Assembly (NCBI RefSeq): GCF_036324365.1
Contig: NZ_CP137080.1
Span: 1,736,001 to 1,800,000 of the forward strand
Length of the DNA: 64,000 nt
Source of the DNA: Microbacterium limosum
Lineage (GTDB): Bacteria > Actinomycetota > Actinomycetes > Actinomycetales > Microbacteriaceae
Direction: 5' to 3'
Shown: piece after piece, positions 1 to 64,000 of the stretch
Numbering within the stretch: the first letter of the stretch is position 1
Layout of the letters: each line of letters begins with the position of its first letter
The notes under the pieces: generated by a model
Database searches by the model: none
Told to the model about the DNA's origin: nothing
Seen by the model: the letters and a program-made list of their open reading frames with translations, nothing else
Made by a program: the position numbers and the translations under genes

Positions 1-558
1 GAGCGCGACCACCAGGAGGACGTGCAGGCCGCGACCGAGTGGGGCAACAAGGCCCTCGCCGCGAGCCGCAAGGCGGACGAGCTGCGCACGTCGGGACACA
101 CCGCGGATGCCGACAAGTTCGACAACCTCGCCAAGATCGCCCTGCAGCGTCAGATCAGCGAGGAGAACGAGGCCCGCGCCGCCGAGCCGCAGATCGCGGC
201 TCAGTCCGAGGTCGTCGCCAAGCTGAAGGACGGCCTCAATGGAATGAAGCAGAAGCTCGAGGAACTCAAGTCCAAGCGCAGCGAACTGCTCGCGCGCGCC
301 AAGGTCGCCGAGGCGCAGACCAAGGTGCACGACGCGGTCAAGTCGATCGACGTGCTCGACCCCACGAGCGAACTCGGCCGCTTCGAGGACAAGGTCCGCC
401 GCCAGGAGGCCCTCGCACAGGGCAAGGCCGAGCTCGCCGCCTCGAGCATCGACGCCCAGTTCGAGAGCCTCGAAGACATCGGCACCCTCACCGAGGTCGA
501 GGCGCGCCTCGCCGCGCTGAAGTCCGGCGGGTCCTCGCCGCAGGCGATCGACTCCTGA
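1..558 (+). CDS. pspA: PspA/IM30 family protein, 5' end outside window
   Basis: This is the C-terminal 185 codons of a PspA/IM30-type protein; the reading frame is already open at base 1. The visible part is almost entirely charged alpha-helical coiled coil rich in Ala, Glu, Lys and Arg, with the conserved stretch ATEWGNKALAASRKADELR near the start of the window. Family members are peripheral membrane proteins that polymerise (ESCRT-III-like) and protect the cytoplasmic membrane under stress. The last ten residues (GGSSPQAIDS) are a flexible tail. A hairpin follows directly. Family assignment is good; the partner genes upstream are not visible. Confidence 0.85.
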   Translation, partial: ERDHQEDVQAATEWGNKALAASRKADELRTSGHTADADKFDNLAKIALQRQISEENEARAAEPQIAAQSEVVAKLKDGLNGMKQKLEELKSKRSELLARAKVAEAQTKVHDAVKSIDVLDPTSELGRFEDKVRRQEALAQGKAELAASSIDAQFESLEDIGTLTEVEARLAALKSGGSSPQAIDS

Positions 559-564
559 CATCCC

Positions 565-598
565 GGGGCGCTCGCCGGATATTTCGGCGGGCGTCCCC
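565..598 (+). terminator. Hairpin after pspA
   Basis: GGGGCGCTCGCCG pairs with CGGCGGGCGTCCCC (one bulged A and one G-U pair) around the loop GATATTT, starting 7 nt after the pspA stop codon. It ends 13 nt before the next start, so it could also act as a processing site or partial terminator. There is no T tract. Confidence 0.55.
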
Positions 599-611
599 GA
601 CGGAGGTTCGC

Positions 612-1415
612 ATGACCGATTTCGTGGTGGTCCCGCAGTGGCAGGGGTCCGCGTCCTCACGCGCGATGCGTCTCATCGACGGCGCCCTCGCCATCGCGGG
701 TGACCTGCCGCGCGGCGCAACGACGATCGTCGCCGCCCCCGAGGAGGCGGGCGATGCGCTGGGCACCGGCATCCGGCGCCTGAGCGCGCTCCGGGCCGCG
801 GCCCGCGCCCACGCCGAGGCGGCGCGCCCCGCGACGGGCCGGGTCGTCACGATCGGAGGAGACGCAGGGGTCGGGACGGTCGCCGCCCTGCACGGCGCCG
901 GCGAGGGCTCGGCGGTGCTCTGGCTGTCTGCGCAGCCGAGCCTGCACGACGTCGCATCGAGCCCCACGGGCGCCTACGCGTCGATGGCCGCGCGCGCCCT
1001 CGTCGATCCGGCGATTCCGCCGCTGGATGCGTCGGCCGTGCTCCCGGCGACGCACGTCGTGATCGCGGGCGCACGCGATGCCACCCCCGCCGAGATCGCG
1101 TCCGCCGACACGCTCGGCGTCACGCTGCTTCCGACCGTGGAGATCGAGCCGATCATCACGGCGCTCTCCGCGGCCCGCCCCTCGTCTCTGCACATCCACG
1201 TGGGCGTGGACGTGCTCGATCCGGCGGCGATCGCGGGCGTCACCGACCCCGTGCCGTTCGGACCGGACACGGCGGCCCTGATCGGCGCGATCCGCGCCGC
1301 GCGCGACGCCGCCCCCGCGGGGTCGGCGTCGCTGACGGGATTCTCCCCCGCCACACCCGACGCGGCGGCGGATGACATGGGAACACTGTTGCGCATCATC
1401 GGGGCCCTGGCCTGA
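612..1415 (+). CDS. Arginase/agmatinase-fold protein lacking metal ligands
   Basis: A 267-residue protein of ureohydrolase type. Start and end resemble actinobacterial 'arginase family' proteins: VVVPQWQGS near the N-terminus, a GGD-type loop (GGDAG, 82-86), the motif region at 104-112 and the HVxVDVLDP region at 196-204. In active ureohydrolases these regions supply the Mn ligands as GGDH, DAHxD and DxD. Here they read GGDAG, SAQPS and GVD, so most ligands are gone. It is therefore probably a non-catalytic or repurposed member. The ATG follows GGAGG at a normal distance, and the TGA stop overlaps the next ATG, so the next gene is translationally coupled. The family assignment is fairly safe; loss of activity is an inference. 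Confidence 0.75.
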   Translation: MTDFVVVPQWQGSASSRAMRLIDGALAIAGDLPRGATTIVAAPEEAGDALGTGIRRLSALRAAARAHAEAARPATGRVVTIGGDAGVGTVAALHGAGEGSAVLWLSAQPSLHDVASSPTGAYASMAARALVDPAIPPLDASAVLPATHVVIAGARDATPAEIASADTLGVTLLPTVEIEPIITALSAARPSSLHIHVGVDVLDPAAIAGVTDPVPFGPDTAALIGAIRAARDAAPAGSASLTGFSPATPDAAADDMGTLLRIIGALA

Positions 1416-1891
1416 TGCCCGCCGAGCCCCCGCCCGGATGGCGCGAGCGCGCCGACGCGGCGGTGCGCCGTGGACGGGCCATCGACCGCGTCATCCCCGC
1501 CTTCCTGCTGGATTCCCCTCTCAGCGCGATCGGATACGCGTGGGGAACGCTCGTCGGGCTGGTCTGGGGATCGCTGTGGAGCACGGGCCGGGTCGAGCGG
1601 CGCGACGGGCTCTGGGTGTTCCGCGGCATGCCCGAGTGGACGTTCGCCCGCGGGGGCGCCTGCGTCGGCCGCTGCTTCCTCACCGGCTCGCGGCGCATCC
1701 CCGCCTCGCTCGTGCGACACGAGTCCATGCACCGCCGTCAGTGGCGACGGTACGGAGCGCTCATGCCGCTGCTGTATCTGGCCGCCGGACGCGATCCGCT
1801 GCGCAACCGCTTCGAGATCGAGGCGGGCCTGGAGGATGGCGGCTACGTGCCGCGGCGACGGCGGGCTTCCCGGCCCGTCAGCGAGCGGTGA
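1415..1891 (+). CDS. Conserved hypothetical with HExxH motif
   Basis: A 158-residue protein of unknown function. It has a short hydrophobic stretch at about 38-55 (SAIGYAWGTLVGLVWGSLW), then HESMH at 102-106, which is a zincin-type HExxH metal site, followed about 30 residues later by an acidic conserved patch (NRFEIEAGLEDGGY, 131-144) that could give the third ligand. Related actinobacterial proteins are often labelled 'Fe-S oxidoreductase', but only two cysteines are present (GACVGRC, 81-87) and no Fe-S motif is visible. The ATG overlaps the stop of the preceding gene. A small membrane-associated metalloprotein is the most that can be said. Confidence 0.6.
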   Translation: MPAEPPPGWRERADAAVRRGRAIDRVIPAFLLDSPLSAIGYAWGTLVGLVWGSLWSTGRVERRDGLWVFRGMPEWTFARGGACVGRCFLTGSRRIPASLVRHESMHRRQWRRYGALMPLLYLAAGRDPLRNRFEIEAGLEDGGYVPRRRRASRPVSER

Positions 1892-2369
1892 GGATGCCGA
1901 ACCGCTCGGGCGTGTGAATCGACCACGGCGAGACGCCCAGGCGCTCGACCAGGTGGTCGACGATGTCGGCGGTGCCGAGGTAACCACCCAGGAGGTGGAT
2001 GCGGGTGTGGTCCTCGTCGGCGCAGAACATCTCGTCGGCCCATGCGGTCACCGCGCGGGTGACGGCGGCACCGGGCGCGCACGGGCGGCCGGAGCCGGGC
2101 TGCCCGGAGCGGCGGGACCGATCGAGCCACGTGACGACCATGCGCGAGGGGGCCTGGACGTGCGCGAACCACGTGTCGTCGGGCACCTCGATGAAGACGC
2201 GGCCCGTCGAGCAGATCGGCAGCGTCGCGAGGAGGGCCTCGAGTTCTGCGAGCGACGTTTCGTCGGCCGTGATCAGGTGCTGCACACGGGTGTGCCGCGA
2301 TGCGCGGCACGCGGCGGCGCTGTGATCTGCGGAGACCGGCGCGGAAGCGGATGACGTGTGAGTGGCCAT
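1878..2369 (-). CDS. Siderophore-interacting protein (SIP domain)
   Basis: A 163-residue protein matching the C-terminal SIP domain of siderophore-interacting flavoreductases (ViuB-like). Visible hallmarks are FIEVPDDTWF, WLDRSRR and HLLGGYLGT with ADEMFCADEDHTRI before it. The FAD-binding half of full-length SIPs (about 260-280 residues) is absent, so this is a stand-alone domain; family members help release iron from imported ferri-siderophores. The ATG at 2369 was chosen because an upstream in-frame ATG (2396) falls inside the iron box and upstream of the -10. It converges with the HExxH gene with a 14-nt overlap. Iron repression is strongly suggested by the operator. Confidence 0.82.
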   Translation of the reverse strand: MATHTSSASAPVSADHSAAACRASRHTRVQHLITADETSLAELEALLATLPICSTGRVFIEVPDDTWFAHVQAPSRMVVTWLDRSRRSGQPGSGRPCAPGAAVTRAVTAWADEMFCADEDHTRIHLLGGYLGTADIVDHLVERLGVSPWSIHTPERFGILTAR

Positions 2370-2379
2370 GACGTTTCCC

Positions 2380-2407
2380 ACTATACCCGTAGGCAAGGCA
2401 CACCTAA
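2380..2407 (-). promoter_or_regulatory. -10 element and DtxR/IdeR iron box for the SIP gene
   Basis: TATAGT (2380-2385) lies 10 nt before the SIP start. Immediately upstream, 2389-2407 reads GTAGGCAAGGCACACCTAA on the + strand, matching 14 of 19 positions of the DtxR/IdeR consensus TTAGGTTAGGCTAACCTAA, with both half-site cores (AGG, CCTAA) intact. Fe-bound repressor would cover the space just upstream of the -10. Confidence 0.8.
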
Positions 2408-2435
2408 CTTCGCTGGCCGTGAAAATGCCCTGCGC

Positions 2436-3146
2436 TCAGCGATTCCCCACCAGCACGCGCCGCAGTTCGACGATCTCGTCGTCGCTCATGCCGTGGGCCC
2501 TCAGATAATCCGTCGGCGATCCGAACACCGTCTCCACCCGGTCGATCAGCGCCCGCATGACGGGGGCGGGCGACTTCGTGGCGAGCTCTTCGATGCGCGT
2601 CGCGCCCGGGTACACCTCCCGGATGCGCGTGATCACGGCATCGTTGCGCGAGGCCGGCAGCAGCGTCTCGGTGCGGGCGTAGTCGGCCACGACGGCATCG
2701 GGGTCGACGCCGGCGGCCAGCAGGGAGAGCGCCACCGTGACGCCGGTGCGGTCCTTCCCCACCGTGCAGTGCACGAGCACGGGTTGGTCGCCGATGACGG
2801 CGCGCACCACGTCCACGACGCGATCGGCGGAGTCGTCGATGATCGCACCGTACAGTTCGCCGAGGCTCATGTCCCGCTCGAAGAACGACGCGACGGAGCC
2901 CAGGAAGAGCGGGACCCGGATCGTCTCCAGTCCGTCGACGCCGCGCGACGGCGACCGGACGACCTCGTCCTCGTCGCGCAGATCGACGATGCGTCGAAGG
3001 CGGAGGCCCCGCATCGCGACGAGGCCCTCGGCATCCACGTTCGCGAGGTTGCCCGAGCGGAAGAGCACGCCGTGCCGTGTCGTGCCGCCCAGGGCCGGCA
3101 GTCCACCGGTGTCGCGGAAGTTGTACGCACCCGAGACGAGCGACAT
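2436..3146 (-). CDS. Tyrosine/lipid phosphatase family protein
   Basis: A 236-residue PTP-like phosphatase. The P-loop HCTVGKDRTG (126-135) fits the HCxxGxxR signature with nucleophile Cys127, in the HCxxGKDR form typical of bacterial MptpB-like/Y_phosphatase3 enzymes with tyrosine and phosphoinositide activity. The N-terminal NFRDTGGLP and FRSGNLANV motifs, and the C-terminal PTDYLRAHGMSDDEI segment, are also family marks. The ATG is 2 nt after the stop of the AhpD-like gene (TGA-CC-ATG), so the two are an operon with coupled translation. A role in host interaction cannot be assumed. Confidence 0.85.
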   Translation of the reverse strand: MSLVSGAYNFRDTGGLPALGGTTRHGVLFRSGNLANVDAEGLVAMRGLRLRRIVDLRDEDEVVRSPSRGVDGLETIRVPLFLGSVASFFERDMSLGELYGAIIDDSADRVVDVVRAVIGDQPVLVHCTVGKDRTGVTVALSLLAAGVDPDAVVADYARTETLLPASRNDAVITRIREVYPGATRIEELATKSPAPVMRALIDRVETVFGSPTDYLRAHGMSDDEIVELRRVLVGNR

Positions 3147-3148
3147 GG

Positions 3149-3619
3149 TCACGGGGTTCCCCTGCGCGGGGCCACGGCGTAGCGACCGGCGATGGCGACG
3201 CGGTTGAACGCGTTGATCGACACGCACAGCCACGACAGCGCCGTGTACTCCTTCTCCGAGAGCACCCCGCCGACGCGGCCGTACACGTCGTCGGAGATGC
3301 CGTCGCGGTGGATGAAGGTGAACGACTCGGCGAGCTCGAGCGCCGCGCGCTCGCGGTCGCTGAACACCCCCGACTCGCGCCAGACCGGCAGCTGCGCCGC
3401 ATCGTCGGGGGTCGCCCCCGCCGCCAGCAACCGGTCGAGGTGCACGCGCACGCAGAACGCGCAGCCGTTCAGCTGCGACACGTGCAGCAGGACGAGCTCC
3501 TTGAGCCGATCGTCCACGCCGTTCTCGCGCGCGATGCGCCCCACCGTCTTCGAGAACTCCTCGAGCGCGCGGTAGGCGTCGGGTTCCGAACGGGACAGAT
3601 GCACGCGGGTTTCGCTCAC
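3149..3619 (-). CDS. AhpD/carboxymuconolactone decarboxylase-like protein
   Basis: A 156-residue protein with the AhpD-type redox motif CAFCVRVH (CxxCxxxH, Cys53, Cys56, His60) preceded by a conserved Glu (KELVLLHVSQLNG). Family members are alkylhydroperoxidase-like peroxidase partners or decarboxylases; the CxxC supports a thiol peroxidase or disulfide-reductase role. GTG start, with TAGAGT exactly 6 nt upstream, indicating a leaderless mRNA. It is the first gene of a two-gene unit with the phosphatase. Confidence 0.85.
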   Translation of the reverse strand: MSETRVHLSRSEPDAYRALEEFSKTVGRIARENGVDDRLKELVLLHVSQLNGCAFCVRVHLDRLLAAGATPDDAAQLPVWRESGVFSDRERAALELAESFTFIHRDGISDDVYGRVGGVLSEKEYTALSWLCVSINAFNRVAIAGRYAVAPRRGTP

Positions 3620-3625
3620 CCGATC

Positions 3626-3631
3626 ACTCTA
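3626..3631 (-). promoter_or_regulatory. -10 element, leaderless, AhpD-like gene
   Basis: TAGAGT followed by 6 nt and the GTG start. The transcript probably begins at the start codon. Confidence 0.6.
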
Positions 3632-3642
3632 ACGGCGGCAGA

Positions 3643-4587
3643 ATGGGCGCCATGGGTGCCGACGACGAGTTCTCCTTCCTCCCCGCCCAGGCGGCGGATG
3701 CCGGCCTCTCGGTCCCCACCCTCCCCCTCGTGGAAAGGGTCGGTCTCGGCCTCCAGGACGGGCGCTCGCTCAGCGCGCTCCGCTGGGGCGGCGCACGCCC
3801 GCGGATCACCCTGCTGCACGGCGCGGGTCTGAACGCCCACACGTGGGACACCACGCTGCTCGCCCGTGCCGCGGCGACCGGGGCGCCCGAGGCGCTCGCG
3901 ATCGACCTGCCCGGCCACGGCGACTCCTCGTGGCGCGGCGACGCCGACTATCGCGCGGAGACGCTCGCGCCCGACATCGTCACCGGGATGACGGCGTGGA
4001 CGGACAGCCCCCAGGTCGTGGTGGGGCATTCCCTCGGCGGGTTGACCGCCGCCCGCATCGCTGCCCTCGCGCCCGGACTCGTGAGGGCGCTCGTCATCGT
4101 CGACATCACGCCGGGCATCGACCCGTCCGCGGGCCCCGCGCGGCTGCGGGAGTTCTACGCCGGGCCGACGGACTTCCCCGACCGCGAGACCCTCGTGGAC
4201 AGGGCGCAGGAGTTCGGACTCGGCGGATCGCGCCGGCAGACCGAGCGGGGCGTCTTCTTCAACTCCCGGGTGCGGGCCGACGGACGCGTGGAGTGGAAGC
4301 ACCATTTCGCCCACCTCGCCGCCGCGGCCCTCGCCGGCGACACGGGCGGGGGCCCCGACCGCTCCGTCGTGTCCGCGGCGGGATGGGAGGACCTCGCCGC
4401 CGTCTCCTGTCCGATCACGCTCATCCGGGCGGCATCCGGCTTCGTCTCCGAGAAGGACGCCGCGGAGTTCACCCGGCGCCTCCCCCGCTCCCGCGTGATC
4501 ACCGTGGCGGGCCCGCACAACCTGCAGGAGGCCGCACCCGAGGAGCTCGCCGGCATCGTCGGAGACATCGCGGATGACGCGGGCTGA
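3643..4587 (+). CDS. Alpha/beta hydrolase
   Basis: A 314-residue alpha/beta-hydrolase. LLHGAGLNAHTWD carries the oxyanion HG loop, DLPGHGDSSW follows strand 4, and VVVGHSLGGLTA is the nucleophile elbow (GxSxG). A C-terminal catalytic His is plausible in TVAGPHNLQEAAP. Substrate unknown. A second ATG nine bases in (3652) is an equally good start. The gene is divergent from the AhpD-like gene with only 23 bp between start codons. Confidence 0.8.
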   Translation: MGAMGADDEFSFLPAQAADAGLSVPTLPLVERVGLGLQDGRSLSALRWGGARPRITLLHGAGLNAHTWDTTLLARAAATGAPEALAIDLPGHGDSSWRGDADYRAETLAPDIVTGMTAWTDSPQVVVGHSLGGLTAARIAALAPGLVRALVIVDITPGIDPSAGPARLREFYAGPTDFPDRETLVDRAQEFGLGGSRRQTERGVFFNSRVRADGRVEWKHHFAHLAAAALAGDTGGGPDRSVVSAAGWEDLAAVSCPITLIRAASGFVSEKDAAEFTRRLPRSRVITVAGPHNLQEAAPEELAGIVGDIADDAG

Positions 4588-4640
4588 CGCTCCTCGTCGC
4601 ACGGGATGGCCCATGACGCGCCCGCAGCGGGTGCGCGCAA

Positions 4641-4699
4641 TAGGCTGGAAGGTGCGCCACGGCGACCGCCTCGGTAGAGCGGTCGCGGCGGAATCCGCC
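4641..4699 (+). promoter_or_regulatory. Promoter and two leader hairpins before the ABC importer
   Basis: TAGGCT (4641-4646) is a -10-like element. The predicted leader of about 80 nt holds two adjacent hairpins: GCGACCGC/GCGGTCGC (4662-4669 with 4679-4686, 9-nt loop) and GGCGG-AAT-CCGCC (4687-4699). The AAAGGA ribosome site and ATG at 4735 follow. The hairpins may set mRNA stability or control expression; no known riboswitch fold was recognised. Confidence 0.4.
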
Positions 4700-4734
4700 T
4701 CGGATGCCCCGGCGCGCCCGAAAGGACCCCCTCT

Positions 4735-6234
4735 ATGCATCGCCGTCTCACCCTCGCCTCCGCGGGCGTCGTCGCGGCCCTCCTGCTCACCGCGTGCACG
4801 GGTGGGGCGGGGGAGGCCGAGCCCGAACCCGCCGGTTCGCCCGACCCCGACGCCTCGGTGTCGGTGCGGCTCGTCCTCGAACCCGGCAACCTCAACGTCC
4901 GGGAGACCTCCGGCGCCGCCCTGGACCAGATCCTGATCGACAACATCTACCAGGGCCTCGTGACGCGCACGCCGGAGCAGGAGATCGAACCCGCACTGGC
5001 CGACGACTACACCGTGTCGACAGACGGCCTGACCTACTCGTTCACCGTGCGCGAGGGCGTGACGTTCCACAACGGCCAGGAGCTCACGCCGCAGGACGTG
5101 GTGTGGTCGCTGCAGACCGCGAAGGACACTCCCGCGTACGTCGACTCCGACCGGCTCGCGAAGGTCTCGAGCATCACGGCCGAGGGCCAGGTCGTCACGC
5201 TCACTCTCACCGAGCCGGACTCGCAGCTGCTGTGGACGCTGACGGGGCGCGCGGGGCTGATCTTCAAGGAGGGCGACGACACCGATCTCGCCACGGCGGC
5301 CAACGGCACCGGTCCCTTCACGCTCGCCTCCTGGCGACAGGGCGACAGCATCGTCTTCGCACGCAACGACGCCTACTGGGGCGAACCGGCGACGTCGGCC
5401 GAGATCGTCTTCTCCTACATCCCCGACACGAGCGCCGCCGTCAACGCCGCGCTCGCGGGCGAGGTGGACGTCCTGACCGGCTTCGACGCGACGCTCGCCG
5501 AGCGGGTGGAGGCGAACGGAGACTTCGAGGTCGTCACCGGCCCGTCCACCGACAAGGGGACGCTGGCGATGAACAGCCTCACGGCACCGCTCGACGACAT
5601 CCGCGTTCGCGAGGCGATCCGCCGCGCGATCGACCACGATGCGATCATCGAGGCGCTGGGGGCCGGCGAGACGCTCTACGGCCCGATCCCGCCCCTGGAT
5701 CCCGGATACGAGGATCTCTCGGATGTCGTCCCCTACGACCCGGAGGCGGCCCGCGAACTCCTCGCCGAGGCCGACGCGGAAGACCTCGATCTGACCCTGA
5801 CGATCCCGTCCTTCTACCCGACCACCATCCCCCAGGTGCTCGTCTCGCAGCTGGCGGAGGTGGGCATCACCCTCGAGGTCGACTCCGTCGAGTTCCCGGT
5901 GTGGCTGCAGGACGTCTACACCAACCGCGACTACGAGCTGAGCTTCGTGCTGCACACCGAGTCGCGGGACTTCGAGAACTGGGCGAACCCCGACTACTAC
6001 TTCACGTACGACGAACCCCGTGTGCAGGAGCTGTACGCCCAGTCGCTCGTCGCCACCGACGAGGACGAGGTCGCGGAGCTGCTCAGCGAGGCCGCGCGCA
6101 TCGTCTCGGAGGACATGGCGGCCGACTGGCTCTACAACGGGGCATCGGTGCTCGCCGTCGCGAACAACGTGTCGGGCATGCCGACGACGAACGTGAACTC
6201 CCGCCTCGACGCGGCGGAGCTCGGCAAGAGCTGA
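4735..6234 (+). CDS. ABC importer substrate-binding lipoprotein (family 5)
   Basis: A 499-residue extracytoplasmic solute-binding protein of the peptide/nickel (DppA/OppA) family. The N-terminus is a lipoprotein signal with lipobox LTAC and lipidated Cys21. The mature part has the family pattern: GNLNVRETSGAALDQILIDNIYQGLV, an internal YTVSTDGLTYSFTVREGVTFHNG-type block, and the DIRVREAIRRAIDHDAI helix of domain 2. It would capture oligopeptides or a related solute outside the membrane and hand it to the two downstream permeases. It is first in a tightly packed five-gene operon, followed 4 nt later by the permease gene. Confidence 0.9.
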   Translation: MHRRLTLASAGVVAALLLTACTGGAGEAEPEPAGSPDPDASVSVRLVLEPGNLNVRETSGAALDQILIDNIYQGLVTRTPEQEIEPALADDYTVSTDGLTYSFTVREGVTFHNGQELTPQDVVWSLQTAKDTPAYVDSDRLAKVSSITAEGQVVTLTLTEPDSQLLWTLTGRAGLIFKEGDDTDLATAANGTGPFTLASWRQGDSIVFARNDAYWGEPATSAEIVFSYIPDTSAAVNAALAGEVDVLTGFDATLAERVEANGDFEVVTGPSTDKGTLAMNSLTAPLDDIRVREAIRRAIDHDAIIEALGAGETLYGPIPPLDPGYEDLSDVVPYDPEAARELLAEADAEDLDLTLTIPSFYPTTIPQVLVSQLAEVGITLEVDSVEFPVWLQDVYTNRDYELSFVLHTESRDFENWANPDYYFTYDEPRVQELYAQSLVATDEDEVAELLSEAARIVSEDMAADWLYNGASVLAVANNVSGMPTTNVNSRLDAAELGKS

Positions 6235-6238
6235 CGGC

Positions 6239-7189
6239 GTGCTCCGGTACGCGCTCACCCGGCTGGCCCTCCTCCTGGTGGGGCTGGCCGTGGCGAGCGT
6301 GCTGATCTTCGCGACGCTTCGGGTGCTGCCGGGCGACGTCGCGCAGCTCATCGCCGGCACCCAGGGGACGCCCGAGCAGGTCGCTGCGATCCGCGAGCGG
6401 CTGGGGCTCGATGCCCCCGCCGTCGTGCAGTACCTCGACTGGATCGGCGGCGTCTTCTCCGGGGATCTCGGGTCCTCCCTCCTCACCGGCACTCCCGTGG
6501 CGACGGAGCTGCTCGAGAAGGCCCAGGTGACCGTCCCCCTCGGACTCCTCGCCCTCCTCGTCGCGCTCGCCGTCGCACTGCCGTTCGGGGTCCTCTCCGC
6601 GCTGTGGCGCGCTCGCGCGGCCGGAACGGCGGTCAACGTCGCGGCGCAGACGCTCGCGGCGGTCCCCGTGGTGTGGGCCGGGATGATGCTCGTCGTCGTC
6701 TTCGCCGTGTGGGTGGGGGTGCTGCCGGCGCAGGGCTTTCCCCGCGCGGGGTGGTCGGATCCCGCGGCCGCGCTGCGCGCACTCGTGCTGCCGGCGCTCA
6801 CGATCGGCGTCGTCGAGGGCGCGCTGCTCCTTCGTTTCGTGCGCAGTGCGACGCTCGACGCCCAGGGCAGGGACTACGTGCGCACCGCGGCCGCGAAGGG
6901 GCTCACACGCACGCAGGCGCTGCTACGCCACGGACTGCCCAACGTGGGGTTGTCGGTCGTCACGGTGCTCGGGCTGCAGGTGGCGGGCATCATCGTGGGC
7001 TCCGTCGTCATCGAGCAGCTGTTCTCCCTCCCCGGCGTCGGGCGGATGCTGGTGGCCGACGTCGCCGCGCGCGACCTCGAGAAGGTGCAGGGTTCGCTCC
7101 TCGTCCTGACCGGCTTCGTGCTCATCGTCGGATTCGTCGTCGACCTGGCCCACCGGGTGATCGACCCGCGCCAACGGGAGGCGGCATGA
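6239..7189 (+). CDS. ABC importer permease (DppB/OppB type)
   Basis: A 316-residue inner-membrane permease of DppB type: short N-terminal segment RYALTRLALLLVG (TM1), then a periplasmic loop with RERLGLDAP and GDLGSSLLTGTPV, five further TM helices, and the cytoplasmic EAA-type coupling loop RTAAAKGLTRTQALLRHGLPN. It ends with the typical VDLAHRVIDPR. GTG start 4 nt after the previous stop. The stop overlaps the ATG of the partner permease. Confidence 0.9.
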   Translation: MLRYALTRLALLLVGLAVASVLIFATLRVLPGDVAQLIAGTQGTPEQVAAIRERLGLDAPAVVQYLDWIGGVFSGDLGSSLLTGTPVATELLEKAQVTVPLGLLALLVALAVALPFGVLSALWRARAAGTAVNVAAQTLAAVPVVWAGMMLVVVFAVWVGVLPAQGFPRAGWSDPAAALRALVLPALTIGVVEGALLLRFVRSATLDAQGRDYVRTAAAKGLTRTQALLRHGLPNVGLSVVTVLGLQVAGIIVGSVVIEQLFSLPGVGRMLVADVAARDLEKVQGSLLVLTGFVLIVGFVVDLAHRVIDPRQREAA

Positions 7190-8064
7190 GCTGGCTGCCC
7201 CGCCTCTGGGCCCGCGCCGCGGGCCGGTTCGCACTCATCGTCGTCGTGGTGATCCTCCTCTGCGCCCTCGTCTCGCTGTTCTGGACCCCGCTCGATCCGG
7301 CGCGGGTCGACATCTCCGCCCGCTGGGCACCGCCCGGGTGGCCGCATGCGTTCGGCACCGACAACTCGGGGCGCGACATCCTCAGCCTGCTGATGGCCGG
7401 TTCCCGCACCACGGTCGCCGTCGCCGTGGGCTCCGGGATCGTCGCCACGGTCGTCGGGATCGTCCTCGCGGCGCTCGGGGCTCTCACCGCGCGCGGGATC
7501 CGCGAGGGCGTCGCGGTGCTCGTCGACATCCTCATCGCCTTCCCCGTGCTGCTGATCGCGATGATGATCTCCGCCGTCTGGGGCGGGTCGCTGTGGGTCG
7601 TCGTGTGGTCGGTCGGGATCGGCTTCGGCGTGAACATCGCGCGGGTCACGCGCCCGGAGCTGCGCCGCGTCCTCCGCTCCGACTTCGTGCTGGCGGGACG
7701 GGCGAGCGGACTCTCGCCCCTGCAGAACCTGCGGCGCCATCTGCTGCCCAACGTCGCGCCGGTGTTCATCGTGCAGCTGTCGTGGTCGATGGCGGTCGCG
7801 GTGCTGGCGGAGGCGGGCCTGTCGTACCTCGGCTTCGGGGCGTCGGTGACCGATGCCTCGTGGGGGCGCCTGCTCGCCGACCTCCAGGAGTACATCACCA
7901 TCCACCCCCTTTCCGTGATCTGGCCCGGCGCCGTGATCACGCTCACCGTGCTCGCCCTGAACATGCTGGGCGACGCGCTGCGCGAGGCGACCGACCCGAC
8001 GCTGCGCACCGCGCGCGACACCGCACGACGCGCCCCCACGCATGTACCGGGGACGACCGCGTGA
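7186..8064 (+). CDS. ABC importer permease (DppC/OppC type)
   Basis: A 292-residue permease of DppC type. After the first TM comes the family motif PHAFGTDNSGRDILSLLMAGSR, and the coupling loop is LAGRASGLSPLQNLRRHLLPN. It forms the translocation channel with the preceding permease. Start ATG lies in an ATGA overlap with the upstream stop; its own TGA overlaps the GTG of the first ATPase gene. Confidence 0.9.
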   Translation: MSWLPRLWARAAGRFALIVVVVILLCALVSLFWTPLDPARVDISARWAPPGWPHAFGTDNSGRDILSLLMAGSRTTVAVAVGSGIVATVVGIVLAALGALTARGIREGVAVLVDILIAFPVLLIAMMISAVWGGSLWVVVWSVGIGFGVNIARVTRPELRRVLRSDFVLAGRASGLSPLQNLRRHLLPNVAPVFIVQLSWSMAVAVLAEAGLSYLGFGASVTDASWGRLLADLQEYITIHPLSVIWPGAVITLTVLALNMLGDALREATDPTLRTARDTARRAPTHVPGTTA

Positions 8065-8864
8065 GCCTGTCGGTGGAGGGCCTCGTGGTCGAGATCGACG
8101 GCCGCCGTGTCGTGGACGGCGTCTCGTTCGAGGTCGCCGACGGCTCCCGGCTCGGTCTCATCGGCGAGTCCGGATCCGGGAAGTCGCTCACAGCCCTCGC
8201 CATCATGGGGCTTCTGCCGGACGGGGCTCGGGCGAGCGGCAGCATCCGCTGGCACGGGCGGGAGCTGCTCGGGATGCCGGAGCGGGAGATCGCTCGCCTG
8301 CGCGGGGATGAGATCGGGCTCGTCTTCCAGGAGCCGCTCACCGCGCTGAACCCCATCCGCACCGTCGGCCGCCAGATCGCCGAGTCCGTGCGCATCCACG
8401 AGGGGCTCCCCCGCCGCGCCGCGTGGGAGCGGGCGATCGCCGAGGCCGACCGCGTGCACCTTCCCGAGCCGGAGCGCATCGTGCGGCGTTACCCGCATGA
8501 GCTCTCCGGCGGGCAGCGGCAGCGCGTCGCGATCGCGATGGCGCTCGCCTGCCGGCCGCGGCTGCTGATCGCCGACGAGCCCACGACGGCCCTGGACGTC
8601 ACGATCCAGGCCGAGATCCTCACCCTGCTGCGCGCGCTCGTCGATGACGAGCGGATGTCGCTGATCTTCATCACCCACGACCTGGCCGTGCTCGGGCGCA
8701 TCGCCGCCGAGGGGGTCGTGCTCGCGCACGGTCGGGTGATCGAGCAGGCGCCGGTCGCCGAGTTGCTGAGGTCACCGCGCACCGACGTCACGCGCGGGCT
8801 GCTGCGCGACGCGGCCGCCACCCGCTGGCGTCGCGAGGATCCGGGCGAGGAGCGGATACCGTGA
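8061..8864 (+). CDS. ABC importer ATPase (DppD type)
   Basis: A 267-residue ABC ATPase. Walker A GESGSGKS (35-42), Q-loop [11 protein letters not shown], signature LSGGQRQR, Walker B LLIADEP and H-loop ITHD are all present, so it should be active. It lacks the C-terminal extension and Fe-S-like cysteines of some DppD proteins. GTG start in a GTGA overlap. It pairs with the next gene as a heterodimeric motor. Confidence 0.9.
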
Positions 8865-9664
8865 GCGCCGTCCTGCTCTCCGGTCGCGGCCTCACCCGCC
8901 GGTACGCCGGACCCCGCCCGGCCCCCTTCGCCCGGCGCCCCGTCACGATCGCCCTCGAGGACGCCGAGATCGACGTGCGCGAGGGAGAGGCCGTCGGGGT
9001 CATCGGCGAGTCCGGGTCGGGCAAGTCGACGCTCGTGCGCGTGCTCATGGCCCTGGACCGGCCGACGGCGGGCCGGATCGTCTTCGACGGCCGAGACGTG
9101 GATGCCGCGGCATCCGCCCGCTCGCTGCACTGGCTGCGCCGCCAGACGGGCGTGGTCTTCCAGGACCCGTACGCGTCGCTCGATCCCCGCATGAGCGTCG
9201 GGCGCATCGTCGGCGAGCCGCTGTGGGCCCTCGACCTCCCCGGCGACCGGCGCGCTCAGGTGCGGTCGGCGCTGCGACTCGTCGGGCTGGAGGCCGACAT
9301 GGCCCACCGTTTCCCCCACGAGTTCTCGGGCGGTCAGCGGCAGCGGATCGCCCTCGCGCGCGCGCTCGTGCACCGACCGCGGCTGATCGTCGGGGACGAG
9401 CCGATGTCGGCGCTGGATGTGAGCGTGCGCGCGCAGATCCTCGAGGTGCTGCGCACGCTGCGCCGGGAGGAGGGGACGGCGCTGCTGCTCGTCTCCCACG
9501 ACATCGGCGTCGTGCAGAACCTGTGCGACCGGGTGCTCGTCATGAAGGACGGACGCGTCGTCGAGTCCGGCCCCATCGCCGGCGTGCTGCAGCGGCCGCA
9601 GGACCCCTACACGCGGCTGCTCCTCGACGCCGTGCCGTCGATCGACGACCCCGGGGTCGGCTGA
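8861..9664 (+). CDS. ABC importer ATPase (DppF type)
   Basis: A 267-residue ABC ATPase with Walker [11 protein letters not shown]-loop [13 protein letters not shown] (the usual DppF form), signature FSGGQRQR, Walker [13 protein letters not shown] and H-loop VSHD. The N-terminal half has a longer insert ([18 protein letters not shown]) before the Walker A, common in DppF proteins. Last gene of the importer operon; it converges with the acetyltransferase gene 7 bp away with no visible terminator between them. Confidence 0.9.
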
Positions 9665-9670
9665 GCGGGC

Positions 9671-10291
9671 TCAGTCGTGGCGCGCGCGGCCGAAGAGTCC
9701 GCGCTTCTTCTTCGGCGACAGCGACTTCTGCAGGTAGATCGTCCCGAGCCACCGGCCGAACTTGAAGCCGACGCGGCCCATCCGGCCGACCTCGGTGAAG
9801 CCGAGCTTCTCGTGCAGGACGATCGATCCCTCCGCCCCCTTGTCGCTGATCACGGCGACCATCTCACGAATGCCCTTCTCCTCGCACGCGGCGATGAGCG
9901 CCTCGAGCAGCGCGCGGCCGAGGCCCTTGCCGGTGGCCGCCTGGCCCAGGTAGATCGAGTTCTCGACGGTGTAGCGGAAGGCGGACTTGCCGGCCCAGGG
10001 CGCGACGAGCGCGTAGCCCAGGATCTGCCCGCTCGGGCTCTCCGCGACGAGGAACGGCAGCTCGAGCTTGGCCAGGTGCTGGAACTTCTCCCGCCACTGC
10101 CGCAGGGTCCAGCGCTTCTCGTCGAAGGTCACGACCGAGTTGGTGACGTAGTAGTTGTAGATCTCGCGGATGTCGGGGATGTCCCGCTCCTGCGCGGGGC
10201 GGATCGTGTAGCTGAAGGGGCGCTCGGGGGGTTCGGTGCGTCGCAGGTGCCGAGGCAGCCGGCGCCGTCGCTCGTATTCCTCTTCCAGCAT
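9671..10291 (-). CDS. GNAT acetyltransferase, phosphinothricin/MnaT-like
   Basis: A 206-residue GNAT protein. The core fits phosphinothricin- or methionine-sulfoximine-type N-acetyltransferases: IREIYNYYVTNSVVTFDE at the N-terminus, ENSIYLGQAATGKGLGRALLEALI containing the acetyl-CoA loop (Q/RxxGxG/A-like), and LHEKLGFTEVGRMGRVGFKFGRW. A basic N-terminal extension of about 30 residues and a Lys-rich C-terminus are added. The true substrate is unknown. The start has a leaderless-type promoter. Confidence 0.8.
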   Translation of the reverse strand: MLEEEYERRRRLPRHLRRTEPPERPFSYTIRPAQERDIPDIREIYNYYVTNSVVTFDEKRWTLRQWREKFQHLAKLELPFLVAESPSGQILGYALVAPWAGKSAFRYTVENSIYLGQAATGKGLGRALLEALIAACEEKGIREMVAVISDKGAEGSIVLHEKLGFTEVGRMGRVGFKFGRWLGTIYLQKSLSPKKKRGLFGRARHD

Positions 10292-10297
10292 GCCGTC

Positions 10298-10303
10298 AGC
10301 CTA
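10298..10303 (-). promoter_or_regulatory. -10 element, leaderless, GNAT gene
   Basis: TAGGCT, 6 nt (GACGGC), then ATG. Confidence 0.6.
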
Positions 10304-10329
10304 GAGGCTCGGTACGGCGCGGGGGCGGG

Positions 10330-11022
10330 TCATTCGGGGAGGTTCCAGTCGACGGCGTCCGCTCCCTGCGCGACCAGCAGCTCGTTGACCCGCGAGAAGG
10401 GGCGGGAGCCGAAGAATCCGCGGTTCGCCGACAGGGGGGACGGGTGGGCCGAGGCCACGATCGGCGTCCCGGAGAGCATCGGGCGCAGGCCCGCGGCATC
10501 CCTCCCCCACAGCACCGCGACAAGCGGGCGCTCGCGGGCGACGAGCTCGCGGATGGCGTGCTCGGTGACCGTCTCCCAGCCCCAGCCCCGGTGGGACGCC
10601 GGCGCGCCCGGCGCCACCGTGAGCACGCGGTTGAGCAGCATGACCCCCTGGTCCGCCCACGCCGAGAGGTCCCCGTGGGAGTTGGGCGGGATGCCGAGGT
10701 CGTCGGCCCGCTCGCGGTAGATGTTGGCGAGGCTGCGGGGCAGCGGCCGGACGTGGCGCTCCACCGCGAAGGAGAGCCCGATCGGGTGCCCCGGAGTCGG
10801 ATACGGGTCCTGCCCGACGATCAGCACCTTCACGCCGTCGAAGGGCGCGGCGAAGGCGCGCAGCACGTGGTCGCCCGCGGGAAGGTACCGCCGTCCCGCC
10901 GCGACCTCCTCCCTCAGGCGGTCGCCGAGTGCGGCGATCTCTCCCGACACGGGCGCGAGGCGATCCGCCCACGCGGCATCGATCAGCCCGTCGCGTGCGA
11001 GATCGTCGAGGCTCCGGGGCAT
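10330..11022 (-). CDS. ung: Uracil-DNA glycosylase
   Basis: A 230-residue family-1 uracil-DNA glycosylase that removes uracil from DNA to start base excision repair. The water-activating motif [17 protein letters not shown] holds catalytic Asp72, and the C-terminal [20 protein letters not shown] is the HPSPLS minor-groove loop with the catalytic His. Length is normal. It starts 3 nt after the stop of the phosphoribosyltransferase gene, the last of a three-gene unit SDR-PRTase-ung. Confidence 0.95.
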
Positions 11023-11025
11023 CGC

Positions 11026-11511
11026 TCAGGCCGCGTCCTCGTCGATCACGGAGCCCTTCGCCGACCACGGGAAATCGATCCACAGCGGAGTGTCGCGCCA
11101 CGCGTAGTCCGGGGTGATGATCGTGCCGGGCTTGGTGTAGATCGTCGCGGACCGCACGTCCGCGCCGCGCTCCCGGAGGAGCCGGACGGCGAGATCGAGC
11201 GTGCGGCCGCTGTCGGCGACGTCGTCCACGAGCAGCACCCGGCGTCCGTCCAGATAGGCCATGTCGAGCTCGGGCGGCAGCAGCTCGGGGGCGTCGAGCA
11301 CCGTTCCGATACCGGTGTAGAACTCCACGTTGAGGGCCCCGCAGTTCTTGATTCCGAGGCCGTACGCGATCGCGCCCGCCGGCAGCAGCCCGCCACGGGC
11401 GATCGCGACGACGACCTCGGGAACGAATCCGTCGGCGAGGATGTCGCGCGCCATCTCTCGGCACGCCTCGCCGAAGCCGTCCCAGGTGAGGATCTCGCGT
11501 TCGGCGCTCAC
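11026..11511 (-). CDS. Phosphoribosyltransferase (type I fold)
   Basis: A 161-residue type I PRTase. The PRPP-binding loop is VLLVDDVADSGRTL (92-105), and VVVAIARGGLLPAG is the upstream loop. It resembles xanthine/hypoxanthine-type PRTases of actinobacteria (LDAPELLPPELDMAYLDGRRVLLVDDV, YTKPGTIITPDYAWRDTPLWIDFPW), so purine salvage is likely, but the exact base cannot be read. GTG start in a GTGA overlap with the SDR stop codon. Confidence 0.85.
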   Translation of the reverse strand: MSAEREILTWDGFGEACREMARDILADGFVPEVVVAIARGGLLPAGAIAYGLGIKNCGALNVEFYTGIGTVLDAPELLPPELDMAYLDGRRVLLVDDVADSGRTLDLAVRLLRERGADVRSATIYTKPGTIITPDYAWRDTPLWIDFPWSAKGSVIDEDAA

Positions 11512-12293
11512 GCCTGGTCCCCCCGCGTGCGCAGGGGTCCCCGCGCCAGGAGGTGCTGGGCGGACTGGGCGACCGGGCGCATCGTCACCAGGTCGAGGTT
11601 GACGTGACCCGGGGCATCCACCGCGTAAACGATGACGTCGGCGACATCCGCGGCGACGAGCGGCGCCTCGACCCCCTCGTAGACGCGATCGGCGGCGGCG
11701 CTGTCGCCCCCGAGCCGGTTGAGCGTGAACTCCGGCGTGTTGACCATGCCCGGCGCGATCTCGACGACCCGGATCGGCTCGCCGTTCAGCTCGAGTCGCA
11801 GTGCCTTGACGAGCATCGACTCCGCCGCCTTCGCCGCGTTGTAGCCCCCGCCGCCCGGATACGCCACCTGCGCGGCCGTCGAGGTCACGAACACGGTGTC
11901 GGCGTGGCCGCCCTCGCGGGCGGCCCTCCGCAGCTGGGGCAGCAGCGCCTGGACGATCATCTGCGTCGAGAGCACGTTGACCTCGAACATCCAGGTCCAG
12001 TCATCCTGCGAGCCGCCCTCGACGGTGTCGGTGCCCCGCGCGCCGCCCGCGACGTGCACGAGCGCGTCGACGGGGCCCGTCTCGGACAGCCACAGGGCGA
12101 GCGCGTCGATGTCGGCGCGGCGGGTGAGGTCGGCGGCGAAGACCGCGGCGCCCGTCTCGCGCTCGAGCTGCTGCAGCCGGTCCGCACGGCGCGCCACGCC
12201 CACCACGTCCCACCCCGCGACGCGCAGCGCACGCGCCGTCGCCTCTCCGATTCCGGAGCTTGCTCCCGTGACCACTGCTCGCCTGTTCGCCAT
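11508..12293 (-). CDS. SDR family NAD(P)-dependent oxidoreductase
   Basis: A 261-residue classical short-chain dehydrogenase: cofactor motif TGASSGIG (9-16), ADLTRRADIDA, VHVAGG in place of NNAG, catalytic Ser in VTSTAA and the YNAAK pair. Arg residues after the second strand (GVARRADRL) suggest NADP preference. Substrate unknown. A leaderless promoter precedes it; the gene leads the SDR-PRTase-ung unit. Confidence 0.88.
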   Translation of the reverse strand: MANRRAVVTGASSGIGEATARALRVAGWDVVGVARRADRLQQLERETGAAVFAADLTRRADIDALALWLSETGPVDALVHVAGGARGTDTVEGGSQDDWTWMFEVNVLSTQMIVQALLPQLRRAAREGGHADTVFVTSTAAQVAYPGGGGYNAAKAAESMLVKALRLELNGEPIRVVEIAPGMVNTPEFTLNRLGGDSAAADRVYEGVEAPLVAADVADVIVYAVDAPGHVNLDLVTMRPVAQSAQHLLARGPLRTRGDQA

Positions 12294-12299
12294 GGGACA

Positions 12300-12305
12300 A
12301 CGCTA
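12300..12305 (-). promoter_or_regulatory. -10 element, leaderless, SDR gene
   Basis: TAGCGT, 6 nt (TGTCCC), then ATG. Confidence 0.6.
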
Positions 12306-12347
12306 ACGCGCCACCGCGGGATGCCGCTGCACGCGCTCTGGCCGCCC

Positions 12348-12400
12348 TGTTACGTCACATTTCCCGGCCCTTGTCGCCGTCGAGGCCGCCTGCCTAGTCT
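12348..12400 (+). promoter_or_regulatory. metY promoter with upstream palindrome
   Basis: TTGTCG (12371-12376) and TAGTCT (12395-12400) form a -35/-10 pair with an 18-bp spacer. Eleven bases upstream of the -35 lies TGTTACGTCACA (12348-12359), symmetric at five of six base pairs. It stands out in GC-rich surroundings and is a plausible site for a sulfur or methionine regulator. The predicted leader is about 47 nt and no riboswitch fold was recognised. Confidence 0.5.
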
Positions 12401-12453
12401 CGCCTCAGGCCCGGCGACCGCCGCAGGCCGCGAGCATCAACCAGGAGGACGAC

Positions 12454-13776
12454 ATGTCCGCACCCGAGAACTGGCGCTTCGAGACCAAGCAGGTCCACGC
12501 GGGCGCGCAGCCCGACCCCACCACGAAGGCGCGCGCGACGCCCATCTACCAGACCACGTCCTACGTGTTCGACAACACCGACCACGCCGCGAACCTCTTC
12601 GCGCTGGCCGAGTTCGGCAACATCTACACGCGCATCATGAACCCGACGACGGACGTCGTGGAGCAGCGCCTCGCGGCACTCGAGGGGGGCACCGGCGCCC
12701 TTCTCGTCGCGAGCGGCCAGGCCGCGGAGACGTTCGCCGTGCTGAACATCGCGCAGGCGGGGGATCACATCGTCTCCTCGAGCTCCATCTACGGCGGAAC
12801 GTACAACCTGTTCAAGTACACGCTGGCCAAGCTCGGCATCGAGACGACGTTCGTCGAGAACCAGGACGACGCCGAGGAGTGGCGCGCGGCCGTCCGCCCG
12901 AACACGAAGCTCTTCTTCGGCGAGACCGTCGGAAACCCGAAGATCAACATCCTCGACATCCGCAAGGTCTCGAACGTCGCCCACGAGGCCGGGGTCCCGC
13001 TGATCGTCGACAACACGATCGCCACGCCCTACCTCATCAAGCCGTTCGAGCACGGCGCCGACATCGTCGTCCACTCCGCGACGAAGTTCCTCGGCGGTCA
13101 CGGCACCGTCATCGGCGGCGCGATCGTCGACGGCGGGACGTTCGCGTGGTCGAAGAACGTCGAGAGGTTCCCCGGCCTGACCGAGCCCGACCCGTCGTAC
13201 CACGGCGCGAGCTACACGACCGCGGTCGGCGATCCCCTCGCCTACATCATCAAGGCGCGCGTGCAGCTGCTGCGCGACCTCGGATCCTCGATCTCGCCGC
13301 AGAGCGCCTGGCTGCTCATCCAGGGCATCGAGACGCTGTCGCTGCGTATCGAGCGCCACGTGCAGAACGCCCAGGAGATCGCGGAGTGGCTCGAGGAGCA
13401 CCCGGACGTCGCCTCGGTGAACTACTCGGGCCTGCCCTCCTCGCCCTGGTACGCGGCCGCCAACACCTACGCCCCCAGGGGCGTCGGCGCGGTGTTGTCG
13501 TTCGAGCTCAAGGGCGGCGTCGAGGCCGGCCGCGAGTTCGTCAACTCGCTGCACCTGTTCAGCCACCTGGCGAACATCGGCGACGTGCGCTCCCTCGTCA
13601 TCCACCCCGCCTCGACGACCCACTCCCAGCTGACCCCCGAGCAGCAGCTCACGGCGGGCGTCACGCCCGGGCTCGTGCGCCTCTCGGTCGGCATCGAGAA
13701 CGTCGACGACCTCAAGGCCGACCTCGAGCAGGCGCTCGCGGCGGCCCGCAGCGTGAGCGAAGCCGCCCGCGCGTAA
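12454..13776 (+). CDS. metY: O-acetylhomoserine/O-acetylserine sulfhydrylase
   Basis: A 440-residue Cys/Met-metabolism PLP enzyme. It makes homocysteine from O-acetylhomoserine and sulfide (direct sulfhydrylation). PLP lysine Lys211 sits in VHSATKFLGGHG; YTRIMNPTTDVVEQRLAALEGG and SGQAAETFAVLNIA are typical of MetY rather than MetB. The length and C-terminus (VRLSVGIENVDDL) are standard. Ribosome site AGGAGG 6 nt before the ATG. metX, which supplies O-acetylhomoserine, lies just downstream behind a hairpin. Confidence 0.95.
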   Translation: MSAPENWRFETKQVHAGAQPDPTTKARATPIYQTTSYVFDNTDHAANLFALAEFGNIYTRIMNPTTDVVEQRLAALEGGTGALLVASGQAAETFAVLNIAQAGDHIVSSSSIYGGTYNLFKYTLAKLGIETTFVENQDDAEEWRAAVRPNTKLFFGETVGNPKINILDIRKVSNVAHEAGVPLIVDNTIATPYLIKPFEHGADIVVHSATKFLGGHGTVIGGAIVDGGTFAWSKNVERFPGLTEPDPSYHGASYTTAVGDPLAYIIKARVQLLRDLGSSISPQSAWLLIQGIETLSLRIERHVQNAQEIAEWLEEHPDVASVNYSGLPSSPWYAAANTYAPRGVGAVLSFELKGGVEAGREFVNSLHLFSHLANIGDVRSLVIHPASTTHSQLTPEQQLTAGVTPGLVRLSVGIENVDDLKADLEQALAAARSVSEAARA

Positions 13777-13787
13777 CCCTGTGCGAT

Positions 13788-13820
13788 GGATGCCCCGGAC
13801 CGGTGACGGCCGGGGCATCC
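13788..13820 (+). terminator. Hairpin between metY and metX
   Basis: Perfect 11-bp arms GGATGCCCCGG and CCGGGGCATCC around an 11-nt loop, 12 nt after the metY stop. There is no T tract. It may end or partly end the metY transcript; metX has its own -10-like TAACCT at 13836-13841. Confidence 0.7.
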
Positions 13821-13878
13821 GTCGTTCGGGGCCCGTAACCTGTCCGACGTCGCGCGCGGGACACGGAAGAATGGACGG

Positions 13879-15084
13879 ATGGACTGGCAGAGCTCCGAGG
13901 ACACGGCGCCCGCGGCACCCGTCACGGAGGCCGACGCGCGCATGCTGCTCGGCCGTCCCCCCGCCACCGGGGCATGGCGCGACGGCGATCCCGTCGGCGA
14001 ACGGCGCTTCGCGGCGTTCGGGGCCTTCCGCACCGAGGGCGGCGCGGAGCTGCCCTCGATCCGCATCGCCTACGAAAGCTGGGGCGAGCTGAACGCGGCA
14101 CGCGACAACGCCGTGCTCGTCCTGCACGCCCTCACGGGCGACAGCCATGTGCGCGGCGAGGCCGGACCGGGCCATTCCACCGACGGCTGGTGGCCCGACA
14201 TCGTCGGCCCCGGCGCGCCGATCGACACCGACCGCTGGTTCGTGATCGCCCCCAACATGCTGGGCGGATGCCAGGGCTCCACCGGCCCGGCCAGCATCGC
14301 CCCCGACGGCTACGAATGGGCGGCGCGGTTCCCGTACCTCACGATCCGCGACCAGGTGCAGGCCCAGGTACGCCTGGCCGACGCGCTCGGCATCGACACG
14401 TGGGCAGCGGTCGTGGGCGGATCGATGGGCGGCATGCACGCCCTCGAGTGGGCGGCGGGGCACCCGCACCGCGTGGAGCGGGCGGCGATCATCGCGGCCC
14501 CGCCGCTGGCGAGCGCCGACCAGATCGCGCTCAACTCCGTGCAGCTCGAGGCGATCGCGATGGACCCGCGATTCGCGCGCGGCGAGTACTACGACGCCGG
14601 CGACGGCGACGGCCCCCACCGCGGGCTCGCGCTCGCGCGGCGCATGGCCCTGCTGAACTATCGCAGCCCCACGGAGCTCAATCAGAGGTTCCAGCGGTCC
14701 TGGCAGTCGGGCGTGAGCCCGCTGGGCCGCGGGGGCCGGTTCGCGGTGGAGTCGTACCTCGACTTCCACGGCAACCGCTTCACCCGCCGGTTCGACGCCA
14801 ACAGCTACATCACCCTCGTCAACGCGATGAACTCCCACGACGTGGGACGCGATCGCGGCGGCGTCGAGGAGGCCCTCCGGGCCGTCACCGCCCGCACCCT
14901 CGTGCTGGGGATCGACAGCGACCGGCTGTTCCCCGTCGAGGGGCAGCAGCGCATCGCCCGCAGCATCCCCGACACGCTCGACGGCGACCACGCGACGGTC
15001 ATCGCGAGCGACTTCGGGCACGACGGCTTCCTCATCGAGACGCCCGTCGTGGGCGAGCACCTGCGCCGGCTGCTCGAGGACTGA
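13879..15084 (+). CDS. metX: Homoserine O-acetyltransferase
   Basis: A 401-residue alpha/beta-hydrolase-type acyltransferase that acetylates homoserine for methionine synthesis. The nucleophile elbow is GGSMGG with Ser182; the Asp is in VLGIDSDRLFP and the His in SDFGHDGFLIE. HALTGDSHV and NMLGGCQGSTGP are family signatures. Acetyl rather than succinyl use fits the neighbouring metY. The first 35 residues are a variable extension. Confidence 0.95.
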   Translation: MDWQSSEDTAPAAPVTEADARMLLGRPPATGAWRDGDPVGERRFAAFGAFRTEGGAELPSIRIAYESWGELNAARDNAVLVLHALTGDSHVRGEAGPGHSTDGWWPDIVGPGAPIDTDRWFVIAPNMLGGCQGSTGPASIAPDGYEWAARFPYLTIRDQVQAQVRLADALGIDTWAAVVGGSMGGMHALEWAAGHPHRVERAAIIAAPPLASADQIALNSVQLEAIAMDPRFARGEYYDAGDGDGPHRGLALARRMALLNYRSPTELNQRFQRSWQSGVSPLGRGGRFAVESYLDFHGNRFTRRFDANSYITLVNAMNSHDVGRDRGGVEEALRAVTARTLVLGIDSDRLFPVEGQQRIARSIPDTLDGDHATVIASDFGHDGFLIETPVVGEHLRRLLED

Positions 15085-15102
15085 GCCCCGCGGCGCGCCC
15101 GA

Positions 15103-16395
15103 TCAGCCCCGGCCGATCGGGCCGGTCGCGACCCCGACGGCCTCGGCGGACGGGTTCGCGGGGTCCTCGGCCCCGACCCGGCGGGTCGCCCTGCCGCCGT
15201 CGCGTTCCAGGCGGAAGCTCAGCAGCGCGATCCCGACCCCCAGGATCGCGAGCACGACGCCCGTCCAGGCGGGCATGACGAAGCCCCACCCGGCCGCGAT
15301 GACGACGCCCCCAAGGAAGGCGCCGAGGCTGTTGCCGATGTTGAGCGCGGAGTGGTTCAGCGCCGCCGCGATGGACTGGTTGTCCCCCGCGACATCCATG
15401 AGGCGGGTCTGGATGGCGGGGCTCGTGATGGCGGAGGTCGCCCCCACCGCGAAGACGAGGATGACGAGGGGCACGATCCACGCGGCGGACAACGCCAGCA
15501 GCGACAGAACGAGGGCGAGGACGATGAGCGAGACGATGAGGGTCGCACGGAGGTTCGCGTCGGCGAGCCGCCCCCCGAGGAGGTTGCCGACGGTCATGCC
15601 GACCCCCATGACCACGAGCACGATCGGGACGACCCACTCGGGGCTGCCGGCCACCTCCGTCACGAGCGGGGAGACGTAGCTGTAGACGGCGAAGAAACCG
15701 CCGAAGCCGATCGCCCCGATCGCGAGCGCGAGCCACACCTGACCCACGCGGAAGACGCGCAGCTCGGCGCGGAAGGTGCGTGAGGGATCCCCCGCATGCG
15801 GAGGCGTGAAGAACGCGAGCATGACCGCGCAGACGACGAAGATGGCGGCGACGACCGCGAAGGCGGAACGCCATCCCGTCACCTGGCCGAGCCAGGTGCC
15901 GAGGGGAACTCCGACGACGTTCGCGACCGTCAGGCCCGTCAGGACGATCGCGACGCCCTGCCCACGCTTGCCGGGGCCGAGCATGTCGGCGGCGATGAGC
16001 GCGCCCATGCCGAAGAACCCGCCGTGCGGCAGACCCGCGAGGAACCGCGAGACGGCGACCAGCTCGAAGGTCGGGGCCAGTACCGTCAGCACCGAGAAGA
16101 CCGCCATGGCCGCGGCGAGTCCGACGATGACGCGATTGCGCGGGAAGCGCGCCACGAGCCCCGAGACGGTCGGCGCGCCCACCACGACGCCGAGCGCGTA
16201 GAGAGTGATGAGCCATCCCGCGGCGGCGATGGCATCGTCCGGGGAGCGCGTCCAGAGCTCGGGCAGCAGGTCCTGAGCGATCTGGGGCAGCAGTCCCATG
16301 ACGACGAACTCGGTCATGCCGATGCCGAAGCTTCCGACGGCGAGGGAGAGGAGCGCCCACGTCGCCGCCCCCCGACGAGGATGTGCGGGGGTCAT
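15103..16395 (-). CDS. MFS transporter, DHA1 family (AraJ/PbuE-like)
   Basis: A 430-residue major facilitator with twelve predicted TM helices. The first helix FGIGMTEFVVMGLLPQIAQDL and the motif-A-like loop GAPTVSGLVARFPRNR are characteristic of DHA1 drug or arabinose exporters, with motif C-like GVPLGTWLGQVTGWR. It probably exports sugars, nucleosides or drugs; the substrate is not readable. TAGAGT lies 8 nt before the ATG. It converges with metX across 18 bp. Confidence 0.85.
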   Translation of the reverse strand: MTPAHPRRGAATWALLSLAVGSFGIGMTEFVVMGLLPQIAQDLLPELWTRSPDDAIAAAGWLITLYALGVVVGAPTVSGLVARFPRNRVIVGLAAAMAVFSVLTVLAPTFELVAVSRFLAGLPHGGFFGMGALIAADMLGPGKRGQGVAIVLTGLTVANVVGVPLGTWLGQVTGWRSAFAVVAAIFVVCAVMLAFFTPPHAGDPSRTFRAELRVFRVGQVWLALAIGAIGFGGFFAVYSYVSPLVTEVAGSPEWVVPIVLVVMGVGMTVGNLLGGRLADANLRATLIVSLIVLALVLSLLALSAAWIVPLVILVFAVGATSAITSPAIQTRLMDVAGDNQSIAAALNHSALNIGNSLGAFLGGVVIAAGWGFVMPAWTGVVLAILGVGIALLSFRLERDGGRATRRVGAEDPANPSAEAVGVATGPIGRG

Positions 16396-16403
16396 GGTCG
16401 CCT

Positions 16404-16409
16404 ACTCTA
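16404..16409 (-). promoter_or_regulatory. -10 element, MFS gene
   Basis: TAGAGT, 8 nt, then ATG; leaderless or with a 1-2 nt leader. Confidence 0.45.
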
Positions 16410-16444
16410 GCGCAGGCGTCGAAACGATTCGAAGTGCGGCGCGC

Positions 16445-16768
16445 TCAGATGACCGGGTCGTCGTCGACGCCGCCGAGCGCGCGCTCGAGGCGCTCGAGCT
16501 TGCCGTCGAGCTCTCCCGAGTACCCCGGCCGGATGTCGGCCTTGAGGACGAGCGAGACGCGCGAGCCGAAGGGCATCACGGCCTCGGTGGCCGCGCGTAC
16601 GACGGCGAACACCTCGTCCCACTCCCCCTCGATCTCGGTGAACATCGACGACGTGCGGTGCGGCAATCCGGACTCGCGCACGACCGTGACGGCGGCGGCG
16701 ACGGCGTCGTGCACCGAGGCGTCCGCGCGTCCGGTGCCGCTGGGTGCGACCGAGAATGCGACGATCAT
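16445..16768 (-). CDS. Thiamine-binding domain protein (MTH1187/YkoF type)
   Basis: A 107-residue ferredoxin-fold protein of the thiamine-binding domain family (MTH1187/YkoF). MIVAFSVAPSGTG at the start, SGLPHRTSSMFTEIEGEWDEVFAVV in the middle and VSLVLKADIRPG near the end are typical. Such proteins bind thiamine or HMP in the cytoplasm. GAAGGAGAG forms a strong ribosome site. Three 18-bp tandem repeats separate it from the upstream membrane gene on the same strand. Confidence 0.85.
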   Translation of the reverse strand: MIVAFSVAPSGTGRADASVHDAVAAAVTVVRESGLPHRTSSMFTEIEGEWDEVFAVVRAATEAVMPFGSRVSLVLKADIRPGYSGELDGKLERLERALGGVDDDPVI

Positions 16769-16793
16769 GGGTTCTCTCCTTCGTTTGCGGGGC

Positions 16794-16847
16794 TGCTTCG
16801 TCTTGCAGGGTTGCTTCCTCTTGCAGGGTTGCTTCGTCTTGCAGGGG
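16794..16847 (-). repeat. Three 18-bp tandem repeats in an intergenic leader
   Basis: Copies at 16794-16811, 16812-16829 and 16830-16847 of TGCTTCGTCTTGCAGGGT (+ strand); copy 2 has one change (TCC for TCG) and copy 3 ends in G. They fill the gap between the GT87-like stop codon and the ribosome site of the thiamine-binding gene. On the transcribed strand the unit (CAAGACGAAGCA) resembles the adjoining CAAACGAAGGAG ribosome-site region, so it may have arisen by its duplication. Confidence 0.85.
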
Positions 16848-18074
16848 CTACGACGTCGGCAGCGGGACGTGACCCGCCTCCCGCCGCCGCGTCGGGACGG
16901 GCACGCCGACCAGCCGCACCAGGACGACGACCAGCAGCGCGATCTCGGTGGCGTTGCGCAGCGTGAGGAGCAGAACCGGCAGGAACTGCGCGCCCAGGAG
17001 GCCGCCGTACACCATGGGGTATATCGCCTGCGTCAGCGCGGCGACGATCCCGGCCAGCACGGCGGGGGCGGCGGCGCGCCGGCGGTCCAGCACGAGCCAG
17101 AGCACGAGGGGCGCGATGAGCCACGTCTGGAACTGCGGCGACCCGACCTTGTTCGTCACGATCAGCACGAGCACGAGTGCGAGCGCCAACGGCGGGAACA
17201 GGCGCAGGAACGAGGCACCGCGGCGGGCCTTCACCGCCCCGACGAGCACGATGCCGACGACACCGGCCATCAGGACGGGCGTCATGAGCGCGATGACCGT
17301 GTCGACACCGGGCCCCGTGACCTGGAACGTGAGGATGTCCGGGTCGTAGAAGATGAAGGACCCCTCCACGCCGAACACCGCGCGCCACAGGTAGACCGTG
17401 CTCACGGGCGCCTCCAGCTGCAGCCCGCGCCCGGTCTGTGCGCCGATGAAGCCGGCCAGGTGCGCCGCGCCCCCCGCGGAGACGACGAGAAGCACCACCG
17501 CCGCCGAGACCGCGAGCGCCGTCCCGAGCACCTCGAGGCGGCGGCGCAGCGCGACGAACGCCGCGGCCAGCAGCGCGACGGGCCACACCTTGATCCACAT
17601 GCCCACGCTCAGAAGGGCCGCGGCGATGCGCGGTCGTCGCGCGAGGAGCAGGAGCCCCGCCACCGCGAGCGGCACGGTCACGGCGTCGATGCGGTAGATC
17701 GCGACGGGCCCGAGGAGGGCGAGGTACGCCATCCAGAACCAGCCCGCCACGGTGCGACCCGCCGATCGGCCGTCCCCGAGGAGCAGGGCGAAGGCGACGG
17801 CATCCAGCGCCGTGACGACGATGGCCCAGGCGACGATGTAGCCGCCCACCCACGACAGCCCGAGCGCGGCGAGCATCGGCAGCAGCGCGAGGTGCGGATA
17901 GACGAAGGTCTCGGTGATGCCGACGACGGCCGAGCCGGATGCCGCGGCGCGCGCCCAGGGCTCGTAGACGAGGTAGACGTCGCCCATCGGCTGGTTGGGA
18001 AGGAACCACCCGAACGCGGCCACCGCGACGTGGACGACGGCGAACGCCGCCCACAGGAGAGCACGCGCGGACAC
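16848..18074 (-). CDS. GT87-like polytopic membrane glycosyltransferase
   Basis: A 408-residue integral membrane protein with roughly ten hydrophobic helices. PNQPMGDVYLVYEPWARAA after TM1 and the later MWIKVWPVALL and NKVGSPQFQTWLIAPLVLW blocks resemble actinobacterial GT87/DUF2029 polyprenol-phosphate-mannose-dependent mannosyltransferases. The acceptor is unknown; a cell-wall glycan role is likely from the family. GTG start with a leaderless-type promoter. Confidence 0.7.
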   Translation of the reverse strand: MSARALLWAAFAVVHVAVAAFGWFLPNQPMGDVYLVYEPWARAAASGSAVVGITETFVYPHLALLPMLAALGLSWVGGYIVAWAIVVTALDAVAFALLLGDGRSAGRTVAGWFWMAYLALLGPVAIYRIDAVTVPLAVAGLLLLARRPRIAAALLSVGMWIKVWPVALLAAAFVALRRRLEVLGTALAVSAAVVLLVVSAGGAAHLAGFIGAQTGRGLQLEAPVSTVYLWRAVFGVEGSFIFYDPDILTFQVTGPGVDTVIALMTPVLMAGVVGIVLVGAVKARRGASFLRLFPPLALALVLVLIVTNKVGSPQFQTWLIAPLVLWLVLDRRRAAAPAVLAGIVAALTQAIYPMVYGGLLGAQFLPVLLLTLRNATEIALLVVVLVRLVGVPVPTRRREAGHVPLPTS

Positions 18075-18080
18075 GCGATC

Positions 18081-18086
18081 ATCCTA
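18081..18086 (-). promoter_or_regulatory. -10 element, leaderless, GT87-like gene
   Basis: TAGGAT, 6 nt (GATCGC), then GTG. Confidence 0.6.
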
Positions 18087-18105
18087 GGCGCGCCGCCGCC
18101 GTCCC

Positions 18106-18951
18106 TCACGTCACGCGCAGCAGCTCCCCCAGGACGGCGGGCACCGCATCGGCCACGTCCAGTGCGACGAGCGGGTGCCCGGGTCCGCCCTCGCCCTGGC
18201 CCGCCGCACCGCGGCCCGCCGCCCCGTGTATCCAGGCGGCGGTGGCCGCCAGGGATGCCAGCAGCCGGCGATCCGCCGCGGCGGCATCCGAACGGGCGGC
18301 GACCAGCGCGCCGATCACACCCGCCAGCACGTCCCCCGTGCCCGCCGTGGCGAGCCACGGGGTTCCCGCCGCGACGGAGGCGACCCAGCCCTCCCCGGTC
18401 GCGACGAGCGTGCGGGAGCCCTTCAGAAGCACGACAGCACCGAGCGCCGCGGCGGTCTCGACCGCGGCCTCGGCCCGGTCATCGCCCGCGGGAGCAAGGC
18501 CCAGGGCCTCGCGAAGACGGGCGAACTCGCGGCCGTGCGGCGTCACGACGAGCGGCGCGCGGGAGCCCGCGACGAGATCCAGGGCCCCGGCATCCGCGAC
18601 GACGGGCACGTCACCCGCGAGGAGCTCGCGAAGGGCGGCGGTCTCCCCGCCATCCCGCACCGAGGCATCCGTGCCGGAGCCGATCACCCACGCCTGCACC
18701 CGACCCTCGCCGCGCACGGTCTCGGGGCGACGCGCGAGCACGGCGTCGCCGACGGCATCGTGCCCGACGTAGCGCACCATGCCCGCACCGGCCCGCCAGG
18801 CGGCCTGGACTCCGAGGACCGCGGCGCCCGGATACGGCACGGAGCCGGTGCGCATGCCGACCACGCCGCGGGAATACTTGTCGTCGTCGTCGGTTGGCAT
18901 TCGCAGATGGGAGGCCGCTCGCGCGGCGTTCCACTCGAGGGGCGTGATCAC
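18106..18951 (-). CDS. nnrD: ADP-dependent NAD(P)H-hydrate dehydratase
   Basis: A 281-residue ribokinase-fold dehydratase that repairs hydrated NAD(P)H. KYSRGVVGMRTGSVPYPGAAVL is the N-terminal YjeF_C signature and TAGTGDVLAGVIGAL is the nucleotide-binding/catalytic motif. Only the dehydratase half is present; the NnrE epimerase domain, fused in many bacteria, is absent here. GTG start with TAGCGT 6 nt upstream, divergent from the Old Yellow Enzyme gene by 43 bp. Confidence 0.9.
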   Translation of the reverse strand: MITPLEWNAARAASHLRMPTDDDDKYSRGVVGMRTGSVPYPGAAVLGVQAAWRAGAGMVRYVGHDAVGDAVLARRPETVRGEGRVQAWVIGSGTDASVRDGGETAALRELLAGDVPVVADAGALDLVAGSRAPLVVTPHGREFARLREALGLAPAGDDRAEAAVETAAALGAVVLLKGSRTLVATGEGWVASVAAGTPWLATAGTGDVLAGVIGALVAARSDAAAADRRLLASLAATAAWIHGAAGRGAAGQGEGGPGHPLVALDVADAVPAVLGELLRVT

Positions 18952-18957
18952 GCCCTC

Positions 18958-18963
18958 ACGCTA
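18958..18963 (-). promoter_or_regulatory. -10 element, leaderless, nnrD
   Basis: TAGCGT, 6 nt (GAGGGC), then GTG. Confidence 0.6.
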
Positions 18964-18994
18964 CCGGCGGACCCCCCGCCCGCGAAGGAGAACC

Positions 18995-20074
18995 GTGAGC
19001 CTGCTCTTCCAGCCCCTCGCCGTGCGCGGCGTGCAGATGCGCAATCGCCTGTGGGTCGCCCCCATGTGCATGTACAGCTCCGAGGAGGGCATGCCGAACG
19101 ACTGGCACCACGTGCACCTCGCGCAGTTCGCCTCGGGCGGGGCGGGTCTGGTGATGGCCGAGGCGACCGCCGTCACGCCCGAAGGGCGCATCTCCCCGCG
19201 CGATGTCGGCATCTGGAACGATGCACAGGCGGATGCCTGGGCCCCCGTCGTCGCCGCGATCCGCGCCCGCGGCGCCGTCGCCGGCGTGCAGCTCGCGCAC
19301 GCCGGGCGCAAGGCCTCGACCTGGTGGCCGTTCTCCGGCGAGCGCGGCTCCGTGCCCGAGGCGCAGGGCGGGTGGCGCACCCTCGCTCCCTCGCCGATCG
19401 CCTACAGCGGTTACGCCGACCCGCTCCCCATGGACCGCGCCGAGATCGAGCGGACCGTGACCGCCTTCGCCGACGCCGCGCGACGGGCGGTGGGCGCGGG
19501 GTTCCAGGTGCTCGAGATCCACGCGGCCCACGGGTACCTGCTGCACGAGTTCCTCTCCCCGCTCAGCAACACGCGCGACGACGAGTACGGCGGCACGCTC
19601 GGCAATCGCGCCCGCCTCCTGCTCCGGGTCGTCGGCGCCGTGCGGGACGCCGTCGGCGACGGCGTCCCCGTGTTCGTCCGCTTCTCGGGCACGGACGCCG
19701 CCGAGGGCGGATGGGGCATCGAGGACACCGCGACGGTGGCCCGGTGGGCCGCCGACGCGGGCGCGGACCTCTTCGACATCTCCAGCGGAGGCCTGGTCGC
19801 CCACCAGCGGATCACAGCGGGCCCGGGCTACCAGGTGCCGCTCGCCGCGCACGTGCGCCGCGAGACGGGACTGCCCGTCAGCGCGGTGGGCGTCATCACC
19901 GAGGGGGCCCAGGCCGAGCAGATCCTCGCCGACGGCGACGCGGACGCGGTCTTCGCCGCGAGGGAGTGGCTGCGCGACCCGCACTTCGCCCTCCGCGCCG
20001 CCGCCGAGCTCGGCGAAGGGCTCGAGCTGTGGCCCTCGCAGTACGAGCGCGCGGCCCGCGTCCGCGCGTCCTGA
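18995..20074 (+). CDS. NADH:flavin oxidoreductase (Old Yellow Enzyme, YqjM-like)
   Basis: A 359-residue FMN-dependent ene-reductase. VAPMCMYSSEEG carries the redox-tuning Cys of thermophilic-like/YqjM OYEs, HAGRKAST the active-site His region, and IHAAHGYLLHEFLSPLSNTR...YGG the FMN/phosphate region. It reduces activated C=C bonds using NAD(P)H; the natural substrate is unknown. The GTG start was chosen for the ribosome site GAAGGAGAA ending 2 nt before it and because the preceding stretch is antisense to nnrD. Confidence 0.92.
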   Translation: MSLLFQPLAVRGVQMRNRLWVAPMCMYSSEEGMPNDWHHVHLAQFASGGAGLVMAEATAVTPEGRISPRDVGIWNDAQADAWAPVVAAIRARGAVAGVQLAHAGRKASTWWPFSGERGSVPEAQGGWRTLAPSPIAYSGYADPLPMDRAEIERTVTAFADAARRAVGAGFQVLEIHAAHGYLLHEFLSPLSNTRDDEYGGTLGNRARLLLRVVGAVRDAVGDGVPVFVRFSGTDAAEGGWGIEDTATVARWAADAGADLFDISSGGLVAHQRITAGPGYQVPLAAHVRRETGLPVSAVGVITEGAQAEQILADGDADAVFAAREWLRDPHFALRAAAELGEGLELWPSQYERAARVRAS

Positions 20075-20111
20075 CGCACGCGGGCGCGCCGCCCGCCCGA
20101 TGACGCGTGCG
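20075..20111. terminator. Hairpin between convergent OYE and CorC-type genes
   Basis: CGCACGCG (20075-20082) pairs with CGCGTGCG (20104-20111); the 21-nt loop contains a further GC-rich pairing. It begins at the OYE stop and could serve both strands. Confidence 0.5.
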
Positions 20112-20116
20112 GCGGC

Positions 20117-21163
20117 CTAGCGCCGCCGCGTCGCGTCCTGCACCTCGCCCACGAGCTCCTCGATGATGTCCTCGAGGAACACCACCCCCGTGGTCGCGCC
20201 CTGCTCGTCGCGCACGCGCGCCAGGTGGCGTCCGGCGCGGCGCATCGTGGCGAGCACGTCCTCGAGGTCGGTGCTCTCCTGCACGGGGATCATGTGGTGG
20301 ATGCGCTTGGCCGGCACCGGCACGTCGGCCCCGGCATCCGGCGACTCGGTCGCCCTCAGGATGTCCTTGAGGTGCACATAGCCGATCGGCTCCCCCTGGG
20401 CGTCGACGATCACGTACCGGGAGTACCCGTGCGATGCGACCGCCCGCTCGACCTCGGCGGGCGTCGTCGTCTCGGGCAGGGTGACGAGCGCGTCCAGCGG
20501 CACGGCGATGTCACGGGCCTTCTTGTCGGTGAACTCCACCGCGGCCACGACGGCGCCCGTGCGGTCCAGCAGCACCCCCTCCTGCGTCGACTGCGCCACG
20601 ATCGTGGCGACCTCGTCGAGCGTGAAGGTCGACGCGGCTTCGTCCTTGGGCTCCACCTTGAACAGCCGCAGTACGTGGTTGGCGATCCAGTTGAGCGTGA
20701 AGATGATCGGGTGGAACACGCGCGCGACCCACACGAGCGGCGTCGCGAGGATCAGGACCGCACGGTCGGGCAGCGAGAACGCGAGGTTCTTCGGCACCAT
20801 CTCGCCGAACACCACGTGCAGGTACGACACCACCAGGAGCGCGACGACGAACGCCGTGACATCGACGGCGGCCTCGGGAAGCCCCGTCAGCCCGAACGGC
20901 ACCTCGAGCAGGTGGTGGATCGCGGGCTCCGAGACGTTCAGGATCAGTAGCGAGCAGATCGTGATGCCCAGCTGCGAGGTGGCGAGCATGAGCGTGGCAT
21001 GCTCCATCGCGTACAGCGCCGTCTTCGCCGCACGGGATCCCCGCTCGGCGAGGGGCTCGATCTGGGAACGGCGCGCCGAGATCACGGCGAACTCGGCGCC
21101 GACGAAGAAGGCGTTGGCGATCAGCAGCACCACGAGCCAGACGATTCCCGCCCAGTCGCTCAT
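20117..21163 (-). CDS. DUF21/CBS-pair membrane protein (CNNM/CorC family)
   Basis: A 348-residue protein with an N-terminal DUF21 (CNNM) transmembrane domain (about 1-190: NAFFVGAEFAVISARRSQIE, SQLGITICSLLLNV-like, VFGEMVPKNLAFSLPDRA) and two CBS domains (about 205-340), ending FLEDIIEELVGEV. It lacks the C-terminal CorC_HlyC domain that the upstream gene has. DUF21-CBS proteins are linked to Mg2+ (and Co2+) efflux. It starts in an ATGA overlap with the upstream paralogue, so the two are co-translated and may form a heteromer. Confidence 0.88.
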   Translation of the reverse strand: MSDWAGIVWLVVLLIANAFFVGAEFAVISARRSQIEPLAERGSRAAKTALYAMEHATLMLATSQLGITICSLLILNVSEPAIHHLLEVPFGLTGLPEAAVDVTAFVVALLVVSYLHVVFGEMVPKNLAFSLPDRAVLILATPLVWVARVFHPIIFTLNWIANHVLRLFKVEPKDEAASTFTLDEVATIVAQSTQEGVLLDRTGAVVAAVEFTDKKARDIAVPLDALVTLPETTTPAEVERAVASHGYSRYVIVDAQGEPIGYVHLKDILRATESPDAGADVPVPAKRIHHMIPVQESTDLEDVLATMRRAGRHLARVRDEQGATTGVVFLEDIIEELVGEVQDATRRR

Positions 21164-22542
21164 CGCTCACCCCTCTCGTTCTGCCCGCGCGCACGCAGCA
21201 GCCGCTGCGGCCCCGTCTCGGCGGGGGGTTCGAGCCCGGTGTCCTCCGGGGGTCGCGGGACGTAGCGCACCCGATCGACCCGCCTACCGTCCATGCGCAG
21301 CACGGAGAGCGCTCCGTCCTCGAGCTCGATCTCGTCCCCCGCGACGGGGATCCTCTGCAGGCGGCTCATGATGAGACCCCCCACGGTGTCGTAGACCTCG
21401 CCCTCCGGCACCCGGATGCCGGTGCGGTCGAGCAGCTCGTCGGGACGCCAGGCTCCGGGGAACGTCAGGGAGTCCTTGCCCCGCACGAGTCCCGTGCGGC
21501 TGCGATCGTGTTCGTCCGAGACCTCGCCGACGATCTCCTCGACGAGATCCTCGAGCGTCACGACGCCGGCGGTGCCGCCGTACTCGTCGACCACGATCGC
21601 CAGCTGGTAGCCCCGCGCCCGCAGCTCCGCGATGAGCGCGTCGAGCCGCACCGTCTCCGGCACGCGCAGGGGCTCGCTCGCGAGCGCGGCGGCCGGGACG
21701 TCGGCGCGCCTGTCGCGGGGAACGCTCACGGCGGCCTTCAGGTGGACGACGCCGACGATGTCATCGAGCGACTCGCCGAACACGGGAAACCGGCTGTGAC
21801 CGGTCCGCCGGGCCAGCTGGATGACATCGTCCGCGGAGTCGTCGCGGGCGACGCAGTGCATGCTGGGCCGCGGGGTCATCACATCCGCCGCGCTCAGCCG
21901 CGAGAACGTCAGGGTGCGGTTCAGCAGCGACGCGGTGTCCTGCTCCAGGAGGCCGGCGCTCGCGGAGCGCCGCACGAGGGACGACAGCTCATCGGCTGTG
22001 CGCGCCCCGGAGAGCTCCTCCTTGGGCTCGACGCCGAGCGAGCGCAGGACGGCGTTGGCCGACCCGTTCAGCACCACGATCGCGGGCCGGAAGACCGTCG
22101 TGAAGGCGACCTGGAAGGGCATCACGAGCTTCGCGGTCTGGCGCGGCAGCGCGAGCGCGAAGTTCTTGGGGACGAGCTCGCCGATGATCATCGACAGCAT
22201 CGTCGCGACGGTGATGGAGACGACAACGGCCAGCGGCGAGACCAGTCCGCCGGGCAGACCCCAGCCGGTCAGCACCGGCCGGAGCAGGTTCGAGAGGGCC
22301 GGCTCCATCGTGTAGCCGGTCAGCAGCGTCGTCAGCGTGATGCCGAGCTGGGCGCTGGAGAGGTGCGTCGACGTGATCCGCAGCGCGCCGATCGTCAGCG
22401 ACAGCCTCGACTCGCCCTTCTCGCGGCGTGCCTCGAGATCGGCACGATCGAGATTGACGAGCGCGAACTCGCTGGCGACGAAGAGTCCGGTGCCGACGAT
22501 GAGCAGGAGCCCCACGCCCAGCATGAGGTACTCGTACGTCAT
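21160..22542 (-). CDS. DUF21/CBS/CorC_HlyC membrane protein (Mg2+ exporter-like)
   Basis: A 460-residue member of the CorC/CNNM/MpfA group. Domains in order: DUF21 membrane domain (about 1-200, [52 protein letters not shown]), CBS pair (about 205-345, [30 protein letters not shown]), then a CorC_HlyC domain (about 360-435). Family members export Mg2+. The ribosome site GAGGG (22551-22555) is inside a hairpin, and a 23-codon leader ORF ends in an ATGA overlap with this start codon, so expression is probably coupled to leader translation. Confidence 0.9.
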
Positions 22543-22610
22543 GCGTCACACCCTCGTTCGAGGGGGTGCGGGCGGTGGGGCGAGGGTCTGCGACTAGGAG
22601 GGTCGTCCAT
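22539..22610 (-). CDS. Candidate 23-aa acidic/proline-rich leader peptide
   Basis: ATG at 22610, 23 codons, and a TGA overlapping the ATG of the CorC-type gene (ATGA). The peptide starts MDDPPSRRPSP and continues with further His, Pro and Arg. An acidic run plus prolines right after Met is the composition known to destabilise ribosomes at low Mg2+, as in Salmonella MgtL (MEPDPTPLP...). TAGACT ends 10 nt before the ATG, so the ORF is at or within a few bases of the transcript 5' end. Codon use is unlike the neighbours (AGA, AGT, CCT). Its reality rests on position and composition; chance is possible because GC-rich DNA has few stops. Confidence 0.5.
   Translation of the reverse strand: MDDPPSRRPSPHRPHPLERGCDA
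22547..22568 (-). promoter_or_regulatory. Hairpin sequestering the CorC-type ribosome site
   Basis: On the transcribed strand CACCCCCTCG pairs with CGAGGGTGTG (nine pairs, one C-U mismatch). The second arm holds the GAGGG ribosome site and ends 4 nt before the CorC-type ATG. The hairpin lies within the last codons of the leader ORF, so a ribosome translating the leader to its end would open it. Confidence 0.55.
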
Positions 22611-22620
22611 TGTGCCGCTC

Positions 22621-22626
22621 AGTCTA
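22621..22626 (-). promoter_or_regulatory. -10 element for the leader ORF/CorC operon
   Basis: TAGACT with a predicted start point 1-4 nt before the leader ATG. No clear -35. Confidence 0.5.
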
Positions 22627-22653
22627 TCGGCGGTCTCCCCCGCGCCGCGCGCG

Positions 22654-24108
22654 TCACCAGCTGACGGGCAGGGCCTTGCCCTCCTCGTACCCCGCCGCGG
22701 ACTGCAGCCCCACGAGCGCCCTCTCGTGGAACTCCGGCACGTCCGACGCCCCGGCGTAGGTGAAGGAGGAGCGCACGCCGGAGGTGATCATGTCCAGGAG
22801 GTCCTCCAGGCCCGGCCGGAGCGGGTCGAGGTAGATCCGCGACGAGGAGATCCCCTCGGCGAAGAGCTCCTTGCGGGCACGCTCATAGGCATCCAGCCGC
22901 CCGAACCGCTCCTGCACCGCCTTCGTGGAGGCCATCCCCCACGACTCCTTGTAGGGCCGGCCGTCGGCATCGGTGAGCAGCTCGCCGGGCGCCTCGATCG
23001 TGCCGGCGAACCACGACCCGATCATGACGGATGCCGCACCCGCGGCCAGCGCGAGGGCGACGTCTCGCGGGTATCGCACCCCGCCGTCCGCCCACACATG
23101 GGCGCCCATCGCGCGGGCCGCCTCCGCCGTCTCCAGGACCGCGGAGAACTGCGGCCGGCCCACGGCCGTCATCATGCGGGTCGTGCACATCGCGCCGGGC
23201 CCCACACCGACCTTGAGGATCGTGGCGCCGGCGGTGACGAGGTCGTACACGCCCTCGGCCGTGACGACGTTCCCCGCGACGAGGGGGATGCGCAGGCCGA
23301 GGTCGGCGACGGCTCGGAGGGCCTCGAGCATGCCCTCCTGGTGCCCGTGAGCGGTGTCCACGACGAGCACGTCGACTCCGGCGGCGGCCAGCGCGCTCGC
23401 CTTGCCCGCCGGATCCCCGTTGATGCCGATCGCGGCGGCCACCGCGAGGCGTCCCGAGCGATCCAGCGAGGGACGGTACAGCGTGCCGCGCAGCGCACTC
23501 CGGCGGCTGAGCGTGCCGACGAGATGGCCGTGCTCGGTGACGCACATGATCTCGGCGCCGGCGGCCTCGATCACGTCGAAGGCCGCACGCGGGTCGGACA
23601 CGTCCTCCGCGTCGAGCGCGGGGACATCGTTGCGTGCCAGGTCGCCCAGGCGCGCATCCGGCAGCGCCGTCGCGAGACGCGACGCGGGGACGACGCCCCG
23701 GATGCCGGCCGCGTCGATCCGATCCGCCGGATCCGCGACGACGATGCCGTGACCCGACGTCGGCGGGAGCAGGCGCAGGGCATCCGCGACCGTCGCCTCC
23801 GGCGGCAGGACGAGCGGCGTGTCCCATGCGACTGGCTGACGCTTGACCCACCGGATCGCCGCATCGAGCTCCTGCAGCGGCATGTCCTGCGGCAGCACGC
23901 CGATCCCGCCGCGCCGCGCCAGCGTCGCAGCCAGCCGCGCGCCGGTCACCGAGTTCATGTTGGCGGAGACCAGCGGGAGGGTCGCGGGGGTGCCGTCCCG
24001 GGGGGCGAGGTCGACCTGGAGCCTGCTCGTCACCGCGGAGCGGCGCGGGACGAGGAAGACGTCGGAGTAGGTCAGATCGACCTGCGGGGCAGGTCCGTGA
24101 AAGTCCAT
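22654..24108 (-). CDS. guaB1: GuaB1-type IMP dehydrogenase-related GMP reductase
   Basis: A 484-residue IMPDH/GMP reductase-family protein. It has the beta/alpha barrel with two CBS domains in the middle (about 95-215). The catalytic-Cys segment GVGPGAMCTTRMMTAVGRPQ is the GuaB1 form. In mycobacteria GuaB1 is a CBS-containing GMP reductase that converts GMP to IMP, not an IMP dehydrogenase. ATG (MDFHG...) at 24108 with TACGTT 6 nt upstream, so leaderless; it is divergent from kgd. Confidence 0.9.
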   Translation of the reverse strand: MDFHGPAPQVDLTYSDVFLVPRRSAVTSRLQVDLAPRDGTPATLPLVSANMNSVTGARLAATLARRGGIGVLPQDMPLQELDAAIRWVKRQPVAWDTPLVLPPEATVADALRLLPPTSGHGIVVADPADRIDAAGIRGVVPASRLATALPDARLGDLARNDVPALDAEDVSDPRAAFDVIEAAGAEIMCVTEHGHLVGTLSRRSALRGTLYRPSLDRSGRLAVAAAIGINGDPAGKASALAAAGVDVLVVDTAHGHQEGMLEALRAVADLGLRIPLVAGNVVTAEGVYDLVTAGATILKVGVGPGAMCTTRMMTAVGRPQFSAVLETAEAARAMGAHVWADGGVRYPRDVALALAAGAASVMIGSWFAGTIEAPGELLTDADGRPYKESWGMASTKAVQERFGRLDAYERARKELFAEGISSSRIYLDPLRPGLEDLLDMITSGVRSSFTYAGASDVPEFHERALVGLQSAAGYEEGKALPVSW

Positions 24109-24114
24109 GTCGTT

Positions 24115-24120
24115 AACGTA
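24115..24120 (-). promoter_or_regulatory. -10 element, leaderless, guaB1
   Basis: TACGTT, 6 nt (AACGAC), then ATG. Confidence 0.5.
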
Positions 24121-24165
24121 TCCGTCGCCCTCCGCGCTCACGCCGACCCGCCGGGCAAACTGGGT

Positions 24166-24171
24166 TAGGCT
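24166..24171 (+). promoter_or_regulatory. -10 element upstream of kgd
   Basis: TAGGCT. A GTG that opens a 15-codon ORF lies 8 nt downstream (24180); the kgd starts are 52-73 nt further on. Confidence 0.5.
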
Positions 24172-24179
24172 TGACAGTC

Positions 24180-24227
24180 GTGCACGGGCGCCACCGGATG
24201 CCCGCGCGAACCAATCTGCACCGATGA
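24180..24227 (+). CDS. Candidate 15-aa leader ORF before kgd
   Basis: GTG at 24180 (8 nt after TAGGCT), 15 codons, and TGA at 24225-24227 overlapping the ATG at 24224 (ATGA). The peptide reads MHGRHRMPARTNLHR, rich in His and Arg. If real, kgd translation would be coupled to it. There is no ribosome site before ATG 24224, which would make coupling useful. A chance ORF cannot be excluded. Confidence 0.35.
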   Translation: MHGRHRMPARTNLHR

Positions 24228-24244
24228 AAGTGGGCGATCGAGCC

Positions 24245-27200
24245 GTGTCGAGCCAGGTGACGGGCGTCGGGACTTCGAGCGAGGGTGAATTCGGGGCCAA
24301 CGAATGGCTCGTCGACGAACTCTACGAGCAGTTCAAAGCAGACAAGAACTCCGTCGACAAGGCATGGTGGCCGGTCCTCGAGGCCTATCACCCCGTCGAC
24401 CAGCACGCGGACCCGGCGCCTTCGACGCCCGCGCGTTCCGAGCAGGTCTCGGAGGCTGCGCCGCCCAAGGCGGATGCCCCGGCCGCCGCACGAGGCGAAG
24501 GCTTCGGCGAGCCGCGCCCCGTCACCGCCCCCGTGCCCGTGATCGGCGCGCAGCCGGTCGCGCGCACGACGGCGCGGCCCGCGTCGCCGCAGCCGATCCC
24601 CGCGCAGGCGCCCGTCTCCACAGCGGGCGGCTCGGACGAGGCGCTCGAGGACGACAAGGTCACGCCCCTGCGGGGAATGCCGAAGACCCTCGCCGCGAAC
24701 ATGGACGAGTCGCTGACCGTCCCCACCGCGACCAGCGTGCGCACCATCCCCGCGAAGCTGATGATCGACAACCGCATCGTCATCAACAACCACATGTCGC
24801 GCACGCGGGGCGGCAAGATCAGCTTCACCCACCTCATCGGCTGGGCCATCATCCAGACGCTCAAGGCGTTCCCCAGCCAGAACGTCTTCTACGCCGAGAT
24901 CGACGGCAAGCCCTCCGTCGTCGCTCCCGCGCACATCAACCTCGGCATCGCGATCGACCTGCCCAAGCCGGACGGCACGCGTGCGCTAATGGTCCCGAGC
25001 ATCAAGCGCGCCGACACGATGACGTTCGGCGAGTACCTCGCCTCCTACGAGGACCTCGTCGGCCGCGCCCGCGCCGGCAAGCTCTCCGCGGCCGACTTCC
25101 AGGGCACGACCATCTCGCTCACCAACCCCGGCGGCATCGGGACGGTGCACTCCGTTCCCCGCCTCATGAAGGGCCAGGGCTGCATCGTCGGCGCCGGTGC
25201 CCTGGAGTACCCCGCCGAGTTCCAGGGCGCGAGCGAGAAGACGCTCAGCGAGCTCGCGATCGGCAAGACGATCACGCTCACGAGCACCTACGACCACCGC
25301 GTCATCCAGGGTGCCGGGTCGGGCGAGTTCCTCAAGAAGATCCACGAGCTGCTCACGGGGCACCACGGGTTCTACAACGACATCTTCGCGGCCCTGCGCA
25401 TCCCCTACGCCCCGATCCACTGGGCGAGCGACATCAACGTCGACGTCGCCGAACGGATCGACAAGACGGCTCGCGTGCAGGAGCTCATCAACTCGTTCCG
25501 CGTCCGCGGGCACCTCATGGCCGACATCGACCCGCTCGAGTACGTCCAGCGCACCCACCCCGATCTCGAGATCGAGAACCACGGGCTGACGTTCTGGGAC
25601 CTCGACCGCGAGTTCGTCACGGGCGGCTTCGGCGGCAAGCGCGTCATGAAGCTCCGCGACATCCTCGGCGTCCTGCGGGACTCGTACTGCCGCACCATCG
25701 GCCTCGAGTACATGCACATCCAGGACCCGGGTCAGCGCCGCTGGTTCCAGGAGAAGGTCGAGGTGAAGTACACCAAGCCCGGCCACGACGAGCAGCTGCG
25801 CATCCTGTCCAAGCTCAACGAGGCCGAGGCGTTCGAGACCTTCCTGCAGACGAAGTACGTCGGGCAGAAGCGGTTCAGCCTCGAGGGCGGCGAAGCGCTC
25901 ATCCCGCTGCTCGACGAGATCCTCCAGGGCGCCGCCGAGGCCCGGCTCGACGGCGCGGCCATCGGCATGGCGCACCGCGGTCGCCTCAACGTGCTGACGA
26001 ACATCGCCGGCAAGACGTACGGCCAGGTCTTCCGCGAGTTCGAGGGAAGCGTCGCCCTCGGCAACAAGCGCGGGTCCGGCGACGTGAAGTACCACCTCGG
26101 CACCGAGGGGACGTTCGTCGATGACCGCGGCACCGAGCTTCCCGTGTACCTCGCAGCGAACCCCTCCCACCTGGAGACCGTGAACGGCGTGCTCGAGGGC
26201 ATCGTCCGCGCCAAGCAGGACCGCCGCCCGATCGGGTCGTTCTCGTGGCTGCCGATCCTCGTCCACGGCGACGCGGCCTTCGCCGGTCAGGGCGTCGTCG
26301 TCGAGACGCTGCAGATGTCGCAGCTGCGCGCCTACCGCACCGGCGGCACCATCCACGTCGTGGTGAACAACCAGGTGGGCTTCACGACCCTCCCGCAGGA
26401 CGGCCGCAGTTCGGTGTACGCCACGGATGTCGCGAAGACGATCCAGGCGCCGATCTTCCACGTCAACGGCGATGACCCCGAGGCCGTCGTCCGGGTCGCC
26501 CAGCTCGCCTTCGCCTACCGCGAGGAGTTCCACCGCGACGTCGTGATCGACGTGGTGTGCTACCGCCGACGCGGACACAACGAGGGCGACGACCCCTCGA
26601 TGACGCAGCCGCTGATGACGAATCTCATCGAGGCCAAGCGCTCGGTGCGGCGCCTCTACACCGAGTCGTTGGTGGGTCGCGGCGACATCACCGAGGAGGA
26701 GTACGAAAGCGCCAAGCGCGATTTCCAGGACCGCCTCGAGGTCGCGTTCGCCGAGACCCACGCCGCCGAGACGGGCTCGCACGACATCGTCACCGACGGC
26801 ACCGTGGACGGCGCCGAGGAGGAGCTGAACTGGGGCGAGCTCGAGACGACCGGCGTCTCCGGCGACGTCGTGCGCCTGATCGGCGACGCGTTCGTCAACA
26901 AGCCCGAGGGCTTCACGGTGCACCCGAAGATCCAGCAGTTGCTCGACAAGCGCCTCGACATGAGCCGCAAGGGCGGCATCGACTGGGCGTTCGGAGAGCT
27001 CCTGGCGTTCGGCTCCCTGCTGCTGGAGGGCACGAACGTCCGCCTGGCGGGACAGGACTCCCGTCGAGGCACGTTCGTGCAGCGCCACTCGGTGCTCCAC
27101 GATCGCGCCAACGGGCAGGAGTGGATCCCCCTCGCCAACCTCAGCGATCGTCAGGGCCGCTTCTGGGTCTACGACTCCCTGCTGAGCGAGTACGCCGCGA

Positions 27201-28006
27201 TGGCGTTCGAGTACGGCTATTCCGTGGAGCGTCCCGACTCGCTCGTGCTGTGGGAGGCGCAGTTCGGCGACTTCGCCAACGGCGCCCAGTCGGTCATCGA
27301 CGAGTTCATCTCCTCCGCCGACCAGAAATGGGGCCAGCAGTCGAGCGTCACGCTGCTGCTCCCCCACGGCTACGAGGGTCAGGGCCCCGACCACTCCTCC
27401 GCCCGCATCGAGCGCTACCTGCAGATGTGCGCCCAGGACAACATGATCGTCGCCCGGCCGTCCACTCCCGCGTCGTACTTCCATCTGCTGCGTCGTCAGG
27501 CCTACGCGCGGCCCCGGCGCCCCCTGGTGGTCTTCACCCCGAAGGCGATGCTGCGGCTGCGCGGCGCGACCAGTCCGGTGGAGGACTTCACGCAGGGACG
27601 CTTCGAGCCCGTGCTGGACGACAACCGCCATCCCGACGCTTCGACGGTGAAGAAGGTGCTCCTGCACGCGGGGAAGATCCATTGGGATCTGCGCGGCGAG
27701 CTCGACAAGAACCCCGACCCCGCCATCGCCCTGGTGCGCGTGGAGCAGTTCTATCCGGCACCGATCGACGAGCTGAAGGCCGTCATCGACCGCTACCCGA
27801 ACGCACAGCTCTGCTGGGTGCAGGACGAGCCCGAGAATCAGGGCGCCTGGCCGTTCATCGCGCTCGAGATCGTCCGCCATCTGGGTGGCCGTACGATCCG
27901 GCCCATCACGCGCGCCGCGGCCGCCTCGCCCGCCACCGGCTCGCCGAAGGTGCACGCACAGGAGCACGCCGAGCTGATGAAGAAGGCGCTCGCTCCGGCC
28001 GAGTGA
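24245..28006 (+). CDS. kgd: Multifunctional 2-oxoglutarate dehydrogenase/decarboxylase, fused E2-E1
   Basis: A 1253-residue fused actinobacterial enzyme of the TCA cycle. Order: an E1-type N-terminal helix (ANEWLVDELYEQFKADKNSVDKAWW), a Pro/Ala linker (about 55-130), an E2 succinyltransferase catalytic domain (about 140-370) with the DHRVIQGAGSGEFL active-site motif, then the E1 part with ThDP site (GMAHRGRLNVL, HNEGDDPSMTQP) and transketolase-like C-terminal domains. It works with a separate E3 and lipoylated E2. GTG 24245 matches the usual family N-terminus (VSSQVTG); in-frame ATG 24224, coupled to a short upstream ORF, is the alternative and adds 7 residues. Confidence 0.95.
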   Translation: MSSQVTGVGTSSEGEFGANEWLVDELYEQFKADKNSVDKAWWPVLEAYHPVDQHADPAPSTPARSEQVSEAAPPKADAPAAARGEGFGEPRPVTAPVPVIGAQPVARTTARPASPQPIPAQAPVSTAGGSDEALEDDKVTPLRGMPKTLAANMDESLTVPTATSVRTIPAKLMIDNRIVINNHMSRTRGGKISFTHLIGWAIIQTLKAFPSQNVFYAEIDGKPSVVAPAHINLGIAIDLPKPDGTRALMVPSIKRADTMTFGEYLASYEDLVGRARAGKLSAADFQGTTISLTNPGGIGTVHSVPRLMKGQGCIVGAGALEYPAEFQGASEKTLSELAIGKTITLTSTYDHRVIQGAGSGEFLKKIHELLTGHHGFYNDIFAALRIPYAPIHWASDINVDVAERIDKTARVQELINSFRVRGHLMADIDPLEYVQRTHPDLEIENHGLTFWDLDREFVTGGFGGKRVMKLRDILGVLRDSYCRTIGLEYMHIQDPGQRRWFQEKVEVKYTKPGHDEQLRILSKLNEAEAFETFLQTKYVGQKRFSLEGGEALIPLLDEILQGAAEARLDGAAIGMAHRGRLNVLTNIAGKTYGQVFREFEGSVALGNKRGSGDVKYHLGTEGTFVDDRGTELPVYLAANPSHLETVNGVLEGIVRAKQDRRPIGSFSWLPILVHGDAAFAGQGVVVETLQMSQLRAYRTGGTIHVVVNNQVGFTTLPQDGRSSVYATDVAKTIQAPIFHVNGDDPEAVVRVAQLAFAYREEFHRDVVIDVVCYRRRGHNEGDDPSMTQPLMTNLIEAKRSVRRLYTESLVGRGDITEEEYESAKRDFQDRLEVAFAETHAAETGSHDIVTDGTVDGAEEELNWGELETTGVSGDVVRLIGDAFVNKPEGFTVHPKIQQLLDKRLDMSRKGGIDWAFGELLAFGSLLLEGTNVRLAGQDSRRGTFVQRHSVLHDRANGQEWIPLANLSDRQGRFWVYDSLLSEYAAMAFEYGYSVERPDSLVLWEAQFGDFANGAQSVIDEFISSADQKWGQQSSVTLLLPHGYEGQGPDHSSARIERYLQMCAQDNMIVARPSTPASYFHLLRRQAYARPRRPLVVFTPKAMLRLRGATSPVEDFTQGRFEPVLDDNRHPDASTVKKVLLHAGKIHWDLRGELDKNPDPAIALVRVEQFYPAPIDELKAVIDRYPNAQLCWVQDEPENQGAWPFIALEIVRHLGGRTIRPITRAAAASPATGSPKVHAQEHAELMKKALAPAE

Positions 28007-28014
28007 GCCGGCAT

Positions 28015-28052
28015 GCGAAGAGGGGGGATGCCGCGGCATCCCCCCTCTTCGC
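28015..28052. terminator. 38-bp perfect palindrome between kgd and eis-like gene
   Basis: Arms of 19 bp (28015-28033 and 28034-28052) are perfectly complementary with no spacer; the centre is GGATGCCGCGGCATCC and TTTCG follows. It starts 8 nt after the kgd stop and ends 14 nt before the convergent gene's stop, so it should terminate both transcripts. Confidence 0.9.
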
Positions 28053-28066
28053 TTTCGTCCTCGTCG

Positions 28067-29371
28067 TCAGTACCAGATGCCCAGCGAGGGAGCGACGGGA
28101 GAAGCGAAGGCGCGGTCGAGGGCGGCGACGGTCTCCGGGGAGCCGCCGACCATACCGGCCCACCGCAGCGTCGACAGCCGCACGCCACCGAGGTAGACGG
28201 CGCCCAGCGCCCGGACGCTCAGCGTCGCCTGCGGGCTCTCGTCGGTCGGGGTGAGCGTCGCCGATCCCGAGTCGTCGACCGAGAGCCGCCACACGCCGTC
28301 GGCGAAGCCGAGCGGGTCCTCCACCGCGATCACCACATCGACGGGCGCGGAGAACGAACGGGCCTGCAGCGCCGTCGGCACATCGAGGATGCGCACCCAG
28401 CCGTGATCGCGCACCGTCGCCTCCAGGCCGCGTTCGTCGCGCATCAGCCAGGGCAGCGGCTCATCCACCGACCGAAGACGCGCCCGCACGCGATGGACGA
28501 GGTCGTGCTCGACGACGAAGCGCCAGAGCGCCGCGTAGGCCTCACGGGTCTCGGCGAGCAGCACCCGGACGTCCAGGGTGTTGCGTGCGAAGTCGGAGTC
28601 GTCCTCCGTGATGCGGTACACCAGGACGCCGCGGTGCTCGCCCTGCGCATCGCTGTAGGCCACGATGCGGATGCGTCCGGCGTGCTCGGTCCCCCGCGCC
28701 ACGCCCGCGAACTGGCGCCAGCGGCCCTCCCAGCCGTCGACCTCTCCGGGGGTTGCGCGTCGCACCCGCTCGTGGACCTCTCCGAGCACCGCCACGGCGC
28801 TCTCGCGGTCGACGTGGTCCAATCGACCGGTCGTCTCCGGCCCGGCCCACCCGGCGCGCCGGGTGTCGATCTCCCAGTTCGCGACCCGGACGGCCGGCGC
28901 GAAACCGTAGCGACCGTAGATCGTGGCCTCCGAGACGGTCAGACCGGCCACGGGGATGCCGGCGGCCGCCGCCGTGCGCAGCTCGCCCTCCAGCATCGCT
29001 CGGGCGATCCCCTTTCGGCGACGGGTGCCGGAGACGGTGACGCCGCTGATGGCCCAGAACGGGACGGTGCGTGCGCCGGGCACGCTCATCTCGCCGACCC
29101 AGGAGTTGATCGTCGCCACGGGCGTCGCGCCCGCGCTCGCCGGGGCGTCGAACACCCCCGTCCACCGTCGGTAGCCGAGCGCCTCGCGGAACTCGGCGAT
29201 CTCCTCCTCGGTGTTCTCGCCGCCGAGGAAGCCGCGGCTCTCGGCCTCGGTGTACGCGCGGGCGGACGCGGGATCGGTGGAGTCCACGAGCCGGTACTCG
29301 AATCCGCGACGCTCGAGCGCGGCGAGCGATTCGGCGTCAAGGGGCAATGTGCGTGCGTCGGGCTGAGGCAT
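28067..29371 (-). CDS. Eis-like acetyltransferase (GNAT-GNAT-SCP2)
   Basis: A 434-residue protein of the Eis family: a GNAT domain (about 1-150) with acetyl-CoA loop VSGTRRRKGIARAML, a second degenerate GNAT domain (about 160-300) and a C-terminal sterol-carrier-like domain (about 310-434). It ends in ...LGIWY; in Eis the C-terminal carboxylate enters the active site. YGRYGFAPAVRVANWEID is another Eis mark. Mycobacterial Eis acetylates several amines of aminoglycosides; that this protein does so is unproven. Confidence 0.85.
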   Translation of the reverse strand: MPQPDARTLPLDAESLAALERRGFEYRLVDSTDPASARAYTEAESRGFLGGENTEEEIAEFREALGYRRWTGVFDAPASAGATPVATINSWVGEMSVPGARTVPFWAISGVTVSGTRRRKGIARAMLEGELRTAAAAGIPVAGLTVSEATIYGRYGFAPAVRVANWEIDTRRAGWAGPETTGRLDHVDRESAVAVLGEVHERVRRATPGEVDGWEGRWRQFAGVARGTEHAGRIRIVAYSDAQGEHRGVLVYRITEDDSDFARNTLDVRVLLAETREAYAALWRFVVEHDLVHRVRARLRSVDEPLPWLMRDERGLEATVRDHGWVRILDVPTALQARSFSAPVDVVIAVEDPLGFADGVWRLSVDDSGSATLTPTDESPQATLSVRALGAVYLGGVRLSTLRWAGMVGGSPETVAALDRAFASPVAPSLGIWY

Positions 29372-29427
29372 CGTTCCAGGCTATCGGGCCGACACCGCCG
29401 CCCCCCGCGGCCCCCGAGACCGTGTGA

Positions 29428-29670
29428 TCAGTGGTGCGCCTGCGCGGTGCGCAGACGAGCGAGCACCTGGTCGCGGAGCTGCTCCGGCGCGGTCTCGCGG
29501 CACGCCCGCGCCACGACCTCCGTGAGCGTCTTCGCGACGAGCGCCTCGTCGCGGCACGCGGGGCATTTCGCCAGATGCTCGGCGATGTCCGTGTGCTCGG
29601 TCTTGCACACCTCGTCGCGCAGGTACTCCTCGAGGTCGCGACGTGCCTTCTCACATCCGCAGTCCGTCAT
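29428..29670 (-). CDS. rsrA: Mycothiol-system anti-sigma factor (RsrA/RshA type)
   Basis: An 80-residue zinc anti-sigma (ZAS) protein. The motif HLAKCPACR (His32, Cys36, Cys39) is HxxxCxxC; extra cysteines at 4, 6 and 22 offer the redox switch. Oxidation of such cysteines forms a disulfide and releases SigR/SigH. It overlaps sigR by 4 nt (ATGA), as usual for a co-expressed sigma/anti-sigma pair. Confidence 0.92.
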
Positions 29671-30335
29671 TTTCCGCTCCTGGGGCCGGCGGGGGCGATG
29701 CCCCGTTCCTTCGCATAATCGGCGAGCAGGTCACGCAGCATGCGCCTGCCACGATGCAGGCGACTCATGACCGTGCCGATCGGGGTCTTCATGATGTCGG
29801 CGATCTCCTGGTAGGCGAACCCCTCGACGTCCGCGAGGTACACCGCGAGGCGGAAGTCCTCGGGGATCGCCTGCAGGGCGTCCTTCACGGCCGACGAGGG
29901 CATATGGTCGATCGCCTCCGCCTCCGCCGAGCGGCTGCTCGTCGCGGTGGTCGATTCGGCACCGCCGAGCTGCCAGTCCTCGAGATCGTCGATCGTGCCC
30001 TGGTAGGGCTCGCGCTGCTTCTTCCGATACGTGTTGATGTACGTGTTGGTGAGGATGCGGTAGAGCCACGCCTTCAGGTTCGTGCCCTGCTGGAAACTCG
30101 CCCACGATCCGAACGCCTTCACGAACGTCTCCTGGACGAGGTCCGCGGCGTCGGCCGGGTTACGCGTCATCCGCATGGCGGCCCCGTAGAGCTGGTCCAT
30201 GAAGGGAAGCGCCTGCGACTCGAATTGATCGCGGGCGGTGGCGCCCGTCGCGGCGTCCTCGCGGGGCTCGTCGTCCATGACCACCCAGTCTAGGCTGGCG
30301 ACGTCCTCGCGGCCGCGCTCCAGTGTCTGGATCAT
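29667..30335 (-). CDS. sigR: Redox-stress ECF sigma factor SigR/SigH
   Basis: A 222-residue ECF12-type sigma factor. Region 2 contains [20 protein letters not shown] and [24 protein letters not shown]; region 4 is [44 protein letters not shown]. It directs RNA polymerase to thiol-stress genes. ATG 30335 is preceded by AGAGGA and lies downstream of a SigR-type promoter; ATG 30278 (203 residues) is a second good start. Two isoforms are possible, as with the unstable N-extended SigR of Streptomyces. It is divergent from aroA. Confidence 0.93.
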
Positions 30336-30364
30336 GTCGTCCTCTCGTGTGCTCGATAAGGTAG

Positions 30365-30392
30365 AACCTGATGACACACGACGGATATTCCC
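30365..30392 (-). promoter_or_regulatory. SigR-dependent autoregulatory promoter
   Basis: GGGAAT (30387-30392) and GTT (30365-30367) with a 19-bp spacer match the SigR/SigH consensus GGAAT-N18/19-GTT. Predicted start point near 30355, ahead of ATG 30335. The -35 half lies inside the first codons of the divergent aroA gene. Confidence 0.7.
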
Positions 30393-31723
30393 CGCACCCC
30401 GACCCCGGTGCCGTGGTCGCGCGGGATGCCATCGCCTGGCGTGCGCCGCAGGCGGATGGACCGTTGAGGGCAGAGTTGACGCTTCCCGGCTCGAAGTCGC
30501 TGACGGGGCGCGAGCTCGTCCTCGCCGCGCTCGCCGACGGGACGAGCACCCTTGTCGCTCCCCTGCACTCCCAGGACTCCGCGCGGATGATCGACGCGCT
30601 CCGCACCCTCGGCGTGACGATCGAGGAGAGCGAGCACACCGGTCCCTACGGGCCGGACCTCGTCGTGACCCCGCCGGCGTCGTTCCGCGGCGGTGCCGAG
30701 GTCGACTGCGGGCAGGCGGGCACCGTGATGCGCTTCGTCGCCCCGCTCGCCGGGTTCGCGCGCGGCGACGTGCGGATGACCGCCCACGAGACCGCCCTCC
30801 ACCGCCCGATGGGCGAGATGATCCACGCGCTGCGCGAGGTCGGAGTGGACGTGGACGACGGCGGCAACTGGTCCCTGCCGTTCACCGTGCGGGGGCACGG
30901 ACACGTGCGGGGCGGCGAAGTGCATCTCGACGCCTCCCGCTCCAGCCAGTTCGTGTCGGGCCTGCTGCTGTCGGCGGCGCGCTTCGACGTCGGCCTTCAC
31001 CTGATCCACACGGGTCGGCGCCTGCCGAGCATCCCGCACATCGACATGACGATCGAGTGCCTCGCCCACCGGGGCGTGCGCGTCGAGCGCCCGGCCCCGA
31101 ACGAATGGGTGGTCGCCGCGGGCCCCCTGCGAGCGAAGGACGTCGCGATCGAGCCCGATCTCTCCAACGCCGCGCCGTTCCTGGCGGCGGCGATGATCGC
31201 CGGCGGCACCGTGTCGGTGACGGGGTGGCCGGCCCACTCCACTCAGCCGGGTGCCATGCTCACCGAGATCCTCCACGACGCTGGTGCGCGCCTGCATCGG
31301 CGCGGCGGGGTGCTGACGCTCACGGGCTCCGGCGTCCGCGCTTTCGACGTGGACCTCTCCGCCGCCGGCGAGCTCGCGCCGACCATCGTCGGCCTGGCAG
31401 CGCTTGCCGACGGCGTCTCGACGATCACGGGAATCGGGCACATCCGCCTGCACGAGACCGATCGCATCCGTGCCCTGGTGGACGGCATCAACGCCCTCGG
31501 CGGCGATGCGCAGGAGCTTCCGGACGGCATCCGGGTGACCCCGCGTCCCCTGCACGGCGGCGTGTGGCGCTCTCATCACGACCACCGCATGGCCACGACC
31601 GGCGCGCTCATCGGGCTCGCCGTCCCCGACGTCGTCATCGACGACATCGGGGTGACCGCGAAGACCCTTCCCCAGTTCGCACAGCTGTGGCGGCAGATGC
31701 TCTCGGAGGGCGCGACCGCATGA
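30371..31723 (+). CDS. aroA: 3-phosphoshikimate 1-carboxyvinyltransferase (EPSP synthase)
   Basis: A 450-residue EPSP synthase of the shikimate pathway, joining PEP and shikimate-3-phosphate. [20 protein letters not shown] is the S3P-binding N-terminal motif, [17 protein letters not shown] the GNAGTxxR-type PEP-binding motif (here GQAGTVMR), and [17 protein letters not shown] the C-terminal signature. TAAGGT (30357-30362) sits 8 nt before the ATG, so the mRNA is nearly leaderless. It is followed 22 bp later by rsgA. Confidence 0.95.
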
Positions 31724-31745
31724 CCGGGACGGTGCGGGTTCGCGC

Positions 31746-32801
31746 ATGACCGGCGCCGCCTGGTGGGACGACGACGCGGACGACGACGAGCCCGAATACG
31801 ACGAGGCGGATGTCCGGGTCCGGCCCAATCCGAAGGGCAACCGGCCGCGCACCAAACGACGCCCGAGCCACGACGACGCGGTCATCGGCCGAGTCCTGGG
31901 GGTCGATCGCGGGCGCTACGCCGTCCTCCTGCACGAGGACACCGCCGACGAGCGCGAAGTGATCGCCACGCGGGCCCGCGAACTGCGCAAGCAGCCGATC
32001 GTCACGGGGGACGCCGCGCGAGTCGTGGGAGACACGACGGGCGACGAGGGCACCCTCGCCCGCATCATCGGGATCGAGGAGCGCAGGACCCTGCTGCGGC
32101 GCTCGGCCGACGACACCGACCAGGTCGAACGGGTCATCGTCGCCAACGCCGATCAGATGCTGGTGGTGGTGGCCGCGGCCGACCCCGAACCGCGGGCGCG
32201 CCTCGTGGACAGATACCTGGTCGCCGCGCTCGACGCCGGCATCCGGCCGCTCCTCGTCGTCACGAAGACCGACCTCGCCGACCCGACCGACTTCCTGTCC
32301 CACTTCGAGGGGCTCGACCTCGAAGTCATCACGAGCGCCCGCGGCGAGATGCCTCTCGAGCGCATCGGTGCCGAGCTCGTGGGTCACTCGACCGTCTTCG
32401 TCGGGCACTCGGGCGTCGGCAAGTCCACCCTCGTCAACGCCCTCGTGCCCTCTGCACTGCGGGCCACGGGCCATGTCAACCAGGTGACGGGACGCGGACG
32501 CCACACCTCGTCCTCGACGGTGTCCCTGCGCTACACCTCCCCCGCCGGCAACGGCTGGGTCATCGACACCCCGGGCGTGCGCTCGTTCGGGCTCGGCCAC
32601 ATCGACCCGGCGAACATCCTGCGCGCGTTCACAGACCTCGCAGAGCTCGCCGAGCAGTGCCCCCGCGGCTGCACCCACCTCCCCGACGCGCCCGACTGCG
32701 CGCTCGTGGAGGCCCTGCACGCCGGCCGTCTGGGGCCGACGGCGGCCGCCCGTCTGGATTCGCTCCAGCGCCTGCTGACGACGTTCGGCACATCGGTCTG
32801 A
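31746..32801 (+). CDS. rsgA: Ribosome small-subunit-dependent GTPase A
   Basis: A 351-residue circularly permuted GTPase used in late 30S maturation. OB-fold region first (about 40-105), then GTPase motifs in permuted order: TKTD (G4), GHSGVGKSTLVNAL (G1), DTPGVRSFGL (G3). A C-terminal zinc motif with CPRGCTHLPDAPDC follows. About 45 acidic and basic N-terminal residues are extra relative to proteobacterial RsgA and usual in actinobacteria. It likely shares a transcript with aroA. Confidence 0.95.
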   Translation: MTGAAWWDDDADDDEPEYDEADVRVRPNPKGNRPRTKRRPSHDDAVIGRVLGVDRGRYAVLLHEDTADEREVIATRARELRKQPIVTGDAARVVGDTTGDEGTLARIIGIEERRTLLRRSADDTDQVERVIVANADQMLVVVAAADPEPRARLVDRYLVAALDAGIRPLLVVTKTDLADPTDFLSHFEGLDLEVITSARGEMPLERIGAELVGHSTVFVGHSGVGKSTLVNALVPSALRATGHVNQVTGRGRHTSSSTVSLRYTSPAGNGWVIDTPGVRSFGLGHIDPANILRAFTDLAELAEQCPRGCTHLPDAPDCALVEALHAGRLGPTAAARLDSLQRLLTTFGTSV

Positions 32802-32818
32802 ACCGGTCCGTCGCTCGC

Positions 32819-32824
32819 TAGGCT
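32819..32824 (+). promoter_or_regulatory. -10 element, leaderless, bcp
   Basis: TAGGCT, 6 nt (GACGGG), then GTG. Confidence 0.65.
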
Positions 32825-32830
32825 GACGGG

Positions 32831-33307
32831 GTGAACAGCGCCAGACTCGAAGCCGGTACGACCGCACCCGATTTCACCCTGATCGACCAGGACGAACGCG
32901 AGGTCGCCCTGTCGAGTCTTCGCGGACGCCGCGTCATCCTCTACTTCTATCCCGCCGCGATGACGCCCGGATGCACGACGCAGGCCTGCGACTTCCGCGA
33001 CAGCCTCTCCTCCCTTCAGGGCGCGGGCTACACGGTGCTCGGCATCTCGCGGGACACACCCGCGAAGCTGCGCGAGTTCCGCGACAACGACGCGCTCACG
33101 TTCGATCTCCTGAGCGACCCCGACCACGCCGTCCATGACGCGTACGGCGCCTGGGGCGAGAAGACCAACTACGGCAAGACCGTCGAGGGAGTACTGCGCT
33201 CGACGTTCGTCGTCGACGAGGAGGGGACGCTCACGCACGTCCTCTACAACGTCAAGGCCACCGGCCACGTGGCGCGGCTGCGGGCGACGCTCGGCCTGGA
33301 CGACTGA
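32831..33307 (+). CDS. bcp: Thiol peroxidase (BCP/PrxQ type)
   Basis: A 158-residue peroxiredoxin. PAAMTPGCTTQACDF has the peroxidatic Cys and the resolving Cys five residues later, the BCP/PrxQ layout. It reduces peroxides using thioredoxin-like donors. Its place next to sigR-linked genes fits oxidative-stress control, but its own promoter looks housekeeping. GTG start, leaderless. Confidence 0.93.
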   Translation: MNSARLEAGTTAPDFTLIDQDEREVALSSLRGRRVILYFYPAAMTPGCTTQACDFRDSLSSLQGAGYTVLGISRDTPAKLREFRDNDALTFDLLSDPDHAVHDAYGAWGEKTNYGKTVEGVLRSTFVVDEEGTLTHVLYNVKATGHVARLRATLGLDD

Positions 33308-33335
33308 ACGTCACGGGCTGCCGCACCGCCCGCCG

Positions 33336-33734
33336 TCACTCCTGTGCCGCGTCACCCGATCGCGGGCGGGCGGCGGCACGAGCCGCGGCGATCACGAGGG
33401 CGAGCGCGAGGATCGCGGGCGCCGCGAGAACCACCGCCGTGGCGAGGCTGCCGTAGGCCCCCGTCGCGGCCCCGAGTGCGACGGCGAGGATGAGGAGTTG
33501 CGCAACGATCGCGCCCGAGCGCGCCCACCCGTGCCGCCCGAGGATCGCGACCGCGAACGCGACGAGCGCCGCCGATCCGGCGGCGGTCATCAGGATCAGT
33601 GCCAAGGCGCTGGGGCCGTCCCCCGCGCCCCCGGCCACGAGCGCGGCGATCATCCACACGGCCGTCGCCGCGAGTGCGATGCCCTCGACGGCCACGACGA
33701 CCGCTGCTGCGACGGTGACGGGGTCCTTGCGCAT
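33336..33734 (-). CDS. Hypothetical four-helix membrane protein
   Basis: A 132-residue protein with four predicted TM helices separated by short loops and little else recognisable. The ATG (MRKDPVTVAAA) was chosen because GGGAGGGAAG precedes it and the in-frame extension upstream looks non-coding. It resembles small actinobacterial membrane proteins of unknown function. It converges with bcp and is divergent from whiB1. Confidence 0.65.
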   Translation of the reverse strand: MRKDPVTVAAAVVVAVEGIALAATAVWMIAALVAGGAGDGPSALALILMTAAGSAALVAFAVAILGRHGWARSGAIVAQLLILAVALGAATGAYGSLATAVVLAAPAILALALVIAAARAAARPRSGDAAQE

Positions 33735-33990
33735 AGATCGGCTTCCCTCCCACTCACCGGGGAGCAGGTTGTAGGATTCCTCCAGCGCTGACCGGGAACA
33801 CGCAGCATCCTGCACACAATGGTGACGTCGAACTCTTGATCCCACCGCCGCGCTTGTGGGACGATAGAGGAAGCCATGTGCTCCCACAGCGCCGTGGGGC
33901 GAGCAGTCGCTCGCACCTCACCAGGGTACCGGACCCGAATCGAACTCTGAGCACTCGCTCATTCCCCCCACTGCAACAAGGAGCATCTGC
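33735..33990. other. Divergent regulatory region upstream of whiB1
   Basis: A 256-bp gap without a convincing gene. TGTGGGA (33855-33861) and TCCCACA (33882-33888) form a 7-bp inverted repeat with a 20-bp spacer. AT content is higher than in the flanks. AAGGAG precedes the whiB1 ATG by 7 nt. No standard -10 could be assigned with confidence. Confidence 0.4.
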
Positions 33991-34239
33991 ATGGATTGGC
34001 GCGACAAGGCCGCCTGCCTCACGGTCGACCCGGAACTGTTCTTCCCCGTCGGAAATACCGGACCTGCGGTCGACCAGATCGAAAAGGCGAAGGCCGTCTG
34101 CGCCCGATGCACCGTGACCGAGATCTGCCTGCAGTACGCTCTCGAGTCCGGTCAGGACTCGGGCGTGTGGGGCGGACTCTCCGAAGACGAGCGCCGCGCC
34201 CTCAAGCGCCGCGCCGCCCGCGCCCGCCGCGCGTCCTGA
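33991..34239 (+). CDS. whiB1: WhiB-family Fe-S transcription factor (WhiB1-like)
   Basis: An 82-residue WhiB protein. Four cysteines (9, 37, 40, 46) ligate a [4Fe-4S] cluster, GVWGGL (58-63) is the sigma-A-contacting turn, and an Arg/Lys-rich tail binds DNA. Size and tail match WhiB1, an NO-sensitive essential regulator in mycobacteria. Its position next to pdtaS repeats the M. tuberculosis order whiB1-pdtaS. Confidence 0.92.
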   Translation: MDWRDKAACLTVDPELFFPVGNTGPAVDQIEKAKAVCARCTVTEICLQYALESGQDSGVWGGLSEDERRALKRRAARARRAS

Positions 34240-34260
34240 CCTCTCCCGCGCCCCGTCGCC

Positions 34261-35781
34261 TCAGTGACCCAGAGGCACGGGGCGTGTGTCTGCCCGCGAG
34301 CGGTCGATCCACCGGAGTGGGATGTCGATCGTGACCTCGGTTCCGCTGCCGACCAGCGTGTGCCAGTCGATCGTCCCTCCCAGCTCGCCCTGGATGAGGG
34401 TGCGCACGATCTGCGTGCCCAGACCGCGACCCACCTGACCCTCGGGAAGGCCCGAGCCGGTGTCCCGGACGCTCACCTTGAGGCGTGACGTGCTGCGCAT
34501 CGCCTCGATCTCGACCTGACCCTCGCGCCCCGCGAGTCCGTGCTCCACGGCGTTCGTGACGAGCTCGGTCAGGGCGAGGGCCAGCGGCGTCGCATACTCG
34601 CTGGGCAGCTCGCCGAACGTGCCGATCGAGCGCGTCTGCGCCCTGGTGCCGGCACCCGCGGCAACCTCGGCCACGAGCTTGAGGACCCGAGCGAACACCT
34701 CGTCGAAGTCGACGGACTGGGCGAGCCCCTCGGAGAGGGTGTCGTGCACGACGGCGATCGCGGAGACGCGCCGCATGGCCTGCGTGAGAGCGTCACGCGC
34801 CTCCTCGGAATGCGTCCGACGCGCCTGGATCCGCAGCAGCGAGGCCACCGTCTGCAGATTGTTCTTGACGCGGTGGTGGATCTCGCGGATCGTCGCGTCC
34901 TTGGTGATCAGCTCCTGCTCCTGGTGCCGGATCTCCGTCACATCGCGGCAGAGGATGATGGCGCCGATCCGCTCGCCGCGGGCCCGCAGCGGGATCGCCC
35001 GCAGCGACACGGCCACTCCCCGCGCCTCGATGTCGGAGCGCCACGGGGCGCGGCCGGACACCACGAGCGGGAGCGACTCGTCGATCGTCTGCTTCGTCGG
35101 CAGGACCTTCGCGGTCACCTCGCTGAGCGATTCGCCTTCGAGCTCGTCGTCGAATCCCAGGCGCCCCCACGCCGAGAGCGCGTTCGGGCTCGCGAAGGTG
35201 GTGATGCCGTTGACGTCGAGGCGGATGAGTCCGTCGGACGCGCGCGGGGCGCCGCGCCGCGGTCCGGTCGGCGCCGAGAGATCGGGGAAGTCCCCCGAGG
35301 CGATCATCCCGAAGAGGTCGTCTGCGCAGTCGTTGAACGTGATCTGCTGACGGCTCGGCGCCCGCGCCTCCCCGAGGTTCGTGTGGCGGGTGAGCACCCC
35401 CACCACGGTCGGCTCGCTCCCCTCGCGGCGGTCGTCGCGCACGATCGGCACGGCGCGCACCCGCGTGGGGGTCTCCTCGAACCAGTCGGGCGACGCCGAG
35501 TCGACGATCGCGGCGGTGCGGAATGCCTCACGCACCTGGGTCGCCCACTGGGGCCGCACCCGGTCGCCGACGATGTCGCGGTAGAAGAGCGTGGCGGCGC
35601 CGGACGGTCGGGTGTGGGCGACGGCGACGAACGAGTCGTCGGGCGTAGGGACCCAGACGACGATGTCGGCGAAAGCGAGGTCGGCCAGCAGCTGGCCGTC
35701 GCCCGCAAGGCGGTGCAGCCATTCCACGTCGGCATCGCTGGAGAGCGCCTGGGCGTAGACGAGATCGGTGAGCGTCGACAC
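34261..35781 (-). CDS. pdtaS: Sensor histidine kinase PdtaS
   Basis: A 506-residue cytosolic histidine kinase. Order: GAF-like domain (about 1-140), PAS domain (about 190-290), HisKA_2 dimerisation helix with IREIHHRVKNNLQTVASLLRIQ (phospho-His in HHRVKNN), and HATPase_c with ELVTNAVEHGL, DTGSGLPEG and GLGTQIV. PdtaS controls PdtaR, an ANTAR RNA-binding antiterminator, elsewhere in the genome. GTG start with GGGGGA directly in front; TAGGCT 6 nt upstream makes this a leaderless start. Confidence 0.92.
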   Translation of the reverse strand: MSTLTDLVYAQALSSDADVEWLHRLAGDGQLLADLAFADIVVWVPTPDDSFVAVAHTRPSGAATLFYRDIVGDRVRPQWATQVREAFRTAAIVDSASPDWFEETPTRVRAVPIVRDDRREGSEPTVVGVLTRHTNLGEARAPSRQQITFNDCADDLFGMIASGDFPDLSAPTGPRRGAPRASDGLIRLDVNGITTFASPNALSAWGRLGFDDELEGESLSEVTAKVLPTKQTIDESLPLVVSGRAPWRSDIEARGVAVSLRAIPLRARGERIGAIILCRDVTEIRHQEQELITKDATIREIHHRVKNNLQTVASLLRIQARRTHSEEARDALTQAMRRVSAIAVVHDTLSEGLAQSVDFDEVFARVLKLVAEVAAGAGTRAQTRSIGTFGELPSEYATPLALALTELVTNAVEHGLAGREGQVEIEAMRSTSRLKVSVRDTGSGLPEGQVGRGLGTQIVRTLIQGELGGTIDWHTLVGSGTEVTIDIPLRWIDRSRADTRPVPLGH

Positions 35782-35787
35782 TCCCCC

Positions 35788-35793
35788 AGCCTA
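35788..35793 (-). promoter_or_regulatory. -10 element, leaderless, pdtaS
   Basis: TAGGCT, 6 nt (GGGGGA), then GTG. Confidence 0.65.
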
Positions 35794-35886
35794 ATGGGGG
35801 TGCATCGCGTGGCCCGGGGGGCCAGTGTGGTGTCCGAGTCCACCAGCGAGTGAGCACTCCTCCAGCCTGACGCCGTCATGAGGTCT

Positions 35887-36027
35887 AGGCCTAGATCGTG
35901 CCCTCGCTGGTTGGTGAGGAGGCCGTGATGGCTGCTGGGATGACGTGCTTCGAGCACTGAACCATTAGGACGCTGCGAGCTTTCTCCGGGACGAGCAATG
36001 ATCAGGTTCGCGAAGGGAGCGGGGACG
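35887..36027 (+). ncRNA. Candidate bridge RNA region of the IS110 element
   Basis: The non-coding left end precedes the transposase, where IS110-group elements encode their bridge RNA. It holds stem-loops (CCTC...GAGG at 35902-35919; GTGCT-TCG-AGCAC at 35945-35957). CTGGGAT at 35935-35941 also occurs at the right end of the element (37141-37147), next to the proposed core, as expected for a donor-binding guide. The fold was judged by eye only. Confidence 0.4.
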
Positions 36028-37128
36028 ATGTTGTTCCTCGGTGATGACTGGGCGGAAGCCCACCACGACATCGAACTGCAGGACGAGCAGGGCGCAGTGC
36101 TGGTTCGGCGTCGACTGCCGGAGGGGGTGACGGGGTTGGCGCGGTTGCACGCGCTGATCGCGGATCATCTCGACGACGCCGACGATCCGAGCGTGGTGTT
36201 CGTGGGGATCGAGACGGATCGGGGCGGGTGGGTGCAGGCTCTGATCGCGGCCGGGTACTCGGTGTATCCGATCAACCCGCAGCAGTCGGCCCGGTACCGT
36301 CAGCGGCACTCGACGTCGGGCGCGAAGAGCGACCCCGGGGATGCGCACGTGCTCGCGGAGATCGTCCGCACCGACCGTGATCATCACCGGCCCGCGACCG
36401 GCGACAGCGACCTCGCCGAGGCCGTGAAGGTGCTGGCGCGGACCCATCAGACGATGATCTGGTCGAAGCAGCGGCAGGCCAATCAGCTGCGGTCGATGCT
36501 GCGAGAGTTCTACCCTGCCGCGTTGACCGCGTTCAGCGACGACCTCGCCGGACGAGACGCCCTCGCCGTCCTCGCCGCCGCGCCGACCCCGGCCGCCGGA
36601 CGGGCACTGACCCGGACCCGGCTGGTCTCAGTGCTGCGCCGGGCGGGACGGCGACGCAACCTCGAACACCGCGCGATCGAGATCCTCACCGCTCTCCGGT
36701 CCGAGCAGCTCGAACTGTCCGGACCAGTCGCGGCCGCCTACGGCGCCGGGGTCACCGCGATCGGCGCGAGGGTGCTCGCCGAGTTCGGAGACGACCCCGA
36801 CCGCTTCGCCGACGCGAAAGCGCGCCGGAACTACGCCGGCACCAGCCCCATCACCCGCGCGTCCGGCACCCGACGGGTCGTGCTCGCCCGCTACGCCCGC
36901 AACAGACGCCTCGCAGACACCATGCACCAACAGGCGTTCTGCGCACTCAGCACGTCACCCGGCGCTCGAGCGTTCTACGACGCCCACCGCGCCGCGGGAA
37001 ACACCCACCACGCTGCGCTACGAGCCCTCTCGAACCGGCTCGTCGGGATCCTCGACGGCTGCCTCCGCCACCACACCCGCTACGACGAAACCATCGCCTG
37101 GGCACACCGCCACACCCTCGCCGCTTGA
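36028..37128 (+). CDS. IS110-family transposase (DEDD recombinase)
   Basis: A 366-residue IS110 transposase. The RuvC-like N-terminal domain has GDDWAE (Asp6/7), GIETD (Glu62) and KSDPGDAHVLAE (Asp102, Asp105), the DEDD set. The C-terminal Transposase_20 domain carries YAGTSPITRASGTRRVV with the conserved Ser. ATG 36028 (MLFLGDDWAE) fits family N-termini and has GGGAGCGGGG upstream; an in-frame ATG at 35998 is possible. It appears intact. Confidence 0.93.
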   Translation: MLFLGDDWAEAHHDIELQDEQGAVLVRRRLPEGVTGLARLHALIADHLDDADDPSVVFVGIETDRGGWVQALIAAGYSVYPINPQQSARYRQRHSTSGAKSDPGDAHVLAEIVRTDRDHHRPATGDSDLAEAVKVLARTHQTMIWSKQRQANQLRSMLREFYPAALTAFSDDLAGRDALAVLAAAPTPAAGRALTRTRLVSVLRRAGRRRNLEHRAIEILTALRSEQLELSGPVAAAYGAGVTAIGARVLAEFGDDPDRFADAKARRNYAGTSPITRASGTRRVVLARYARNRRLADTMHQQAFCALSTSPGARAFYDAHRAAGNTHHAALRALSNRLVGILDGCLRHHTRYDETIAWAHRHTLAA

Positions 37129-37201
37129 CAACCTACGACCCTGGGATATCTAGGCGCACCCGGAGACCGCATCCGCTGCCGCACGGGGCGGCGCCGCTCC
37201 C

Positions 37202-38518
37202 CTACGCCGTGCGCCGGCGGACGCGCCGTGGACCGCGTCCGCTCGCGTGCTCGTCGCGCACGCCCGCCGCGGGCTCGCCGCCGATCTCGGCCATCACGCC
37301 CTCGCCGACCAGCCGCCGGACGCCCGTGACGAGCGGGGAGCGCGGCGCGACCTCGGCGAGCGGGCGCGCCTGCAGCACCGCCGCGTCCGTCGCGCGCGGA
37401 TCCTCGGGAAGGAACCAGACCCGGTCCACCCCCGCGAACCTCGCGAGCGCGCGCCGGACCTGTCCTCGCCCGTCGAAGCCGAGTCCGCCCGGGCGCAGGC
37501 GGTTCACGGCGATCAGCACGGGCACGGGTCCCACGACCTGACGCAGGTCCGCGTGTGCGCGCAGGAAACGGGCCACGCCCACCGGTTCGGCGGCGCACAC
37601 GGCCACGACGACATCGGCCGCGCGCAGCGCCGCCAGCGTCGCGGCGTTGCGGCGGGGTCCCTCGAGGTCCGAGGTGATCTCGTCGTCCTCCTCCAGCGAG
37701 GGCGCGACATCCACGACGGTGAACCGCGCCCAGCGCCGGCACTCCTCGAGCGCCGCCGCGACCCGCGAGGCCGACAGCTCCGGCCAGCGAGCGGGCCGAT
37801 TGATGCCGCACAGCACATCGACCTGCGCGTCGCGGTGCTGCACGGGGATGCTGATGCGTAGAAGCTCTCCCGCATCCAGATCGCCCGCCTCTGCGTGGCG
37901 GCAGGCTGCGGCGAAGCCGGGTCCCTCGTCGGGCAGCCCGAGCGCGAGCGCCTGCGAGGGCGCCCGCGTGTCGGCGTCGACGAGCGCCGTCACCCCGGCG
38001 CCGCGCGCGAGCTCGAACGAGAGCGCGGCAGCGAGCGTTGAGCGCCCCGGGGCGCCCTCGGGCCCCCACACGACGATCACGGAACCCCGAGGGTCTGAAA
38101 CGTCGCGCCCCAGGGCGGTCACCGGAGCGAAGAGGGGGTCGGGCGCGAAGCGGCGCACCGCCTGGACGACCGCGTCGGCGTCGCCCGGATCCACCGGCTC
38201 GTCGAGCCCGAACGCCGCCGCGAGCCGATCGGCGTCGGCACCGGAGCCGACCGCGACGATCCGGGCTCCGCCCCGATCGCAAAGGGTCACCAGCTCCCGC
38301 GTGAGCACGGACCGATGAGCCCACACGATGACGGTGTCGGCGCCCTGAAGCAGCGCCGGGGCGGCCGCACCGCGCGGATCGCCCGGCCCGACGACGGCCC
38401 CCGCGGACAGCGCGAGCGGATCGAGCATCGCGACGGCCTCGAGGCCCGCGCGGTGAAGGGCCTCGGCGAGCACGCCGTCGTGCGGTGCGCCGACGGCCAC
38501 CGCGACGCGAGCGCTCAT
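37202..38518 (-). CDS. MinD/CpaE-like P-loop ATPase
   Basis: A 438-residue ParA/MinD-family protein. A receiver-like N-terminal part (about 1-140) precedes the ATPase domain, as in CpaE of Flp/Tad pili. The P-loop at 152-161 reads GPEGAPGRST, with Arg where Lys is normal; this variant recurs in actinobacterial relatives, so activity is uncertain. TVVDVAPSLEEDDE is the Walker B-like region. It starts in an ATGA overlap with the SAF gene, forming a pair; no pilus genes lie nearby. Confidence 0.75.
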   Translation of the reverse strand: MSARVAVAVGAPHDGVLAEALHRAGLEAVAMLDPLALSAGAVVGPGDPRGAAAPALLQGADTVIVWAHRSVLTRELVTLCDRGGARIVAVGSGADADRLAAAFGLDEPVDPGDADAVVQAVRRFAPDPLFAPVTALGRDVSDPRGSVIVVWGPEGAPGRSTLAAALSFELARGAGVTALVDADTRAPSQALALGLPDEGPGFAAACRHAEAGDLDAGELLRISIPVQHRDAQVDVLCGINRPARWPELSASRVAAALEECRRWARFTVVDVAPSLEEDDEITSDLEGPRRNAATLAALRAADVVVAVCAAEPVGVARFLRAHADLRQVVGPVPVLIAVNRLRPGGLGFDGRGQVRRALARFAGVDRVWFLPEDPRATDAAVLQARPLAEVAPRSPLVTGVRRLVGEGVMAEIGGEPAAGVRDEHASGRGPRRVRRRTA

Positions 38519-39141
38519 CCGGGCACGCCCGAGGGCACGACCGACAGCGCAGCGCCGGACGAGACCGCCGCGAGCACGGCCGCGACGTCGGCTCGCGGGA
38601 TGACCAGTTCGGTGCTGGCGCCCGCAGACGCGAGCACGCCCTGGTCGGCGTCGACCCGCACGACCGTCGCGTCCGGCACGAGGATGGCGGGCGTGCCGAA
38701 TCCGCCGTCCTCGAGCGGCGGTGCGGACCACAGCTCGACGACGCCGCCCGCACCGACGGATGCGGGCACCTTCGTCGATGTCGTGACGACGACCGAGGCG
38801 GTGGCGGATGCCGCGGCATCCGTCACCGCCTCGGTCGCGATCAGCTCGCCCCGCGGAATGGTCCTCGCCGCCACCGCGCCGGGCCCCAGCTCGCCACCCG
38901 CGAGGTAGCGGTCCGAAGCGACGCCGAGCGAGACGTCAACGACCCGCAGGTCCGCCTCTGCGATCCGCTCGCCGGCGACGATCGTCCGTGACGCGGCCAG
39001 CACCGGAGTCGTCGTCCGCGCCGCGGCGATCGTGGCCCACACCCCCGCCACCGACAGGACCACAAGACCCAGCCCGACGAAGAATCGGGCGTCCGACCAG
39101 AAGACGCGTGGCCGGGCGCGCACCGAGTGTTCGGCATCCAT
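38515..39141 (-). CDS. SAF-domain membrane-anchored protein (CpaB/FlgA-like)
   Basis: A 208-residue protein: short cytoplasmic N-terminus, one TM helix (FFVGLGLVVLSVAGVWATIAA, about 20-40), then an SAF domain (RTIVAGERIAEADLRVVDVSLG, ARTIPRGELIATEAV) and a C-terminal beta-rich part. SAF proteins such as CpaB act at pilus or flagellar assembly sites, binding wall polymers. ATG 39141 is chosen because GGGGAG precedes it and the preceding in-frame sequence is not protein-like. Confidence 0.8.
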   Translation of the reverse strand: MDAEHSVRARPRVFWSDARFFVGLGLVVLSVAGVWATIAAARTTTPVLAASRTIVAGERIAEADLRVVDVSLGVASDRYLAGGELGPGAVAARTIPRGELIATEAVTDAAASATASVVVTTSTKVPASVGAGGVVELWSAPPLEDGGFGTPAILVPDATVVRVDADQGVLASAGASTELVIPRADVAAVLAAVSSGAALSVVPSGVPG

Positions 39142-39225
39142 TGGCTCCCCCAGAAGCGGTCTCGGGAACCTCTCCCCGCGACCTCCCGCCCCATCGTGGA
39201 CCATCGCGCGGGAGATCGTTCTGGA

Positions 39226-39238
39226 TTATCCACAGCAA
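39226..39238 (+). promoter_or_regulatory. DnaA box in 13-bp repeat, copy 1
   Basis: TTATCCACAGCAA contains a perfect DnaA box (TTATCCACA, 39226-39234). An identical 13-mer occurs at 40210. This copy lies between the SAF and HTH genes, about 35 bp upstream of the HTH -10 element. Confidence 0.65.
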
Positions 39239-39266
39239 AGCGCGCCCGAGCGTCGTCGGCGGGGGC

Positions 39267-39272
39267 CATAAT
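39267..39272 (+). promoter_or_regulatory. -10 element, leaderless, HTH gene
   Basis: CATAAT (one base from the TATAAT consensus), 6 nt (GTCAGC), then ATG. Confidence 0.6.
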
Positions 39273-39278
39273 GTCAGC

Positions 39279-39560
39279 ATGTCCGAAAGCCCCCCCTTCG
39301 GCGTGCGTTACCTCGCCCCCTCCCAGGTGGCCGAGCTCCTCAGCATCTCCGTCGACGAGGTGCTCGACCTCGTCCACGAAGGTCGGCTTCGCGGCGCCCG
39401 CCTCGGCTCACCCGCGAAGTGGCGCATCGAGGAGGAGAGCCTGCGGGGGTACATCGACGACCAGGTCGAAGAGGCCCGGCAGATGCATCTGTGGCAGCAG
39501 TCGCAGGCCGCGAGCTTCCCCGAGGTGTGGAACCCGGGCGGATCCACCCGCCCCGAGTAG
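39279..39560 (+). CDS. Excisionase-type helix-turn-helix protein
   Basis: A 93-residue DNA-binding protein of the excisionase/MerR-like family. YLAPSQVAELLSISVDEVLDLVHEGRLRGARLGSPAKWRIEEESLRGYID covers the HTH and wing. It likely binds DNA as a small regulator or architectural factor; target unknown. Leaderless start. It is flanked by the DnaA box and converges with the next hypothetical gene. Confidence 0.82.
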   Translation: MSESPPFGVRYLAPSQVAELLSISVDEVLDLVHEGRLRGARLGSPAKWRIEEESLRGYIDDQVEEARQMHLWQQSQAASFPEVWNPGGSTRPE

Positions 39561-39571
39561 CAGCCGCACCC

Positions 39572-40171
39572 TCACAGCATGCTCGGAGTGTGCATTCCGC
39601 TCCACCGCACGCACGCGACCGACGCGAACGGAAGTACCCGTACGCCCCTCACCTCGCTGGGACGCCGAGGTATCCCGGCATCGTGCAACGCGATGTCCAG
39701 ATGATCGGCACCGACCCGATCGATCGTTCCGGTCACGACCGTCCCCGCGGCGGTGTCGATGCTCACGCCCAGGCGCCGGCGCGACACGTCGCGCAGCACG
39801 AAGCCGAGCGTCAGGCGCTCGGCGACCGGTGAGGGGGCCGGCGATCCAGCTCCCGCTCGCATCGTCTCCACCGGCATCGTCACGGATCGGACCGCCGGCA
39901 CCGGGATGAGCGCGAAGACACGGGATCCGTCGACGCGGAGAGCGATGAAATCCGCTCCCACCGCGCGGATCTCCCCGCGCACGGTGGTGTCCTCCGTAAC
40001 CTCGACCGCGACGGACGCCGCCTCGCCGCCGGCCATCGCCCGCAGCCGCTCGCGCAGCGTCAGGCGAGCGACCCGTAGTCGCTCGGCCTCCGCGTCGAGA
40101 GCGACGCGCTCGGCCTCCGCGTCCGCGGCGAGCTGGTCCTCGAGGTCCTCGAACAGGCGATCCCAGCGCAC
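39572..40171 (-). CDS. Conserved actinobacterial hypothetical with repeated beta modules
   Basis: A 199-residue protein of unknown function. An N-terminal Glu/Ala-rich helix (about 1-45) is followed by two related beta-rich modules: VRGEIRAVGADFIALRV...ALIPVPAVRSV (about 63-96) and VTGTIDRVGADHLDIALHD...VLPFASVACVR (about 146-190). The repeated xGxIxxVGADxxxI pattern suggests small SH3/LSm-like barrels. GTG start with TAGAGT 6 nt upstream. Confidence 0.6.
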   Translation of the reverse strand: MRWDRLFEDLEDQLAADAEAERVALDAEAERLRVARLTLRERLRAMAGGEAASVAVEVTEDTTVRGEIRAVGADFIALRVDGSRVFALIPVPAVRSVTMPVETMRAGAGSPAPSPVAERLTLGFVLRDVSRRRLGVSIDTAAGTVVTGTIDRVGADHLDIALHDAGIPRRPSEVRGVRVLPFASVACVRWSGMHTPSML

Positions 40172-40177
40172 ACCGCG

Positions 40178-40183
40178 ACTCTA
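40178..40183 (-). promoter_or_regulatory. -10 element, leaderless, hypothetical gene
   Basis: TAGAGT, 6 nt (CGCGGT), then GTG. Confidence 0.6.
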
Positions 40184-40209
40184 AGGCAGAATCATCGGCC
40201 ACTCCCGAG

Positions 40210-40222
40210 TTATCCACAGCAA
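40210..40222 (+). promoter_or_regulatory. DnaA box in 13-bp repeat, copy 2
   Basis: TTATCCACAGCAA again, with the perfect DnaA box at 40210-40218, 984 bp from copy 1 and in the same orientation. It lies in the divergent gap between the hypothetical gene and the Rv3235-like gene. Confidence 0.65.
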
Positions 40223-40296
40223 TGACTCGGCCCTCCCGCGGCGGGGCGCCCTATGTTCTACTCGACTCCACCCGGTCCCTTGACAGATTGGCCAGC

Positions 40297-40728
40297 ATGG
40301 TCGCGTCCGCTTCCGGCACAGCAGCCGAACCCCGCCACGCCCACATCGCCGACGACTACTTCTCGCGGCAGCGCACGCCCAGCTCGGCGCTGCCGGATCC
40401 GGAACCGCTCCTGCTCAATCTCGCCCGCGGCGTGCTGGAGGTGCTCGCCGGGGCGCGGGAAGCGGATCAGTTCGCCCGGTGGCTCGCCGAGGACGCATAC
40501 CGAAAGCTCGTGATCCGCAGCAACCTCGCCGCCCGCGCCCGCAGCGCGCGGGGTGTGCGCGCTGCGCGGCCGCATCACACGATCCTCGCGCTACGCCAGA
40601 TGAGTCCCGCCGACGGCGTCGTCGAGGCGGTCGTCGTCATCGCGGGACCGCATCGGACGCGGGCCATCGCCATCCGCCTGGAAGGCATGGACGGCCGCTG
40701 GCGCGCCGCCTCGCTCGCGCTGCTCTGA
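40297..40728 (+). CDS. Rv3235-family (DUF6459) protein
   Basis: A 143-residue protein matching the Rv3235 family of unknown function. The core PEPLLLNLARGVLEVLAGAREADQFARWL and the C-terminal ADGVVEAVVVIAGPHRTRAIAIRLEGMDGRWRA are family-typical. In mycobacteria the homologue lies near secA1, as here. ATG 40297 is preferred with TATGTT at 40252-40257 as -10; an in-frame ATG at 40222 overlaps the DnaA box. Confidence 0.75.
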   Translation: MVASASGTAAEPRHAHIADDYFSRQRTPSSALPDPEPLLLNLARGVLEVLAGAREADQFARWLAEDAYRKLVIRSNLAARARSARGVRAARPHHTILALRQMSPADGVVEAVVVIAGPHRTRAIAIRLEGMDGRWRAASLALL

Positions 40729-40750
40729 CGCGGCACCGCGCCCGCGCGCC

Positions 40751-41977
40751 TCAGGGGCGGTAGGACGCGAGGAAGTTGCCCAGCCGTTCGATGGCGTCGG
40801 CGAGCACGCGGGACTCCGGCAGCGTGACGATGCGCAGGTGATCGGTGGTCGGCCAGTTGAAGCCCGTCCCCTGCACGAGCAGCACACGCTCCGCGACGAG
40901 GAAATCGTAGACGAACTTCGCGTCGTCGGGTATCTCGTACACGTCGGGATCCAGTCGCGGGAACGCGTAGAGCGCACCGCGCGGCTTGACGCAGGACACC
41001 CCGGGAATCGCCTCCAGGCCCTCCCAGGCGACGTCGCGCTGCTCGTGCAGCCGCCCCGTGGGCGCGATGAGGGAATCGATCGACTGCACACCGGACAGGG
41101 CCGCCTGCACGGCGTGCTGCGCGGGGACGTTCGGGCACAGCCGGGTCGACGCGAGCAGATTGATGCCCTCCAGGAAGCCCGCGGCATGCCGCTTCGGGCC
41201 CGTGATGACGAGCCACCCGGAACGGTATCCGGCCACACGATAGGTCTTCGACAACCCGTTGAACGTCAGGCACAGCAGATCGGGCGCGACGCTCGCGAGC
41301 GGGATGTGCTGGGCGTCGTCGAACAGGATGCGGTCGTAGATCTCATCGGACAGAAGCAGCAGCGAGTGCTCGCGCGCGATCTGGACGATGCCCTCCAGCA
41401 CCTCACGGGAGTAGACGGCGCCCGTCGGGTTGTTGGGGTTGATCACGACGATCGCTTTCGTGCGCGGGGTGATCTTCGCCCGGATGTCCTCGAGGTCGGG
41501 TTGCCACTCGTGCAACTCGTCGCACACGTAGTGGACGGGCGTACCGCCGGCGAGGCTCGTCATGGCGGTCCACAGCGGATAGTCCGGCGCGGGGATCAGC
41601 ACCTCGTCGCCCTCGTCGAGAAGCGCCTGCATCGTCATCGTGATCAGCTCGGAGACGCCGTTGCCGAGGAAGACGTCGTCGGGGTCGACGCGCGGGAAGC
41701 CCGCCTCCTCCTCGTACCGATAGACGACGGCGCGCCGCGCCGACAGGATGCCGCGGCTCTCGCTGTAGCCGTGCGCGGTGGGGATCGCGGCGATCATGTC
41801 GCGGACGATCTGGTACGGCGCCTCGAACCCGAAGGTCGCCGGGTTGCCGGTGTTGAGCTTGAGCACCGTGTGCCCCTCGGCCTCGAGCCGTGCGGCCTCG
41901 ACGAGGGCGTTGCCGCGGATCTCGTAGAGGACGTTCTTCAGCTTCGAGGACTGATCGAGGGGACGGAGGCTGCTCAT
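40751..41977 (-). CDS. PLP-dependent aminotransferase (AlaA/AspC class I)
   Basis: A 408-residue fold-type I aminotransferase close to alanine aminotransferase AlaA. SSKLKNVLYEIRGNALVEAARLEAEG at the start, NPNNPTGAVYSREVLE, and the PLP lysine in FNGLSKTYRVAGYRSGWL are diagnostic. It probably transfers an amino group between glutamate and pyruvate. ATG 41977 has TATCCT 6 nt upstream (leaderless). Confidence 0.92.
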   Translation of the reverse strand: MSSLRPLDQSSKLKNVLYEIRGNALVEAARLEAEGHTVLKLNTGNPATFGFEAPYQIVRDMIAAIPTAHGYSESRGILSARRAVVYRYEEEAGFPRVDPDDVFLGNGVSELITMTMQALLDEGDEVLIPAPDYPLWTAMTSLAGGTPVHYVCDELHEWQPDLEDIRAKITPRTKAIVVINPNNPTGAVYSREVLEGIVQIAREHSLLLLSDEIYDRILFDDAQHIPLASVAPDLLCLTFNGLSKTYRVAGYRSGWLVITGPKRHAAGFLEGINLLASTRLCPNVPAQHAVQAALSGVQSIDSLIAPTGRLHEQRDVAWEGLEAIPGVSCVKPRGALYAFPRLDPDVYEIPDDAKFVYDFLVAERVLLVQGTGFNWPTTDHLRIVTLPESRVLADAIERLGNFLASYRP

Positions 41978-41983
41978 CGGCTC

Positions 41984-41989
41984 AGGATA
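41984..41989 (-). promoter_or_regulatory. -10 element, leaderless, aminotransferase gene
   Basis: TATCCT, 6 nt (GAGCCG), then ATG. Confidence 0.6.
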
Positions 41990-42043
41990 CCGGCGGCTGC
42001 ATGAGTCCACCCGCCGCCGGCTGGCCTGCGCTGTGTCGCCGCT

Positions 42044-44851
<2,808 letters not shown>

Positions 44852-44916
44852 GGGGAGATCTCCATCCGTTCGGGCGTCGGCACGGCGAGCCGCCGTGCGA
44901 CTGGCACATCCCTCTC

Positions 44917-44922
44917 ATGTTA
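44917..44922 (-). promoter_or_regulatory. -10 element for secA
   Basis: TAACAT, with secA GTG 65 nt downstream and a leader ATG 7 nt downstream. Confidence 0.5.
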
Positions 44923-45003
44923 CCGACCCGTGACCTGGGATCGCCCTGGATGACGCGGGGGATCTCCGCGGGGTCCGCAACACGCGCGACACGGGGGAGG
45001 ACG

Positions 45004-45009
45004 TACAAT
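45004..45009 (+). promoter_or_regulatory. -10 element for the Stealth gene
   Basis: TACAAT, one of the strongest -10 matches in the window; predicted leader about 38 nt. Confidence 0.6.
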
Positions 45010-45054
45010 TCTCTGCGGTCTCGATGAAGGTCATCGGAGCGGGACGGGGCTTGA

Positions 45055-46671
45055 ATGGCGCAGACAGGTCTGCCGACGACGGGCATCACGACGGTATCGG
45101 ACCGGGGCGTGGCGGATGCCGCGCCGACGACGCTGGTGGGAGGCATCCCCCATCTGGTCGCCGAGACGACACCGGAGCAGGCCCAGACGGACGATCTGCT
45201 GCGCGTGGCCGAGATCCTCGATCTCGCCGGAGTGACCCACTGGCTCCTCCGCCGTGCGAACGGCCGGCCCGGCCTCGCGATCGATCGACGCGATCGTGCG
45301 CGGGCGTTCGAGGCGCTGACCGCCGCCGCCGCCGCCGAGCCCTGGGCCGCACGGCGCCGAGGGGGCGTCGAACTCCCCCTCCAGGGAGATGCCCGCCGCG
45401 CGTTCGGGCACAGGGATGCCGCGACCCTCTACCGCCCGCGGGTGCACCCCAACGGCACCTTCACGCTCGGGCACACCACCGGCATCCGCCTCGAGCTGTG
45501 GCGCACGCAGGGCGGGGTGATCACGGCACCGCACGCCAACGCACTCACCCGCCGCATCATCGCGGTCGACGACGTGACCGTGACGAGCGTGCGCCGGTAC
45601 GGGCGCACCTGGCGCACCCTCGAGGGGATGTTCACCCCCGGTGCGGGTGAGTTCACGGAGGACGTGGACCTCGTCTTCTCCTGGGTCGACGGCTCCTCCA
45701 GCGAGTTCCAGCGCGAGCGCGCACGGCGCATGAGCCGCTACGTCGTCGGCGACGGCGACGACCACGCGGCGCGATACCGGCACGTCGACGAGATCCGCTA
45801 CGCCCTGCGCAGCGTCCACATGTACGCGCCCTGGATCCGCCGCATCTTCATCGCGACCGACAGCCCCGCTCCCTGGTGGCTCGCGGAGCACCCGAAGGTG
45901 ACGATCGTGCGCAGCGAGGAGTTCTTCAAGGACCCCGGCGCGCTGCCCACGCACAACTCGCACGCCGTCGAGGCGCAGCTGCACCGCATCGAGGGCCTCG
46001 CGGAGCACTTCCTCTATGCCAACGACGACATGTTCTTCGGTCGGGCGGTGCGCCCCGAGCTGTTCTTCACGCCGGGCGGCGTGTCCCGCTTCGTCGAGTC
46101 CGGCGTGCGCATCGGCGTCGGCGGTCCGGCCCCCCACCGCAGCGGCCACGACAACGCGGCGCGGGTCAACCGCGCCCTACTCGAGGAGCGGTTCGGGCGC
46201 ACGATCACCCGCGACCTGGAGCACTGTGCCGCGCCGCTTCGGCGCAGCGTCATGTACGAGATGGAGGAGACGTTCGCGGACGACTTCTCCCGCACGGCCG
46301 CGGCCACGTTCCGCTCCGCCACGGACATCTCGGTGACGAACTCGCTGTACCACTACTACGCGCTCTGCACGGGCCGGGCGATCGCGACGACGGAGCCGCG
46401 CACCAGGTACATCCAGACGACCCTGCAGCCCGGCCTCATCCAGATGCAGAAGCTGCTCGCCCGGCGCGACGTCGACATGTTCTGCCTCAATGACGGGAGC
46501 ACTCCCGAGGTCGACGAGGATGTCCGCGAGCGGGTGCTCCGCGAGACGCTGGAGGCATACTTCCCGGTGCGCGCGCCGTGGGAGCGTGCCGAGCCCGTCA
46601 GCGGACGAGGCGGAGAGGCATCGTCGGGGGCTGCGCCTCTCGCGGTTCCCGGTGCGCTGATTCCGGGATGA
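45055..46671 (+). CDS. Stealth-family polysaccharide phosphotransferase
   Basis: A 538-residue Stealth protein. After a variable N-terminal third come CR1 ([11 protein letters not shown], 203-213), CR2 ([28 protein letters not shown], about 242-269, with [12 protein letters not shown] at 318-329), CR3 (about 385-410) and CR4. Family members transfer hexose-1-phosphate to build phosphodiester-linked exopolysaccharides, capsules or wall teichoic-type polymers; human GlcNAc-1-phosphotransferase is a distant relative. It likely acts on a cell-surface polymer. Its 3' end overlaps the convergent metallophosphoesterase gene by 74 bp. Confidence 0.88.
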
Positions 46672-47554
46672 CGACGCCCGCATCCGCCAGGCGCCGCTCG
46701 GTCTCGGTCGCGTCCACGTAGGCCAGCGCGGGGGATTCCGCCACGGGGACGACCGAGTGCACGATCGTCTCGTCGTAGACGTGGACGAGGTTGAAGGACT
46801 GCGCGGCATCCCACGGCCGCGTGCCGCCGGCCGGCACGCCGAGATCCTGCGTGTAGCACGTCGCGGAGGCGACGGAGACGGGGATGCCCGCGAAGCTCGC
46901 CGAGGTCGAATAGTGCAGGTGGCCGGCGAGGATCGTGCGCACATCACTCCCCCGGAGCACGTGCGCCAGCCGTGGCTGCGCGCGCAACTCGACCGTCACG
47001 GCGAGGTCGAGCACGCACGGCACCGGCGGGTGGTGCATCACGAGAACGGTGCCGTGGGGCGCGGGAACGACCAGTTCGAGCGCGAGCCACTCGAGCTGCT
47101 CGTCCCGCAGCTCCCCGTGATGGTGCCCGGGCACGGTCGTGTCGAGCACGATGACCCGCAGCCCGTCGATCTCGTGCACCGTGTCGACCGGGGCCGTCGC
47201 CGCGGCACCGTCGTCGCAGAGCCTCGCGCGGAACGTCGCGCGGTCGTCATGGTTGCCCATGGCCCAGATGACGGGCGCCTGCAGACGAGCGGCCACGGGC
47301 TCGACGATCGCGCGGAGATCGTCGTAGGCGGCCGCCTGGCCGTAGTCGGCGAGGTCGCCGGTGAAGATCAGCGCGTCGGGGCGGGCATCGGATGCCTCGA
47401 GCTGCGCGAGCGCCCGCGCGAGCCTGTCCCCGGCATCGATCGTGCCGTAGAGACGGTCGCCGTCGGCGCGGAGATGGGTGTCACTGAGATGCACCAGGCG
47501 GTGGCTCGGGCGACCGTATTCCGCGATTCGGATATTGCCGATCGGGTTCGACAT
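46598..47554 (-). CDS. Metallophosphoesterase (CpdA/Icc-like)
   Basis: A 318-residue calcineurin-like phosphoesterase. Metal motifs appear in order: LSDTHLR (DxH), TGDLADYG (GDxxD), GNHDD (GNH[DE]), VMHHPPV and AGHLHYS (GHxH). The set fits CpdA/Icc-type cyclic-nucleotide or related phosphodiesterases. The ATG ([10 protein letters not shown]) lies 7 nt after TAACAT, so it is leaderless or nearly so. Confidence 0.88.
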
Positions 47555-47561
47555 GCCCGGA

Positions 47562-47594
47562 ATGTTACCGGCATGTTTCCTACTGCTGGGTAAC
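47562..47594 (-). promoter_or_regulatory. Metallophosphoesterase promoter with GTTAC/GTTTC boxes
   Basis: TAACAT (47562-47567) is the -10. Overlapping it, GTTAC (47564-47568), 6 nt, GTTTC (47575-47579) on the + strand (GAAAC-N6-GTAAC on the other) resembles GlnR/MtrA-type boxes. GTTACC (47564-47569) also pairs as an inverted repeat with GGTAAC (47589-47594). Confidence 0.4.
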
Positions 47595-47648
47595 GACGCG
47601 TGAACATTCCCGTCATATTCAGCGACGGGCCGGCGAACTCCCCCGTGG

Positions 47649-47814
47649 TCAGCGGCCGTTCGCGGGCGCCGCGGAGACGTCGAGCCGCGGGTGCGGGCCC
47701 CTCGACGACCAGGCGCTCGCGACGCCCCGCGCCGCATGCTCGGACGCCCGGACGGCGCGTTCGTCCGCCCACGCGTGCCCCGTCGGTCGCGACGATGTAA
47801 GGGGCGGCGGTCAC
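47649..47814 (-). pseudogene. RNase H remnant with internal deletion
   Basis: GTG at 47814, 6 nt after TAACCT, starts a frame reading [12 protein letters not shown], the N-terminal strand of RNase HI with its first catalytic Asp (TDG). The frame is then lost. In the next frame the DNA encodes [18 protein letters not shown] and a tail ending at TGA 47649, which looks like the C-terminal end of the same kind of protein (RNase H ends with a GHxxxxxxD helix). The whole catalytic middle (about 120 residues) is missing. Promoter and start survive, so decay is probably recent. Confidence 0.6.
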
Positions 47815-47820
47815 TCCCCG

Positions 47821-47826
47821 AGGTTA
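47821..47826 (-). promoter_or_regulatory. -10 element, leaderless, RNase H remnant
   Basis: TAACCT, 6 nt (CGGGGA), then GTG. Confidence 0.5.
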
Positions 47827-47846
47827 CGCGCTTGTGCGCATGCTCC

Positions 47847-47852
47847 TAGAAT
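47847..47852 (+). promoter_or_regulatory. -10 element for padR
   Basis: TAGAAT. The expected start point (about 47859) is after the in-frame GTG at 47857, which supports the later ATG at 47905. Confidence 0.5.
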
Positions 47853-47904
47853 CGAAGTGCATACCCGGAATCGTTTTTCCGGCACCGACCCGGGAGGCCC
47901 GCGC

Positions 47905-48501
47905 ATGTCCGTCAGGCAGAGCCTGCTCGCCATCCTCGACCAGGGCCCCTGCTACGGCTATCAGCTCCGCGCCGAATTCGAGCGCCGCACGGGGTCGGGC
48001 CCAGCCCTGAACGTGGGTCAGGTGTACACGACGCTCGAGCGCCTCGAGCGCGACGGGCTCGTCGTCAAGGGCGGCGCCGACGAGCACGGGCACGTCCACT
48101 ACGAGATCACCCCCGACGGGCGCGAGCAGGCGCGCGCCTGGCTGCGCAGTGCCGACTCCCCGGGGTCCGGCGCCCGCGACGACCTCGCCACTCAGGTCAC
48201 GCTCGCCGCCACCCTGCCCGGCGCGGACGTGGACACGCTGATCCGCCGCCACCGTGCGCGGCTGATGCGCGACCTCGAGCGGATCGAGCGAGGACTCACC
48301 GATGCCGACGACGCCGCAGACATCCCCTCACGACTGTCTGCCTCCCGGCGCGATTCGCGTGCGCGGGCGGATCTGGCGTGGCTCGACAGCGTCGAGGCGC
48401 AGCTGACGAAGGGCCCGTATGCGGCCTTCCCCCTGTCCGGCGCATCCGACCGTCCCCGCCGCGGACGTCCCCCCAAGGCTCTGTCCGACGCGGCGAATTA
48501 G
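47905..48501 (+). CDS. PadR-family transcriptional regulator
   Basis: A 198-residue PadR regulator. The N-terminal winged helix is MSVRQSLLAILDQGPCYGYQL...LNVGQVYTTLERLERDGLVVKGG...YEITPDGRE; the C-terminal half (about 90-170) is the helical dimerisation part of Vir-type PadRs. The tail GASDRPRRGRPPKAL contains an AT-hook-like RPRRGRPP. PadRs usually repress nearby transporter genes; none is adjacent here. ATG 47905 has GGGAGG 7 nt upstream. Confidence 0.88.
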   Translation: MSVRQSLLAILDQGPCYGYQLRAEFERRTGSGPALNVGQVYTTLERLERDGLVVKGGADEHGHVHYEITPDGREQARAWLRSADSPGSGARDDLATQVTLAATLPGADVDTLIRRHRARLMRDLERIERGLTDADDAADIPSRLSASRRDSRARADLAWLDSVEAQLTKGPYAAFPLSGASDRPRRGRPPKALSDAAN

Positions 48502-48504
48502 GAT
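48499..48504 (+). promoter_or_regulatory. -10-like element for the coiled-coil gene
   Basis: TAGGAT, overlapping the padR stop codon, then 7 nt and ATG. Confidence 0.45.
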
Positions 48505-48511
48505 CGAGGGT

Positions 48512-49840
48512 ATGGCCGGATTCTGGGGCAAGAGGAAGCGCGAGCAGCAGGCCGAGCAGGACGCCGCAGACGCGGACCTGGCCCGCCGGGCGGGTGCCGC
48601 CCTGGTCGCCGCCGACGAGCGGGTGCGATTGACCGCCGACGAGTTGGACTTCGCGCGCGCCGAGCTCGGCGAAGGCGCCACCGGCGACCTCCGCGCCGCA
48701 CTCGAGGCGGTGCGCACGCACCTGAGCGAGGCGTTCCACCTGCACCAGCTGAACCACGACGAGATCCCCGACACCCCCGACGAGGTGCGCATGCGCAGCG
48801 CACGGATCATCCAGCTGAGCGAGTGGGCCGAGGAGCTGTTGGAGGAGCGCCTGGGCGCACTGTCGGAGACGATCGAGAAGGTGCGGCGCGCTCCCGAGAT
48901 CCTCGAGCGGGTGCGCCGCGACGCGCGCCGGCTGCGCGAGCGGGTCGAGCCCGCGCGGGACGCCGTCGTCCGGCTCTCGGCTCGCTACTCCGACGCCGCC
49001 CTGCGTCAGATCTCCGCGAACCCCGGCGAGGCCGACCAGCTCCTGGCCTTCGCCGAGCACAGCGCCGACGTGTCCACGAGGCGTCGCGAGGCGGGGCAGC
49101 GCGAACAGGCGCACGTCGCGCTCGAGGCCGCAACCGAGGCCGTGCGCCGGGCGGAGACGCTGCTGGATGCCGTGGACGGGTGGGAGATCGAGGCGCTGCG
49201 CGCCGAGTCCACCCTGGCCGAGGTGATCGACGACTCGCGGGGGGACATCGTCGCCGCGCGCACCGCGCCCCAGACGCCCGCCGTGCAGGCGGCGGTCGGC
49301 GCGCTCGAGCGCGCCCTCGGCGCGCTGCCCGCGAGCGGCGCGAAGACCGACCCTTTCGACGACCTCTCCCGGCTGCGGGAAGCGAACGCGGCGCTCGACG
49401 CCGCTGTCGACAAGGCACGCGAACGGGCGGCGCGGCCGCTGCCGGACATCGCCCACGTCCGTCACGCGATCGACGACTCCGACAGGCAACTCTCGGTCGC
49501 GCGCAGCGTCATCGCGGGCCACCGCGGGTGGATCGGCGCCGACGCCCGCACGCGTCTGGCGGAGGCGGAACGGGTGCGCGCCGACATCGACCGGCTCCCG
49601 GACGAAGAGGACTCCCGCGAACCGGCGCTCGCGATGGCGCGCCGCGCCGGTGCGCTCGCGAGCGAGGCGCTCCACCTCGCGCAGCGCGACATCGACTCCT
49701 CCCGTCCGGACGGCATGAACGGTCCCGGGGGCTGGGGCGGGGGCCGAGGCGGACGCGGCGGCGGCATGGGGGACATGATGGGCGGCGTGCTGGGCGGACT
49801 CGTCATCGGCGGGCTCCTGGGCGACATCTTCGACGGTTGA
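48512..49840 (+). CDS. Coiled-coil protein resembling the C-terminal part of TPM-domain proteins
   Basis: A 442-residue, mostly helical, Ala/Glu/Arg-rich protein without a signal peptide. The repeated helical blocks (DELDFARAELGEGA, AFHLHQLNHDEIPDTPDE, RRAPEILERV, WEIEALRAES) resemble the cytoplasmic coiled-coil half of actinobacterial TPM-domain membrane proteins, but the TPM domain and TM helix are missing. It ends in a Gly-rich stretch (GGWGGGRGGRGGG) and a hydrophobic GGVLGGLVIGGLLGDIF segment that may associate with membranes. Function unknown. Confidence 0.65.
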   Translation: MAGFWGKRKREQQAEQDAADADLARRAGAALVAADERVRLTADELDFARAELGEGATGDLRAALEAVRTHLSEAFHLHQLNHDEIPDTPDEVRMRSARIIQLSEWAEELLEERLGALSETIEKVRRAPEILERVRRDARRLRERVEPARDAVVRLSARYSDAALRQISANPGEADQLLAFAEHSADVSTRRREAGQREQAHVALEAATEAVRRAETLLDAVDGWEIEALRAESTLAEVIDDSRGDIVAARTAPQTPAVQAAVGALERALGALPASGAKTDPFDDLSRLREANAALDAAVDKARERAARPLPDIAHVRHAIDDSDRQLSVARSVIAGHRGWIGADARTRLAEAERVRADIDRLPDEEDSREPALAMARRAGALASEALHLAQRDIDSSRPDGMNGPGGWGGGRGGRGGGMGDMMGGVLGGLVIGGLLGDIFDG

Positions 49841-49873
49841 CAGGCCCCCGCCAGCGGCGAACCAGGCGCGCAT

Positions 49874-49923
49874 ACGCAGGATGCCGGGGAGCCGACCCGG
49901 TCGGCGTCCCCGGCATCCTGCGT
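49874..49923. terminator. Bidirectional hairpin between coiled-coil gene and hpf
   Basis: Perfect 17-bp arms (49874-49890 and 49907-49923) include GGATGCC/GGCATCC; the 16-nt loop contains a second hairpin GCCGA/TCGGC. It sits in the 92-bp gap between two convergent stops. Confidence 0.88.
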
Positions 49924-49932
49924 GCTCCGGTG

Positions 49933-50595
49933 TCAGGAGGCGAGGGCCTCCTGCGGGGGCGCGGCGGCCTCGAGGGAGATCACTCCGTAGTCCCAGCCCT
50001 TGCGGCGGTAGACGACGCTCGGATGATCCGTGCGCGCATCGATGAAGAGGAAGAAGTCGTGGCCGACGAGCTCCATGCGATCGACGGCCTCCTCGACGGT
50101 CATCCATTCTGCGCCGAACTTCTTCACCCGGATGACGACCGGGGTGTAGTCCTCCTCCGGCTCGCCGTCGCCCACGACGGGAACCTCGCCGGTGGCGACG
50201 GCGCGGATCATCTCGACCGAGGCGGGCTGCACGTCGATGCCCTCGAGCGACCCGCTCCCCTTCTCGAAGTGGGCGCCGCGCGGGTGGTTGCGCGCGTCGA
50301 CGCGCTTGTCCTTCGCACGTCGCAGCTGCTCGCAGAGCTTGTCGATCGCGAGATCGAGGGCGACGAACTTGTCGCCGTCGGTGGCCTCGGCGCGGACCAC
50401 GGGGCCCTTGCCGACGAGCGTGAGTTCGACCGTGTCATCGGGAATGCGCCCATTGCGGTACGCACGGTGCGTCACCTTGACGTCGAGGGACTGCGCACGG
50501 GGAGCGAGGTGCTCGATCCGTGCCACCTTCTCCTCGACCACCGACCGGAAACGGTCGCTGACGCCCACACCCACGCCGACGATGTTGGTGTCCAT
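49933..50595 (-). CDS. hpf: Ribosome hibernation promoting factor, long form
   Basis: A 220-residue long HPF. The N-terminal S30AE domain (about 1-100, NIVGVGVGVSDRFRSVVEEKVARIE) binds the decoding region; the C-terminal domain (about 160-215, FGAEWMTVEEAVDRMELVGHDFFLFIDARTD) dimerises ribosomes into 100S particles. GGAGG 8 nt before the ATG. The leader has a hairpin CAGCCC-AGACAA-GGGCTG (+ strand, 50622-50639). Confidence 0.93.
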   Translation of the reverse strand: MDTNIVGVGVGVSDRFRSVVEEKVARIEHLAPRAQSLDVKVTHRAYRNGRIPDDTVELTLVGKGPVVRAEATDGDKFVALDLAIDKLCEQLRRAKDKRVDARNHPRGAHFEKGSGSLEGIDVQPASVEMIRAVATGEVPVVGDGEPEEDYTPVVIRVKKFGAEWMTVEEAVDRMELVGHDFFLFIDARTDHPSVVYRRKGWDYGVISLEAAAPPQEALAS

Positions 50596-50689
50596 CTTCA
50601 GACCTCCTTGCTCGGGGCGATCAGCCCAGACAAGGGCTGACCGCCGGTCGCCGTTGTGCCCACAACCGTAGCCGCACGCTCCACCCGTG

Positions 50690-51379
50690 TCACGCACGGA
50701 ATGAGCGCGTGTCGCCCCGATCGGCGCGTCGCCGGGGCGTGGCCGCGATGGTCGCCGCCGCGACCACCTCGCCGCCGGCGGCCGCGACGGCCCGGGCCGC
50801 CTCGCGCAGCGTCGCCCCCGTCGTGATCACGTCGTCCACGACGATCACGCGCCGGCCCGCCACGCCCGCGGCCCGCATGCTCAGCGCCTGATTGACGGCG
50901 CGCTCGCGGCGGTCGAGGCCGCGCTGGTCGGCGGTCTGACGGGTCAGGCGCAGCAGGCGACGGGGTCTCACGCCCGCCGCGCGCATCACCCGTTCGACGA
51001 CGCGGTACCCGCGTGTGCGCAGGCTCCGTGCGCGCTCCGGGACGGGGACGGCGACCAGCGCGACGGACCCCTCCCTCTCGCGCGCACAGGCAGACAGTGC
51101 GGCGGCCAGCGCCGGTGCCACGATGCGCGCGAGGGCGGGACTGCCGTCCTTGAGGGCGCGGATCACCCGCGCCGCCTCACCGGAGTACTCCAGACCGCTC
51201 CAGACGGTCAGGCCGCCCACGTGCGTCGAGCGGGGTGCCGCTGCAAGGCGCGGAGCGCACCCGCCGCACAGGGGGCCGCCGTCGCCCCCGCACCCGGCGC
51301 ACGCCACGGGGGCAAGGAGGTCGGCGAGGTCGGCCGCCGCGCGTCGGAAGCTGCGCACCGCCTCGTCGAGAGCCCCCAT
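50690..51379 (-). CDS. comF: ComF-family phosphoribosyltransferase-like protein
   Basis: A 229-residue ComF protein. An N-terminal four-cysteine zinc knuckle (CAGCGGDGGPLCGGC, about 25-39) precedes a PRTase fold with VIVVDDVITTGATLREAA as the PRPP loop. The RTRGYRVVERVMRAAG and RTADQRGLDRRER-like blocks are typical. ComF assists DNA uptake or processing in competent bacteria; its role in non-competent actinobacteria is unclear. It lies between lpqB and hpf as in M. tuberculosis. Confidence 0.9.
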   Translation of the reverse strand: MGALDEAVRSFRRAAADLADLLAPVACAGCGGDGGPLCGGCAPRLAAAPRSTHVGGLTVWSGLEYSGEAARVIRALKDGSPALARIVAPALAAALSACAREREGSVALVAVPVPERARSLRTRGYRVVERVMRAAGVRPRRLLRLTRQTADQRGLDRRERAVNQALSMRAAGVAGRRVIVVDDVITTGATLREAARAVAAAGGEVVAAATIAATPRRRADRGDTRSFRA

Positions 51380-51469
51380 GGGGACAGCGTCGCAGGCGTC
51401 GGCCGTCGGGGCCGTCGACCGCAGGCAGCGTCGTGCACGGCGCGACCGGCACCCGCCCGGGGAGGAGCG

Positions 51470-53146
51470 TCAGCCCGAGCCCATCTGCGACGCCAGCACG
51501 GCGACGTCGCCCGTGACGATCTGCCACGCGCTTCCGCGCCGCACATACAGCTCGCCCGAGGCCGTGAGCAGCCGGGCGGAGGTGGAGGTGGCCCCCGCCG
51601 CCACCGCGATCGGGTCGCTCGGCGCTGCGAGCACGGTGCCCACACTCCCGACCGTGTGCGAGACGATGGCCGATGTCTGCCCCGCGCCGACGACCACGCC
51701 CACCGTCTGCTCATCGAGCCAGGCGATGTCGATCCCGGACGCCTCCAGACGCGTGACCCGGCGGGTCTCGCCGAGCGAGACCGGCCGGCCCTCCGCGTCG
51801 CGGACGATGCCGGCCACCACGATCGCGTCGCGGCCGCCCTGGGTCACGATCGCGGCCATCCGTGTGCCGTCCCGCGAGACCTGCAGCGCCTCCACGCGCG
51901 TGACGCCGGGGAAGGCCCCGGTGATCTCGACCGGGTCGCCCTCCGCGGGAGCCGCACGCAGGGCCGAGGGCTGATCGCGGGGAACCGTCCAGATGGTGCC
52001 CGCCGGATCGATGACGGGGTCGGCCAGCCCCGCGCGCGTGTCGACCGTGGTGATCTCCGCCGCGGCATCCACGCGCACGACCCCGCCCGTCGCCACCGCC
52101 ACCGCGGCGACGTCCTCGCCGCGGCCCACCGAGATCGCCGTCGCCCCGAGCCCCTCTATCGCGTCGCTGAGCCCGGGGATCGGCTCGAGCTCGTCGTCGG
52201 TCACGAATCCGAAACCCGAGGCCGTGAGGGCGAGCGCGCGGGAATCGATCGCCGTGCTCTGCGCCTGGGCGGGCTCGACGGCCAGGGGTGCGCCGTCCAC
52301 CGCCAGCTCCACCCCCGCGACCCCCGTGCCCATGAGGCTCGCCTGCAGCTGCCGGAGCAGTCGGCCGAGGGTCACGGGGTCGGCCTCGACGGCGTTGCCC
52401 GTGAGGTCCACCTGGGCGACGCCCTGCTCGCTCGTGACGCGCGCGATGCCCACCCCCTCGGGCACGGCGGAGACCACCGAGGACGCCAGCCACGGGCTCG
52501 GCGAGCCCTCGATGATCGCCTGCGCGATGCGGGTCGCGATGTTGGTGCGAGCCGGGTACCAGCGCACGTCCGGCGCCAGGAAGCTCCAGGTCGGGTCGAA
52601 GTACATCACCGAGTAGGGACGGTAGACGGTCTCGAAGGCGTCGGCATCGAGCACGATGCCATCCGGTGCCGCGGTGATGCGCCACTCGCCGTCCTCCTGC
52701 TCGGCCAGCTCGTACGACAGGGCCGCCTCGCCCTGCTCGGCCGAATAGTAGGCGCCGCTCGCGTCGACATCCGCCGTCGTGGTGGTCTCCATCTGGATGA
52801 CGCCGTCGGTCACCACGCTGAAACGGCGGGAGCCCGGCACGTCGACGATGACGCCGGCCTCGGGAGCCCACTCGGTACGGAACTCCGGAGCGAGGAAGAG
52901 GCTCGCGGTCGCCCATTCACCCGCGGGGCTGGTGGCGGCCGCGACGAATCCCTCCACGATCTGCTCGGGGCTCGCGCCCGGTTGGGGGCGGTCGGGCTGG
53001 AACGAGAAGTCGGGGATCTCGGGGGCGTCACCCGCCACGAGCCCCGGGTACACCGGACCGCTCGTCGGCAGGCCCGAGCACGCCGACAGCACGATCGCAC
53101 CCACCGCCAGGAGCGCCGCCAGGACGGCCCGCCGTGCGCGGATCAT
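51470..53146 (-). CDS. lpqB: Lipoprotein LpqB
   Basis: A 558-residue lipoprotein. The signal peptide ends in lipobox LSAC. A GerMN domain (about 90-330) is followed by the LpqB beta-propeller (about 340-555). LpqB interacts with the extracellular part of MtrB and modulates the MtrAB system. Start ATG lies in an ATGA overlap with the mtrB stop. The 90-bp gap downstream, before comF, holds no recognisable element. Confidence 0.93.
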   Translation of the reverse strand: MIRARRAVLAALLAVGAIVLSACSGLPTSGPVYPGLVAGDAPEIPDFSFQPDRPQPGASPEQIVEGFVAAATSPAGEWATASLFLAPEFRTEWAPEAGVIVDVPGSRRFSVVTDGVIQMETTTTADVDASGAYYSAEQGEAALSYELAEQEDGEWRITAAPDGIVLDADAFETVYRPYSVMYFDPTWSFLAPDVRWYPARTNIATRIAQAIIEGSPSPWLASSVVSAVPEGVGIARVTSEQGVAQVDLTGNAVEADPVTLGRLLRQLQASLMGTGVAGVELAVDGAPLAVEPAQAQSTAIDSRALALTASGFGFVTDDELEPIPGLSDAIEGLGATAISVGRGEDVAAVAVATGGVVRVDAAAEITTVDTRAGLADPVIDPAGTIWTVPRDQPSALRAAPAEGDPVEITGAFPGVTRVEALQVSRDGTRMAAIVTQGGRDAIVVAGIVRDAEGRPVSLGETRRVTRLEASGIDIAWLDEQTVGVVVGAGQTSAIVSHTVGSVGTVLAAPSDPIAVAAGATSTSARLLTASGELYVRRGSAWQIVTGDVAVLASQMGSG

Positions 53147-54843
53147 GTGCGCCCCCCTTCCGCGACGTCGATCGGCTGCGTCACTCCGAGGGTGTCGAAC
53201 GCCGTGCCGTCGTCTTCTCCGTCGAGGCGCAGCGGCGATGCCTCGATCGGAGCGCCCTCCTGGCGGGGAAGCGTGAGCACGAAGTGGGACCCGCGTCCGA
53301 GCGAGCTCCAGACCGCGAGGGAGCCGCCGTGAAGGCGCGCGTCGCCGAGCGCGATCGACAGGCCGAGGCCGGTTCCGCCGATCGAGCGCTTGCGGGATGG
53401 ATCGGCACGCCAGAACCGGTCGAATACGCGCTCCACGTCGGCCGGCGACATCCCCAGCCCGAAGTCCCGCACGCCGATCGCGACCGCCGAGGAGTTGCTG
53501 TCGACGGTCACGACGATCGGTCGCCCCTCCCCGTGCTCGATCGCGTTGCCGAGCAGGTTCCGCACGATGCGGCGCACACGGCGGGCATCCATCTCCACCG
53601 GGGAGTATCCGCCGGGCGCCACGAGGCGGACGTCGCTGCCGTGCTGGTCGGCGAGCTGCTGCATCGACGCGATGACGTCCTCCGCGAGGTGCGCGAGGCT
53701 CGTCGGCTCCCACTCCAGCTGCACCGAGCCCGCGTCGTAGCGGCTGATCTCGAGCAGGTCGGTGAGGAGCGTCTCGAATCGCTGCACCTGGGCGTGCAGC
53801 AGTTCCGCTGCGCGGGCCGTCGCGGGGTCGAACGCGTCGCGCTGGTCGTTGATCATGTCGGACGCGAGGCGGATCGTCGTCAGCGGCGTACGCAGCTCGT
53901 GCGAGACGTCGGAGACGAAGCGCTGCTGCACGAGGGAGAGATCGGCGAGCTCCCGGATCTGCGTCTGGATGCTGTCGGCCATCGCGTTGAAGGAGCGCCC
54001 GAGCGTGGCGAGCTCGTCCTCGCCCCGCACCGGCACGCGCACCGCGAGGTCGCCGGCGGCCAGGCGCGCGCTCGTGTCGGCGGCCTCCGTGATGGGCGTC
54101 GACACCGAGCGCAGGACGAACCAGGCGATCGCCCCGATCAGGACGACGAGCCCGAGCCCCACGATCCAGAGCGTCCCCTGCACGAACCCGAGCGTCTGCG
54201 AGGCGGCGGCGAGATCGTACGCGAGGTAGAGCTCGTACGCGCCCACGTCGGGGAAGTCGATCTGCTGGCCGACGACGATTCCCGGCACGGTGCGGCCCGC
54301 GGCATCCGTCAACGGCACCGACTGCCACCACTGAGTCGTCTCCCCCGCCTGGACGCGCTCGCGCAGGCCCGCCGAGATGAGGGCGGCGGTCAGCCCTCCC
54401 GAGCTGACGTTCTGCGGCGCGATCGACGAGGGCGCGGTGTCCACGCGGATGAGCGCGATGCGATCGCTCGCCGACTGCTGCGCGATCTCCCGGAGGCTCT
54501 GGGTCATGAGGTTCTGCAGGCGCACCCGATCGCCCTGCGGGACGGCGGCATCGAGCGTCTCCTGGGCGACGGCGCTCGCTCGCTGCGAGCTCGAGAGCAC
54601 CTGGTTCAGGCGCGACTGGAAGAGGTCGTTCTGGATGGCCAGCGCCATCCACACGCACGCCACCATGATGACCAGCGCCGTCAGCGCGAGGGTGATCAGC
54701 AGCGTGCGGAACCGCAGGGACGTGCGCCACAGCGACGTGCTGCCCTCGAGCCACGTGGCGGGATGTCGCCACGAGAACGCGACCGCCGTCCGGGCGGTCC
54801 CCGTCGCGGGCGCGGGGTCGGCTCCGCGCTCGCGCACCGACAT
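53143..54843 (-). CDS. mtrB: Sensor histidine kinase MtrB
   Basis: A 566-residue membrane histidine kinase. TM1 (about 47-67) and TM2 (about 205-225) flank an extracellular sensor loop, followed by HAMP (about 225-275), HisKA with FVSDVSHELRTPLTT (phospho-His) and HATPase (NLLGNAIEHGEGRP, GLGMSPADVERVFDRFWRADPSRKRSIGGTGLGLSI). It phosphorylates MtrA to control cell division and wall genes. ATG 54843 is 8 nt after the mtrA stop. Confidence 0.95.
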   Translation of the reverse strand: MSVRERGADPAPATGTARTAVAFSWRHPATWLEGSTSLWRTSLRFRTLLITLALTALVIMVACVWMALAIQNDLFQSRLNQVLSSSQRASAVAQETLDAAVPQGDRVRLQNLMTQSLREIAQQSASDRIALIRVDTAPSSIAPQNVSSGGLTAALISAGLRERVQAGETTQWWQSVPLTDAAGRTVPGIVVGQQIDFPDVGAYELYLAYDLAAASQTLGFVQGTLWIVGLGLVVLIGAIAWFVLRSVSTPITEAADTSARLAAGDLAVRVPVRGEDELATLGRSFNAMADSIQTQIRELADLSLVQQRFVSDVSHELRTPLTTIRLASDMINDQRDAFDPATARAAELLHAQVQRFETLLTDLLEISRYDAGSVQLEWEPTSLAHLAEDVIASMQQLADQHGSDVRLVAPGGYSPVEMDARRVRRIVRNLLGNAIEHGEGRPIVVTVDSNSSAVAIGVRDFGLGMSPADVERVFDRFWRADPSRKRSIGGTGLGLSIALGDARLHGGSLAVWSSLGRGSHFVLTLPRQEGAPIEASPLRLDGEDDGTAFDTLGVTQPIDVAEGGRT

Positions 54844-54851
54844 GGCGTGCC

Positions 54852-55532
54852 TCAGTCGACGGCGCCGGCGCGGTAGCCCACGCCGCGCACCGTCGTGACG
54901 ATCCGGGGGTTGTCGGGATCCTGCTCGATCTTCGCCCGCAGCCGCTGCACGTGCACGTTCACGAGGCGGGTGTCGGCCTTGTAGTGGTAGCCCCACACCT
55001 GCTCGAGGAGCATCTCGCGCGAGAAGACCTGCTGCGGCTTTGCCGCAAGGGCCACGAGCAGCTCGAACTCCAGCGGGGTCAGGGCGATGATCTCGTCCCC
55101 CCGGCGCACCTCGTGCGCGGTGACGTCGACGGTGAGGTCCCCGATGCGCAGCGCCGCCGAGGCGACTTCGGGCGCCGGGCGCAGACGGGTGCGGATGCGG
55201 GCGACGAGCTCCTTCGGGTTGAACGGCTTCACGATGTAGTCGTCGGCACCCGATTCCAGGCCGCGCACCACGTCGGCGGTGTCGGTGCGCGCCGTGAGCA
55301 TGATGATCGGGACCCCCGACTCGGCGCGCACGCGCGTGCAGACCTCGATGCCGTCCATTCCCGGCAGCATGAGGTCGAGCAGGATGAGGTCGGGGCGCTC
55401 AGCGCGGAAGGTGTCCACAGCGGCCGCCCCGTCGGCGCAGAAGGCCGGCTCGAAGCCCTCCGTGCGCAGCACGATGCCGATCATCTCGGCCAGAGCGGTG
55501 TCATCGTCGACGACCAGGATGCGTGATGTCAT
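54852..55532 (-). CDS. mtrA: Response regulator MtrA
   Basis: A 226-residue OmpR-family regulator. The receiver has ILVVDDD, phospho-acceptor Asp53 in LILLDLMLPG, and DDYIVKPFNPKEL with the conserved Lys. The winged-helix C-terminal domain has VFSREMLLEQVWGYHYKADTRLVNVHVQRLRAKIE. MtrA regulates replication, division and wall-hydrolase genes. The upstream gap (55533-55764) has TACTCT as a possible -10 about 65 nt before the ATG. Confidence 0.96.
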   Translation of the reverse strand: MTSRILVVDDDTALAEMIGIVLRTEGFEPAFCADGAAAVDTFRAERPDLILLDLMLPGMDGIEVCTRVRAESGVPIIMLTARTDTADVVRGLESGADDYIVKPFNPKELVARIRTRLRPAPEVASAALRIGDLTVDVTAHEVRRGDEIIALTPLEFELLVALAAKPQQVFSREMLLEQVWGYHYKADTRLVNVHVQRLRAKIEQDPDNPRIVTTVRGVGYRAGAVD

Positions 55533-55764
55533 GGAACGGCGTTTCGTCCTTCTGCGACCGGGTTGCGCGCACGGGCATGCGTGCGACCAGGTACTCAGAG
55601 TAGTCGAGGCCGCCGCGGACGGCTCGAAGCGGTGCGCGCGTCCGGTGGATGCGCTCCGGCCCCACCGCGGTCCCCGCAACGACCTGTGACACGATGGACT
55701 CGCGCGCCCGCCCGGGACGGCGGCCGCGCACCCGCGGGGGCGGATGAAGCGGACGGAGGACCCG

Positions 55765-57012
55765 GTGAGCACGAATCCTACGTGGACGCCCGCCCCCCGG
55801 CCCGGCATCATCCCGCTGCACCCGCTCACGTTCGGAGCCATCCTCGGCCGTTCGTTCGCGGCGCTGCGCCACAATCCGCGCGTGCTGCTCGGGTTCGCCC
55901 TCGGCGTGCAGGGCCTGGTCTACCTGCTCCTCATCGTCGGGGTCGCCGGCATCGCCTTCCTGAGCTTCTCGCGCCTGGACACGTTGCAGCCGGGCTCCGA
56001 CGACTTCGACGCCGTGGCGGCGGGCTCCACACTCATGACGGCGCTGTCGGGCCTCGTGCTGGGGCTGCTCGCGATGGCGATGCAGATCGTCGTCCAGGCG
56101 GTCGTCGTGAGCGAGGTCGCTCATGCGGTGCTCGCCGAGAAGCTCACGCTCGGCGCGCTGTGGCGTCGCGTGCGCCCCGCGCTCGGGCGGCTGATCGGCT
56201 ACGCGGCCCTCGTGTTCGTCGCCATCGCACTCTTCGTCACGGCCGTGGGCGCCGCGATCGTCTTCGTCGGCACCGTCGTCGCGCCGGCGCTCGCGGTCGT
56301 GCTCACGATCCTCGCGTTCCTTGCCGCCATCCCGCTCTACCTCTGGCTCTCGACGAAGCTGCTCCTCGTTCCGAGCACGCTCATCCTGGAGGGGGCGCGG
56401 ATCGGCGGCGCCGTCGCCCGATCGTGGCGGCTCGTGCGCGGCCGGTTCTGGCCGGCGCTCGGCATCATCGTCGTCATCGGGCTGCTCTTCGGCACGATCA
56501 GCCAGGTCGTCAGCGTCCCGTTCTCGCTCCTCGGCGGCGGGCTCACGACCGTCTTCTCCCCCACGGGCGAGCCGACCACGGGAGCGATCGTGGGCCTGGT
56601 CATCACCCTCGGACTCACGTACGTGGTCACGCTGCTGATCCAGGCGGTCGCGGTCGTCGTGCAGGCCACGGCATCCGTGCTCATCTATATCGACTGCCGC
56701 ATGCGACACGAGGGGCTCGACATCGATCTGCTGGGCTACGTCGAGGCGCGCGATGCCGGCGCGACGCACCTGCCCGACCCCTGGACCGCGCACGTGGGCA
56801 GGCCCGCCCCGCCCCGCGCCGCGGCGCCCACGGTTCCCGGCCAGCCCTCGCTCGCATACGCCGGGCCGCCGGCCCCTCCCGCGGTGCCCGCGCCGCCTCG
56901 CCCGCCGATGCCGCCCGCCCCGTCCCCGGGTCCCGTCGAACGCCCCGCCCGCTCCGCCACGGACTGGGCGGCACCGGGCGCCGAGGTGGACGGAGCGGAC
57001 CGGTCGCCGTGA
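55765..57012 (+). CDS. Polytopic membrane protein (GDPD membrane-domain type)
   Basis: A 415-residue protein with about six TM helices resembling the membrane domain of glycerophosphoryl diester phosphodiesterases (PLHPLTFGAILGRSFAALRHNPRVLLGFAL, RLVRGRFWPALGIIVVIGLLF). No catalytic GDPD domain is present. The last 80 residues are a Pro/Ala-rich cytoplasmic tail. GTG 55765 is preferred because GGAGG lies 5 nt upstream; ATG 55744 is in frame. Head of a five-gene operon with overlapping starts. Confidence 0.75.
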   Translation: MSTNPTWTPAPRPGIIPLHPLTFGAILGRSFAALRHNPRVLLGFALGVQGLVYLLLIVGVAGIAFLSFSRLDTLQPGSDDFDAVAAGSTLMTALSGLVLGLLAMAMQIVVQAVVVSEVAHAVLAEKLTLGALWRRVRPALGRLIGYAALVFVAIALFVTAVGAAIVFVGTVVAPALAVVLTILAFLAAIPLYLWLSTKLLLVPSTLILEGARIGGAVARSWRLVRGRFWPALGIIVVIGLLFGTISQVVSVPFSLLGGGLTTVFSPTGEPTTGAIVGLVITLGLTYVVTLLIQAVAVVVQATASVLIYIDCRMRHEGLDIDLLGYVEARDAGATHLPDPWTAHVGRPAPPRAAAPTVPGQPSLAYAGPPAPPAVPAPPRPPMPPAPSPGPVERPARSATDWAAPGAEVDGADRSP

Positions 57013-57665
57013 CGATGCTGCCCTTCGAGCCGCCGCTGACCCCCGACGGCGACGAGGCCAGGCGCCTCGCCGAGAGCGAGCTCGCCGATCCGGTGTATGC
57101 CGCGGCGCAGCCGACGCCGCTCGACCGCATCGCCCAGGCGGCCGGCGATCTCCTCGACTCGCTGTTCGGCTCGGCGGCGCCCCCCGGACTCGGTCCCGCC
57201 CTCCTCGTCGCCGCCGCGGTCGTCATCGTCGGACTCGTCGTCGTCGCCTTCGTCGTGTGGGGACGACCACGATCGATCCGCCGCGAGAGCGCCCCGCCCG
57301 GTCTGCTGTTCGACGACGACGACGGCAGGGATGCCGCGGCGCTGCGTCGGGATGCCGCGGCGGCCGCCGCCCGCGCGGAGCACGGATCCGCCAGCATCCT
57401 CCGCTTCCGCGCCATCGCCCGCGGCCTGCAGGAGCGGGGCGTCGTCGACCTGCCCCCCGGCGCGACCGTGCACGCGTTCGCTCGAGGCGCCGCCACCGCC
57501 TTCCCCGCGCACGGCGAGCGCCTCGACGCAGCCGCCGACGAGTTCGACGCCGTCCGCTATCTCGGATCCCCCGGGTCGGCCGAGGGGTACGAGCGGATCG
57601 CGGCGCTCGACGACGACCTCGCTGCCGCGCGGCCGGCACGTGCAGAGGGAGCGGGGGCTCGGTGA
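57009..57665 (+). CDS. DUF4129-domain protein
   Basis: A 218-residue protein with one TM helix (LGPALLVAAAVVIVGLVVVAFVVWG, about 58-82) and a C-terminal DUF4129 domain (about 110-205; FRAIARGLQERGVVDLPPGATVHAFARGA...YLGSPGSAEGYERIAALDDDL). DUF4129 often occurs C-terminal to transglutaminase-like domains in DUF58/MoxR loci. GTG start in a GTGA overlap. Confidence 0.82.
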   Translation: MTMLPFEPPLTPDGDEARRLAESELADPVYAAAQPTPLDRIAQAAGDLLDSLFGSAAPPGLGPALLVAAAVVIVGLVVVAFVVWGRPRSIRRESAPPGLLFDDDDGRDAAALRRDAAAAAARAEHGSASILRFRAIARGLQERGVVDLPPGATVHAFARGAATAFPAHGERLDAAADEFDAVRYLGSPGSAEGYERIAALDDDLAAARPARAEGAGAR

Positions 57666-58855
57666 GCGTCTCTCCCGCGACGGCGACCGCGGCAGCGGCA
57701 TCCGCCCCGGCGGCGCCCCGGCGGCGCGCATGGGGCTGGGCTGCCATCGCCGGCTTCCTCGTCGTCGTCGGGGCGGCGGGAGCGGCGCTCTCCGGCATCG
57801 GCGACTGGGCCCAGCGCGACGCGCTCGACCCCGACGGCGCGGGCCCCGAGGGCACCCGAGCCCTCGCGGAGCTGCTGCGGGAGGGCGGGGTGGAGGTCGC
57901 GGTCGTGCGAGAGCGCGCCGCTGCCCTCGACGCGCTGGATGCCCGGCCGTCGACGCTCGTCACCGCCGACTCCCCCCTGCTCTCGGACGACTCGCTCACC
58001 GAGCTCTTCTCCGAAGCCACCGACGTCGTGCTGATCGATCCGCGGGCGCGTGCCGTCGACCTCCTGCTCCCCGGCGCGACCGCCGGCGGCTATGGGACCG
58101 GCGAACCCGTGGAGCCGGGATGCGCCCTCGGGGATGCGCAACGCTCCGGGGCCGTCGTCCCCGGGCGCCTCCTCACGCCCCCCGCCGGCTCGACGGCGGA
58201 CGCCTGCTACCCCGACGGCGACGGGTACGGGCTGCTCTCCTCGGCGCGGGGCTCCGGACGCGTCTCGATCCTCGACGCCCGCGGAGTGCTCACGAACGAG
58301 GTCCTCGCCGAGGACGGCAATGCAGCGCTCGGCATGAATCTGCTCGGGCGTCTCCCTCACGTCGTCTGGTACGTGCCGGGCGACGGCGACGCGGACTTCT
58401 CCCCCGATGCGACACTCGGTGAACTGACCCCGGGATGGGTGACGCCCGTCCTCGCGCTGCTCGCCCTCACGGCGGCGGCCGCGGCCCTCGCCCGCCGGCG
58501 GCTGGGCCCCCTCGTCGTCGAGCGGCTGCCGGTCACGGTCCGGCTCACCGAGACGATGGAGGGCCGCGCGCGCCTCTACGCACGGGGACGCGACCACGGC
58601 CACGCCGCCGATGCCCTGCGCATGGGCGCGACGACACGCTGGGCGCGCCTGCTCGGCCTGGGCACGGCGGCGGGCGCGCACGACGTCGCGGACGCGGTCG
58701 CCGGCATCCTCGGGTTGCCGCGGGAGGGCGTCCGCGGCGTCCTCGTGGACCGCACCCCGCAGACGGATGCCGAGCTCATGCAGATCAGCGACGCGCTGCG
58801 CGACATCGAGGCGGCGCTGGAGGCGGCCACCCGCAGCAACGGACACGACACGTGA
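57662..58855 (+). CDS. DUF4350-domain membrane protein
   Basis: A 397-residue protein with a TM helix near the N-terminus (about 22-44), a DUF4350 domain (about 55-230; GPEGTRALAELLREGGVEVAVV at its start), a second TM (about 257-280) and a cytoplasmic tail of about 110 residues. Function unknown; it regularly accompanies MoxR and DUF58 genes. GTG start in a GTGA overlap with the DUF4129 gene. Confidence 0.85.
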   Translation: MSVSPATATAAAASAPAAPRRRAWGWAAIAGFLVVVGAAGAALSGIGDWAQRDALDPDGAGPEGTRALAELLREGGVEVAVVRERAAALDALDARPSTLVTADSPLLSDDSLTELFSEATDVVLIDPRARAVDLLLPGATAGGYGTGEPVEPGCALGDAQRSGAVVPGRLLTPPAGSTADACYPDGDGYGLLSSARGSGRVSILDARGVLTNEVLAEDGNAALGMNLLGRLPHVVWYVPGDGDADFSPDATLGELTPGWVTPVLALLALTAAAAALARRRLGPLVVERLPVTVRLTETMEGRARLYARGRDHGHAADALRMGATTRWARLLGLGTAAGAHDVADAVAGILGLPREGVRGVLVDRTPQTDAELMQISDALRDIEAALEAATRSNGHDT

Positions 58856-58890
58856 CGAGCGCCCGCACCGGGCAGGAGAAGGAGAACGGG

Positions 58891-59847
58891 ATGACGGACG
58901 ACGCGCTTCGCGAGGCGATGAACCGGGTTCGCGGCGAGGTCGGCAAGGCAGTCGTGGGCCAGGACGGCGCCGTGACGGGCCTGCTGATCGCCCTGCTGGC
59001 CCGGGGGCACGTGCTGCTGGAGGGCGTCCCCGGTGTCGCCAAGACCCTGCTCGTGCGCTCGTTCAGCCAGGCCCTGGGCCTTCGGACGGCGCGCATCCAG
59101 TTCACGCCCGACCTGATGCCCGGCGACGTGTCCGGCTCCCTCGTGTACGACGCGCGCTCCGGCGAGTTCGAGTTCCGGGAGGGACCGGTCTTCACGCAGG
59201 TGCTGCTGGCCGACGAGATCAACCGGACTCCCCCGAAGACGCAGTCCGCACTGCTCGAGGCGATGGAGGAGCGGCAGGTCTCGGCGGACGGCGTCACGCG
59301 ACCGCTTCCGGACCCCTTCCTCGTGGCCGCGACGCAGAACCCGATCGAGCACGAGGGCACCTACTCCCTTCCCGAGGCGCAGCTGGACCGCTTCCTCCTC
59401 AAGCTCGTCATCGACGTGCCCGGCCGCGATGCCGAGGTCGACGTGCTCCGCCGCCACGCCGGCGGCTTCTCGCCGCGCGATCTCGCCGGGGCGGGCCTCG
59501 AGTCCGCCGTGGGGGTCGAGGAGATCCACGCCGCCCAGCGCGCCGCGGCATCCGTCGACGTGTCGGACGACCTGCTCGCCTACGTGGTCGACCTCGCCCG
59601 CGCGACGCGCTCCGCACCCTCGGTCCAGCTCGGCGTGAGCCCGCGGGCGTCGACGGCTCTGCTCGCCGCCGCGAAGGCGTGGGGGTGGCTCGGCGGGTAC
59701 CGCGCGATCACGCCCGACCACGTCCAGACGATGCTCGTGCCGGTGTGGCGTCATCGCTTGCGCCTGCGACCGGAGGCGGAGATCGAGGGCGTCTCGGCGG
59801 ATGCCGTGCTGCGGTCCGTGCTCGCGCAGACGCGCGTTCCGATCTGA
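58891..59847 (+). CDS. MoxR-family AAA+ ATPase
   Basis: A 318-residue MoxR ATPase. Walker A GVPGVAKT, Walker B VLLADEINRTPPKTQSALLEAMEERQV, sensor 1 ATQNPIEHEGTYSLPEAQLDRF and a C-terminal lid are complete. MoxR proteins act as chaperones that help assemble complexes with VWA-type partners, here probably the DUF58 protein. ATG 58891 has AAGGAG 6 nt upstream; GTG 58852 (GTGA overlap with the previous gene) is in frame and would add 13 residues. Confidence 0.92.
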   Translation: MTDDALREAMNRVRGEVGKAVVGQDGAVTGLLIALLARGHVLLEGVPGVAKTLLVRSFSQALGLRTARIQFTPDLMPGDVSGSLVYDARSGEFEFREGPVFTQVLLADEINRTPPKTQSALLEAMEERQVSADGVTRPLPDPFLVAATQNPIEHEGTYSLPEAQLDRFLLKLVIDVPGRDAEVDVLRRHAGGFSPRDLAGAGLESAVGVEEIHAAQRAAASVDVSDDLLAYVVDLARATRSAPSVQLGVSPRASTALLAAAKAWGWLGGYRAITPDHVQTMLVPVWRHRLRLRPEAEIEGVSADAVLRSVLAQTRVPI

Positions 59848-59860
59848 CGCGGCGACGATC

Positions 59861-61180
59861 ATGGTGATCACGGGCAGGCTCGCGATGCTGACGGCGCTCG
59901 GCGTCGTCCCGATCGTGCTGCTCTCGAGTGCGGCCGGCGGCTCGGCGCCCGTGGCGTGGGCGACGGGCGCCGGATGGCTCGGGCTGTGCGCGGTGCTGGC
60001 GGTCGTCGACCGCGTCGCCGCCGCCGACCCGCGGCGCGTCGACGTCGAGCGGGACGTGCCCGCGCGCGCCCGCCTGGGCGAGGCGGTCCCGACGACGCTC
60101 CGCCTGCGCAACCGCGGCACGCGACCCCTGCGGGGGGCGCTCCGCGACGCCTGGGAGCCGACCGCGGGCGCCCAACCGACGCGCGCGGGCGTCGAGGTGC
60201 CCGCCGGGGAGTCGCGGCGGGTCGCGATCACGCTCATCCCGCGGCGCCGCGGCGAGCGTCGCAGCGACTTCGTCGCCCTCCGCACGCTCGGCCCGCTCGG
60301 GCTCGCGGGGCGGCAGCGCGTGCTGCCCGCCCCCGCCCGCATCAGGGTTCTTCCACCTTTCCATTCCCGCCGCCACCTCCCCTCCCGGCTGGCGCGCCTC
60401 CGGGAGCTCGATGGGAGCACGAGCGTTCAGGTGCGCGGTCGTGGCACGGAGTTCGACTCGCTGCGCGAGTACGTGCGCGGCGACGACGTGCGCTCGATCG
60501 ACTGGCGAGCGAGCGCACGCGCGCGCACCACGATGCTCCGCACGTGGCGCCCGGAGAGGGACCGCCACATCGTCATCGTCATCGACACCGGGCGCACCTC
60601 CGCCGCCCGGGTCGGCGACGGGACACGCCTGGATGCCGCGATGGAGGCGGCGCTCCTCCTCTCCGCCCTGGCCGATCGCGCCGGAGACCACGTGCACGTC
60701 CTGATGTTCGACCGGGTCGTACGCGGGCGGGTGACCGGCAGCCGCGGCGCGGCCCTGCTTCCCGCGCTCGTCGACGCGATGTCCGCCGTGGAGCCGCAGC
60801 TGATCGACACCGATTGGGACCAGGTACTCGTACAGGCGGCTCGGCTGACGAACCGGCCCTCGCTCGTCGTGCTGCTCACCGCCGCGGACGCCCCGGCATC
60901 CGCTCGCTCGCTGCTGGGCGCCGTGCCGTCGTGGACGGTACGCACCCGTGTGATGATCGGGTCGGTGACGGACGAGAGCCTCGCCGACGTCGCCCGGGAC
61001 CGCTCTTCCAGCGAGTCGGTGTGGCGTGCGGCCGCCGCGGAGCGGACCCTGCTCGATGCGCGACGGATCGCGGACGCCTTCGCCCGGCTCGGCGCGGACG
61101 CCATCGCCGAGGGCCCCGACCGCCTGCCGCCCGCGATCGCTGATCGCTATCTCGAGCTGAAGGCCGCCGGCCGGCTCTGA
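59861..61180 (+). CDS. DUF58 domain protein
   Basis: A 439-residue protein: two N-terminal TM helices (about 5-45), a beta-rich extracytoplasmic-type segment (ARLGEAVPTTLRLRNRGTRPL), then the DUF58 block EFDSLREYVRGDDVRSIDWRASAR, followed by a VWA-like fold (IVIVIDTGRTSAARVGDGTRLD, a degenerate MIDAS DxGxS). It is the expected partner of MoxR. The start is ATG 59861 (MVITGR) 13 nt after the moxR stop. No fur-like or transglutaminase gene is part of the operon. Confidence 0.88.
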   Translation: MVITGRLAMLTALGVVPIVLLSSAAGGSAPVAWATGAGWLGLCAVLAVVDRVAAADPRRVDVERDVPARARLGEAVPTTLRLRNRGTRPLRGALRDAWEPTAGAQPTRAGVEVPAGESRRVAITLIPRRRGERRSDFVALRTLGPLGLAGRQRVLPAPARIRVLPPFHSRRHLPSRLARLRELDGSTSVQVRGRGTEFDSLREYVRGDDVRSIDWRASARARTTMLRTWRPERDRHIVIVIDTGRTSAARVGDGTRLDAAMEAALLLSALADRAGDHVHVLMFDRVVRGRVTGSRGAALLPALVDAMSAVEPQLIDTDWDQVLVQAARLTNRPSLVVLLTAADAPASARSLLGAVPSWTVRTRVMIGSVTDESLADVARDRSSSESVWRAAAAERTLLDARRIADAFARLGADAIAEGPDRLPPAIADRYLELKAAGRL

Positions 61181-61204
61181 GTCGCCACGGCGACCCGCTC
61201 ATTG

Positions 61205-61232
61205 TTGCGAATCATTCAGATGTAGCTAGACT
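61205..61232 (+). promoter_or_regulatory. fur-katA promoter with Fur-box-like sequence
   Basis: TTGCGA (61205-61210), 16 bp, TAGACT (61227-61232), then 6 nt (GACGGG) and the fur GTG: a leaderless promoter. AATCATT (61210-61216), just after the -35, equals the core of the classical Fur box; overall match of 61201-61219 to the 19-bp box is about 10 of 19. Autoregulation is likely. Confidence 0.6.
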
Positions 61233-61238
61233 GACGGG

Positions 61239-61706
61239 GTGACCATGACACCCCTCGACGACGCCGCGGGCATGCCCGCGGCATTCGAGGCCGCGCCCGA
61301 GCTGCGGGCCGCGGGGCTGCGCGTCACGGCCCAGCGCGCCGCGGTGCTCGAGGCCCTGCACGCCTCCCCGCACGCCGCGGTCGATCTGCTGCACGCAGCC
61401 GTGCGAGAAAGGGTCCCCGGCATCGCCCTGCAGACCGTGCACGGCGTGGTCAACGACCTTACCGATGCCGGCCTCATCCGGCGCGTGAGCCTGCCCGGCG
61501 CGCCGAGCGCCCTGTACGAGCTGCACCACGTCGACGACAACCACCACCACGTGCAGTGCATCTCCTGCGGGCGCGTCGAGGACGTCGAGTGCGCCGTCGG
61601 CGCCGCCCCCTGCCTTCACCCCTCCCATGACCACGGCATGCGCGTCCTCGAGGCGAACGTGACGTTCCGAGCCATCTGTGCCGAGTGCGAAAGGAATCAG
61701 CAATGA
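61239..61706 (+). CDS. furA: Fur-family regulator (FurA/CatR-like)
   Basis: A 155-residue Fur protein. The N-terminal winged helix ([25 protein letters not shown]...[23 protein letters not shown]) is followed by the metal-binding dimerisation domain with [16 protein letters not shown] and ICAEC, giving the structural Zn site CxxC/CxxC. It is coupled to katA through an ATGA overlap, so it is most likely a peroxide-sensing repressor of katA. GTG start, leaderless. Confidence 0.93.
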
Positions 61707-63217
61707 CCGATCCGAACTACACCACGAAGGACAACGGCGCCCCCGTCGCGTCCGATGAGTTCTCGCGCACCGTGGGGTCCGACGGACCCACCGTCCTGCA
61801 CGACCACTACCTCGTCGAGAAGCTCGCGCAGTTCAACCGCGAGCGCGTGCCCGAGCGGGTCGTCCACGCCAAGGGCGGCGGTGCCTTCGGCACCATGACG
61901 ATCACCGAGGATGTCTCGGAGTTCACCCGCGCCGCGCTCTTCCAGCCCGGCGCCCAGACGCCTCTGCTGCTGCGCTTCTCGTCGGTCGCCGGCGAGCTCG
62001 GCTCGCCCGATACGTGGCGGGACGTGCGCGGATTCGCGCTGAAGTTCTACACCTCCGAGGGCAACTACGACCTCGTCGGCAACAACACGCCGATCTTCTT
62101 CATCCGCGACGGCATCAAGTTCCCGGACTTCATCCGCTCGCAGAAGCGCCTTCCTCACACGCACCTGCGCGATGCGGACATGCAGTGGGACTTCTGGACG
62201 CTCTCCCCCGAGTCGGCGCACCAGGTGACCTACCTGATGGGCGACCGCGGACTTCCCACCTCGTGGCGCCACGTCAACGGGTACGGCTCGCACACCTTCC
62301 AATGGATCAACGCCGCGGGTGAGACGTTCTGGGTGAAGTATCACTTCCACTCCCAGCAGGGCGTGCACAACATCACCGCAGAGCAGGCGCAGCAGATCGT
62401 CGGCGAGGACACCGACTACTACCTGCGCGACCTCTACGACGCCATCGAGCGGGGCGAGTACCCCAAGTGGGACGTCGCGGTGCAGATCATGACGAACGAG
62501 GAGGCGAAGACCTATCGATTCAACCCGTTCGACCTGACGAAGATCTGGCCGCACAAGGACTTCCCGCTGCGCAAGATCGGCGAGTTCGAGCTGAACCGCA
62601 ACCCGGTGAACTACTTCGCCGAGATCGAGCAGGCGGCCTTCGCGCCGTCGAACTTCGTGCCGGGCATCGACGCCAGCCCCGACAAGATGCTGCTTGCGCG
62701 CATCTTCTCCTACGCCGACGCCCACCGCTACCGCATCGGCACGAACTACAACGAGCTGCCGGTCAACCGCCCTCACGCCGAGGTGCACTCGTACGCCAAG
62801 GAGGGCGCGATGCGCCACTTCTACTCCGGCGGCGAGCGTCCGGTGTACGCGCCGAACTCCCTCGGAGGACCGCGCGCCGACGCCGTGCGAGCGGGCGAAG
62901 GCGGCTGGCAGAACGACGGCGACCTCGTGCGCACGGCCTACACGCTGCGCGCCGAGGACGACGACTTCGGCCAGGCCGGCACGCTGGTGCGCGAGGTCTT
63001 CGACGACGAGCAGAAGGCGCGCTTCGTCGAGACCCTCGTCGGTCAGTACGAGTCGCTCACCCGCCCCGAGGTGAAGGAGCGCTTCCTCTGGTACTGGGGT
63101 CAGGTCGACCAGGCGACGGCCGACAAGGTCCGCGCACAGGTCGAGGCCAACGCCTCCGCCGACTCCCCCGGCGCCCCCTACAGCAAGGCGCCCGAGGCGG
63201 AGCCCGTGAACGCCTGA
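61703..63217 (+). CDS. katA: Heme catalase (small-subunit, clade 3 type)
   Basis: A 504-residue monofunctional catalase that destroys H2O2. The catalytic His is in [13 protein letters not shown], the Asn in the [12 protein letters not shown] segment, and the proximal heme Tyr in [19 protein letters not shown]-binding residues of small-subunit catalases are plausible in the C-terminal half. AAAGGAA precedes the ATG, which overlaps the fur stop. Confidence 0.96.
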
Positions 63218-63232
63218 CGTCGATCGACGTCG

Positions 63233-63272
63233 CGAGGGGCGGTCGGGGTGTTCTCATCCCGACCGCCCCTCG
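63233..63272 (+). terminator. Terminator after katA
   Basis: Perfect 15-bp arms CGAGGGGCGGTCGGG and CCCGACCGCCCCTCG around a 10-nt loop, with GCGTTTCC following. Confidence 0.88.
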
Positions 63273-63358
63273 GCGTTTCCGCTTCCGGGCCCCACCCTCT
63301 CCTGCGATGATTCGGGAGGCGGGCCGAAGCCGGGCCGGCCGGACGTAAGGAGAGGGCG

Positions 63359-64000
63359 ATGTCCCCTGCGCGCAACGACGACCCGTATCCCGACGCCCCG
63401 ATCGACCCGACCGAGCTGGCGCACACGCCGGAGGTGGAGCCGGAGGGTCCCTCGACCGGCGCGAAGCTTGCCGCCGAGGGCTTCGGCACGTTCCTCCTCG
63501 TCTTCGGCCTGATCGGCACCGCACTCTTCGGCTCGCATCTCGCGAACGAGTCGGGCGCGTTCGTCCCGGGGATCGTCTACGTTGCGGCATCCGTCGCCGT
63601 CGGGCTCGCCGTCGTCATGGGCGCCTACGCGTTCGGGCCCATCTCGGGCGGCCACTTCAACCCGGCGGTCACGCTCGGCCTGGCCGCCGCGGGCCGCTTC
63701 CCGTGGCGGGAGACCGGACCCTACATCGCGGCGCAGGCGGTCGGCGGCTCGGCCGCCACGACCGCCATCGTGCTCGTGGGCCTGTTCGGCCCGGAGGGGT
63801 GGCTCGCCGCCGCCCAGGACGGCGGCTTCGCGAGCAACGGCTGGGGCGTGCTCTCGCCCGGCGGCTTCGGCATGGCCGCGGCCATGGTGATCGAGGTCAT
63901 CCTGACCTTCCTCTTCCTCCTCGTCATCCTGGGCGTGACGCACTCGACGCGGGGCACGGCCTTCGCGGGAGTGGCGATCGGCCTCTCCCTCACCCTGATC
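63359..64000 (+). CDS. Aquaporin (MIP family), 3' end outside window
   Basis: The first 214 codons of a MIP-family channel. After about 35 hydrophilic residues come TM helices, with the first NPA box in GPISGGHFNPAVTLGLAAAGRFPW at about 98-121. The second NPA lies beyond the window. It resembles AqpZ-type water channels by the short loops, but glycerol facilitator cannot be excluded without the second half. ATG 63359 is preceded by AAGGAGAG. Confidence 0.88.
   Translation, partial: MSPARNDDPYPDAPIDPTELAHTPEVEPEGPSTGAKLAAEGFGTFLLVFGLIGTALFGSHLANESGAFVPGIVYVAASVAVGLAVVMGAYAFGPISGGHFNPAVTLGLAAAGRFPWRETGPYIAAQAVGGSAATTAIVLVGLFGPEGWLAAAQDGGFASNGWGVLSPGGFGMAAAMVIEVILTFLFLLVILGVTHSTRGTAFAGVAIGLSLTLI

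Follow-up and report, generated by a model that had tools for sequence, protein, structure and literature searches.

How might the synthesis of a Mg2+ transporter be tied to the Mg2+ inside the cell? One locus in the window (the whole 64,000-nucleotide stretch of Microbacterium limosum DNA analysed here, from the genome labelled G000) raises this question, as a short reading frame rich in acidic residues and proline at its start ends exactly where a corC gene begins. The preliminary description had reported a TAGACT box just 5' of an ATG at 22610, a 23-codon frame opening MDDPP from that ATG, and an overlap between the stop of this frame and the corC start. Each of these is present in the window sequence: the box lies at 22626-22621, leaving a gap of 10 nt to the ATG, and the overlap reads ATGA. 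The features of the locus are listed below, in the direction of transcription.

22654-24300, minus strand: guaB1, upstream of the TAGACT box
22621..22626, minus strand: -10-like box TAGACT, 10 nt 5' of the leader ATG at 22610
22611..22614, minus strand: probable transcript start zone, predicted from the box position; 5' UTR of ~1-4 nt
22539..22610, minus strand: leader ORF of 23 codons, ATG at 22610, TGA at 22541-22539; frame conserved in relatives
22596..22607, minus strand: conserved core, leader codons 2-5, Asp-Asp-Pro-Pro; family-wide codon signature
22547..22568, minus strand: hairpin suggested earlier, 8 pairs; not conserved as a structure
22551..22555, minus strand: GAGGG, candidate ribosome site of corC1, read from the sequence
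22539..22542, minus strand: ATGA, formed by the leader TGA (22541-22539) and the corC1 ATG (22542-22540); overlap retained in relatives
21160..22542, minus strand: corC1, with CNNM, CBS pair and CorC domains, from Pfam and structure-entry matches
20117..21163, minus strand: corC2, with CNNM and CBS pair, from Pfam; its start overlaps the corC1 stop

The corC genes and the surrounding sequence

The corC1 product matches the Pfam models CNNM, CBS and CorC_HlyC, all above cut-off, and the structure entries of E. coli CorC (4hg0) and archaeal CorB (7m1t). This domain content predicts that corC1 is probably a Mg2+ exporter gene; the accessible part of one report (PMC8242095) describes a debate on whether the role of CNNM/CorB proteins is export, import or regulation. 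Pfam models for two other Mg2+ transporter families, MgtE (PF01769) and CorA (PF01544), gave no match in the window's genome, and its Mg2+ importer must therefore come from neither of these two families.

Simple scans of 22400-22900 gave neither a -35 partner for a sigma-70 -35/-10 pair nor an intrinsic terminator. A search of 22000-23200 for a Mg2+ riboswitch (Mbox, ykoK) or any other Rfam element gave no match up to E=1, and on this absence a riboswitch was rejected as the control device.

Conservation of the leader in Microbacteriaceae

Relatives were found with the corC protein as query, which matched 58 of 59 genomes in the genus, 149 of 150 in the family, 171 of 198 in the order and 76 of 118 in the class. 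Two sets of Microbacterium loci were used: 36 loci chosen by best score out of more genomes, together with ones met in the family and order searches, and a second set consisting of the best 80 of a longer list, nearly all titled Microbacterium, which overlaps the first. The set from other genera of the family (n=131) combines 128 of the 147 matching genomes with 3 same-family genomes from the order search. Leaders were counted either by a sequence criterion, the start MD[DEH]PP, or by a sequence-blind one: an ATG or GTG that follows TANNNT by 8-11 bases and opens a frame whose stop lies on a corC start.

By the sequence criterion, 36/36 Microbacterium loci have a frame that opens MD[DEH]PP and runs to the corC start, as do 80/80 of the overlapping second set (best 80). 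So do 103 of the 131 loci from other genera, a rate that may be optimistic because most of the 19 other-genus genomes left out had corC matches at the weak end of the range (one ended at a contig edge). The acidic/Pro leader that the preliminary description expected from an alignment across Microbacteriaceae is borne out by these counts; it had also named loss of the frame in close relatives as evidence against its proposal, and the frame is instead conserved.

The elements on either side of the leader are kept with it. The ATG of MD[DEH]PP leaders follows TANNNT by 9 or 10 nt in 36/36 cases in the first Microbacterium set, 95/103 in the other genera and 79/80 in the second Microbacterium set; this usual spacing of 9-10 nt suggests a near-leaderless mRNA with only a few bases of 5' UTR. 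The start-stop overlap seen as ATGA in the window is likewise conserved: the leader stop falls at -3..+16 of corC codon 1 in 36/36, 102/103 and 80/80 leaders, respectively, compared with 1 and 4 (n=36), 9 and 4 (n=103) and 7 and 8 (n=80) stops in the same interval for the two other frames. Leader length varies from 11 to 63 aa, with the frame still reaching the corC start.

The sequence-blind criterion recovered leaders at 111/131 other-genus loci and 35/36 Microbacterium loci. All 111 other-genus leaders carry Asp or Glu within residues 2-6 (two or more in 102), compared with an off-frame rate of 1.7% over all leaders of the sequence-blind set, and 109 of the 111 carry Pro within residues 2-7. 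Comparison across the family thus shows the promoter-like box, the peptide core, the frame and the overlap to be conserved; on this comparative evidence, the leader ORF is genuine and strongly selected.

Selection on the peptide

In the 111 other-genus leaders, the mean pairwise identity of codons 2-5 is 0.86-0.98 at positions 1 and 2 and 0.32-0.69 at position 3. At codons 7-8 it is 0.27-0.39 at all positions, at codon 9 it is 0.51 at position 2, and in the DNA 31-60 bases upstream it is 0.29. Because codons 2-5 are conserved at their first two positions and drift at the third, selection acts on the peptide; judged from these codon patterns, it is confined to the first five or six residues. 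Within the core, the acid at residue 2 is the better retained: Asp/Glu in 109/111, compared with Pro at residue 4 in 101 and at residue 5 in 99. In Microbacterium alone (35 leaders), there is no third-position variation at codons 2, 3 and 6, and since codons 2-3 are invariant there even at position 3, this set by itself cannot tell peptide from DNA.

A separate observation concerns 22560-22592 and the corresponding DNA of relatives. A second motif, [SA]-[HC]-[RKS]-P-x-P, recurs by eye after the core, encoded in many relatives by CAT-AGA-CCC-TCG-CCC or TGT-AGA-CCC-TCG-CCC. It recurs despite the variability from codon 7 onward, and may act at the peptide or the RNA level.

The hairpin and the ribosome site

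The preliminary description had placed the corC1 ribosome site inside a hairpin of 10 pairs at 22547-22568. A hairpin exists there and covers GAGGG at 22551-22555; it has 8 pairs (3+5), separated by a C.U mismatch and closed by a 4-nt loop. What had been built upon it fared less well. Folding the 53 equal-length leaders among 102 distinct Microbacterium leaders gave a consensus of ~-4.7 kcal/mol, with three partly varying pairs adjoining the ribosome site and nucleotide-level conservation over codons 1-8; we do not regard this as a convincing consensus fold. Seven relatives folded individually have hairpins at the same place, with other sequences and shapes. Non-conservation of the hairpin in close relatives had been put forward at the outset as grounds for doubt, and for the hairpin this is what we find.

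Accessibility of the ribosome site gave a similar answer. We compared the leaders with codon-permuted controls, after dropping repeated sequences and leaders whose zone lay too near the ATG. Mean accessibility of the ribosome-site zone was 0.27, 0.30 and 0.29 in sets of 36, 77 and 103 leaders, versus 0.26, 0.30 and 0.31 in the controls, so that the zone is no more buried than permutation would make it. In the 103-leader set, 61% of leaders lie below their own permuted control (mean z -0.17). In the window the accessibility is 0.20 versus 0.29 permuted, and in 26% of permuted leaders the site is at least as closed. On consensus folding and codon-permutation accessibility together, a hairpin-gated ribosome site was rejected as the main device.

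Counts of the ribosome site itself are affected by our taking the corC start nearest the leader end: a site was recognised in 35/36 and 80/80 Microbacterium loci, and none was recognised before corC in 61/103 other-genus loci. Since nearly all Microbacterium loci have one, the site may play some role within that genus; because so many other-genus loci lack a recognised one, coupling by reinitiation fits better than hairpin melting. Overlap-driven reinitiation is predicted to be the trait common to all leaders, and a hairpin gate is not supported by these comparisons.

Specificity, exceptions and paralogs

How specific is the core to corC? The pattern ATGGAYGAYCCNCC occurs 1 time in the window's genome and at 89 sites in the 59 genus genomes, with at least 1 per genome. 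By position, 59 of these sites are attributed to the corC leader, 2 to corC paralogs and 28 to neither; among the 17 of these 28 other MDDPP sites that were examined, none has TANNNT within the 22 nt preceding it. A corC paralog in another Microbacterium, with 61% identity to CorC1, has its own overlapping MDDPP leader, MDDPPSHSPAPF... A paralog in genome G025 (L357) is preceded by the leader MDDPPGS with a TANNNT box, the stop of which falls ~60 nt before the paralog start, leaving it uncoupled.

The 28 family loci without MD[DEH]PP divide into four kinds. Twenty have a short overlapping frame with an early acid, such as MDDHHHRHSP, VTDDHSHSPEPEP, VNDDNSHSPKPDP and MEHDKPK; 2 are doubtful (L136, L164); 5 show no leader (L131, L172, L178, L181, L183); and 1 is a fusion. 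In this last locus (L167), CorC carries MDDPPS as an in-frame fusion at its start (MDDPPSAELLLLIAGLLL), again 10 nt behind the box. It looks as though the exporter had taken over the sensor start as its own N-terminus, though a single case of this kind could be an assembly slip.

Overlapping frames outside the family

Outside Microbacteriaceae we examined 75 of the 157 matching order genomes and 22 of the 68 further matching class genomes (families carry the working labels f1-f53). Several other actinobacterial families also have short frames that overlap corC, acidic in some cases (MDDPPSHMP, MDPDSCSPS, VTDPDSAG, MDDHPSS) and not in others (MPSRRC, MRSAFR, MSSSSS). Two large-genome families have the overlapping frame farther from any -10-like box, with recurring Cys-Ser in both: f36 (L248, L252, L257, L266) has MKDSDDAGCSSGRPTR-type leaders with a GGAAGG-type site in front, and f37 (L263, L268) has MDGSSCSTCAAP-type overlapping leaders. 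The 7 loci of f18 have no leader by the promoter criterion; at three of them (L228, L229, L235) corC itself starts ACTATGACCGAGTGG ~9 nt behind TAGGAT, as if it were directly near-leaderless. Because overlap is found in other families with and without acids, it is more widespread than the acidic/proline start, which marks Microbacteriaceae.

A proposed mechanism

What would such a leader do? By analogy with the systems compared below, we infer a near-leaderless transcript, its translation, reinitiation at corC1, destabilisation of the ribosome, Mg2+ as the signal and export as the direction of transport. The leader's own promoter would transcribe the short ORF with almost no 5' UTR, and ribosomes would initiate at its ATG and read Met-Asp-Asp-Pro-Pro, an acidic/proline N-terminus that would act as an intrinsically ribosome-destabilising sequence. 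At low cytosolic Mg2+ this would lead to early abortion, leaving corC1 and the coupled corC2 little translated. At ample Mg2+ the leader would be completed: surviving ribosomes would reach the stop on the corC start, they or their small subunits would reinitiate there, and the exporter would be made.

Mg2+ sensing through ribosome destabilisation is plausible by likeness to MgtL, MgtQ and the YbeX N-terminus. We lean slightly towards the proposal that a near-leaderless, coupled MDDPP leader aborts ribosomes at low Mg2+ and so starves the exporter of translation. The broader proposal would make ribosome stability on a near-leaderless MDDPP start, wired to corC by reinitiation, a family-wide Mg2+ gauge that shuts the exporter at low Mg2+, convergent with MgtL, opposite to it in outcome and parallel to the YbeX N-terminus, with the sensor fused to its target in one relative; this we judge evenly poised between right and wrong. 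With an exporter downstream, completion of the leader at high Mg2+ gives control a sensible sign. The sign is nevertheless uncertain, because the direction of CNNM/CorB transport is debated and because abortion on MgtQ raises output, as far as the available parts of the respective reports go. In favour of the Mg2+ reading, beside the conservation itself, are the single occurrence of the core pattern in the window's genome, the paralog with its own overlapping MDDPP leader and the fusion at L167. Counting against it are the five family loci with no leader, the non-acidic frames elsewhere, the uncoupled MDDPPGS paralog, a DDPP core in place of the tested EPDP, and the invariance of codons 2-3 in Microbacterium down to the third position.

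Alternative explanations

Plain translational coupling would dispense with Mg2+ sensing altogether: the leader would merely deliver ribosomes to corC, with DDPP setting a constant flux. Overlap and frame are indeed the most conserved traits of the leader, several other families have acid-free overlapping leaders, and in mycobacteria coupled leaderless ORFs are common and a conserved sequence is unneeded, according to the available part of one study (PMC4633059). Strong selection for Asp-Asp-Pro-Pro, limited to the first residues, would nevertheless be superfluous for coupling alone, and we consider this explanation rather doubtful, if deserving of attention. The two prolines could instead sense proline or EF-P supply, Pro-Pro stalling altering corC translation when prolyl-tRNA or EF-P is short. 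Pro is found at residue 4 in 101 and at residue 5 in 99 of the 111 leaders, and the portion seen of a study of M. tuberculosis reports that Pth depletion causes peptidyl-prolyl-tRNA to accumulate (PMC9973355); but acids outlast prolines among the leaders and the downstream gene is of a Mg2+ transporter type, which make a proline sensor improbable.

A hairpin formed by the leader's last codons, keeping the ribosome site of corC closed until a translating ribosome opens it, would account for the hairpin of the window, the differing hairpins of the seven folded relatives, the ribosome site in nearly all Microbacterium loci and some variation in the three consensus pairs beside it. Given the lack of a convincing consensus fold, an accessibility that matches codon-permuted controls in all three sets (36, 77 and 103 leaders) with 26% as closed in the window, and the 61/103 other-genus loci without a recognised site, we think such a gate very unlikely. 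Least credible to us is that the conservation reflects a nucleic-acid element (a downstream promoter element or an RNA motif) or a peptide acting in trans. The third positions of codons 2, 3 and 6 fixed in 35 Microbacterium leaders and the nucleotide-level conservation of codons 1-8 in the 53-leader consensus would suit an element of this kind, against which stand the third-position drift of codons 2-5 in other genera and the absence of an Rfam match in 22000-23200; a length of 11-63 aa and an unconserved tail speak against a trans-acting peptide. Together, the acid outlasting the prolines, the drift at third positions and the identity of the gene favour ribosome destabilisation, without separating it from constant coupling.

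If the ribosome-destabilisation proposal is true, acidic/proline destabilisation would be a repeatedly evolved setter of bacterial Mg2+ efflux, not confined to the enterobacterial examples, and one that operates on near-leaderless mRNAs. The sensor would also be recognisable in genomes as a box, ~10 nt, ATG-GAY-GAY-CCN-CCN and a stop on the next start. Natural variants for comparison are at hand: lengths of 11-63 aa, prolines lost, leader lost and leader fused.

Comparison with known systems

The comparisons that follow refer to the accessible portions of the cited reports. In MgtL, the leader of mgtA in Salmonella and E. coli, low Mg2+ makes ribosomes abort at EPDP; when both acids were changed, the signal of the downstream reporter was abolished (PMC11282234). 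MgtL resembles the corC leader in combining an early acid with proline, in having abortion read as low Mg2+, and in adjoining a Mg2+ transporter gene (PMC11282234); the sequence tested there is EPDP, and the start of the corC leader is DDPP. MgtL differs in that Rho-dependent transcription termination turns an importer on, whereas here there is an overlap, no terminator was found in the scanned region, and the exporter is expected to be off. MgtQ of Salmonella mgtB is likewise a short ORF that controls translation of a Mg2+ transporter, and it has acidic residues at positions 2 and 5 (PMC8092293). It acts by way of alternative stem-loops and sits in a 219-nt gap, 51 nt downstream of mgtC, and its abortion raises an importer (PMC8092293); in the corC leader there is no conserved stem-loop, and the stop overlaps the gene.

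YoaL of yoaE/mgpA in E. coli and Salmonella likewise overlaps its gene, which encodes a Mg2+ stress transporter, at the start (PMC12421838), by 13 nt in E. coli K-12. Loss of the YoaL start lowers MgpA translation, and a role for Mg2+ is hypothesised (PMC12421838). Unlike the corC leader, YoaL (52 aa) lacks an acidic-proline run, its start being MDRHRRHFS, and its gene is of the TerC type. The start of E. coli CorC/YbeX is reported as ribosome-destabilising, and in Salmonella both corC and mgpA go up when Mg2+ is high (PMC12421838). This CorC-domain protein begins MSDDNSHSSD, comparable to the two family leaders that read VTDDHSHSPEPEP and VNDDNSHSPKPDP; its acidic start lies inside the main protein and not in a leader, an arrangement that only the fusion locus L167 has here.

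Among actinobacteria, the coupled leaderless uORFs of mycobacteria also place a small ORF at the transcript start with a TGA that overlaps the next RTG (PMC4633059). Their transcripts begin at the ATG itself, and the portion available describes no acidic-proline core (PMC4633059), whereas here, to judge by the box spacing, a few bases would precede the ATG. The mycobacterial Mbox riboswitch with its uORF is a further case of actinobacterial Mg2+ control using an upstream ORF; in it the riboswitch senses Mg2+ and controls the uORF (PMC12810186), whereas here the ORF itself is the putative sensor, with no Rfam element in 22000-23200. We found no description of an actinobacterial corC leader in the open-licence PMC literature, which is weak evidence of absence. 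The parts of this system, coupled leaderless uORFs and acidic/proline Mg2+ leaders, are known; their combination in a near-leaderless, coupled leader before an exporter gene, family-wide in actinobacteria, did not turn up in that literature.
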